Shown one piece after another: positions 1-37,679 of a DNA stretch of 37,679 nt. The notes under the pieces are model-generated. The model was given only the letters and a program-made list of their open reading frames with translations. It was not told the DNA's origin and ran no database searches. This stretch comes from Methanothrix sp. (GTDB lineage Archaea; Halobacteriota; Methanosarcinia; Methanotrichales; Methanotrichaceae): the NCBI RefSeq assembly GCF_024518575.1, contig NZ_JANIHG010000014.1, positions 1-37,679 on the forward strand, read 5' to 3'. Made by a program: the position numbers and the translations under genes. Each line of letters opens with the position of its first letter. Position 1 is the stretch's first letter.

Positions 1-2
1 CT

Positions 3-1025
3 GTAGCAATATTTGGCATAATTGCGCTCCTTTCAATTGTAACATTTGCTGGAGTGTCACAGGCTGAAGATCAACCCACAGTAATCAACCTGATGATCTC
101 CACCGACATGCCCCAATCAGCCACTGAAGAGGTGGCGTATGCTGCGGAGACCGAACTTAAGAACCTGTACGACAACATTAACAAAAGAGGACTGGTTGCC
201 ACAGTCTTTGCAACCCAGGATTTCATCAATACACACGCCCGGCTTCTGCTCACGCGAATAGGTTTGGAGTCCGGTTTTGAGCTGGGAATGTCCGGAAAAC
301 ATTCGGATGAAAAGATCAGCGAATTATCCTATATCGACCAGAAGATGCTTTTAGAGACCTCAAAGCATTACGTGGAAGCCTGTAAAATCTGTGACGTAAA
401 CGAGATAATAGTTAAGAGCTTTATGCCGCAGTCTTTCGATCAGAACCAGGATACATATAAGTTACTGGACTATTTGGGCATAAAATACAACGGTGGATAC
501 AAGGCCGGAATTTTATACGAGCCAGGACATGAAAATGACGTCTGGCCCTATCCGGTGAAGGGACATGACTTCTATGCGGTCCCTGTGAGCACATACATCC
601 TCTCGGGCAAAAAAGTCGTCCTCCACGATAAATACTTCACCGAAAATGGAATGAATGCATCCCAGTGGTATGATGCTCTCATCAGCAAGTTCGAGGAGAT
701 CCAGGGTAAAGACGAGCCGATGGTGATACTCCTGACCACCTCCATATCAGGATCTGGAGATTACCTGGATGCTCTGAACAGGTTCATGGATTATGCAAAA
801 TCGAAGAATGCCACATTCGTCACAACAGAGCAGCTGGGTAAAATGGCCAGATACAATGTGCGCGACGTATCAGCACTGCCAGCAGATGAGACCACAGAGG
901 AATGCCCCACATGCGAGGAGAGCAGAGCCGAGACTGGCATCAATGCCACTATACGCGTAATAAACATAAATCAGACTGCCATAAACCAGTCTGCTGCAAC
1001 TACAGCGACAAATGCCACACAGTGA
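3..1025 (+). CDS. Secreted polysaccharide-deacetylase-like protein (5' end outside window)
   Basis: The reading frame is open to the left edge, and the first visible residues (VAIFGIIALLSIVTFAGVSQA) look like the end of a signal peptide, so the true start lies outside the window. A GTG at 54 is in frame but would delete the signal peptide. The mature part resembles a NodB-type (polysaccharide deacetylase) barrel: an initial strand INLMISTDMP, a helix, then VATVFATQDF and FELGMSGKH, which sit where the catalytic Asp and His motifs of the family normally fall. The usual TFDD and HxxxH patterns are not intact, so activity is uncertain. The last ~45 residues carry a CPTC motif and four N-glycosylation sequons (NAT, NQT, NQS, NAT), typical of a surface stalk. 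Fold assignment is moderate; substrate unknown. Confidence 0.6.
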   Translation, partial: VAIFGIIALLSIVTFAGVSQAEDQPTVINLMISTDMPQSATEEVAYAAETELKNLYDNINKRGLVATVFATQDFINTHARLLLTRIGLESGFELGMSGKHSDEKISELSYIDQKMLLETSKHYVEACKICDVNEIIVKSFMPQSFDQNQDTYKLLDYLGIKYNGGYKAGILYEPGHENDVWPYPVKGHDFYAVPVSTYILSGKKVVLHDKYFTENGMNASQWYDALISKFEEIQGKDEPMVILLTTSISGSGDYLDALNRFMDYAKSKNATFVTTEQLGKMARYNVRDVSALPADETTEECPTCEESRAETGINATIRVININQTAINQSAATTATNATQ

Positions 1026-1236
1026 GACAACCAATGCCATCTTTTTTGCTCTTATGTATTCAGCAACTTGAAGCCGGTTGCTGAATACACTCATTCATTC
1101 GCCAGGAGCGCATCATGATTAGTGCCTCATCGGGCAAGTCATCAGATGGATAAGAGCGTCTTTTTTGTATTGCAATTAAGATTGCCGCAACCTCAACGAT
1201 TTGATGTCTGAGCGCGTCCCAGATATCTTTTGACTC

Positions 1237-2835
1237 CTATCGTATCAGCATCCCGCTCAGCACCACCACGAACAGCCCCAGCAGGAACCAGCCGAGGATC
1301 CCCTCGATCATGCTCACGTGCTTGTACATGCCGACAGGATAAAGGGACGCAGGCGACTGGGATGTGAACGACATCGCGCTGAAGAAAATCGAGTCGGAGA
1401 AAGGTATCCGCCTCTCAGCCTGTGGCTCCTCGCTCTCGTTTTCCTCAGGATCCGGCTCCTCCGATCCCTCTCGCGCCTCGTCCGATAGATTCTCCCACTC
1501 TATCTCCCTTATCCCGTTGCCGATCCAGTAGATCACCCCGAACAGAATAATCATGAACATCGACCAGAATATGGTGTAGCTGGGCCTAACACCATAACCG
1601 CATGAGAGCCAGGAGATCACATCGATCAGCTTCTCCAGACCCCATGGCTCTGACGACTGGGCGATCCTCCTGTACCGGTAGTAGCAGTCGTTCGCGTCAT
1701 CCCTCCACTCCAGGTTCTTGTAGTTCTTCACCAGTGCAAGGTACGCAGCGCTGTCGTAAACGAGATGATCCTTTATCAGAGACCACCGCGCGAGCATCCT
1801 CGTGAAATCAGCCTCGTTCAGGTAAATCCTGGAGGAACTGGAGAACGTGGCGTTCTCAAGCTGCATCGAGTATATCCGCGAGCTTGTCAGCACGAGATCT
1901 CCATAAAAGGTGGTGTTCACGAATCTCGTGTTGTCCTCGAGCTTGGCGAGCCCGAAGAAGGCGACAGAGCGGAAGAGAGCGCTCGAGAAGTCCGAGAACC
2001 CCTGGAAGGCTGCAAGGCCGAATACAGCCGGTTTAGAAAATTGCGCCCCGCTGAATGTGACATCATGAGAGAACCTTGATCCCATGAATATCGCGTTCTC
2101 GTCGAAACTCACCTTGATGAAGTTGGCCGTTCCGGAGAACTCGCTGTTCGCAAAGCTGGTCTCACCGTGGAATACGGATCGCCAGAAAGAGACGAGCTGG
2201 TAGAAGTGCGCGAACTCGAAGCTCACCCTTCCCAGGAAATGGACGTTCTCGAAGCTCGTATCATCCATGAACTGCGCGTTCGAGAGGTCCGCATAATCCC
2301 AGAAAGCGGCACCCTCGAAGCTCCCCACCTTGGAGAGCTGTGCATAGCTCATGCTCACCGGCCCGTGAAAGTTCGTCCCGACGAAGTTCGCAGTTCCCCC
2401 GAATTTTGTCAGGGTGAACTCAGCGCCCCTAAGGAGATGCGCACCCGCAAAGGATACATCAGAACCGAAGCTCGCGCCCGTCGCGACCACGCCCCCTGAG
2501 AATACCGTGCCGCTGAGGTTCAGGGGGGTCATGAACTCAACGCCGCTGATCATCAGCGAGCCGTTGATCGTCGAGTTCACTATCTTTATAGGAGAGAAGA
2601 CGGGCTTTCCGATCCTGCTGAGGTTGATATCCCCCGAGACGAAGACGTTCTCGTATATCACAGGCTCCCCGGCGCGGATCTTTCCGAGAATCTCGGCTGC
2701 AGAGACGATCCTGCAGATTCCATCGCTCGCGTTGCAGCCGATATCCTGGGCGGAGACGGTTGAGAGCAGCAGCATGCTCATGAACAGCGCACAGCCAGCG
2801 ACAGCCCGTATCTGAACCACGCTCCTCCTCTTCAT
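1237..2835 (-). CDS. Secreted pentapeptide-repeat protein with C-terminal two-helix channel-like domain
   Basis: 532 aa. Residues 1-29 form a signal peptide ending near VSAQD. Residues ~60-340 are a long run of pentapeptide-type repeats of the F-centred kind (A-x-F-x-G, SFANSEF, ANFIKVSF, AVFGLAAF), expected to form a right-handed quadrilateral beta-helix outside the cell. A linker leads to TM1 (~420-440), an acidic insert (DEAREGSEEPDPEENE), a re-entrant pore-helix-like segment (~478-500, DSIFFSAMSFT...LYPVG) and TM2 (~511-531). The order TM1-pore-TM2 and the phrase FFSAMSFT...YP match two-helix ion channels, but the TxGYGD filter is replaced by TSQSPAS. It is transcribed away from the small membrane-peptide gene. 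Start is the ATG at 2835. Conductance, if any, is unknown. Confidence 0.75.
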   Translation of the reverse strand: MKRRSVVQIRAVAGCALFMSMLLLSTVSAQDIGCNASDGICRIVSAAEILGKIRAGEPVIYENVFVSGDINLSRIGKPVFSPIKIVNSTINGSLMISGVEFMTPLNLSGTVFSGGVVATGASFGSDVSFAGAHLLRGAEFTLTKFGGTANFVGTNFHGPVSMSYAQLSKVGSFEGAAFWDYADLSNAQFMDDTSFENVHFLGRVSFEFAHFYQLVSFWRSVFHGETSFANSEFSGTANFIKVSFDENAIFMGSRFSHDVTFSGAQFSKPAVFGLAAFQGFSDFSSALFRSVAFFGLAKLEDNTRFVNTTFYGDLVLTSSRIYSMQLENATFSSSSRIYLNEADFTRMLARWSLIKDHLVYDSAAYLALVKNYKNLEWRDDANDCYYRYRRIAQSSEPWGLEKLIDVISWLSCGYGVRPSYTIFWSMFMIILFGVIYWIGNGIREIEWENLSDEAREGSEEPDPEENESEEPQAERRIPFSDSIFFSAMSFTSQSPASLYPVGMYKHVSMIEGILGWFLLGLFVVVLSGMLIR

Positions 2836-2954
2836 GAATATCTGCCTGGATATAGGCTTTGTCCAGCATAGCCTGGCAGTTCCGGAGATCCTGGGGTACT
2901 ATAATTCCAGGAGCCTTTTCCAGATCCGGATCTCGACCACCCCCAGGCCAATCA

Positions 2955-2964
2955 TTTATATAAC
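2955..2964 (+). promoter_or_regulatory. TATA box, leaderless promoter
   Basis: TTTATATAAC lies with its centre 27 bp upstream of the ATG at 2987, so transcription should begin at or beside the start codon. Confidence 0.6.
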
Positions 2965-2986
2965 CTATCACTGCACTGTATCTCTC

Positions 2987-3145
2987 ATGAGCAGATTCAA
3001 GAGAAAGGACAGAAACCTGATACTCTTGGTACTGGCAGTGGTTCTCGTGGTGATACTCTGGGGCCCGCTGATGTGGCTGGCGAAGCTTGCCATCTTTGTG
3101 ATAGCTGTTTATGTGGTGTACCAGCTCCTCAGAGAGAACCTGTGA
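2987..3145 (+). CDS. Small membrane peptide (52 aa)
   Basis: The product begins MSRFKRKDRN, a strongly basic N-terminus, followed by two hydrophobic stretches (LILLVLAVVLVVILW and LAKLAIFVIAVYVVYQLL), so it is a two-helix or hairpin membrane peptide with a cytoplasmic basic end. A longer in-frame start exists at 2834, but the TATA box at 2955-2964 is inside that extension and points to 2987 as a leaderless start. It is divergent from the pentapeptide-repeat gene and alone in its unit. No family is recognised and function is unknown. Confidence 0.55.
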   Translation: MSRFKRKDRNLILLVLAVVLVVILWGPLMWLAKLAIFVIAVYVVYQLLRENL

Positions 3146-3211
3146 CAAAGTATTCAGCTGCCCTTTGATGGGCCACATGTGCTGGAAACAAGATTCGCCT
3201 GCTGAAGTTTG

Positions 3212-3342
3212 GGTTGTGGTGCTGTGTTGAATAATGTTTGAGAATCCGATAGCAGAGTCTGGATTCATACGAATTGCAATTTAGTAAAAATCGATAGCTA
3301 TCGACCTTAGAGCTCTTAATTATTCAACACAGCAGGTTGTGG
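3212..3342. mobile_element. MITE-like element, copy 1, with target-site duplication
   Basis: The element is 3220-3334 (115 bp), bounded by perfect 16-bp terminal inverted repeats (TGCTGTGTTGAATAAT at 3220-3235 and its complement at 3319-3334). It is flanked on both sides by GGTTGTGG (3212-3219 and 3335-3342), an 8-bp target duplication. It has no coding capacity. Inside is a 14-bp palindrome, TCGATAGCTATCGA (3291-3304). The second copy at 22728-22842 is inverted and differs at 3 of 115 positions. It ends 16 bp before the TATA box of the histidine kinase gene. The mobilising transposase is not identified. Confidence 0.88.
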
Positions 3343-3350
3343 CGGAATTT

Positions 3351-3360
3351 TTTTATATTT
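3351..3360 (+). promoter_or_regulatory. TATA box for histidine kinase gene
   Basis: TTTTATATTT starts 17 bp past the end of MITE copy 1 and predicts a transcript start near 3382, just before the kinase start codon. Confidence 0.5.
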
Positions 3361-3397
3361 TGATCCCGTGTACATTTCAGGAGGTTCTGTGGGATGT

Positions 3398-4516
3398 ATG
3401 GCGTTGGAAGATCTCGATGCCTCGAATGATATTTTCAGACATCTCTTCGAGAGCCTGCCGGTGGGCGTGGCGTATCTGGATCGGGAATGCAGGGTTGTGC
3501 TCGCAAACCCGGCGTTCACATCAATAACCGGACTGGATGTGGAGGAGATCAACAGAACAGAGCATCCACCATTCGCAGATAGCGAGGCTCGTTCGCGCAT
3601 ACTCGATATCATGAACTCGGGCAATAGCTCCAGCTTCGAGCATATCTGCACCAGACCAGATGGAGAGAGGGTGCATCTGAGGACATGGGTTCATCCGCTC
3701 AGCTCAGATCGCATACGTGCGCAGATCCTAAGCTGTGACATCAGTGAGGAGAGGGCCAGAGAGGCGATGCTCAGGAGCACCCACCGGACGCTGGAGAAGC
3801 TCGTATCCGATCGGACCTCAGAGCTCAAATCGAAGAACGATGAGATGGAGTGGCTACTGTACACGATATCCCACGACCTGAGAGCTCCACTGCTCACAAT
3901 CAGCGGCTTTCTCGGATTCCTCAGAGAGGACATGCGCGCCGGAAACTCCAGAAGGGTAGAGGATGATCTGAGAGTAATAGAGACCGCAGTGAACAGCATA
4001 AACGCGATGCTGGAGGACACGCTGAGGATCAGCAGGATTGGTAGATTCCTGGGTTCGCGGGATCGAGTTCAATTTGCAGATATCGTGAACGAAGCTCTCA
4101 CTCTCACGAGGGAAAAGCTGGTGTCCAAAGGTGTTGATGTGGTGGTCGATCCCGATCTGCCTGATGTTTACGTCAACAGGGTCAGGGCTGTCGAGGTTCT
4201 TGTCAATCTGATAGACAACAGCGTGAAGTACATGGGGGATCAGAGGAAACCGCAGATACACATCGGCTGCAGGAAGAACGGAGAGGCTGTTTTTTACGTC
4301 AGGGATAACGGGATTGGTATAGATCCGAAGCATCACAGCAGCGTATTCAGGCTCTTTTACAAGATCGACAGCAGATCAGAGGGGACCGGCGCCGGCCTTG
4401 CGATCGTCAAAAAGATAATCGAAACGCACGGCGGTCGGGTCTGGATAGAGTCTGAGCCGGGAAAGGGTTGCACGGTCTTCTTCACGCTGCCATCGATAAA
4501 GAACAGCACAGCCTGA
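3398..4516 (+). CDS. Cytosolic PAS-domain sensor histidine kinase
   Basis: About 372 aa. Residues ~8-115 form one PAS sensor domain (VGVAYLDRECRVVLANPAF). A short coiled coil (~120-155) leads to the HisKA H-box with H159 (YTISHDLRAPL). The HATPase domain has an N-box (LVNLIDNSVKYMG), G1 (RDNGIGID), F-box (VFRLFYKI) and G2 (GTGAGLAIVKK). There is no membrane segment, so the input is probably cytosolic, and no response regulator lies nearby. The kinase core is closely similar to that of the kinase at 23188-24993, whose sensor part is unrelated. Start is uncertain: GGAGGT at 3380-3385 precedes both GTG 3389 (very close) and ATG 3398 (slightly far); GTG 3368 is also in frame. An intrinsic terminator-like hairpin follows at 4623. 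Confidence 0.88.
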   Translation: MALEDLDASNDIFRHLFESLPVGVAYLDRECRVVLANPAFTSITGLDVEEINRTEHPPFADSEARSRILDIMNSGNSSSFEHICTRPDGERVHLRTWVHPLSSDRIRAQILSCDISEERAREAMLRSTHRTLEKLVSDRTSELKSKNDEMEWLLYTISHDLRAPLLTISGFLGFLREDMRAGNSRRVEDDLRVIETAVNSINAMLEDTLRISRIGRFLGSRDRVQFADIVNEALTLTREKLVSKGVDVVVDPDLPDVYVNRVRAVEVLVNLIDNSVKYMGDQRKPQIHIGCRKNGEAVFYVRDNGIGIDPKHHSSVFRLFYKIDSRSEGTGAGLAIVKKIIETHGGRVWIESEPGKGCTVFFTLPSIKNSTA

Positions 4517-4622
4517 CAGCAGCGCGCGAATAGAGCCTTGGTGCAGAGGCAGTATCCCGAGTTTGGTCTACTCCAGACCGAATGGCTTTTTGGCATGCAG
4601 AGATGATCTTCAGAGCGATTCA

Positions 4623-4652
4623 AGACACCGGCAGATTCGGTGTCTCATTTTT
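4623..4652 (+). terminator. Hairpin plus T-run after kinase gene
   Basis: AGACACCG (4623-4630) and CGGTGTCT (4638-4645) make a perfect 8-bp stem with a 7-nt loop. TTTTT follows at 4648-4652 on the plus strand only, so it should end the kinase transcript before the convergent engB gene. Confidence 0.6.
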
Positions 4653-4683
4653 GTGAACCTCTGTGCTCTCATTGGATATACCC

Positions 4684-5256
4684 TCAGCATTTCCCTCTGC
4701 TGAGCTCTATCCTTGATTTAAGCAGATTCCTGAGCGGCTCGATCTCGCCGCGCTTCGCGGATATCGGCGCGATCCTGTCATCCCATCGCCTCCACGGCGG
4801 CTCCATTCCCAGACGCTCCGCGATCCAGTCCATGACCTGATCCTTATTGGAGATCCTGTCGATCTTGTTTGCGGCCAGTATCGGATTGAGCTTCAGATCA
4901 CAGAGAAAATCCCACATCTCGATCTCCACAGGCACCTCACCCCTCCTCTCCCACCTCTCCGCGATCTCCAGGAACGACGCAGCATCTGTCACCTGGACTG
5001 CTGTTATTATTCTGTCAGCATGGTCCTCGAGGTACCTCACTATGAGATCCTTAACGCGCTCCTGCTCCTCCCAGCTCCGGTACTTCATGAACCCGTAGCC
5101 AGGCATGTCTACATAGGTCAGACTGCCGATTCTGACAGAATAAGGGCGCACAGTCACACCAGGCCTTCTTCCGATCGGAACCTTTTCTCCGGTGAGAGCT
5201 CTGAAGAGCGTGGACTTGCCAACATTCGACCTGCCGACCAGAACTATCTCGCACAT
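4684..5256 (-). CDS. engB: GTP-binding protein EngB (YihA family)
   Basis: 190 aa TRAFAC GTPase linked in bacteria to large-subunit assembly. Motifs: G1 VGRSNVGKST near residues 7-16, G2 RPGVTVRP, G3 DMPGYGFM, G4 NKID, and an SAK-like G5 (ISAKRGE). An upstream in-frame ATG at 5280 would add eight residues (MNVILWFC), but the AT-rich TATA-like stretch at 5282-5295 is too close for that. The ATG at 5256 starts MCEIVLVGRSNVGKS, as archaeal EngB proteins usually begin right before G1. The gene lies just downstream of tRNA-Arg on the same strand but probably has its own promoter. Confidence 0.92.
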   Translation of the reverse strand: MCEIVLVGRSNVGKSTLFRALTGEKVPIGRRPGVTVRPYSVRIGSLTYVDMPGYGFMKYRSWEEQERVKDLIVRYLEDHADRIITAVQVTDAASFLEIAERWERRGEVPVEIEMWDFLCDLKLNPILAANKIDRISNKDQVMDWIAERLGMEPPWRRWDDRIAPISAKRGEIEPLRNLLKSRIELSRGKC

Positions 5257-5281
5257 GCAAAACCAAAGAATCACATTCAAA

Positions 5282-5295
5282 AATAAAATTAAAGT
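5282..5295 (-). promoter_or_regulatory. T-rich stretch: terminator of rpsJ/tRNA-Arg unit and engB TATA region
   Basis: Read on the minus strand this is CTTTAATTTTATTT. It directly follows the tRNA-Arg 3' end, so it can act as an archaeal oligo-T terminator. Its centre is about 32 bp upstream of the engB ATG at 5256, so it may also serve as the engB TATA box. Confidence 0.45.
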
Positions 5296-5297
5296 AG

Positions 5298-5387
5298 CGG
5301 ACCCGCCGGGATTCGAACCCGGGTTTGAGGCTATCCCCGGGGAAACCTCCGGAGGCCTCTGTTCTATCCAGACTATACTACGAGTCC
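5298..5387 (-). tRNA. tRNA-Arg (CCG) with 16-nt intron
   Basis: Acceptor arms GGACTCG and CGGGTCC pair (one G-U), with discriminator G. The T-arm is CCGGG-TTCGAAT-CCCGG and the anticodon stem is GAGGC/GCCTC. The loop is interrupted after position 37 by 16 nt (5333-5348). Bases 32-35 (CTCC) pair with GGGG of the intron, leaving 3-nt bulges on both sides (GG|A and AT|A), a canonical bulge-helix-bulge for the archaeal splicing endonuclease. The spliced loop CTCCGGA gives anticodon CCG, reading CGG. CCA is not encoded. The tRNA begins 2 nt after the rpsJ stop, so it is likely processed from the ribosomal-protein transcript. Confidence 0.93.
5333..5348 (-). other. tRNA-Arg intron (bulge-helix-bulge)
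   Basis: AGGTTTCCCCGGGGAT on the minus strand, inserted at the canonical 37/38 site. It supplies the GGGG that pairs with anticodon-loop bases 32-35. Confidence 0.88.
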
Positions 5388-5389
5388 AG

Positions 5390-5698
5390 CTAACTTTCGA
5401 GCACTATCTCGATGTTCACGTTCTTGGGGACCTGGATCCGCATGAGCTGCCTCAGGGCCCTCTCATCCGCATCCAGATCTATCAGCCGCTTGTGAACCCT
5501 CATCTCCCAGTGGTCCCAGGTCGCAGAGCCCTCGCCATCAGGGCTCTTGCGGCAGGGAACCACGAGCCTCTTGGTCGGGAGCGGAATCGGGCCCGCCATG
5601 TGCACTCCAGTCCTCTGGGCGATCCCGCGCACCTGGTTGCATATATCATCAAGCGTCGCGGGGTTCGTCCCGGAGAGCCGTATCCTCGCCTTTTGCAT
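5390..5698 (-). CDS. rpsJ: 30S ribosomal protein S10
   Basis: 102 aa, full length for the archaeal/eukaryotic S10 (uS10) form. Recognisable segments are [13 protein letters not shown], the loop ending [38 protein letters not shown] and the C-terminal [13 protein letters not shown]. It sits 15 nt downstream of tuf and 2 nt upstream of tRNA-Arg, so fusA, tuf, rpsJ and the tRNA form a translation-machinery block. It acts in the head of the small subunit. Confidence 0.98.
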
Positions 5699-5713
5699 GC
5701 TAAGACACCGGTT

Positions 5714-6988
5714 TTATCTTGGAGTCACGTTCTGGCACATGCCCGCGGCGATCGTCATGCCCATATCCCTGATCGCGAACCTGCCGAGCTGCGGGATCTC
5801 CTTGACCTTCTCGATCACCATCGGCTTTGTCGGCCTGACAGCGATGATGGCAGCATCACCCGTCTTTATGAACGCCGGGTTCTGCTCCTTTACAGAGCCG
5901 GTCCTGGGATCGAGCTTGGCCTTGATCTCGGTTATCGTGCACGCCACCTGCGCGGTATGGCAGTGGAAGACGGGCGTGTAGCCAACGGAGATCGCGCTCG
6001 GATGCTGCAGCACAACGATCTGGGCGGTGAACTCCTTTGCCACTGTCGGCGGATTGTCCACGTGGCCGCAGACATCTCCTCTCTTGATGTCGTTCTTGCT
6101 GACGCCCCTGACGTTCCACCCGATGTTGTCTCCGGGATACGCCTCGGGGATCTCCTGGTGGTGCATCTCTATGGACTTGACCTCGCCTGTGACGTGTGCT
6201 GGCTCGAATATGATCTTGTCTCCCTTCTTGAGCACGCCGGTCTCAACGCGCCCGACAGGCACAGTGCCGACGCCAGAGATCGTGTATACATCCTGCACGG
6301 GTATGCGGAGCGGGAGGTTAACCGGCTTCTGCGGCTCCTTCAGCGCGTTCAGCGCATCGAGTATGGTCGGACCTGTGTACCACTTGGTCTTGTCGCTGTG
6401 CTTCACCACGTTATCGCCGTTGTATGCGGATACCGGTATGAACGGGATCTCATCGACCTTGTACCCAACCATCCTAAGGAGCTTGCCGACCTCCTCCTTG
6501 ACCTCCTTGAACCTCTTCTCATCATATGGCGGCTCTGTCGCGTCCATCTTGTTTATGGCCACGATCAGCTGGGTCACGCCAAGAGTCCTCGCAAGGAAGA
6601 CGTGCTCCTTCGTCTGGGCCATCACGCCATCGGGCGCAGCAACAACCAGCACCGCTGCATCAGCCTGGCTGGCGCCTGTGATCATGTTCTTCACGAAATC
6701 CCTGTGACCGGGGCAGTCGACCACTGTGAAGTAGTACTTGTCTGTGTCGAAGCGCTGGTGAGCGATATCTATGGTTACACCCCTCTCGCGCTCCTCCTTC
6801 AGGCTGTCCATGACCCAGGCGAACTCGAATGTCGCCTTGCCCTTCGCAGCAGCTTCCTTCCTGTACTCCTCGATGGTATGCTCATCGATGGCCCCCATCT
6901 CATACATCATCCTTCCGACAAGCGTTGACTTGCCATGGTCAACGTGTCCGATGAATGCCAGATTAAGGTGAGGCTTTGTCTCTGCCAT
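5714..6988 (-). CDS. tuf: Elongation factor 1-alpha (EF-Tu homologue)
   Basis: 424 aa translational GTPase that brings aminoacyl-tRNA to the ribosome. Motifs: G1 GHVDHGKST, the switch I / TIDIAHQRF region, G3 DCPGHRDF, G4 NKMD, then the two beta-barrel domains (e.g. [24 protein letters not shown]). The gene has two close ATGs; the one at 6988 is preferred because GGAG lies 9 nt before it but only at the edge of the ATG at 6997. It is 67 nt downstream of fusA and 15 nt upstream of rpsJ. A TTTAAA stretch in the fusA-tuf gap (around 7037) could give it an extra promoter. Confidence 0.98.
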
Positions 6989-7055
6989 TTTATTCATCTC
7001 CTTTCAAGTGGTTTCATCCGTATTTTCTTTCTGCCTTTAAATCTTTTCCAGCGAT

Positions 7056-9248
7056 TCACGCCTTGAGATAGTCGCTCGGCGTCGGCATCTCAGGCTTCAA
7101 TCCCTTTCTGGTCCTGATCTGCCGAACCGTATCCAGCATCAGGTTTGCGGGGATCGGTTCGAATCCTGCGAACTCGGTGGACCAGAGCGCCCTGCCCTCT
7201 GTGGCGGAGCGGATCGCGCCTGCGAATCCGAACATCTCTGCGACAGGCATCTTGGCCTTGATCGTGATCATGTCCCCCTGAGTCTCCATGCTCAGGATTA
7301 CACCCCTGCGACCCTGGATCTCGGACATGGCCCCTCCCATCTGGTCCTGGGGCACCTGTATAAAGACGTTCTGCATCGGCTCCAGCAGCGTCGGGTTCGC
7401 CATGAGTATTCCAGCCTGGACCGCCTGCCTGACCGCGGGTATCACCTGAGCGGGTCCTCTGTGGACAGCATCCTCATGGAGCTTTACATCCACCAGCTTC
7501 GCCTTTATCCCCTGAACCGGCTCCCTGCAGATCGGACCTGCAGTTATCGCCTCCTCGAAGCCCTCGAGTATGAGCTCCATGGTCTCCTTGAGGTACTGGA
7601 CTCCCTTTGTCATGTTCAGGAACATATTGGTTCCGATGAAGTTCACGACGTTCCTGGCCTCCTCCTTGTCCATGCCTGCCTCTATGAGGATCTTCCTCCG
7701 CTCGACCTCCTCCATCTTCATGTTGATCTTTCCTTCCTTGAGGACCTCGATCACGCCAGGCTCCAGCGGCTCTATCTCTATGTAGAACCTGTTGTGATGG
7801 TTCGGAGACTTGCCCTCGACAGGCCCTGCCTTGCCGGTCACAGACTCCCTGTAGACCACTATCGGAGGAGATGTCTTTATCTCGACGCCCTTGTCCCTCT
7901 GGATCCTGGTCGCCACGATCTCCAGGTGGAGCTCGCCCATACCTGCCATGAGATGCTCGCCTGTCTCCTCGTTGATCGTTATCTGTAGCGTCGGATCCTC
8001 TTTTGCTGTCTGGCGGAGGACCTCTATGAGCTTGGGGAGATCGCGCATGTTCTTCGCCTCGACCGCGACCGTCATGACCGGCTCAGATACGTGCTTGATC
8101 ACCTCGAAGGGTGTCATGTTCGGATCGCTGGAGACGGTCGAGCCCACGATCGCGTCTCTCAGGCCGGTGACAGCTGCGATGTTCCCCGCTGGAATCCTCT
8201 CTACCTCTATCCGCTCAGCTCCCATCATGATGCCCGTCTGCTGGATCCTGTTGGTGTGGGGCACCCCTGAGATGTGAAGCTCCATGCCGCGAACAAGCGT
8301 GCCTGAGAAGAGGCGTCCTGTTGCGACCTCTCCCGCATGCGGATCCACCTTGATCTTCGTGACCATGAACGCAACAGGCCCGTTCGGATCGCACGCTGCC
8401 ATCGCCTTTCCCACCGGGCTGCTCCAGTCGCCCTTCCATATGACCCTGATCCTGTTCTTCTGTGCCTCGAGCGGGCTCGGCAGGAAGCGGATTATCATGT
8501 CGTTGACCGCAACATAGAGAGGACACTTCTCTGCAAGCTCCTTCATTCTGTCTGAGCGGCAGTACTCGTAGACCTGATCGAAGCCTATGCCGGTCTTCTT
8601 CATCTGCGGAACGCTTATGGCCCAGTTGTAGAGGGCTGAGCCGAATGCCACGCTGCCGTTTGCAGCATCCAGCCTCCAGCCGGCCTTGTAGTGCTCCTCG
8701 TCCATGCTCCTGATGAGCTTGTTGATGTTATCGATGACCTTTCCAAGGCGAACTGCCATCTCCTTCTTCTCGACCTTGAGCTCGTTGATCATCCTGTCGA
8801 CCTTGTTCACGAACAGAACAGGACGAACACCTTCGCGAAGCGCCTGCCTCAGAACGGTCTCAGTCTGCGGCATTGCGCCCTCAACAGCATCCACAACAAC
8901 CACAGCGCCATCAACAGCGCGCATCGCTCGTGTGACGTCGCCGCCGAAATCCACGTGTCCCGGAGTATCGATCATGTTGATCAGATACTCCTTCCCCTCA
9001 TACTCATGGACCATGGAGACGTTTGCTGCATCTATGGTTATGCCCCTCGCCTGCTCGAGAGGGTCGAAGTCCATGAAGAGCTGCTTCCCAGCGAGCTCCA
9101 TGGAGATCATCCCCGCGCCTGCCAGGAGGTTGTCTGATAGCGTCGTCTTTCCATGATCTATATGCGCAACTATCCCGATGTTTCTGATCATCTCGGGCTT
9201 GTCCATCAGAGCTATCACACGCTCTGCGATCTTCTTTCTCTTGCCCAT
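7056..9248 (-). CDS. fusA: Elongation factor 2
   Basis: 730 aa archaeal EF-2, the GTPase that drives translocation. It begins [19 protein letters not shown], the usual archaeal N-terminus, so ATG 9248 is chosen over GTG 9260. Motifs: G1 [10 protein letters not shown]3 [11 protein letters not shown]4 NKVD. The C-terminal domain contains the region around [17 protein letters not shown] whose histidine is the usual site of diphthamide modification. It has its own strong TATA box at 9309-9316. Unlike the common archaeal arrangement, rps12 and rps7 do not precede it here; the upstream neighbour is trkA. Confidence 0.98.
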
Positions 9249-9308
9249 AACACGCACCACTGAACTTGTGTAAGCATTAACTCGGACCCAAAAACTTCTG
9301 ATTCCATC

Positions 9309-9316
9309 TATATAAG
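9309..9316 (-). promoter_or_regulatory. TATA box for fusA block
   Basis: CTTATATA on the minus strand, predicting a start near 9287 and a leader of about 39 nt to the fusA ATG. Confidence 0.65.
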
Positions 9317-9478
9317 CCTTAGTTAGGATTGAAGATCCCAGGCGATGCTGGAAAGCATCTTCCGGCAGGTATCGGGATATCCACTCCCGAAGAGACCGGC
9401 TGTTTGGATGCCGTAAGGTGCAGCATCCTCGCAGAGATCAAGAGCAGTCCGCATCGGTCGAACAGTCGTGCTGAGCCC

Positions 9479-10792
9479 TCATGACGCGAAGATCTTCTTG
9501 ACCCTGGAGACGGACGACTGATATGAGACGACGAAGACCCTGTCCCCCTCCTCCAGGATCGTCTGCTCATCCGGGACCAGAGGAAGACCGTTTCTGAGGA
9601 TCATCCCGGCAATTGCGCCTGATGGCAACTCCTTCATGAGATGTTTGTCCACTAGCCTGGAGTTTGCCCTGACCGCGAAATCCATCAGTGTCATGCCCTC
9701 ATCGCTCAGCGTCACCATCTCCTCGCTTCCCATGGCGAGCCAGAGAACTGCATCTGCAGTGACCTGCCCGGGGCTTACAGCCCTGTCTATGCCGACACGC
9801 TCGAAGAGCTTTACGTAGTAGCTTCTGTTCGCCCTCGATATGATCTTCTTCGCGCCGAGCTGCCTTGAGAGAAGTGAGCTCAGAAGGTTCTTCTCGTCGA
9901 TCCCTGTGACCGCAAAGACGACATCCGCATCCCCCACCCCCTCCTCTGTCAGGAGAGATATGTCTGTCCCATCCCCATTCAGGATCATGGTATCCGAGAG
10001 ATATGTTGAGATCTCCCTGCACCTCTGGTTGTCGATCTCGATGAGCTTCAGATCTATGCCCATCTTCTCGAGCCGCTGGGCCAGATAGAAGCCCACAAGC
10101 CCCCCACCGACTATGACAGCCTTCTCGTCCCTTGCATTCTCATGTATGCTCTGCCTCAGATCCGCGACGCTTCTCGGATCAATCAGCATGGTCACATGAT
10201 CATTTGGTTTCACTGTGATATTCGGATCGCCAAGCCTGACCTTGCCATTGCTCTTTACAGCGACGATCTTCGAGCCTCTGGGTATTTTCAGGTCCCCGAC
10301 CTGGCCGACGAGCGGCATCTCCTCGCTCACCTTGAGCTCGATCAGCTCGAGCATACCGCCGGCGAGCCTTCTGTTCATCAGAGCCGCCGGAAACGAGATC
10401 GTGCTGGCGAGATCCTCGACCATGACAAGCTCCGGACAGATCATGTACTCTATTCCCAGCTCCTTCAGAGGCTTCACCGGCTGATCGATGTACTCGGGGT
10501 TCCTGACCCTGGCTATTGTGTGTGTGACGCCCATCCGGCTCGCTATTATGCATGTGATTATGTTTATCTCATCGCTGCCTGTGACCGCCATGACCAGATC
10601 CATATCCTCGACATCGAGTTCCTCGAGAAGCCTCGCATTTGCCGCGTTCCCCTCCCGCAGCTTCAGGTCCATGCCCTCGAGGCGGCTCAGTGCGGCGATG
10701 TCCTTGTCAATGAGAGTCACATCGTGCTCTGCCGCCATCATCTCTGCCAGCCGGTAGCCGATCTCACCGGCGCCGGTTATGAGTACATGCAT
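9479..10792 (-). CDS. trkA: TrkA-type K+ uptake regulatory subunit
   Basis: 437 aa, two tandem RCK modules as in full-length TrkA. The first nucleotide-binding fold starts at residue 1 (MHVLITGAGEIG) with the acidic strand end TLIDKD. The second begins near residue 215 (VIVGGGLVGFYLAQRL, LIEIDN). Each is followed by a TrkA_C (RCK-C) domain (e.g. GGMLELIELKVSEEMPLVGQ and MDFAVRANSRLVDKH). It would gate a membrane TrkH/KtrB channel in response to nucleotide, but no trkH is in the window. The frame is open upstream to 10978, overlapping the divergent DHH gene; ATG 10792 is chosen because the family starts there and a TATA box sits at 10825-10833. Confidence 0.95.
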   Translation of the reverse strand: MHVLITGAGEIGYRLAEMMAAEHDVTLIDKDIAALSRLEGMDLKLREGNAANARLLEELDVEDMDLVMAVTGSDEINIITCIIASRMGVTHTIARVRNPEYIDQPVKPLKELGIEYMICPELVMVEDLASTISFPAALMNRRLAGGMLELIELKVSEEMPLVGQVGDLKIPRGSKIVAVKSNGKVRLGDPNITVKPNDHVTMLIDPRSVADLRQSIHENARDEKAVIVGGGLVGFYLAQRLEKMGIDLKLIEIDNQRCREISTYLSDTMILNGDGTDISLLTEEGVGDADVVFAVTGIDEKNLLSSLLSRQLGAKKIISRANRSYYVKLFERVGIDRAVSPGQVTADAVLWLAMGSEEMVTLSDEGMTLMDFAVRANSRLVDKHLMKELPSGAIAGMILRNGLPLVPDEQTILEEGDRVFVVSYQSSVSRVKKIFAS

Positions 10793-10824
10793 GATCCCTA
10801 ATCGGATATGCTCTGGGAAAAAGA

Positions 10825-10833
10825 TTTCTATAA
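10825..10833 (-). promoter_or_regulatory. TATA box for trkA
   Basis: TTATAGAAA on the minus strand, about 37 bp before the trkA ATG, giving a leader of about 10 nt. Confidence 0.5.
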
Positions 10834-10912
10834 GGCGAACACCGTACCACTGTTTTCTGTTCCGCTGCGACCTTGATGCGGAGCATGACGAGAAGGAGAA
10901 GATCGCATAAGC

Positions 10913-11860
10913 ATGCGCATTCCCGAATCCGATGCCATAAAACACCTTTGCGGCCACAGGAAGATATATCTGTGCCACAGGAACGCAGACCCTGACGCGA
11001 TAGGGAGCGCTTTCGCTCTCAGCTGGCTTTTCGGCGGCGATATCGGGGTCTTTGGCGATCTGAGCAGGTCTGCCATCCAGCTTGCAGATTCGATAGGAAT
11101 AAAGCCATTAATAGACCCGGATCTCAACTCCTACGAACTGGTCGTTCTTGTTGATACCTCAGTGAGCTCACAGATAGGCGGCGCGAAGCTACAGAGGTAC
11201 GGCGTCATAGATCACCATCTCGATACAGATCTCTTGGAGGATGCAGAGTTCTACATTCAGCGAGAGGTGAATTCGACAGCTCAGATCGTGTGGGATATCG
11301 TAAAGAGTTCCGGCAGAGCATCCGAGATCCCCAGAGGGGTCGCGCTTGCCCTCGTCGCAGGAATAGTCTCTGACACAGGGAGGTTCAGGCACGCCTCAGC
11401 AGAGACATTCAGATGCGTGTACGAGATCCTGGAGGCCGGTGATGTGGATTACGGCGAGGTCATGGAGGTCCTCTCCAGAGCTCCCCTGGAATTCTCACAG
11501 CGTGTGGCAGTGCTCAAGGCCGCGACCAGAGCGAGGATCACCTGGAGGGGCGAGTGGATAATCGCATGCACAGAGGTGAGTGCATTCGAGGGCTCCTCTG
11601 CCATGGCGCTTCTCGACCTGGGCGCTGATATCGCGTTCGCAGCCAGCAGCCACTGCGGGGTCTGCAGGGTGAGCGGAAGGGCGAGCTTCAGAGCGGTACA
11701 GGCCGGCATCGACCTCGCGGAGCTGATGAAGAGCGTGGCCAGAATGCATGACGGGAGCGGCGGCGGCCACCGCGGGGCTGCCGCAATGGAGGCGTGCTAT
11801 CCTCCAGGAAGGCTGCTGGCAGAGCTGGCTGAGGCAGCACTTGACAGGCTGAAGGCCTGA
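10913..11860 (+). CDS. DHH-family phosphoesterase (NrnA/RecJ-like)
   Basis: 315 aa. DHH motifs in order: I CHRNADPDAIGSA, II VVLVDTS, III IDHHLDTD (the name-giving DHH), IV AGIVSDTGRFRHA. The C-terminal DHHA1 domain ends with the substrate-binding GGGHRGAAAM. These Asp/His residues bind two Mn2+ ions. Family members are nano-RNases, pAp phosphatases, cyclic-dinucleotide phosphodiesterases or RecJ-like exonucleases; the sequence does not show which. The gene is divergent from trkA and convergent with pgk. A GGAG lies rather far upstream, so the start is reasonable but not certain. Confidence 0.92.
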   Translation: MRIPESDAIKHLCGHRKIYLCHRNADPDAIGSAFALSWLFGGDIGVFGDLSRSAIQLADSIGIKPLIDPDLNSYELVVLVDTSVSSQIGGAKLQRYGVIDHHLDTDLLEDAEFYIQREVNSTAQIVWDIVKSSGRASEIPRGVALALVAGIVSDTGRFRHASAETFRCVYEILEAGDVDYGEVMEVLSRAPLEFSQRVAVLKAATRARITWRGEWIIACTEVSAFEGSSAMALLDLGADIAFAASSHCGVCRVSGRASFRAVQAGIDLAELMKSVARMHDGSGGGHRGAAAMEACYPPGRLLAELAEAALDRLKA

Positions 11861-11913
11861 TCCGCCTGAGGTGCGCGTGGCCATCGATTTTTTGAAGTTG
11901 ATGCGGATGGTTT

Positions 11914-11951
11914 CCAGGGATGCCCTTCATTTACACGTGAAGATGCCCTGG
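11914..11951. terminator. Hairpin between convergent DHH and pgk genes
   Basis: CCAGGG (11914-11919) pairs with CCCTGG (11946-11951), and inside it CTTCA (11925-11929) pairs with TGAAG (11938-11942). It lies just after both stop codons. A T6 run at 11888-11893 on the plus strand is the more likely terminator for the DHH gene. Confidence 0.4.
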
Positions 11952-11957
11952 GAGCCA

Positions 11958-13172
11958 TCAGAGCTTCCTGTACCTCGCTGCAGCGCTCTTCAGCGCCTCG
12001 ATTCCTGGCATCGGCTCTCCGGAGAGGTATGTTATGCTCGCGCCGCCGCCCATGCTCACGTGCGAGAACCTCGACTCCAGGCCGAGCTTCTCGATCGCGG
12101 CGACAGTATGGCCACCGCCGGCTATCGAGTAGCCTGCCTCCGTCGCGGCCTTCAGGATCTCGGCCGTTCCGAGAACGAACTTCTCCTTCTCGGTTATGCC
12201 GGCAGGCCCGTTGAGCACCGCAACCCTCGCGGATCTCAGGATCTTCGAGAACTCAACTATCGTCTCGAGCCCGATATCTGAGATGGGGTAGTCGGGTATG
12301 CTCTCCACGCTCGCCTCGAGCCTCTCGCCATCCTTATCGACGGCGATGTCCCTTGGCAGAATGACCTTTCCAGGGCGCTCATTCAGGATCTTCCGAGCGA
12401 TCTCGACCTGATCCAGGTACCCCTGGCTCTCCACGAACCTGCGGTTTGTCTCGCCCACATTCACTCCAGCTGCCATCAGAAAAACTACAGAGACGAGACC
12501 CAGAGCGAGAACAGAATCCGCACCGCGCCTGAGAACGTTCTGGGCGACCTTTATCGAGTCGTCGACCTTCGCGCCGCCAAGTGCGAAGACGCACGGATGC
12601 TCACTGGCCTTCAGACCCTTATCGAGCGCCTGGATCTCTCTATCCATGAGGATCCCGGCTGCGCTCGGCAGGACCTCTGTAAAGCCAACAACAGAGAGAT
12701 GAGATCTGTGTGATACAGCAAAAGCATCATTTATGAAGACATCGAAGAGCGGGGCGAGCTTCTGCACCATATGGCTCTTTGCGTGGTCTGCAGGGCTCCT
12801 CGAGAGGCTCTCCTCCGCATAGAACCTGGTGTTCTCCAGCAGCAGAACCTCACCCGACTCGAGGGAGCGTATCGCATCCCTGGCGGTGCTGCCGAATATA
12901 TCATCAACGTAGTTCACGTCCTTCCTCAAGAGCTTTGTCAGCTGTTTTGCATGCGGCTCCATGGTGGAGAAGTCCTTCTTGCCAGGCCTAGACTGGTGGG
13001 CCATCAGAACGACCTTGGAGTCCTCCAGGGCCTTCAATGTATCAAGATGGCTCCTGAGCCTCTTGTCGTCCAGAATCCTTCCCGTGGGGTCCATCGGTGA
13101 GTTGATGTCAACTCTCACCAGCACCCGTTTGTTCTCCAGTATGAGATCATCCATGGTGAGGTAATCCTTCAC
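11958..13172 (-). CDS. pgk: Phosphoglycerate kinase
   Basis: 404 aa, normal length. It converts 1,3-bisphosphoglycerate and ADP to 3-phosphoglycerate and ATP, mostly in the gluconeogenic direction in a methanogen. Motifs: VLVRVDINSPMD (N-terminal substrate region), AHQSRPGKKD, FALGGAKVDDS, and the C-terminal nucleotide end SIAGGGHTVAA...MGGGASI. The frame is open to 13262. GTG 13172 is chosen because GGAGG (13179-13183) is exactly 6 nt upstream and archaeal PGKs start with a similar YLTMDD segment; ATG 13154 would remove it. It is convergent with the DHH gene. Confidence 0.95.
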   Translation of the reverse strand: MKDYLTMDDLILENKRVLVRVDINSPMDPTGRILDDKRLRSHLDTLKALEDSKVVLMAHQSRPGKKDFSTMEPHAKQLTKLLRKDVNYVDDIFGSTARDAIRSLESGEVLLLENTRFYAEESLSRSPADHAKSHMVQKLAPLFDVFINDAFAVSHRSHLSVVGFTEVLPSAAGILMDREIQALDKGLKASEHPCVFALGGAKVDDSIKVAQNVLRRGADSVLALGLVSVVFLMAAGVNVGETNRRFVESQGYLDQVEIARKILNERPGKVILPRDIAVDKDGERLEASVESIPDYPISDIGLETIVEFSKILRSARVAVLNGPAGITEKEKFVLGTAEILKAATEAGYSIAGGGHTVAAIEKLGLESRFSHVSMGGGASITYLSGEPMPGIEALKSAAARYRKL

Positions 13173-13210
13173 GCAATCCCTCCAGGTGGTAGGACTGATT
13201 GATAAATCAG

Positions 13211-13220
13211 ATAATATAGC
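13211..13220 (-). promoter_or_regulatory. TATA box for pgk
   Basis: GCTATATTAT on the minus strand, predicting a start near 13189 and a short leader that contains the GGAGG of the GTG start. Confidence 0.6.
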
Positions 13221-13261
13221 TTTCCCTGTCGGATCGGACAGCGTTAGTCGCAGCGTGCACA

Positions 13262-13551
13262 CTACGCATGAAAATTTGCAGATATTGAGGCGGTCTCAAA
13301 ATAACCGGCAGTGCTACGGCAGGTCATCTTGTCATTGAGATCAACAGCTCTGGTCTGAAGATGTGTGACCGTTATGCCAGTGAGTGCCAATTCCTGAAAT
13401 TGCATCCTTGGATCGATCCGGTGAGCTGGGTCCTGAAAATCAGATGCATAGCGCCATCGATTGCTGAAGCCCTCTTGAGGCAGGTTCAGCATCGAAAAGC
13501 ATGCGACGCGCGGTAATTCGTTCTGTTAATCCAATTTACAGCAATGAGAAG
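13262..13551. other. Gap between pgk and tRNA-Met
   Basis: A minus-strand ORF of 76 codons (13262-13492, MLNLPQEGFSNRWRY...) fills most of this gap and lies downstream of the tRNA. It has no recognised family, no clear ribosome site and no promoter of its own, so it is not called as a gene. It could be decayed coding sequence. Confidence 0.3.
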
Positions 13552-13626
13552 TAGCGGGGAGTAGATTTGAACTACTGATCTACGGGTTATGAGCCCGTCG
13601 GGATTTCCTGGCTACCCCACCCCGCT
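13552..13626 (-). tRNA. Initiator tRNA-Met (CAT)
   Basis: Acceptor AGCGGGG/CCCCGCT with A1-U72 pair and discriminator A. The anticodon stem-loop CGGG-CTCATAA-CCCG carries the three consecutive G-C pairs of initiator tRNAs. T-loop TTCAAAT. No intron and no encoded CCA. The A1-U72 pair plus the GGG/CCC stem distinguish it from elongator tRNA-Met. Confidence 0.95.
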
Positions 13627-13660
13627 TCTGTGGGATACAAGCTAGAGAACGCAGATCCGG

Positions 13661-13667
13661 TATAAAA
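13661..13667 (-). promoter_or_regulatory. TATA box for tRNA-Met
   Basis: TTTTATA on the minus strand, about 38 bp before the first tRNA base, leaving a 5' leader of about 10 nt for RNase P to remove. Confidence 0.6.
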
Positions 13668-13750
13668 CCCTTTTGCAGGACCAGCGCGACGGATCGCGCT
13701 TGAATGCCATGATGAGAGGAGGGGATCGGGAGATCCCATCGCTCGACCCA

Positions 13751-14671
13751 TCACTTTCTCCGCATCATCTCCTGCACGCTGGCCAGCCTCTCGCGCGCAG
13801 CCAGCACCTTCTCCTGAGTTGTCATGGGCTTCTGCTCCTCCATCTGTGGAGGTAGCTGTGGGAGTGTCTGGGTCACGTTTGTGGTCTCATTCACCCCGGC
13901 TGCAGCAGGTGCAGCCTCAGCCGGCACTTCCGCAGAAGCTTCAACAGGCACGCTCATCTGTATCTCGATCAGACTTGTGTCAAGGGGTATCTGGATCGCG
14001 TGATCACTTGCGAAGTCGTACTCGAGAAGAGCCGGCCTGCTTCTGGGCGAGATGCTCGCAAACGTTATCTCTCTCTTCATTATGCTCTTCGGTGGTATGA
14101 TTACCGGAGAGAACGTGGCATCGGCAAAGTACCTCCAGCCCCACTGATCGACCAGCGTGAAGTTCTCAGGGCTCATTATTATCTCGCCCTCGGTCGCGTT
14201 GTTTGACAGGCTTATCTCCATTGATACCGTCTGGCTTGTGTTGGAGAGGAGCCAGTCTGTTATACCGTAAAACCTGAAGTTCGCAACCCCATTGGTGTAC
14301 TTGACAGGCTTGTCCCATGCGATGGAGAAGGGGCTGCTCCCCTCAGGGATCACGGTCAGGTATGATGGATCCGAGGTCCTGGGAAGCATGAAGACCAGGG
14401 CGAACCTCCCCGGCTGCAGCGCCCTCGAGCGACTGAGATCCACCGGATAGGTGTTGTTGTTCTGATCCACAACCTCGAACGTCGCGTTGATCCCTCGTGT
14501 CATCCCAACATCGAGAAAGAGTGAGCTGGTGTTTATATCATAGTGGCTCTTGTATCCATCAAAGACAACGCATGTGACAGCGCCATTGCTCCCCTGGAAA
14601 GGATACGCATGAGATGCTGAGATCAATCCCAGGATCAGGACCAATGGCCAGATAGATCTGATCGCGTTCAT
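13751..14671 (-). CDS. Secreted protein of unknown function, partner of upstream repeat protein
   Basis: 306 aa. Residues 1-22 form a signal peptide (WPLVLILGLISASHA-YP). The body (~25-230) is beta-rich with many sequons (NTS, NAT, NTS, NAT, NFT) and WGWRYFADATFSPVIIPP. An Ala/Pro/Glu-rich linker follows (EASAEVPAEAAPAAAG), then a helical C-terminus (TTQEKVLAARERLASVQEMMRR) that could be a coiled coil. No C-terminal membrane anchor is visible. It starts 8 nt after the stop of the 1147-aa surface protein gene, so the two are almost certainly co-transcribed. I do not recognise a family. Confidence 0.75.
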   Translation of the reverse strand: MNAIRSIWPLVLILGLISASHAYPFQGSNGAVTCVVFDGYKSHYDINTSSLFLDVGMTRGINATFEVVDQNNNTYPVDLSRSRALQPGRFALVFMLPRTSDPSYLTVIPEGSSPFSIAWDKPVKYTNGVANFRFYGITDWLLSNTSQTVSMEISLSNNATEGEIIMSPENFTLVDQWGWRYFADATFSPVIIPPKSIMKREITFASISPRSRPALLEYDFASDHAIQIPLDTSLIEIQMSVPVEASAEVPAEAAPAAAGVNETTNVTQTLPQLPPQMEEQKPMTTQEKVLAARERLASVQEMMRRK

Positions 14672-14679
14672 GAAACCTC

Positions 14680-17600
14680 CTACCTTCCAACCCTTACTGA
14701 TGTCACGTTCTTGCTCCCTAGGGCAGCGCTGCCCTTCGGTCCAATGCCGCTGAGAGCCTCGTCCACCATGGATCTTATTGTGTAATTGACTGACACGCTG
14801 CTGATGCTGCTTCGATCCCTGACCTGCACGGTGATGTTGTGATCACCCGTTGCCACACCCACGGTGTTCCATGTGAACTTGCCGGACGGCGACCAGTCTG
14901 TGGCGGGCGAGCCGTCCACCAGGAATCTGTAAAGGAGCGGATCGCTCTCCGAATCGTGCGCCACTGCGGTCCATATCACAGATATGCCGGCGTGCTGCGG
15001 GCTGCTCAGATCCGGTGTGAGACTTTCGATCACAGGCGGCTGGTTCACGACCCTCTTTGATTCCACCGTGAACTCGGATGTTATGCTCTGGCCGTTCTCA
15101 TGGGCCTCATCCCTCACAACCGCTGTTATGCTGTGCCTTCCCTCCTCTGAGACTCTCAAAGTCCATCGGCCTGTGCCCGACCAGTCGCTCACAGCCACGC
15201 CATCGACAAAGAACCTGTACAGCAGCGCATCGCCCTCGGGATCCCTCGCCTCCGCTGTCCATATCACATCATCCCCGGGCTCGAAAGGTCCGGCCCTGTC
15301 AGATGTGAGGGATATCACCTCAGGTGGTCGATTCTCAGGGTTCAGGATGAACTTCGCTGTCTGAGCAGAATCAAAGCCCGTGGAACCTGCATGCTGTCCG
15401 TCCCTGGCCCACACCCCAACCAGGTACTCCCCGGAAGGTAAACCGGATGTGTTCCATATCCAGGTACCTGACGAAGACCAGTCGGACACAACCTTTCCGT
15501 TCAGCGAGAATCTGTACAGAAGCGTGTCGTTGTCAGGATCATCCGCTGATGCGGTCCATGTTATCATCGAGCCCACAGGCTGCGGGCTTTCTGGAGAGGA
15601 TGAGAGCTTCAGCCTGGCCGGCGGCCTGTTGGGGGCGCTGAGCTCGAAGCCCTTCTCCTTTGCATCATCATGATCTGCATGCATGCCGTCTCTCACATGA
15701 ACGGTGAACATGTGATTGCCAGGACGGAGCCCGGATGTATCGAGCTCGAATACCGCGGATGACGACCACTCGCTCACAGCCACGCCATCAACAAAGAACC
15801 TGTACAGGATCGGATCGTTATCTGGATCCTCTGCCAGTACGCTCCAGGTGATCCTCGAGCCAACTGGCTGCGGGTCCCCCCTGTCAGGCAGGAGGCTCAG
15901 CGCCCTTGGTGGAGAGTTCTTCTTTTCAAGAGAGAAGACCACATCCTTCCTGTCGTGATCCTTGTGACGATCGTCCTTGGCCAGAGCGCTCACCCTGTGC
16001 TCCCCCTCGCTGTAGCCGCTCGTGTTCCATACGAACCAGGGTTTCGCAGACCAGTCGCTCACCACGACGCCATCGACCAGGAACCTGTATAGGACGGTAT
16101 CGTTATCGGGATCATCTGCGGAGGCTGTCCATTTTATCGCCGATCCAACTGGCTGGGGGCTCTCCCTGTCAGGCGCCAGTCCCGTGATCCTCGGAGGGGC
16201 GTTTGCTTCCACGATCTCTATGACCCTCTCCAGAGAATCATCACTTTCAGATGAATGGAGGCCATCCCTAACATCAACGCGGAGAGTATGATTCCCGGGA
16301 GCGAGACCGGATGTGTTCATAACAAACACGCCAGATCCAGACCACTCTCCAGCAGGATGGCCGTCAACATAGAACCTGTAAAGAAGCGTGTTGTTCTCCG
16401 GATCTGACGCGGCAGCAGACCATCTGATCTGTGCGCCCTGAGGCTGCGGCCCCTCTGGATCTGAGATCAGAGCTGTGAGCTCCGGCGGCAGGTTCACAGG
16501 AATGAGTTTGTACAGCGACCATGCCGTATCCTCGCAGTCTGTGTGATTCGAATCCCTCACACAAGCGCTCACGTTGTACTCGCCAGCTGGGATTCCCGAT
16601 GTGTACCACGTCCAGCTCGGGCTGCTGCTCCAGCCGGTGATCGGCCTGCCGTTCAAAAAGAACCTGTAGCTCATCCCATCCGAAGGTCCAGATGCCCTGA
16701 CAGTCCAGACAACCGTGGTTCCGACCTTCTGGGGGCTCTCCTTATCCGGCACAAGGCTCTCGATCTCGGGGCGCAGGTTCAGAGGTGCGATCCACTGGGA
16801 TGTATTCTCCGGCGCGCTCATGCTCCTGTTCATCTCGTTAAGAGATGCTGGAGACAAATGATCTGCACTCGTGTTCTCGATATTCGGTGAGGCTGTGGAT
16901 GCATTCGTTGATCTCTCAGCAACGCCATGCGAATCTTCTTTCGTCTGATTTTGGCTGGCGGAAGCGTTCATCAAAGCATCAACGATGGAAGCAGGGAACG
17001 TGGTGTTCGCGACGGCGGTTGCGTTTTCGTGAGGCCTTGCTGCGGCGCCTGATACATTGCCGGTCATATTATCCACAGGCGTCCTGCTCTCGTTCTGCGG
17101 CATCTCAGAACCAGCGCTCTCATCCCTTTCAGGAGGGGATGTGGAGCCAGAGCCGCTTGACGATCCAGAGCCACCGGATCCCGATGACCCACTCCGCGTG
17201 GCAGCCAGCGATGTGCTGCGCAGAGATGCGCCCTGCGAGATGTTCTTCGAGACATTCGTGACATTCGAAGTGATGTTAAGGGACTGCGTCTCCCCGCCTG
17301 CTGAAACGTTCTCCGGAGGCGTTTCTGTGAAGTAATCGCTGATCCTCATAGTTTTCTGGTAATCCTTTATCATCTCGCCGTCCCTGTAGAGAGCAATTCT
17401 GAGCGCGCAGAGATCTCCTGCGTCTTCGGGCATGCTCCACTCCAGCGTCTCCTCGTGTGCATCACCATCAGCCAGGTGCGTATTCCTCTGAGCCGCCAGA
17501 GTTCCATTCATCTCAACAGCTATCGTGTAGTTCGCAGCCGCTCCCTCATGGTTTATGACTCCAAAGATCGCTGTCGCGCGCCCATCGCTCTTCATGCTCA

Positions 17601-18123
17601 GACCGGTCACGTAGAACTCCGTGAAACCCTCCCGCTTCTCGCTCTTCACAGTCACGTAGCCGAAAGATATGGCAGCGATCATCAGAAGAAGAACGATTGC
17701 GGGGACGATGTTCTGCGGGATAGCACCTCGGTTGCTCCTTAGGCCGTAGCGGTGGGTTTGGAGAGAGAAACGCCTCCTCCTCGGGACCGCGCCCCTGCGG
17801 ATATGCGCAAGGACCGCGAGAATCAAGACCAGGACAGCAAGAATCAGCACGGGAATTTCCCGAAGGCCCAGCGCGATCTCCGCCAGCAACATCACCAGCG
17901 CCAGAAAGATGCTTAGTGCGATCCTCTGTGAAACAGATCCGAGCGGGTCGTTCTCGGGAAGCACTGCTGATATGAGCGCATAGAGCAGAAGCGCCTGAAG
18001 CGCGAACGAGATCGCATCAGCATGGACGCTCATGCCGATGGCCGCAGTGAGCAGAGCCAGTGCAGCCACCACAATGAGATCCAAAGGCAGTGCATCGCCT
18101 CTCAGCCGGATTTTACTCGCCAC
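14680..18123 (-). CDS. DUF1616 membrane protein with seven tandem Ig/PKD-like surface repeats
   Basis: 1147 aa. Five hydrophobic helices at ~14-31, 37-55, 66-86, 89-107 and 137-157 are followed by EGFTEFYVTG...FGVINHEG, the typical exported part of DUF1616 proteins (~165-270). A Ser/Gly/Thr-rich stalk with many sequons spans ~290-445. Seven tandem repeats of ~94-99 aa fill ~450-1120; each has PP-x(6)-PDxESPQPVG, WTAxADDPDNDxxLYRFxVDG, DWS and a GEHxVxxxVRDxxH core, like beta-sandwich PKD/cadherin-type domains. Repeats 2-5 are closest to each other. Start is GTG 18123, with a CATAAAA box ~30 bp upstream. It is co-transcribed with the small secreted protein downstream. Likely adhesion or envelope role, inferred only. 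Confidence 0.8.
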   Translation of the reverse strand: MASKIRLRGDALPLDLIVVAALALLTAAIGMSVHADAISFALQALLLYALISAVLPENDPLGSVSQRIALSIFLALVMLLAEIALGLREIPVLILAVLVLILAVLAHIRRGAVPRRRRFSLQTHRYGLRSNRGAIPQNIVPAIVLLLMIAAISFGYVTVKSEKREGFTEFYVTGLSMKSDGRATAIFGVINHEGAAANYTIAVEMNGTLAAQRNTHLADGDAHEETLEWSMPEDAGDLCALRIALYRDGEMIKDYQKTMRISDYFTETPPENVSAGGETQSLNITSNVTNVSKNISQGASLRSTSLAATRSGSSGSGGSGSSSGSGSTSPPERDESAGSEMPQNESRTPVDNMTGNVSGAAARPHENATAVANTTFPASIVDALMNASASQNQTKEDSHGVAERSTNASTASPNIENTSADHLSPASLNEMNRSMSAPENTSQWIAPLNLRPEIESLVPDKESPQKVGTTVVWTVRASGPSDGMSYRFFLNGRPITGWSSSPSWTWYTSGIPAGEYNVSACVRDSNHTDCEDTAWSLYKLIPVNLPPELTALISDPEGPQPQGAQIRWSAAASDPENNTLLYRFYVDGHPAGEWSGSGVFVMNTSGLAPGNHTLRVDVRDGLHSSESDDSLERVIEIVEANAPPRITGLAPDRESPQPVGSAIKWTASADDPDNDTVLYRFLVDGVVVSDWSAKPWFVWNTSGYSEGEHRVSALAKDDRHKDHDRKDVVFSLEKKNSPPRALSLLPDRGDPQPVGSRITWSVLAEDPDNDPILYRFFVDGVAVSEWSSSAVFELDTSGLRPGNHMFTVHVRDGMHADHDDAKEKGFELSAPNRPPARLKLSSSPESPQPVGSMITWTASADDPDNDTLLYRFSLNGKVVSDWSSSGTWIWNTSGLPSGEYLVGVWARDGQHAGSTGFDSAQTAKFILNPENRPPEVISLTSDRAGPFEPGDDVIWTAEARDPEGDALLYRFFVDGVAVSDWSGTGRWTLRVSEEGRHSITAVVRDEAHENGQSITSEFTVESKRVVNQPPVIESLTPDLSSPQHAGISVIWTAVAHDSESDPLLYRFLVDGSPATDWSPSGKFTWNTVGVATGDHNITVQVRDRSSISSVSVNYTIRSMVDEALSGIGPKGSAALGSKNVTSVRVGR

Positions 18124-18358
18124 CCTTTAAGCCTGTTGGATCTCTATCTTCCCATTTTATGTGTTAAAGCTTTCTCTGAGTGCTGCATCGGATATGTGGA
18201 ACCAGAGATGTGGAACCGGCCAGTGACCGGCATTCTGAGACTCGCCCTCGTATTCGCAGCGCAGTGCCGTTCAGGCAGGATCAGAGACACCTTTTCCATT
18301 ATCAGAGCATGTCTGATCTGAAGTACGTACTGCTCATCAGTAACATACTTAAGCACAG

Positions 18359-19249
18359 ATGGAGATGGTTTCAAATGTGAGCTGGATCCTTCTCGCCCTG
18401 TTCGGCACGGTATCATTTACGCTTGCAGGACTGCTGGACAAGCTCATACTGGACCGTTACATGCAGGAGCCGAAGGTCTATCTGCTGTGCCAGGTGCTGG
18501 CCCAGCAGGTTTTCGCAATGACTGCATTCGCGTTTATAAGACCTGCGTTTTTGTTTCCGGATTCGCTTTTCGCCGTGGCTCTTGGCAGCCTCCAGGTCCT
18601 CCCGACAGTGTATTTCCTGAGGGCGATCAAGGAGGATGAGCTCTCGAGGGTGACATCGCTGGAGTACTTCTACGTGGTTCTTGTATTCATCCTCTCGGCG
18701 TCGCTCCTCGGTGAGAGCTTGCCGGCGAGGAACTACGCTGGAGCAGCGCTCATACTTCTGAGCTCGCTCATCGTCGCATACAGTCCAGATTCGCTCACCA
18801 CCCCGGCTCTGAGGCACATTCTCCCGTACTGGGTGATGAACACGATCTACTATCTCGCAATGAAGTGCCTTCTCTGCTCGATGGGAGAATGGGATATGTA
18901 CATATGGTCCACATTCGGAAACCTCGCAGCTGTGATGCCGTTTCTGAGATCGGGGGGAGCTGCAGGCCTTTCAATGATGGCCTCGAACGCGCAGACCCTG
19001 TGCTCCATACTTGTGGAGGAGGCATTTCAGTTCCTGGGGATGATCCTATTCATATTCGCATATGCCAGTGGGCCGCTTGCGCTCGTGAATGGCGTTGGCG
19101 CGCTACAGCCGATGATGACATTCATATCCATACTGGTCATCAGGTCGGTGTATTCAGGAATAATCGAGGAGGACACCTGCAGAGGTGCTGTTATGAGAAA
19201 GTTCTCTGCAGTATCCATGGTTGCGCTGGGAATATACTTCATATGCTGA
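18359..19249 (+). CDS. EamA/DMT-superfamily transporter
   Basis: 296 aa, about ten hydrophobic helices in two halves, the layout of drug/metabolite transporters. Helix 1 is SWILLALFGTVSFTLAGLLDKLIL; the first half ends with ARNYAGAALILLSSLIVAYS and the second half with VMRKFSAVSMVALGIYFIC. These paired ends match the EamA repeat, in which the last helices carry the conserved G-x-x-L-I pattern. Substrate cannot be read from sequence. Start is uncertain: ATG 18359, ATG 18365 and GTG 18377 are all in frame, and a weak TATA-like ACATACTTAAG sits ~18341-18351. It is divergent from the large repeat protein and convergent with rqcH. Confidence 0.8.
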   Translation: MEMVSNVSWILLALFGTVSFTLAGLLDKLILDRYMQEPKVYLLCQVLAQQVFAMTAFAFIRPAFLFPDSLFAVALGSLQVLPTVYFLRAIKEDELSRVTSLEYFYVVLVFILSASLLGESLPARNYAGAALILLSSLIVAYSPDSLTTPALRHILPYWVMNTIYYLAMKCLLCSMGEWDMYIWSTFGNLAAVMPFLRSGGAAGLSMMASNAQTLCSILVEEAFQFLGMILFIFAYASGPLALVNGVGALQPMMTFISILVIRSVYSGIIEEDTCRGAVMRKFSAVSMVALGIYFIC

Positions 19250-19276
19250 TGTGTAATAAGAAGAGAAGTGCGAGCA

Positions 19277-19346
19277 AAAGCCGTTGTGGGATGTAGGAGG
19301 GAGGAAAAACAATCTCCGACTTTTGCCCGATCATCCTTACGGCTTT
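19277..19346. other. Long inverted repeat between convergent transporter and rqcH
   Basis: AAAGCCGT (19277-19284) pairs with ACGGCTTT (19339-19346), continued inside by GGATG (19289-19293) and CATCC (19332-19336). The ~70-nt hairpin lies just beyond the transporter stop and may terminate one or both converging transcripts. Confidence 0.45.
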
Positions 19347-19395
19347 CGTCGAATATAAGTTTTTCGGTTAAGGCGATTGACGAGATACGCGCTCT

Positions 19396-21321
19396 CTAAA
19401 AGCCGAGCTCTCTCAAATCGAACCGCCTGATCCTGGATCCGCCGGGTGGCAGGAACGCCACTATCTTATCAGGGGACGCGATCGCCTTCAGGTATCTTCT
19501 GTCCTCGCAGATCTCGAGCAGCTGCCTGTAGATCATCTTCGCGAGATCGTCAGGCATGTACTCGCCCGGCTCTAGCTCGATCGCTCCTGAACTTTTAGAT
19601 CTCACAGCCGAGACCGGCCCACCTATAAGAGAGCCATCGGCGATCGCCAGCGCAACCCCAAGAGGAACATCTCTCAGATACCTGCGCTCTCCGCGTACGA
19701 CAAACGCACCCTTCCGGAGGAACTCGCCGTGCTCCGGAGTCTTCGTGACCTGATCCCCTCCGACCATGTAACAGTCGCCCGAGGCCACGCCCTCCCTCCA
19801 GAGGTTGCTGTAGCTCACAGCGAACTGTGCCGCCTCCTGCACTGTGCTCTCCGGCACCTCCCTCCCCTCTGTCTTTATCACAGTCAGAGGCGCTCCAGGG
19901 TAGTCTGTGTGAAACGCGAGATCCCTCTTCTCCAGGTACTTGAGGTATATCTCCTCGTTGCCATCCGCATCCCTGCCACCTATGACCAGGAATCCGTCTG
20001 AGGAGAAGAACCACCTGAACCTCTCGAACCATCTCGGTTTCTGCCTTCTTTTCAAACCAGTAGACCTTCTGCGCTCCTCCCCGCGCTGGAGGAGCTCTTC
20101 TGTATTTCTCAGAGCCTCCTCTGCTCCAGCTGCCTTCTTCGCCAGCTCCTTCGCACGCTCATAGTACCTCCCTGCATTCTGGGGCACTGTGAGACCTGCA
20201 TTCAGCTCCAGAGCAACTCCATCAAGCTCGACGACCATCTCGCCGCTGTAATCCAGAGATTTTATGACAGACTGACCTGAGCCCCGTATCCTCTCCCAGA
20301 TATCGGTGTATGACATCCCCTTTTCCCTAGCGCCTGCTATCGCCTTCAGGATCGAGTCGATCTCAGAATACCGCTGGTATATGAGATCGCCCATCGAGGC
20401 CATCTGGCTCTCCCTTGCCCTGAGCTCATCGACAGCAGCCCTCTGGAGCTCCAGCCTTCTCTCAAGAGCGCTTGGCTTTGGCATCTCAGGCTCTGCCACG
20501 AAGAACTCATCAAGTGCATCGCTGAACCTCTCGAAGGATCTCGCCTCGAGCCCCCTGTAAACCTCCAGCGGGAAGGGGATAACATCAAACGGCTCACCAT
20601 CCACATAAACTATCTGAGGCCTGATCTCGCTGAGATCGAACACATCTCTCAGAGCTGAATGCACCCTTGCGATCTCCTCCTCGGATAGATCTGCTGCAGG
20701 GCTGTTCTTCTTCACCCCTGCCCTGAGGCAGACCTCCTCTCCATACGTCCCGCCCATGTTCAGGTTGCGGACAAGAGCTCTCACGAGATCTGTGTCTGAG
20801 CTGCGCAGGATCTCCTCCAGCCTCTCAATCGATACGCCCCTCGGATCCTCTGCCCCGGCATGATACGCGTACTTCTCGCCAGCGATCAGCTTCCTGTCCC
20901 TGAAGCTCATCGGCCTGAGCGGGAGTATGATCCTCATATCCTCATCGAGAAGCAGTATGTTCCCCTTCGGGAAGAGCTCGACCACCAGGCGATACCTTCC
21001 GTCTGCTCTTTCAACACATATCTCCAGCACCCTGTCGAAGTCGTGCTGCTCAACGCTCACGATTCTTCCGCCGGAGAGACGGGAGCGGAGCATTGCGGGG
21101 AACTGCGGGGGCGTCCTGCCCACAGCTCTCTCTTTCCTGGTGACGTGCGCCCTTCTTCCTGCCTCCAGGATGATATCGAGCCTGCCCTCGCGCGCCTGGA
21201 CCGTGAGCCAGATTGCATCTCCAGAACTCTGGTAGGCCTTGCCAAAGAATCCCCCGACTATCCTGGACTGGAGCTCAGCCGCGATCGCAGCCACATCAAC
21301 ATTGCTCATCGCTTTCTTCAT
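19396..21321 (-). CDS. rqcH: NFACT protein RqcH (ribosome quality control)
   Basis: 641 aa. Homologue of bacterial RqcH and eukaryotic Rqc2/NEMF, which bind obstructed large subunits carrying peptidyl-tRNA and can add C-terminal tails. The N-terminal NFACT-N domain (~1-220) begins MSNVDVAAIAAELQSRIVGGFFGKAYQ and has LVVELFPKGNILLLD. A helix-hairpin-helix and coiled-coil middle (~285-425) follow. The C-terminal NFACT-R domain (~440-560) has WFFSSDGFLVIGGRDADGNE and the motif DLAFHTDYPGAP. ATG 21321 is chosen because GGAG lies 6 nt upstream. It stands alone, downstream of aksA on the same strand. Confidence 0.93.
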   Translation of the reverse strand: MKKAMSNVDVAAIAAELQSRIVGGFFGKAYQSSGDAIWLTVQAREGRLDIILEAGRRAHVTRKERAVGRTPPQFPAMLRSRLSGGRIVSVEQHDFDRVLEICVERADGRYRLVVELFPKGNILLLDEDMRIILPLRPMSFRDRKLIAGEKYAYHAGAEDPRGVSIERLEEILRSSDTDLVRALVRNLNMGGTYGEEVCLRAGVKKNSPAADLSEEEIARVHSALRDVFDLSEIRPQIVYVDGEPFDVIPFPLEVYRGLEARSFERFSDALDEFFVAEPEMPKPSALERRLELQRAAVDELRARESQMASMGDLIYQRYSEIDSILKAIAGAREKGMSYTDIWERIRGSGQSVIKSLDYSGEMVVELDGVALELNAGLTVPQNAGRYYERAKELAKKAAGAEEALRNTEELLQRGEERRRSTGLKRRQKPRWFERFRWFFSSDGFLVIGGRDADGNEEIYLKYLEKRDLAFHTDYPGAPLTVIKTEGREVPESTVQEAAQFAVSYSNLWREGVASGDCYMVGGDQVTKTPEHGEFLRKGAFVVRGERRYLRDVPLGVALAIADGSLIGGPVSAVRSKSSGAIELEPGEYMPDDLAKMIYRQLLEICEDRRYLKAIASPDKIVAFLPPGGSRIRRFDLRELGF

Positions 21322-21410
21322 GCAACACTCCGCTGATGGTAAAACTCACGCTCTCGGAAGATATCTGCAGAAGGTGCCAATGCCATCTGTATTTTGAGAA
21401 AACCCCAAAC

Positions 21411-22592
21411 CTATGGACCGTTGTACACAAACTCTATGTTGAGATCGAGGATCAGCCGTCTCAGCTCATCGCACGTTATCGGTCTCTTGAACTCGCTCGC
21501 GGTCTTCACCTTCTCAGCCAGTATGCAGAGATCCTTCTTCTCCAGGTCGTAGCCCATCTTCTTCGTGATGTACTTGAGCGCCTTGGCTCCTGTGTGCTTC
21601 CCGATGATGATCCTCCTCTCAGCCCCAACCATCTCAGGGGAGTAGAGCTCATATGTCCTGGGCTCCTCGAGGACCGCGGCGACATGGATCCCGGATTCGT
21701 GTGCGAAGGCGTTCTCTCCAACGACAGCCTTGTTCTTCGCGACCGGCACGCCAGAATACCTCTCCACCACAGAGGATATCGACTTGAGCCTGCCCAGATC
21801 GTAGCGATCTATGCCGTAGTGGAGGCGAAGGTTGACGAGCAGCTCCTCAAGCGGCGTGTTCCCGCTCCTCTCGCCGATGCCGTTGACTGTGGTGTGGAGC
21901 TGCTTTGCACCTGCCTCTGCGCCAGCAAGGGTGTTCGCCAGCGCGAGACCAAGATCGTCGTGACAGTGAACGCATATCGGCACGCCCACGATCTTTCTGA
22001 TCTCGCTGATCATGTAGTACATCGTTCTGGGGTTCATTATGCCGACCGTGTCAGCCACGCTCACATAGTCAGCGTGGTACTCCTCTGCCTTTTTGTAGAG
22101 CTTTTTGAGCGTATTGAAATCCGTTCGTGTCGCATCCTCAGCTGAGAATCTCACTATTAAGCCATGCTCCTTCGCGTACTCAACGGTCTCAAGCGCGCAT
22201 CTTATCGCCTCTGCGCATGTCATGTGAAGCTTGTATTTGAGATGGAGATCGGAGGTCGCTATGAAGACGCTCACCATATCAACACCGCAATCGATGGCTG
22301 CATCGACATCAGACTGCCTGGACCTGGAGAGGGCGGAAATCTTCGCGTTAAGGCCGAGATTGCAGACCTCCTTCACCGCGTTCTTCTCGCTCTTTGAGAC
22401 CACCGGAAATCCGGCCTCTATGATCTCGACGCCGATCTCGTCGAGCATCCTGGCTATCTCGAGCTTCTCCTCAGGCTTGAACACGACACCGGGCATCTGC
22501 TCCCCATCCCTCAGTGTCACATCGCATATCTCTATGTTCAGAGGAGGAGTGCCTGCCACCTCAAGAAACTGATTGAGAGAGAAGTCGCTCAT
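21411..22592 (-). CDS. aksA: Homocitrate synthase AksA (LeuA-like family)
   Basis: 393 aa. Claisen-type acyltransferase that joins 2-oxoglutarate and longer 2-oxo-diacids with acetyl-CoA, the first step toward the 7-carbon chain of coenzyme B. Motifs: DVTLRDGEQMPGV (catalytic and metal Asp, residues ~24-36), CVHCHDDLGLALAN with the metal-binding HxH, and NGIGERSGN. It ends after the short LeuA-like domain (GKHTGAKALKYITKK) and lacks the ~110-residue allosteric domain of LeuA and CimA, which favours AksA among the three methanogen paralogues. Discriminating AksA from a NifV-type homocitrate synthase rests on the methanogen context. Confidence 0.85.
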   Translation of the reverse strand: MSDFSLNQFLEVAGTPPLNIEICDVTLRDGEQMPGVVFKPEEKLEIARMLDEIGVEIIEAGFPVVSKSEKNAVKEVCNLGLNAKISALSRSRQSDVDAAIDCGVDMVSVFIATSDLHLKYKLHMTCAEAIRCALETVEYAKEHGLIVRFSAEDATRTDFNTLKKLYKKAEEYHADYVSVADTVGIMNPRTMYYMISEIRKIVGVPICVHCHDDLGLALANTLAGAEAGAKQLHTTVNGIGERSGNTPLEELLVNLRLHYGIDRYDLGRLKSISSVVERYSGVPVAKNKAVVGENAFAHESGIHVAAVLEEPRTYELYSPEMVGAERRIIIGKHTGAKALKYITKKMGYDLEKKDLCILAEKVKTASEFKRPITCDELRRLILDLNIEFVYNGP

Positions 22593-22718
22593 CCATCTCC
22601 GTTCTCGGCCTCATTTCTTAAATCGATTTCGCAGGAAAAGATGTTCCTGGAGCCTTAAAATCAAGCTTTGCATCCTGAATGGGTGAAAGCAGAGCCTGCA
22701 GCGCCCCTGACAGCACCA

Positions 22719-22851
22719 TCCAATACCTGCTGTGTTGAATAATTAAGAGCTCTAAGGTCGAGAGCTATTGATTTTTACTAAATTGCAATTCGTATGAATC
22801 CAGCCTCTGCTATCGGATTCTCAAACATTATTCAACACAGCATCCAATACC
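22719..22851. mobile_element. MITE-like element, copy 2 (inverted), with target-site duplication
   Basis: The element is 22728-22842 (115 bp) with the same 16-bp terminal inverted repeats as copy 1, and lies in the opposite orientation. The flanks TCCAATACC at 22719-22727 and 22843-22851 form a perfect 9-bp target duplication. It differs from copy 1 at three positions, two of which break the internal palindrome. It ends 16 bp before the TATA box of the zinc-ribbon gene. Confidence 0.88.
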
Positions 22852-22857
22852 GAAAAG

Positions 22858-22866
22858 TATAATTAA
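22858..22866 (+). promoter_or_regulatory. TATA box for zinc-ribbon gene
   Basis: TATAATTAA starts 16 bp beyond MITE copy 2; a start near 22887 would place the GAGGTGA ribosome site at the very beginning of the transcript. Confidence 0.5.
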
Positions 22867-22900
22867 TGATTTTTAATGATATACACTTGAGGTGAGATAA

Positions 22901-23056
22901 ATGTGTGCGGTTGGAGGCCCACCGGACATGGGGGATCCCGAGTCGTTCTTCCCGACCGATTACGTCTGTCGCTCATGCGGCAAAAAGTTCAGGGGAATCG
23001 GCGTCGGGCCGAAATGCCCTTCATGCCATTCTGATAATGTCGAGAGGGTGAGGTAA
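22901..23056 (+). CDS. 51-aa zinc-ribbon protein
   Basis: The product begins MCAVGGPPDMGDPESFFPTD and then has CRSCGKKF and CPSCHSDN, two CxxC knuckles 16 residues apart, a compact zinc ribbon ending NVERVR. It is a complete small gene: GAGGTGA (22890-22896) sits a few nt before the ATG and TATA boxes lie upstream. Such single-ribbon proteins bind nucleic acid or protein partners, but this one has no assignable function. It stands between aksA and the membrane kinase, with MITE copy 2 directly upstream. Confidence 0.75.
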   Translation: MCAVGGPPDMGDPESFFPTDYVCRSCGKKFRGIGVGPKCPSCHSDNVERVR

Positions 23057-23187
23057 GCGCTTCTGTCCGGGAGTCTGCACCCTGAGATAGATGTTGCTGT
23101 TTGGCATGAATGACCAGTGCTAACTGCCAGGGACTTCTCCTGCAGCCCATCAAACCGGTACGTATGATCCAGTGGTGCAGGTTAGAT

Positions 23188-24993
23188 TCATACTGCTTCA
23201 GATTTCTTCGAGAGCGGCAGCGTGAAGAAGACTGTGCATCCTTTTCCCAGCTCTGACTCTATCCATATCCTTCCGCCATGGACCTCGACGATCCTTTTGA
23301 CGATGGCCAGTCCTGCGCCGGTGCCCTCAGATCTGTTATCCACCTTGTAGAACAGCTCGAATACCCTCTTGTGGTTTTTGGGGTCTATCCCGATCCCGTT
23401 ATCTCTGACATAGAATACAGTTTCGCCGTCCCTCATGCAGCCGATCTCTATCCTCGGCGCTCTCTGATCTCCCATGTACTTGGCGCTGTTCTCTATGAGA
23501 TTGACGAGCATCTCCACAACTCTCATCCTGTCGACGTGGACTACGGGCATCTCCTCCGCCACATCCACGCTCACGCCCCTGGACCGTATCCTTTCAGAGG
23601 TCACATCCAGCGCCTCTCTGACGATATCAGAGAAGGGCACGTCCTCAGGCGGGTTCACCATACGGCCGATGCGGCTGAGCTCCAGAGTGTCCTGGAGCAG
23701 CCTGTCCATCTTCGTGATGGCGCCCTCCACTATCTCGATATCCTTTCTGACCTTGTCCCACGCGCCCTTCTCGATATCATCCCTCATGAACCTGAGGAAC
23801 CCGACTACAGTGATCAGAGGCGATCTGAGGTCGTGGGAGACGGTGTATATGAACCTCTCCATCTCCGATGTCTTGGCCTCAAGATCTTTTATAAGATGCT
23901 CCTTCTCACGCTCCGAGGCGATCCTCTGATGCAGCTCTCTCTGGGAGGCCGCGTAAAGCATTGTGTTCTCTTTGATCGCGATTACCTGTCTGATCACTAT
24001 CAGCAGTATTATCATCCCCACGCCTGCGGCGAGATGATTATGGCGTATGTACAGATTGACATCCTCTCTCTCAATGCTCCAGACCAGAAATGCATATGCT
24101 GAGATGGCACAGATGTATGGAAGGTATAGGGGCCAGGTGAACCCGGATGATGGCCGCTTTGCAGTCTTTATTGGCACGCTGGCGGATTCGACCTGGAGCA
24201 CCCCTGCAAGTCCGGTGAGTATGTAGCTGATCAGCCAGAAGTTATCGTTGAGTGTTGCGGGCACATAGGTCTCCCTCAGAGCATTTATCATGAATATCGA
24301 GTCCGCAACTATCATGAAGAAAGCGCTTGCTGCCAGGAGCATGATGGGGCGCTGGGCTATATGCTCTATTCTTCTGAAGATGAGCGCGATGATTGAGAAC
24401 GTGAGAACAAGATCTGCAACCGGATACGCGACTGCGATCGCATTTGTGAGAGGATCCGATTCCTCAAGGGTCGCGATCGTGGGCGCGATGAGAAAGCTCC
24501 AGAATATTATGATTGCGAATATCGTCACGATGCCTGTGTCCAGGATGGACTTCAGGCGCTCGAAGGCGCTCTGGTACGGGGCTGGCAGCAGAAGGATGCC
24601 GATGAGGAAGAACAGGTAGTAAGCGAGGTAGGGGCCATCAGCAACCGACGGAAACGGCACCTCTCCCAGTCCGATCTCCAGGATGCTCCAGAGCACGTCC
24701 CCCAGGGCGTAAAGCACCTGCGCAACCGCGAAGAACGCCCATGCGATGTACATCCTCTCATCTATTGATCTTGTGGCTCTGGCAGCTCTGAAGAGAGAGA
24801 GTGCAGCAAGCCCGTTGACCACCGGCCATATTATATCATCTATGATCACACGCTGCTGCTCCTGATCTCCCAGGTACAGAACGATCGCGGATCTGACGAT
24901 CAGGATCGCCGCGCCCAGCATGAGAGCACGGCGGAATGTCAAAGAGCGGCATGATACCCCACCCCTTTCAGATCCGTTATGAACTTGCTTCAT
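23188..24993 (-). CDS. Membrane sensor histidine kinase with multi-helix N-terminus
   Basis: 601 aa from ATG 24993 (GTG 24999 is also in frame). The first ~340 residues contain about nine hydrophobic helices with short loops, with no recognised extracellular domain, so it may sense something in or at the membrane. A short coiled coil (~350-380) leads to the H-box YTVSHDLRSPL with the phospho-accepting His near residue 387. ATPase motifs: N-box LVNLIENSAKYMG, G1 RDNGIGID, F-box VFELFYKV, G2 GTGAGLAIVKR. The kinase core is nearly the same as in the gene at 3398, from YMGDQR to the last residues. No response regulator is adjacent. Confidence 0.9.
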   Translation of the reverse strand: MKQVHNGSERGGVSCRSLTFRRALMLGAAILIVRSAIVLYLGDQEQQRVIIDDIIWPVVNGLAALSLFRAARATRSIDERMYIAWAFFAVAQVLYALGDVLWSILEIGLGEVPFPSVADGPYLAYYLFFLIGILLLPAPYQSAFERLKSILDTGIVTIFAIIIFWSFLIAPTIATLEESDPLTNAIAVAYPVADLVLTFSIIALIFRRIEHIAQRPIMLLAASAFFMIVADSIFMINALRETYVPATLNDNFWLISYILTGLAGVLQVESASVPIKTAKRPSSGFTWPLYLPYICAISAYAFLVWSIEREDVNLYIRHNHLAAGVGMIILLIVIRQVIAIKENTMLYAASQRELHQRIASEREKEHLIKDLEAKTSEMERFIYTVSHDLRSPLITVVGFLRFMRDDIEKGAWDKVRKDIEIVEGAITKMDRLLQDTLELSRIGRMVNPPEDVPFSDIVREALDVTSERIRSRGVSVDVAEEMPVVHVDRMRVVEMLVNLIENSAKYMGDQRAPRIEIGCMRDGETVFYVRDNGIGIDPKNHKRVFELFYKVDNRSEGTGAGLAIVKRIVEVHGGRIWIESELGKGCTVFFTLPLSKKSEAV

Positions 24994-25313
24994 GAACACC
25001 GTGAACTCAATCTCCGAGTTCCTTTCCAGCCCCCAAATATTAATATTTCAGCAATCTATCTAAATATTTCGCATCCTTGAGCACCTATCACTTACCTTGG
25101 AATCGGAGAGATGTAAGCACAGAAATCGGCAGCCTGTGGCTGAGCAGCCAGAAGGCGAGTGAGTCTTCAGAAGATCCCGTGATGCACACTGAATTATTCG
25201 GTCCGGTGCTTCACTGCCTGAGTACCGTAGCTCATATCACCCATTCTTATATGCACTCAGGCTTGCAGTGTGTGCAGTGCATTTTATCTGGAATTAGCCT
25301 GAACTGCCATATC
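24994..25313. other. Divergent promoter region, no gene
   Basis: This holds an AT-rich AATATTAATATTT block (25037-25049) suited as TATA box for the minus-strand kinase, and two TATA-like boxes for the plus-strand methyltransferase (TTATATGC near 25250 and ATTTTATC at 25281). An open frame continues upstream from the methyltransferase to 25077, but its residues are unlike a protein domain and the boxes lie inside it. Confidence 0.4.
25281..25288 (+). promoter_or_regulatory. TATA box for methyltransferase gene
   Basis: ATTTTATC is centred 29 bp before the ATG at 25314, a near-leaderless spacing. Confidence 0.45.
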
Positions 25314-26105
25314 ATGTACAGATGGGACCCGGAGGAGTACGAGAGGAGCTCATCGGCACAGCATGATTGGGCTATGAGCGCGCTCTCCGAGCTGAGGATC
25401 AGAGGAGACGAACGCATACTCGACATCGGGTGCGGGGACGGGAAGATCACAGCGCACATCTCGCAGCTCGTGCCTGATGGCTCGGTTCTCGGAATAGACA
25501 TCTCCGCAGATATGATCTCCTTCGCAAGGCGCAGATACCCGTCGGATACATTCAGGAACCTGAGATTCGAGCATGGAGACGCACTCGATCTCCGCTTCCT
25601 GGAGGAGTTCGATATAGTGGTCTCATTCGCGTGCCTGCACTGGATCAGGGATCATCTCTCAGTCTTTAGGGGCATATGCAGGAGCCTTGTGCCCGGAGGC
25701 AGGATGCTCATACAGTGCGGCGGCAGAGGGAACGCTGCTCAGCTCCTGGAGATCACATCAGAGGTGATCATGGAGGAGCGCTTTGCCCCCTACTTCATGG
25801 ACTTCGAGTTCCCGTACTTCTTCTACACACCTGCGGATTACGAGAGGTGGATCCCGGCGGCAGGACTCCAAATCGTGAGCTTGAAGCTCATACCCAAGGA
25901 TATGGTGCACAGCGGGCGCGATGCGCTCGAGGGGTTCATCAGGTCCACATGGCATCCTTACCTGCAGAGGATACCTGCGGAGCTGCGCCCCGCCCTCGTT
26001 CGGGATATAGCTGGGCGTTACATCGATCGTTATTCATCTCCCGAAGGCATGATACACGTGAGAATGATGAGACTGCAGGCTCTGGCTGAGAAACTGCAAG
26101 AGTGA
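25314..26105 (+). CDS. SAM-dependent class I methyltransferase
   Basis: 263 aa. Motif I ILDIGCGDGKIT (~33-44) binds S-adenosylmethionine; LGIDISADMISFARR gives the acidic residue after beta-2; GDALDL, then FDIVVSFACLHWI and the post-motif LVPGGRMLIQCGG complete the Rossmann core. The C-terminal half (FYTPADYERWIPAAGL...HPYLQRIP) resembles the cap of trans-aconitate methyltransferase and related small-molecule enzymes, but the substrate is unknown. The start MYRWDPEEYERSSSAQ is typical of that group and fits the TATA box at 25281. It is alone on this strand. Confidence 0.88.
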   Translation: MYRWDPEEYERSSSAQHDWAMSALSELRIRGDERILDIGCGDGKITAHISQLVPDGSVLGIDISADMISFARRRYPSDTFRNLRFEHGDALDLRFLEEFDIVVSFACLHWIRDHLSVFRGICRSLVPGGRMLIQCGGRGNAAQLLEITSEVIMEERFAPYFMDFEFPYFFYTPADYERWIPAAGLQIVSLKLIPKDMVHSGRDALEGFIRSTWHPYLQRIPAELRPALVRDIAGRYIDRYSSPEGMIHVRMMRLQALAEKLQE

Positions 26106-26240
26106 AATCATGCTCTCTCATATGTTTGGCTACTGGAGGTGCGCAGGCTGGCTCTGGAAGCACCCTGCTAAACGCATACATGGCCAGTGCCTCCGCGAAA
26201 GATGGATGATAGCGCTAGCATCAGCTTTTGCATGCTGTCC

Positions 26241-26723
26241 TCAAATGCCCATCTGTATCGTATGACCGAGGGCGAAAGCTCCGGAGACAGCGGTCGTCAC
26301 TATCACGCCTGCAATGAGCACACCCAGCGATATAGCGAGAAATGCGGGGAGGAACCTGAATCCGAGGAGAAATGCAAGAACGCATCCGGTCCAGGCGCCG
26401 GTCATCGGCAGGGGTATGGCGACGAAGAGCATCAGGGCAGCAAATCCAATTCCTTCTCTGCCCTCGATGTATTTCCTCCTGGTTCGCGAGAAGAGCCATG
26501 TGAAGAACCTGTACCCAGGCGGCCATCTCATGAGGAAGGATGATACCGGGCCCAGAAAGAGCAGGAGAGGGGCCACAGGGATCAGATTGCCCAGGACCGA
26601 TATCGCATATGCCTCCACGGGCGAGTAGCCGTAGGCAATTGCCAGCGGTATCGCTCCGCGAAGCTCGGATATGGGCGACATTGCCAGCAGCATGACCATC
26701 AACCATCCCGGAATGTCACTCAT
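26241..26723 (-). CDS. Small multidrug-export family membrane protein (COG2426)
   Basis: 160 aa with four to five hydrophobic segments. Diagnostic stretches of the family are SPISELRGAIPLAIAYG near the start and AIPLPMTGAWTGCVLAFLLG in the middle; the charged loop SRTRRKYIEGREGIGF lies between. ATG 26723 is preferred to ATG 26741 because GGAGG lies 5 nt before it. The family name is historical; transport activity is poorly established. Confidence 0.85.
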   Translation of the reverse strand: MSDIPGWLMVMLLAMSPISELRGAIPLAIAYGYSPVEAYAISVLGNLIPVAPLLLFLGPVSSFLMRWPPGYRFFTWLFSRTRRKYIEGREGIGFAALMLFVAIPLPMTGAWTGCVLAFLLGFRFLPAFLAISLGVLIAGVIVTTAVSGAFALGHTIQMGI

Positions 26724-26922
26724 AAAACCTCCTGCATACATGGATGAAACTCATGTCCTCACAAATCCTCCCCGGGGCAGCAGAAACTCCGGTCTTCAGG
26801 CAGGAGTATCTGGTGCGGTAGCAGGTGACGAAACTGCTCGGTCTCTGGACTTGAATGGCTGAATGTGACAGCAGGAATCGATTGCTCCGAACGAGATTCA
26901 TGAAGCATTTGGGATTGGCAGC

Positions 26923-26947
26923 AGATCTCAATGGAGAGATGAGATCT
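26923..26947. other. Inverted repeat just after the 123-aa gene
   Basis: AGATCTCA (26923-26930) and TGAGATCT (26940-26947) form a perfect 8-bp stem with a 9-nt loop, overlapping the first base of the TGA stop of the minus-strand gene above it. It may be a terminator, although no T-run follows on that strand. Confidence 0.4.
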
Positions 26948-27318
26948 CATTTTCCCAGAGATCCCTTTATCTCGACCCGGAAGACCTGCTCCTCCTTGGG
27001 CGAATAGACTGAGATGGTGAGATCGACCGGTATCTCTCCAAGCGATACGGTAACAGGAGCATCAGCTATCTTGAGCCCTGAAGAGACCAGCTTGGCCAGA
27101 GACTCCGCAATGCTCGACATCTCTCCGATATCAATGCCAACAGCTCCATTCACTGATACCGATGCGGGCAGAGGCTCACCATCGCTGGATATCCTCACTC
27201 CCAAAGACCCGTCCTTCCCGCTGCCTGTGACCTTAGCGACTATCGGATACCTCTCGAGGCTCTCGTCGCCCTGCAGCCTGGCCTTCGCATCCGCATCGAC
27301 TTTTATGGATACCATCAT
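26947..27318 (-). CDS. Hypothetical protein, 123 aa
   Basis: No recognised family. From MMVSIKVDADAKARLQGDESL the protein is polar and soluble, with alternating hydrophobic residues that suggest beta strands (VSIKVD, PIVAKVTGSGKDGSLGVRIS, ASVSVNGAVGIDIG, VTVSLGEIPVDLTISVYSP), one central helix (SSIAESLAKLVSSG) and a C-terminal strand VFRVEIKG. No signal peptide or cysteine is present. ATG 27318 (followed by ATG 27315) is chosen over 27342 because the TATA box at 27347-27355 would overlap the longer start. A hairpin sits at its end. Confidence 0.65.
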   Translation of the reverse strand: MMVSIKVDADAKARLQGDESLERYPIVAKVTGSGKDGSLGVRISSDGEPLPASVSVNGAVGIDIGEMSSIAESLAKLVSSGLKIADAPVTVSLGEIPVDLTISVYSPKEEQVFRVEIKGSLGK

Positions 27319-27346
27319 ACCACCGCTCTGCTTTATGTGCAATCAA

Positions 27347-27355
27347 TATAAAAGG
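27347..27355 (-). promoter_or_regulatory. TATA box for the 123-aa protein
   Basis: CCTTTTATA on the minus strand, centred ~32 bp before the ATG, predicting a leader of only a few nt. Confidence 0.55.
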
Positions 27356-27433
27356 ATGGCTCGCGAGGATTTCCGGAGGGGCAGTGAGCTGCATATGTGA
27401 GGGCATGAGGCTCGAACAGTCGGTGTTACTGCC

Positions 27434-27454
27434 TGCGCAGCTGGGAACTGCGCA
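27434..27454. other. Perfect inverted repeat downstream of the TOPRIM gene
   Basis: TGCGCAG and CTGCGCA form a 7-bp stem with a 7-nt loop, about 50 nt beyond the stop of the minus-strand TOPRIM gene. It has no T-run; role unknown. Confidence 0.35.
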
Positions 27455-27504
27455 CAGCGGTACACTGGCGTAGAGCCACTCCTCAGCACGATCAATAGTC
27501 ATAA

Positions 27505-27912
27505 CTACAGACCCTGGCTCTCCCGCGCTCTCTCCAGGAATATCCAGAGGCTCTCCACATCCTTTATCTCCTTTCTCACGAGGAGCTTGAGCCGCTTTCT
27601 GATCTCGACATCGACCCTCACTCCAGTGGGGCGGAGGTACTCCTCCATCTTGTGGGCGATCTCCTCCCCACGCGCATCCCAGTCGGTCATCAGCACGATC
27701 TCACTGTATGATCTCGCGGTCTCCTCTGCAAGCTCCAGACACGATCTCTGGGATGACATCAGTATCGGACCCGGAACGCCGATCCTGCGGAGCGCATCCC
27801 TGTCGCGCGGCCCCTCGACGATGACCGCTGCCCCACGCTCCGATGCATCAAGAAGTGCCTCGATCTGCTCCTCGAGCGCCTCGAGATCGTAGCTCCTCCT
27901 GTGCGCTCTCAT
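27505..27912 (-). CDS. TOPRIM-domain protein (UPF0292 type)
   Basis: 135 aa. It is little more than a TOPRIM fold, the metal-dependent domain of primases and topoisomerases: AAVIVEGPRDRDALRRIGV supplies the conserved Glu, and IVLMTDWDARGEEIAHKM supplies the DxD pair. The C-terminus (RKRLKLLVRKEIKDVESLWIFLERA) is helical and basic. ATG 27912 lies 4 nt after the stop of the DUF167 gene, with GGGTGA overlapping that stop as ribosome site, so the two are translationally coupled; ATG 27960 would overlap the previous gene. Probably acts on nucleic acid; substrate unknown. Confidence 0.8.
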   Translation of the reverse strand: MRAHRRSYDLEALEEQIEALLDASERGAAVIVEGPRDRDALRRIGVPGPILMSSQRSCLELAEETARSYSEIVLMTDWDARGEEIAHKMEEYLRPTGVRVDVEIRKRLKLLVRKEIKDVESLWIFLERARESQGL

Positions 27913-27916
27913 CCCT

Positions 27917-28234
27917 TCACCCGAGCGATCTCCTGAGAGCCGCCAGAACAGATCCGGCATCGATGCCCCTCATGAGAACCACCTTCCTGTGACTCCTGTG
28001 GCCGCTCACTATCTCCACTGCGCCCTGCGAGAGCCCAAACGCCCTGGCCAGCTCCTGCAGAAGCTGTCGGTTGGCCCGGCCGTGATCTGCTCTCTCCGTA
28101 AGCCTGATCTCGATGCTGCCCCTCCAGGCGTTGAAGCCCGCTGGAATCACAAGCTCCGACGATCCTGGAAGGACATCGACGTGCAGGACCACGCCATCAG
28201 GATGGCGCTCGACCGCATCATCCAGACTCTTCAC
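27917..28234 (-). CDS. DUF167 / YggU-family protein (UPF0235)
   Basis: 105 aa, the usual length for the family. It shows DGVVLHVDVLPGSSELVIP at the start, GSIEIRLTERADHGRANRQLLQELARAFGL in the middle, and VEIVSGHRSHRKVVLM, all typical of this small alpha/beta fold of unknown function. The frame is open upstream to an ATG at 28321, but the GTG at 28234 is chosen: a TATA box (28257-28265) is centred 27 bp before it, making the gene leaderless, and the upstream residues do not match the family. It is followed at once by the TOPRIM gene. Confidence 0.8.
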   Translation of the reverse strand: MKSLDDAVERHPDGVVLHVDVLPGSSELVIPAGFNAWRGSIEIRLTERADHGRANRQLLQELARAFGLSQGAVEIVSGHRSHRKVVLMRGIDAGSVLAALRRSLG

Positions 28235-28256
28235 GCATGCATATTCGCAGCAGTGC

Positions 28257-28265
28257 GATAAAAAA
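28257..28265 (-). promoter_or_regulatory. TATA box, leaderless promoter of the DUF167-TOPRIM pair
   Basis: TTTTTTATC on the minus strand, centred 27 bp before the GTG at 28234. Confidence 0.55.
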
Positions 28266-28325
28266 CTGCCTCTCAGGACGATCTCGGTCCGGCTTGTTGG
28301 AAAATCAGATATCTTCTGCATTTAG

Positions 28326-28348
28326 TATTAATAAAACTAATATTAATA
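28326..28348. promoter_or_regulatory. AT-rich divergent region with two TATTAATA palindromes
   Basis: TATTAATA occurs at 28326-28333 and again at 28341-28348, 15 bp apart, in a ~60-bp stretch of very low GC between the divergent DUF167 and purH genes. It could be a regulator site, but no regulator is identified. Confidence 0.3.
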
Positions 28349-28402
28349 ACATTAAAAATTACTTATTCTTAAATTAGTATGATGAGCGACCTTCAAGGGC
28401 AA

Positions 28403-28415
28403 CCTTAAAATATTG
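28403..28415 (+). promoter_or_regulatory. TATA box for purH
   Basis: CCTTAAAATATTG is centred ~32 bp before the purH ATG, so the leader should be about 5 nt or less. Confidence 0.5.
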
Positions 28416-28440
28416 CCGCTGCATTGGATGTCAAGGTTCC

Positions 28441-29796
28441 ATGAAGCTCAGGCAAGCCGTGATCCCCGCCGGAGCCTCTGAACGGGCGAAGGAGATAGCA
28501 AAGGATCTGCAGGAGCTGGGCCTGGATATCCTCACCCTTTCAAATCCGGCTTTTTCTGTACCAGATGACTGGTCTGGGAGTCTCCTCATCTACGACGAAT
28601 CTGTGATCTCAAGCTCTAATGGACGATTGCTGATAAGATCTGCCATTCACGGCGGCGGCGCTGTTCTTGAGTGCGCGGACAAAGAGATGTTCGAGGCGAT
28701 CAGGAGAGACCTGGATCTCGCGGATGATGTTAGAAAGCACGCTTCCGCCTCAGCACTTTACAGGTGCATGGCCTTCGACGCCTCCGAGCTCTTCGAGCTC
28801 CAGTCGGAGATGTACTGGCCCAGGTACACCGTCAGCCTCTTCGAGAAGATCCAGGATCTCAGATACGGTGAGAACTGGCACCAGAGGGCAGCACTCTATG
28901 CAAGGCCGGGAGGGCTGGGTCTCTTCAGGGCTGTAAAGCTCAACGGCAAGGAGATGTCCTACAACAACTTTGTGGACGCAGAGACGGTTCTGGAGATGCT
29001 CATAGATCTCTCAGAGTACGATGGGGTTCCGACAAACAGACCGCTCGCTGTCATAGTGAAGCACGCGAACCCATGTGGCGTTGCGTACGGCAGGGATCTC
29101 GAGGAGGCATACAGATGGGCATTCGCCACAGATCCGAAGTCGGCGTTCGGCGGCGTGATCGGATTCAACATGAAGGTCGATCTCGCAACCGCAGAGGCGA
29201 TAGGCGACAGCTTCGTCGAGGTTCTCCTCGCGCCCGGATACGAGCCTGATGCGCTTGAGCTGCTCATGCGCAACAAGCCGAACCGCAGGATACTGGACAT
29301 CGGGAATATGCTCCAGAGAAAGGAGGAGCTGTACAGGGGGCATGCGTTCAGGAGCATATTCGGCGGGATGATGCTCCAGGACTACGACAAAGAGGACATC
29401 CTCGAGTGGAGGGTCGTCACACAGCGCTCTCCGACTCCGGAGGAGAACAGAGCGCTCAGATTCGCCTGGAAGGTCACAAAGTACGTCAAGTCCAACGCGC
29501 TGGTTTACACCACTGCAGACCGGACGATAGGCATAGGCTCAGGCCAGGTCAGCAGGGTCGACTCTGCCAGATTCGGCGCTGAGAAGGCCGAGGAGCACGG
29601 TCTCGATACAAAAGGCACTGTGGCAGCGACCGACTCGTTCTTCCCGTTCCGCGATGGTCTTGACAGGGTTCACGAGGCAGGGGCGACCGCTGTTGTCCAT
29701 CCTGGAGGATCGATACGTGATAAGGAGGTAATCCAGGCGGCTGATGAGCATGGCATGGCCATGGTCTTCACTGGGATGCGCCACTTCAGGCACTGA
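28441..29796 (+). CDS. purH: AICAR formyltransferase (PurH) with degenerate N-terminal domain
   Basis: 451 aa. The C-terminal ~330 residues are the AICAR transformylase domain that formylates AICAR in purine synthesis. Visible hallmarks are the [12 protein letters not shown] entry, [24 protein letters not shown] with the catalytic Lys-His, [36 protein letters not shown] and the C-terminal [10 protein letters not shown]. The N-terminal ~120 residues take the place of the ~200-residue MGS-like IMP cyclohydrolase domain of bacterial PurH, but are short and lack its usual motifs. IMP cyclohydrolase is therefore probably supplied by another protein such as PurO (inference). The 3' end overlaps the start of the NosD-like gene. 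Confidence 0.92.
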
Positions 29797-31258
29797 GCAG
29801 ATAACTGCTCTCAGGATCGCGATTGTCCTGGCACTTCTCTCATCTCCAGCCCTGGCTGTACAAATTCCTGCTGGCCACGATGTCCAGAGCGCGATAGATT
29901 CGGCCTCACCCGGAGACGTCCTGATCCTGGAAGCGGGGCAGCACAGGCCGTTTGTTGTGGACAGGCCGCTGACGCTCATCGGATACGGCGCCTTCCTGAG
30001 TTCTGATGTCCAGTCTCCGGCGATAACAGTTCGGTCCGACAACGTGCGGATAGAGGGACTCTCGATAGCAGGGGTGAAGCGACCATCTGAGGAGAAGTTC
30101 AAGTACTACATGGAGCGGTACCAGGGCGGCGCTTCAGGAGGAGCATCAGGATTTTCGACCCCGGCGACAGCTTCAGGCCCTCTCCGGCTGGACCTGCCAA
30201 ACGCTGCGGTTCTCGTTTTCGGGAGCAACGTAACTTTTGAGAACATGAGCGTCAGGGACGCTGAGGTGGGGATCTTCGCAGAGGACCTTCACGATCTTTT
30301 TATAGATAATTCCAAATTTCAGAGCTGCAAGACCGGCGTGCTGATTCTCAGATCCTCGAGCGTGAGCATTATCAACTCCGAGCTGATCGGGTGTGAGAAG
30401 GCGGGGCTTAACGCCTCGAACTCCAGATCATTTACAGTTACCGGATGCAGGGCGATAAACAACACACATGCTGGACTCTTCTTCAGAAACTGCGAGGATA
30501 TCGATGTCATTGGTAACACCCTGAGCAGAAACTCAGAGGGGCTGGTCTTCTGGAGCACGAACCACAGCTCTGCAGCGGACAACCGCGCAGATCTGAACTA
30601 CTACGGAATTCTCCTGGCGGACTCGCACAACAACACCATATCCAGAAACATCCTGGTCAACAACAGGAGAAGCGAGATCGTGAGCGGGTTCGGGGTCGGC
30701 ATGAGCATCCAGGCGAACAGCAGCTACAACCTCGTTTTCAAAAACACAGCATCAAACAACTACAACGGACTGGAGATAACTGAGAACTGCCAGAGGAATG
30801 CGCTCTGCGGGAACAACATATCCAGGAACACGCACGGTGTCAGGCTCGACAAGAACTGGAACAATCTGATCTACAGGAACAACTTTGTGGATAACGTGAT
30901 AAGCGGTTATGACAATCAGACGAGGAGCATATGGAACACAACCGTCGGCAACCACTACAGTGACTACAGAGGATCTGATGGAGATGGAGATGGTATAGGC
31001 GATACGCCTTACACCATACCGAAGGGCAGCTCTATGGCCGCGGACTACAGACCGCTTGTAAGGCCGTTCACAGGAGAGATCGATCCAGATGAGATCCTGG
31101 AGGACATAAAGCGATACGCCCGTTATGATCCAGAAGAGGGCAGGACCATCAGGGTCAACGAGAGCGGAGCCGCGATAAGATACCCGGCTCGCAGAGGCCC
31201 TCCGGTCTTCGAGGAGAATGCGGAGATTGAGCGCCCGCCGTTCACGCCTGTGCTGTAA
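29744..31258 (+). CDS. Secreted NosD-like parallel beta-helix protein
   Basis: 504 aa. A hydrophobic signal segment ([19 protein letters not shown], ~22-40) is preceded by a long N-region. ATG 29744 or 29750 are the only convenient starts, both inside the purH 3' end (~50 nt overlap), so the true start is uncertain. The body is a right-handed beta-helix of the CASH/NosD kind: ~22-residue turns such as [29 protein letters not shown] and [17 protein letters not shown], ending with the NosD-like [13 protein letters not shown]. Many sequons suggest surface glycosylation. A charged 60-residue tail follows ([20 protein letters not shown]). Probably a cell-surface protein that binds or processes polysaccharide; not a denitrification gene in this context. 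Confidence 0.8.
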
Positions 31259-31624
31259 ATCCGATCTCGGCTATCCAGATTGCCTTCTCATTGAGAGCCC
31301 AACAGCAAGAGATCTCTCGTGTGATTTAACGGTGGTGAACTCTGGTTGTCGCCGCTCAGCGATCCGCGCTCACGACCGGTTATGGGTTGTTTAGCGGTAA
31401 AAACCCTGCATGCGACGCAGAGGCGTGCCAAAAGGATGAAAGATTCAAGGTTGTTTTGTCCAGAAATGACCCGACACAGGAGTTTAACTCTCCATGTCAT
31501 GCTTTCATGGTAATCAACAGCATTTGGGCATCATTCATCAGGAACTATGCCACTGGACGGCCATTCCTGAGAGAGAATTCGATAAATTGAGTCCCAAGAC
31601 CGATTTTTAGCGAAAATGCCCTCT
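31259..31624. other. Gap between NosD-like gene and DUF373, no supported gene
   Basis: The stretch holds only short frames, e.g. 67 codons at 31387-31590 on the plus strand, with no ribosome site, promoter or recognisable residues. I see no repeat or clear terminator. Confidence 0.35.
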
Positions 31625-32749
31625 TCAGCACTTCGTCTTCACACCTTCCTTTATCAGATCTCCGCCAGCTCCGTTCCTCTTGGCTATGTAGCTCTTGAGC
31701 TTTATCCCCAGGAGAGCTGTGCCCATGGCCCCCATTGCGCATACCGCAAAGTACTGGATCGAGCTGAGAGGGGACATGCTGAAGTCCGGGGTGAAGTTCG
31801 CGAGTATCACTATGCTCGCGCCCCAGAATATGAGACCTGTTGCGAAGAGGAAGAAGGGATACGAGTATGTTCTCGGATCCTTTATGCCCTCCAGGTGCAT
31901 GTCTATGAGCTTCCCCACGTTGGCGCAGATGCCTGCTGCGACGTACCACCAGACGCTGGCGTTTATGAAGAGCATCAGAAGCGTGAGATAGCCATACCAT
32001 ATCGGTCCTTTGTATGAGTACCACACGTTAGCTATGCCCTGGATCGTGGCTATTATTATCAGCATCCCAGCAAGCATGTATGTGACGAAGGATATCTTTC
32101 CAGCGTACAGCGATCCCCTCAGCGTCTTCTTCGTCTCGTCCAGGAAATCGTCCAGGCCGAGGCCTCTGAAGAGAAGATAGAGCCCGACAGAGCCTGTTAT
32201 GGCTATGATCGCTCCGTTCGGATAGTTCAGCAGGTAGAATATGGAGAACATCAGCAGCGCCAGGCCGGGTGGGATGAATATCGTGTGGCTTATCTTCGGG
32301 TCTGTGAAGACCTGCTTCAGCAGATAGTACGTGCTCTCGATGCTCGGATTCTGCTTCACCAGTATACGCCTTACGCCGTCGACCTTTATCCTGGACTGTA
32401 TGATCGGAAGTATCGCCTCATCCTCAGCGCCGTCAGATACAACAATGACAGACTTCGGGTCCAGGCGCTCGATGAGCTGCTCGAGCTGCTCTGCAAGCTT
32501 TCTGTCCGCGCTGAGCCCGACCTTCTCGTCGCCGGTTATCGTCGCTATCTCAACAGATCTCTCGGCTGCCATCTCATCGTAGATCTTCAGCCCGCCGAAG
32601 ATCGTGTTGGTGTCGGACTCCTCCGGATCGGCAAGCCCGAGAGCAAGAGCCGCGTTCAGGTTCTCCTCCCTTCCCACCACGGGGCTCTTGATGCCGGCCT
32701 TCCGACCCAGATCGTCATCGCGGTCGATGCAGAGCACCAGTACGTCCAT
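31625..32749 (-). CDS. DUF373-family membrane protein
   Basis: 374 aa. The N-terminal ~170 residues are soluble and begin MDVLVLCIDRDDDLGRKAG, the family signature, with VIVVSDGAEDEAILPII later. The rest holds about six membrane helices (IFIPPGLALLMFSIFYLL, IAITGSVGLYLLFRG, YMLAGMLIIIATIQGIANV, YLTLLMLFINASVWWYVAAGI, FFLFATGLIFWGASIVIL, IQYFAVCAMGAMGTALLGI). This archaeal family has no assigned function. A TATA box centred ~30 bp upstream makes the transcript nearly leaderless. It is divergent from pstC; whether the two are linked functionally is unknown. Confidence 0.92.
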   Translation of the reverse strand: MDVLVLCIDRDDDLGRKAGIKSPVVGREENLNAALALGLADPEESDTNTIFGGLKIYDEMAAERSVEIATITGDEKVGLSADRKLAEQLEQLIERLDPKSVIVVSDGAEDEAILPIIQSRIKVDGVRRILVKQNPSIESTYYLLKQVFTDPKISHTIFIPPGLALLMFSIFYLLNYPNGAIIAITGSVGLYLLFRGLGLDDFLDETKKTLRGSLYAGKISFVTYMLAGMLIIIATIQGIANVWYSYKGPIWYGYLTLLMLFINASVWWYVAAGICANVGKLIDMHLEGIKDPRTYSYPFFLFATGLIFWGASIVILANFTPDFSMSPLSSIQYFAVCAMGAMGTALLGIKLKSYIAKRNGAGGDLIKEGVKTKC

Positions 32750-32773
32750 GATTCCACGTTGGGTAGAAATCTA

Positions 32774-32784
32774 CTTAAATTATT
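32774..32784 (-). promoter_or_regulatory. TATA box for DUF373 gene
   Basis: ATAATTTAAG-type box on the minus strand, centred about 30 bp before the ATG at 32749. Confidence 0.5.
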
Positions 32785-32910
32785 CTATGTTCTGTGTGCG
32801 AGCTGTAGCATCACATTCAGCAGATCTCCCATCATCGTGATGAATGCTGAGCGCTTGAGGCGCTATACGTCCATCTGTCTCGCTAACATCTGATCCGGAA
32901 TGCCATTCAT

Positions 32911-32927
32911 CTATATACTGAATATAG
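32911..32927. promoter_or_regulatory. Palindrome upstream of pstC, candidate operator
   Basis: CTATAT-ACTGA-ATATAG is a perfect 6-bp inverted repeat. It is ~40 bp before the pstC start and 7 bp before a TATA-like box (TCTTTATTC, 32934-32942), and itself contains a TATA-like sequence. Confidence 0.45.
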
Positions 32928-32933
32928 ACAAGG

Positions 32934-32942
32934 TCTTTATTC
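32934..32942 (+). promoter_or_regulatory. TATA box for pstC
   Basis: TCTTTATTC is centred 28 bp before the ATG at 32966, which would make pstC leaderless. Confidence 0.4.
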
Positions 32943-32965
32943 TGCACAATGATTTCTGGGATTGT

Positions 32966-33871
32966 ATGAGCGTCTTGCCTCCTGCTCTGAGACGACTGCC
33001 GGAGAGGATCATAGAGTCAGTGCTCCTGATCACAGCAGTGACTTCCATCGTCCTCATGATTCTCATTTTCTCATACCTCATACGGGAGAGCTTGCCTGCG
33101 ATCTATGAGGTTGGGGTGCTGAACCTTGTACTGGGCGAGAAGTGGCACTCCGCCGGAAACATCTTCGGTATGCGCCCGCTGATAGTCAACACGCTCCTGG
33201 TCGCGGTTCTTGCTCTTGCGATAAACATGGCGGTGGGCATACCCCTTGCAATATATCTCGCAGAGCTCTCCGGACCCAGGAGCAGAGCTGTGCTGAAGCC
33301 GACTATGGAGCTGCTCGCAGGGGTGCCATCGATCGTGTACGGATTTCTCGGCGTCATAATTCTCGTGCCGTACCTGGGGAACACCTTCGATATGCTCACA
33401 GGCAGATCGATACTTGCCGGCGCAATACTTCTTGGGATAATGTTCATACCATCCATAACGACCATATGCGAGGATGCGCTGAGGGCGGTGCCGACCGAGT
33501 TCAAGGAGGGCTCGATGGCTCTCGGAGCGACGAGATGGCAGACTATACGACATGTTGTGCTTCCAGCTGCCTCGTCCGGCATAACAGCAGCCGTGCTTCT
33601 GAACATAGGCAACATCATCGGCGAGACCATGGCTGTGCTGCTGGTGGTTGGAAACATCGCCAGGATACCCACACCGATATACGATGTCTTCGATCGTGGC
33701 GCGACTTTCACCTCTGTCATAGCCGGGGAGATGGGCGAGGTGGCACACGGCTCCCTGCACTACCACGCGCTCTTCGCTGTGGGGCTGATGCTTCTCATAA
33801 TAGTATCGATACTGAGCATGATAGGGGATCTAGCTCGCGAGCGCATCAGGAGGAGGTTCGGTGGCTACTGA
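32966..33871 (+). CDS. pstC: Phosphate ABC transporter permease PstC
   Basis: 301 aa, six predicted membrane helices, starting MSVLPPALRRLPERIIESVLL. The ABC-permease signature is EDALRAVPTEFKEGSMALGATRWQTIRHVVLP, the EAA-like loop that contacts the ATPase; ELLAGVPSIVYGFLGV and NIGNIIGETMAVLLV are typical PstC stretches. ATG 32966 is chosen over 32900 by TATA spacing and family length. It overlaps pstA by 11 nt. No pstS, pstB or phoU is in the window, so the binding protein and ATPase must be encoded elsewhere. Confidence 0.93.
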   Translation: MSVLPPALRRLPERIIESVLLITAVTSIVLMILIFSYLIRESLPAIYEVGVLNLVLGEKWHSAGNIFGMRPLIVNTLLVAVLALAINMAVGIPLAIYLAELSGPRSRAVLKPTMELLAGVPSIVYGFLGVIILVPYLGNTFDMLTGRSILAGAILLGIMFIPSITTICEDALRAVPTEFKEGSMALGATRWQTIRHVVLPAASSGITAAVLLNIGNIIGETMAVLLVVGNIARIPTPIYDVFDRGATFTSVIAGEMGEVAHGSLHYHALFAVGLMLLIIVSILSMIGDLARERIRRRFGGY

Positions 33872-35090
33872 TAAAAGATCAGAAGCGCTCACAGCTGCAG
33901 GCGCTATTCTGCTTCTCTCATCGCTGATCGCACTTCTAATACAGCCACCGCTTCAGATTCTGCTGTTGCTCTGGAGATCTCTTCTGGCGGTTGTGGCGCT
34001 CATCCTAATTTTGCAGGCCCTCAGGCTGAACACCAGAAATGCGGCGGTCGTGTACCTCGATGCCCTGATCGTCATCGCTGCGGAGATCTTTCTCCTCATT
34101 TCACCTCCTGATCTCCTCATCAGCCCATCGAACCTGGGGGCCTCGTTCAGCTACAGGCTTCTTGCGCCCTCAGCTGCATTCATCGCGGGCGTTTTGATAC
34201 TAAAAGACGCAATAAACATGCTCTACGGGTTTGGCGCAAAGGCGAGAGAGGTTCTGGCATTCACGCTTATCAGAGGCTCGGCGGTGCTGGCCGTTCTGAT
34301 ACTCGGTGGCATATTCTCAGTGATCCTGTACAACGGCATTGGCGCCATAAGCGTCGAGTTTCTGACAGAGCCTCACAGAAACCTCGGGCAGGAGGGCGGA
34401 ATTGTGACGTGCATCGAGGGCACGATGTGGCTTGTACTCGGCGCCATGCTGGTATCAGCTCCGCTCGGCATAGGCGCGGGAATATACCTGAACGAGTACT
34501 CGAGGAGCCACACGCTCAACCGCATGATCACGATATCTATAAGCTGTCTCAACGGGGTGCCGTCTGTGGTATACGGTCTTTTCGGGCTCGCATTTCTCGT
34601 CTCCACGGTCGGAATATCCCTGCTTGCGGGATCTGTGATCCTGGGGCTAATGAACCTGCCCACGATAATTCTGACAACACAGGAGGCGCTGAGAGCTGTC
34701 CCCGACTCGCTGCGGGAGGGTAGCGTGGCTCTGGGGGCCACAAAGTGGCAGACGATACTGAGGATAGTCATTCCATCAGCGCTTCCCGGCATACTCACAG
34801 GTTTGATAATAGGCGTGTCTAGGGCCGCTGGAGAGACCGCGCCGATCATGTGGACCGCTGTGACCTTCACACCAGTGTATGTAAATAAGGCATACGGTAT
34901 TGTTCCGGATGTGTATCAGCCAGTGAACAACCTGTGCTACCATCTTCTACAGCTGATATACTTCCTCGGTGCGTGGGATGTCGAGAAAAGGGCCTGGGGC
35001 ACTGCTCTGGTTCTCATGGGCCTGGTGCTGGCAATGAACTCCCTGGCGATAATTGTAAGAAACCACTACAGAAAGAAGATAAGATGGTAG
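33861..35090 (+). CDS. pstA: Phosphate ABC transporter permease PstA with N-terminal extension
   Basis: 409 aa, longer than the usual ~280-300. Residues ~1-125 add four hydrophobic helices (e.g. LTAAGAILLLSSLIALLI, LLAVVALILILQAL, ALIVIAAEIFLLI, AAFIAGVLILKDAINML) before the normal PstA core, which starts near FTLIRGSAVLAVLILGGIF. The EAA loop is QEALRAVPDSLREGSVALGATKWQTILRIVIP, and SRAAGETAPIMWTAV is a PstA hallmark. The GTG start at 33861 is preceded by GGAGGAGGT and overlaps pstC, so the two are translationally coupled. The extension's role is unknown. Confidence 0.92.
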   Translation: MATDKRSEALTAAGAILLLSSLIALLIQPPLQILLLLWRSLLAVVALILILQALRLNTRNAAVVYLDALIVIAAEIFLLISPPDLLISPSNLGASFSYRLLAPSAAFIAGVLILKDAINMLYGFGAKAREVLAFTLIRGSAVLAVLILGGIFSVILYNGIGAISVEFLTEPHRNLGQEGGIVTCIEGTMWLVLGAMLVSAPLGIGAGIYLNEYSRSHTLNRMITISISCLNGVPSVVYGLFGLAFLVSTVGISLLAGSVILGLMNLPTIILTTQEALRAVPDSLREGSVALGATKWQTILRIVIPSALPGILTGLIIGVSRAAGETAPIMWTAVTFTPVYVNKAYGIVPDVYQPVNNLCYHLLQLIYFLGAWDVEKRAWGTALVLMGLVLAMNSLAIIVRNHYRKKIRW

Positions 35091-35450
35091 GCGCTGCAGC
35101 CCTGATATACCCCGGTTCTCCCTGCTCAGAGCGATGCTGCGCCCATCACGGCGCGCACAACTTTGACCTCCGAGCCTCGCCGGATGCGTGCCAGGCGAAA
35201 AACGCTCTCGAGGAGCAAAGTCCTGGCCGTTCCCGTCAGAGCCGCAGCAAAAAGTAATTGTAGTTATTAATACTTATAGATTTTGGTCGGGAGGTCGGAC
35301 CTCTGCGCCCCCAGAGAATGCTGCAGGTTGGTCATGTGCCCAGGGCCTGTTGAGTTTGGTTGCGTGCGGTATCGTGGGATATAGCGGGCTTTATGCCATT
35401 GAATGCAGATCCCTGGCCGATCGTCGGTTATTCGAGCACATGCACCACAT
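35091..35450. other. Gap between pstA and feoB, candidate promoter without a gene
   Basis: A TATA-like TATTAATACTTATAG (35266-35280) on the plus strand is followed by the palindrome GAGGTC-G-GACCTC (35291-35303) and by CTCTG-CGCCCC-CAGAG, a possible stem-loop. No reading frame with a ribosome site follows, so a small RNA is possible but unproven. A frame across 35188-35532 is rejected because it runs into feoB antisense. Confidence 0.3.
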
Positions 35451-37169
35451 TCATAGCAGGATAACTCTGAGCACGCCCCCCACAATCGCAGCTGCAACCA
35501 GGCGGAAAACCACAGCTCTGATTGTATCATAAGCTCCGAGCTCCTTCATCAGCACTGTCAGGGTCGCGACACATGGGAAGTACATCGCGAGCACAACAGC
35601 CGCTATGACGAGCTGCTCCGGCGAGAGACCCAGCGGGACGAACATGCCTATGCCGATATCCTTTCTCAGGAAGCCCAGAATGAGGGCTGTCGCAGCCCCC
35701 TCCGGGAGGCCGAGAACGCCTGAGACGATCGGACTCGCCAGCTCCCCGATGCTCCTCATGAGCCCTGTGAGCTCGAAGACGTTCATCACAACTATGCCTA
35801 TGCCTATGTACGGAACAGCCTCAAGTATGAACGTCCTGATGCGCAGAAACGTCTTCTTGACCAGCGCACCGAACACAGGCATTCTGTACTGAGGGATCTC
35901 CATGAATATCTCGGGCGATTCCTCGCGAATCATCCTGTGGAGAACCATGCCCGAGATTATGAATACCGCGAGCAGGGTTGCATAGACTGCGAATATGTAT
36001 CTCAGGCCGTATGGAGCCAGGATCCCGAATACCATCGCGGTCTGCGATGCGCAGGGTATGCTCATGGTCATGAGCGTCGCAGCGAGGAAGCGCTGCTTCG
36101 GCGACTCCAGAACGCGCAGCCCCAGGACTCCGGGAACGCTGCAGCCCATCCCGAGCACGCAAGGTATTATCGCAGCGCCGTGGAGACCAAGCCTGTGCAT
36201 GAGAGCGTCCATGAGCACGCTCACCCTGGGAAGATACCCCAGGTCCTCGAGGAACCCCAGCACCAGATAGAAGGGTATGAGGAACGGGAGTACGATGCCG
36301 AATGGTATGTAGAGTCCTGTTGTGAGCAGACCGAACGACTCGAGCAGCTCTGGCGATCTCCCCACAAGGATGTCATGGGCGAAACCTGATGTGTATCTGT
36401 CAGCTATGGCGAAGATCCAGTAGCTGTATCTGAGAAAGAGAGGATCGCTCACCCTCTCCATTAACAGCTCTCCAGCTCCCACGATCAGGCTGAACGAGAG
36501 ATAGAGCACCGTGATCGCCACGGGTATTCCGGTCCACGGTCGTATCGTGAGATCCTCCAGCCGCTCGAGGTGGGAGGGATGCCGGTGGTGGACCTTCTGC
36601 ACCCTCGATACGATCTCTCCGACCCTCTGCCATCTCTCTGTTGGATCTAGGCTCAAAGCAGGCGGTCTCGAGCCCATCGAGCTCCCGATCGCCTCGACAA
36701 GATCGCGTATCCCCAGGCCACTGGAAGCAACCGTTGGCACGACCTTTATGCCCAGCTCCTCCGAGAGCATCTTGACGTCTATCTCGAGCCCTTTCCTCAC
36801 AGCCACATCCCAGAGGTTGAGGGCGACGACCATCGGGATCCCGCGCTCCTGCAGCTCCAGGGTGAGATTCAGGTTCCTCTCCAGATTCGTTGCATCCACA
36901 ACGTTGACTATGAGATCTGCGCCCTGATCCAGTATGAGATTCGCGACCTCCTCCGCCTTTGAGCTCGGCTCAAGTGAATAAACACCGGGCACATCTATCA
37001 GCGTGGCGCTTCTTCCCAGCACATTTATGCTGCCCTCTGTGTAGCCAACAGTTGTTCCGGGATAGTTCGAGGAGATGGCATCAGCCCCTGTAAGCCTCGA
37101 GAATATGATGCTCTTGCCCACATTCGGATTGCCCATGAGAAGGATCTTGAGTGGCCTCTCTTCCTGCAT
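35451..37169 (-). CDS. feoB: Ferrous iron transporter FeoB
   Basis: 572 aa, short for FeoB (often 650-770). The N-terminal G domain has G1 GNPNVGKS, G2 NYPGTTVGYTEG, G3 DVPGVYSLEP, G4 NLWD and G5-like ASSGLGI. After a small spacer, the membrane core has the paired gate/FeoB_C segments: LEDLGYLPRVSVLMD, IPCVLGMGCSVPGVLGLRVL, MSIPCASQTAMVFGIL and the late FLRKDIGIGMFVP. It should move Fe2+ inward with GTP hydrolysis. No feoA is visible. Start ATG 37169 has GAGGAG 9 nt upstream, in a duplicated 19-bp block. The leader carries a hairpin, and an inverted repeat surrounds a TATA box. Confidence 0.93.
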   Translation of the reverse strand: MQEERPLKILLMGNPNVGKSIIFSRLTGADAISSNYPGTTVGYTEGSINVLGRSATLIDVPGVYSLEPSSKAEEVANLILDQGADLIVNVVDATNLERNLNLTLELQERGIPMVVALNLWDVAVRKGLEIDVKMLSEELGIKVVPTVASSGLGIRDLVEAIGSSMGSRPPALSLDPTERWQRVGEIVSRVQKVHHRHPSHLERLEDLTIRPWTGIPVAITVLYLSFSLIVGAGELLMERVSDPLFLRYSYWIFAIADRYTSGFAHDILVGRSPELLESFGLLTTGLYIPFGIVLPFLIPFYLVLGFLEDLGYLPRVSVLMDALMHRLGLHGAAIIPCVLGMGCSVPGVLGLRVLESPKQRFLAATLMTMSIPCASQTAMVFGILAPYGLRYIFAVYATLLAVFIISGMVLHRMIREESPEIFMEIPQYRMPVFGALVKKTFLRIRTFILEAVPYIGIGIVVMNVFELTGLMRSIGELASPIVSGVLGLPEGAATALILGFLRKDIGIGMFVPLGLSPEQLVIAAVVLAMYFPCVATLTVLMKELGAYDTIRAVVFRLVAAAIVGGVLRVILL

Positions 37170-37171
37170 AT

Positions 37172-37209
37172 GATACTACTCCTCGCCCTGGATACTACTC
37201 CTCGCCCTG
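37172..37209 (-). repeat. Perfect 19-bp tandem duplication in feoB leader (two Shine-Dalgarno sites)
   Basis: GATACTACTCCTCGCCCTG occurs at 37172-37190 and again at 37191-37209. On the feoB strand each copy supplies a GAGGAG ribosome site; only the proximal one has normal spacing to the ATG. Confidence 0.85.
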
Positions 37210-37216
37210 AAGAGAT

Positions 37217-37251
37217 GAGGCTTCCGCACTTCGACAGCATGCAGAAGCCTC
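37217..37251 (-). promoter_or_regulatory. Hairpin in feoB leader
   Basis: GAGGCTTC (37217-37224) and GAAGCCTC (37244-37251) form a perfect 8-bp stem with a 19-nt loop, immediately before the duplicated block. It may be a leader structure or a regulator site. Confidence 0.5.
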
Positions 37252-37317
37252 CCGACTACGTCGAGAGCGTTCGAGGGTTTCTCCGGTCCGGTTCATCCCA
37301 TCTCCTAGCTTAGAAGC

Positions 37318-37341
37318 AGTGGCTACTATAAAGCAGCCACT
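37318..37341 (-). promoter_or_regulatory. Inverted repeat around putative feoB TATA box
   Basis: AGTGGCT (37318-37324) and AGCCACT (37335-37341) are perfect inverted arms with a 10-bp centre that contains TTTATA on the feoB strand (37327-37332). This is the geometry of a repressor site that blocks TBP. The predicted transcript would have a ~130-nt leader. No iron regulator is in the window. Confidence 0.5.
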
Positions 37342-37501
37342 CATCTACAGGCTTAAACCCTCAGTCCGCGGGTAAATATATTCATTGCCACGTTGACATA
37401 ATCTCCCATACCCAGACCGCAGCTGTGGCAGTTCAGAGGGAGGGGTATAATGGATAATCGGCGGGCTGGAGGGACTATCACAGGTTTTGATGTAGATCGA
37501 A

Positions 37502-37679
37502 ATGCCAGAGGGCTTCTTGGGAGAACTCTCGGAGCTGATACCTGAGATCAATCCTACGGATTAAATATCTGGAGACGTGGCACTCAGCTGAAGCTCAGCC
37601 TTCCAGAGACGATATTGTCCAGCGATGAGCCTGTTGTGATAGCTGTAGACTCTACGGGGATCAAGGTGACCAACCGTGG
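37502..37679 (+). pseudogene. IS5-like transposase remnant with frameshift, runs off right edge
   Basis: MPEGFLGELSELIPEINPTD ends at TAA (37562), but the next frame continues with NIWRRGTQLKL and SLPETILSSDEP, then VVIAVDSTGIKVTNRG. The latter contains the first catalytic Asp in the DSTG context typical of IS5-type DDE transposases of methanogens. Restoring one base after GATTA (37559-37563) would fuse the two parts into ...PTDYNIWRRG, so a single-base deletion is the simplest cause. Upstream of 37502 all frames are interrupted (TAG at 37493), so the N-terminus is also lost or altered. The rest lies outside the window. Confidence 0.6.

Follow-up and report, generated by a model that had tools for sequence, protein, structure and literature searches.

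In the Methanotrichaceae, the K+ selectivity filter of a protein joining a long pentapeptide-repeat β-helix to a two-helix pore module is, as read from sequence comparison, replaced across the whole lineage and conserved in its replaced form, since relatives keep TVGYGD, Methanotrichaceae almost never do, and selection on the gene is purifying. The gene lies at 1237-2835 on the minus strand of the window (the entire stretch of Methanothrix sp. DNA analyzed, 37,679 nucleotides) and is an intact open reading frame of 532 aa, with an ATG start and no internal stops. Inspection of its N-terminus, MKRRSVVQIRAVAGCALFMSMLLLSTVSA followed by QD, bore out the signal peptide proposed in the initial annotation: the signal-peptide-like segment (residues 1-29; 2749-2835, minus strand as for all parts of the gene), with cleavage read by eye after VSA, combines a KRR...R flank with a hydrophobic core, as is typical of exporting signals, its hydrophobic stretch recurs in the genus orthologues, and AlphaFold2 places a helix at residues 8-26. 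It is followed by the long β-helix that had likewise been proposed (residues 41-350; 1786-2715), matched by Pentapeptide_3 (PF13576) in seven stretches (106 bits against a cut-off of 27, E = 8e-31), modeled by AlphaFold2 as a right-handed β-helix with pLDDT mostly above 90, and structurally alignable to solved pentapeptide proteins (6fls, Z 18.4; QnrB1, 2xtw, Z 18.0; the designed 4yfo, Z 19.2). A conserved helical linker (residues 355-412; 1600-1773), in which K402, D405 and W409 are invariant in the alignment and AlphaFold2 gives helices at pLDDT of about 70 or less, leads to a CGYGV motif before TM1 (residues 412-416; 1588-1602), which is a linker motif of the family and not a filter, being present also in filter-bearing relatives and, as CGYGE, in the Aeromonas relative.

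The remaining elements were found where they had been placed, within residues 421-531: TM1 (residues 421-440; 1516-1575), recognized by hydropathy and by a low-confidence model helix at 418-438; an acidic TM1-pore loop with 15 D/E and four K/R, predicted to be cytosolic (residues 441-478; 1402-1515); the pore-helix-like segment FSDSIFFSAMSF, read earlier as DSIFFSAMSFT (residues 479-490; 1366-1401), also a low-confidence model helix; TSQSPAS in the position of TTVGYGD of the relatives (residues 491-497; 1345-1365); YPVG, identified by alignment (residues 499-502; 1330-1341); and TM2, in the end segment GMLIR (residues 505-531; 1243-1323), based on hydropathy, alignment and a low-confidence model helix over the same residues. 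The C-terminal AlphaFold2 model is poor (pLDDT 60.5, pTM 0.41), with the helices in the expected order TM1, pore helix, TM2; Foldseek with this model returned nothing below E 4, and 15 of its 33 matches at E ≤ 10 are K+ channels, from which nothing is concluded because every one of them lies above E 4. With the full model Foldseek gave nothing under E 0.001, and the absence of channels from the structure-match list is uninformative, as β-helix matches fill it. Sequence searches of the PDB, started from the protein itself and from a profile, retrieved no channel (best E-values of 0.85 and 0.47, respectively, at chance level), and NCBIfam had no match for the protein. Pfam yielded only Pentapeptide_3 and a weak Ion_trans_2 (14.2 bits, below the 22.5 cut-off; E = 0.041), and no glutamate- or substrate-binding domain split around the pore.

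The relationship to K+ channels emerges from the relatives. Ion_trans_2 matched the four filter-bearing relatives scanned with E-values from 1.6e-14 to 1.8e-18, and fell under the cut-off or gave no match in all six altered-filter homologues scanned; a profile of the family recovered the canonical members at E 8e-33 to 6e-45. In the alignment with TVGYGD relatives, the pore-helix-like segment occupies the columns of FxDAFYFSxVTF, and FTSQSPASLYP in the window protein stands against FTTVGYGDWYP without a gap, in agreement with the earlier reading that the filter was changed and its flanking residues kept. By alignment and profiles, the pore module shares descent with filter-bearing K+ channel members. 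Through these relatives it aligns with the 2TM/P-loop anatomy of KcsA-type K+ channels, from which it differs in lacking TVGYG, in its large exported domain and in its presumably opposite orientation.

The C-terminal 207 aa were found in 47 of 50 Methanotrichaceae genomes, and the homologue set comprised 138 distinct C-terminal homologues out of 224 ORF matches. Sixteen of these rows carry TxG[YFSN][GN][DN], 54, all from Methanotrichaceae, have [SA]QxP in place of the K+ filter, and 68 have other sequences; the canonical filter occurs in 14 of the 17 sampled rows outside Methanotrichaceae as against two of 121 inside (L063 of G049 and L137 of G008). A whole branch shares the changed filter, as the proposed alignment with homologues revealed: [SA]QxP is present in all rows of the window group, a clade of 33 rows in one tree and of 28 in the rooted tree, and Q493 and P495 do not vary across the 14 rows of an alignment that covers two paralogue groups. 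One additional residue is present in the filter region of most Methanothrix orthologues (FTTSQAPVNTYP). The presence in so many genomes, together with a filter region identical or nearly so in five of five genus orthologues, places the pattern beyond chance.

Between paralogue groups the filter sequences differ widely (SQAPVN, SQGPID, STSSVD, AKTQVK, GRTPQN). At least 20 genomes carry another paralogue right next to the first and on the same strand, of the SQGPIDFLP kind in those that were read; in the genus of the window the two stand apart. The genome of the window has a single paralogue (41% identity), which lies on a different contig, and also contains three ordinary K+ channel genes (TVGFGD, TVGYGD, TVGYGD). 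In two cases (L038:2155-3021 and L043:2168-3031; 309 and 315 aa) the neighboring paralogue appears to open in mid-repeat and is possibly frameshifted or cut.

When the window gene was compared with its five genus orthologues, dN/dS was 0.115-0.137 overall, 0.033-0.060 over the pore and TM2 and 0.031-0.063 over the linker, which together are the slowest parts, and 0.26-0.45 (one comparison saturated) in the TM1-pore loop, the fastest part after the signal segment (about 0.7-1.5). Several synonymous changes were counted in the filter codons of these orthologues, the residues being kept except for S/A at one place.

A signal that exports the N-terminal domain, followed by two membrane helices, would place the N-domain and C-tail on the outer side of the membrane and the TM1-pore loop on the inner side, opposite to KcsA; this consequence of the signal peptide had been missed earlier, as had the way the charge pattern follows signal gain and loss. 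The protein may therefore be an exported β-helix that a 2TM/P-loop module derived from a K+ channel fixes to the cell surface, with TM1 running inward, the pore loop entering from the cytosol and TM2 running outward. We tentatively favor, at somewhat short of even confidence, an inverted tetrameric cation pore that is not K+-selective and is opened by the outer β-helix through the linker helices, like an ionotropic glutamate receptor: the β-helix would pull on TM1 and the linker helices of an inverted pore that no longer has the carbonyl ladder of GYG. Ancestors would have carried TVGYGD, and in Methanotrichaceae the filter would have been remade into [S/A]-Q-x-P-x-[N/S/D] and preserved from then on. 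Inverted topology, tetramerization, conduction and gating by the β-helix are all predictions for the window protein. A cation pore is what we lean to, and a non-conducting anchor is nearly as likely: the same inverted module could be a tetramer that anchors a surface β-helix in the membrane or acts as its mechanical sensor, the β-helix binding sheath, S-layer or partner cells. Every GYG backbone position is replaced, the diversity of filters between paralogue groups is what would be expected if selectivity were not needed, and the ordinary K+ channel genes remain in the genome, all of which suits an anchor; the strong conservation of [SA]QxP within the group of the window, and the slow evolution of pore and TM2 alongside the linker, weigh against it.

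The orientation was approached through the positive-inside rule. Of the 138 rows, 109 entered the charge test, 29 being dropped for a contig edge or an ORF opening inside the repeats. With a signal defined by a 14-residue uncharged window (77 signal-bearing and 32 signal-free rows, the latter including six with a signal by eye: L005, L049, L145, L160, L163, and L164), the loop averaged 5.35 K/R with a signal vs. 1.16 without, and the N-side 3.09 vs. 4.66. With an 11-residue definition (81 and 28 rows) the loop values were 5.22 vs. 0.93 (p = 5e-11, kinship ignored). Since the latter rule misreads the window gene, L049, L164, and L148, these four labels were set by hand, giving 83 signal-bearing and 26 signal-free rows, and at least three loop K/R were then present in 75 of the former vs. 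one of the latter (L134). The eight signal-bearing exceptions are L052, L053, L059, L071, L072, L145, L146, and L172, with L052 and L053 under-counted, as the alignment puts their inserts beyond the loop columns. Over the final ten residues K/R changed in the direction opposite to the loop (1.22 with a signal vs. 2.42 without).

Phylogenetic regression on a quick tree retained the association for the loop (p = 7.6e-5), its first 15 residues (p = 4e-4) and the C-tail (p = 9e-10), and N-side charge was not significant (p = 0.12). The signal state changes only four times on the tree, leaving three to four independent contrasts; over 200 random pairings of three well-supported independent pairs, a mean of 2.5 went the same way, 0.0 the opposite way and 0.5 showed no difference, for a sign-test p of 0.25, with so few pairs that the test is unable to reach 0.05. 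Across the family the charge pattern is thus associated, over few contrasts, with signal-peptide gain and loss, and it suggests that the pore is inserted upside-down, similarly to neuronal glutamate receptors. N-glycosylation sequons, tried as a topology test, exceed expectation in both groups (observed/expected 1.97 and 1.69) and do not tell the two apart (p = 0.13).

The charge bias of the window protein itself is weak (four K/R and 15 D/E in the loop, two K/R on the N-side), so its orientation rests on the signal and on the family. A KcsA-like orientation, with a non-exporting N-terminal segment, a cytosolic β-helix and the acidic loop outside, is improbable though worth weighing: the loop is strongly acidic (15 D/E of 39), K/R flank TM1 on both sides, and bacterial and haloarchaeal relatives lack a signal, so that their repeat domain is presumably cytosolic. 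It is opposed by the export-type N-terminus described above and by loop and tail charges that follow signal presence, and Methanotrichaceae paralogues without the segment display the opposite charge pattern. These paralogues (L066, L067, L069, L070, L073, L077, L078, L089, L118, L130-L132, L135, L138, L141-L144, L149, and L174) have almost no loop K/R and other filters (GRTPQN, AKTQVK, GGTPDG), and apparently constitute a second altered-filter set, normally oriented. It is hardly credible that a K+ channel has left only a pseudogene or a relaxed remnant here: the gene misses the curated channel profile cut-off, but its frame is open, its dN/dS (about 0.12 for the whole gene, 0.03-0.06 for pore plus TM2) rules out decay, and the module persists in nearly all Methanotrichaceae genomes. 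The initial annotation had named intact-filter homologues combined with decay of this gene as one outcome that would refute its reading; such homologues do exist, but the gene is under purifying selection.

In a rooted tree built without 27 long or near-identical rows, with two relatives from a plasmid collection, Aeromonas caviae (L191) and Halomicrobium (L190), as a distant and gappy outgroup, the window clade (28 rows, support 100) is wholly signal-bearing and altered in its filter. Uniting all altered filters in one clade was not rejected (AU p = 0.307), and one or several filter losses are therefore both compatible with the data. A broader and rather unlikely proposal is that the family is an independent archaeal counterpart of ionotropic glutamate receptors, in which a surface β-helix drives an upside-down K+-channel-derived pore, orientation flipped several times with signal gain or loss, and the Methanothrix-type filter was remade into [S/A]QxP and took on a new selectivity. 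If so, the route from K+ channel to glutamate-receptor pore, by export of a domain, inverted insertion and abandonment of the K+ filter, would have been taken a second time, in archaea, and living intermediates (no signal with intact filter, signal with intact filter, signal with replaced filter, signal lost again) would allow the order of these steps to be tested; acetate-using methanogens of a major group would also possess a conserved predicted surface membrane protein.

The A. caviae and Halomicrobium proteins share with the window protein the pentapeptide repeats, GYG linker motif, TM1-pore helix-filter-TM2 order and short C-tail, but have no export signal, an intact TLGYGD or TLGYGN, and one and two loop K/R, respectively, by hand count. 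Methanosarcinaceae-type and related archaeal homologues (most of L050-L062, and L090) share the signal, pentapeptide domain, linker, K/R-bearing loop and a TM2 mostly ending in MIRP, yet keep TVGYGD. TSQSPAS may resemble the filter of bacterial Nav channels, of the TLESWAS type, whose glutamate has no acidic counterpart here. Ionotropic glutamate receptors are considered to have arisen when a substrate-binding protein was joined to an inverted K+ channel, GluR0 being selective for K+ (PMC6385376). In a 2010 survey, Group 1 of the prokaryotic receptors keeps the K+ filter and Group 2 has none recognized, signal peptides help to orient them, and none were found in archaea (PMC2950845). GluR0 and its prokaryotic relatives resemble the present family in outline, with an exported domain ahead of an inverted K+-channel pore, but have a split glutamate-binding domain where the window protein has an unrelated outer domain, the pentapeptide β-helix; as the binding domain is absent, the family is not a member of the prokaryotic receptors. 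No paper on a pentapeptide channel architecture appeared among the open-licence PMC papers listed, and the main text of a DIET study on M. thermoacetophila (PMC10470525) contains none of the terms pentapeptide, channel, signal peptide or hypothetical.

Two canonical members hold in their pore loop an in-frame domain of about 88 aa (LFSWDxVPGxDxE...GxLNIY; L062 329-416 and L061 555-642), 44-84% identical between copies, which occurs elsewhere in L125/L106 437-525, L111 437-525, L108 244-330, L120 1618-1705, L116, L119/L128, L126, and L127. Its hosts in related archaea, named by sequence reading, are AlaRS-like, UvrD-like, tail-like and long exported proteins, and the domain has the look of a mobile element that inserts in frame. 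Its use as proof of a cytosolic loop, based on the AlaRS-like and UvrD-like hosts, was dropped because one host is a long exported protein.

Next to the gene, at 2834-3145 on the plus strand, lies a small ORF of divergent sequence, hydrophobic in its C-terminal half. The antisense reading of that stretch has a similar counterpart upstream of the L010/L036 orthologue in the genus, so that the site may encode a conserved small membrane protein. Further along the window, two histidine kinases recognized by eye (3368-4516, plus strand; 23188-24999, minus strand) have closely similar kinase domains, and a 1147-aa protein (14680-18123, minus strand) combines a hydrophobic N-terminal part with numerous repeats, alike in sequence and each roughly 85-90 aa long (DPDNDxLLYRFxVDGxxVSDWS).
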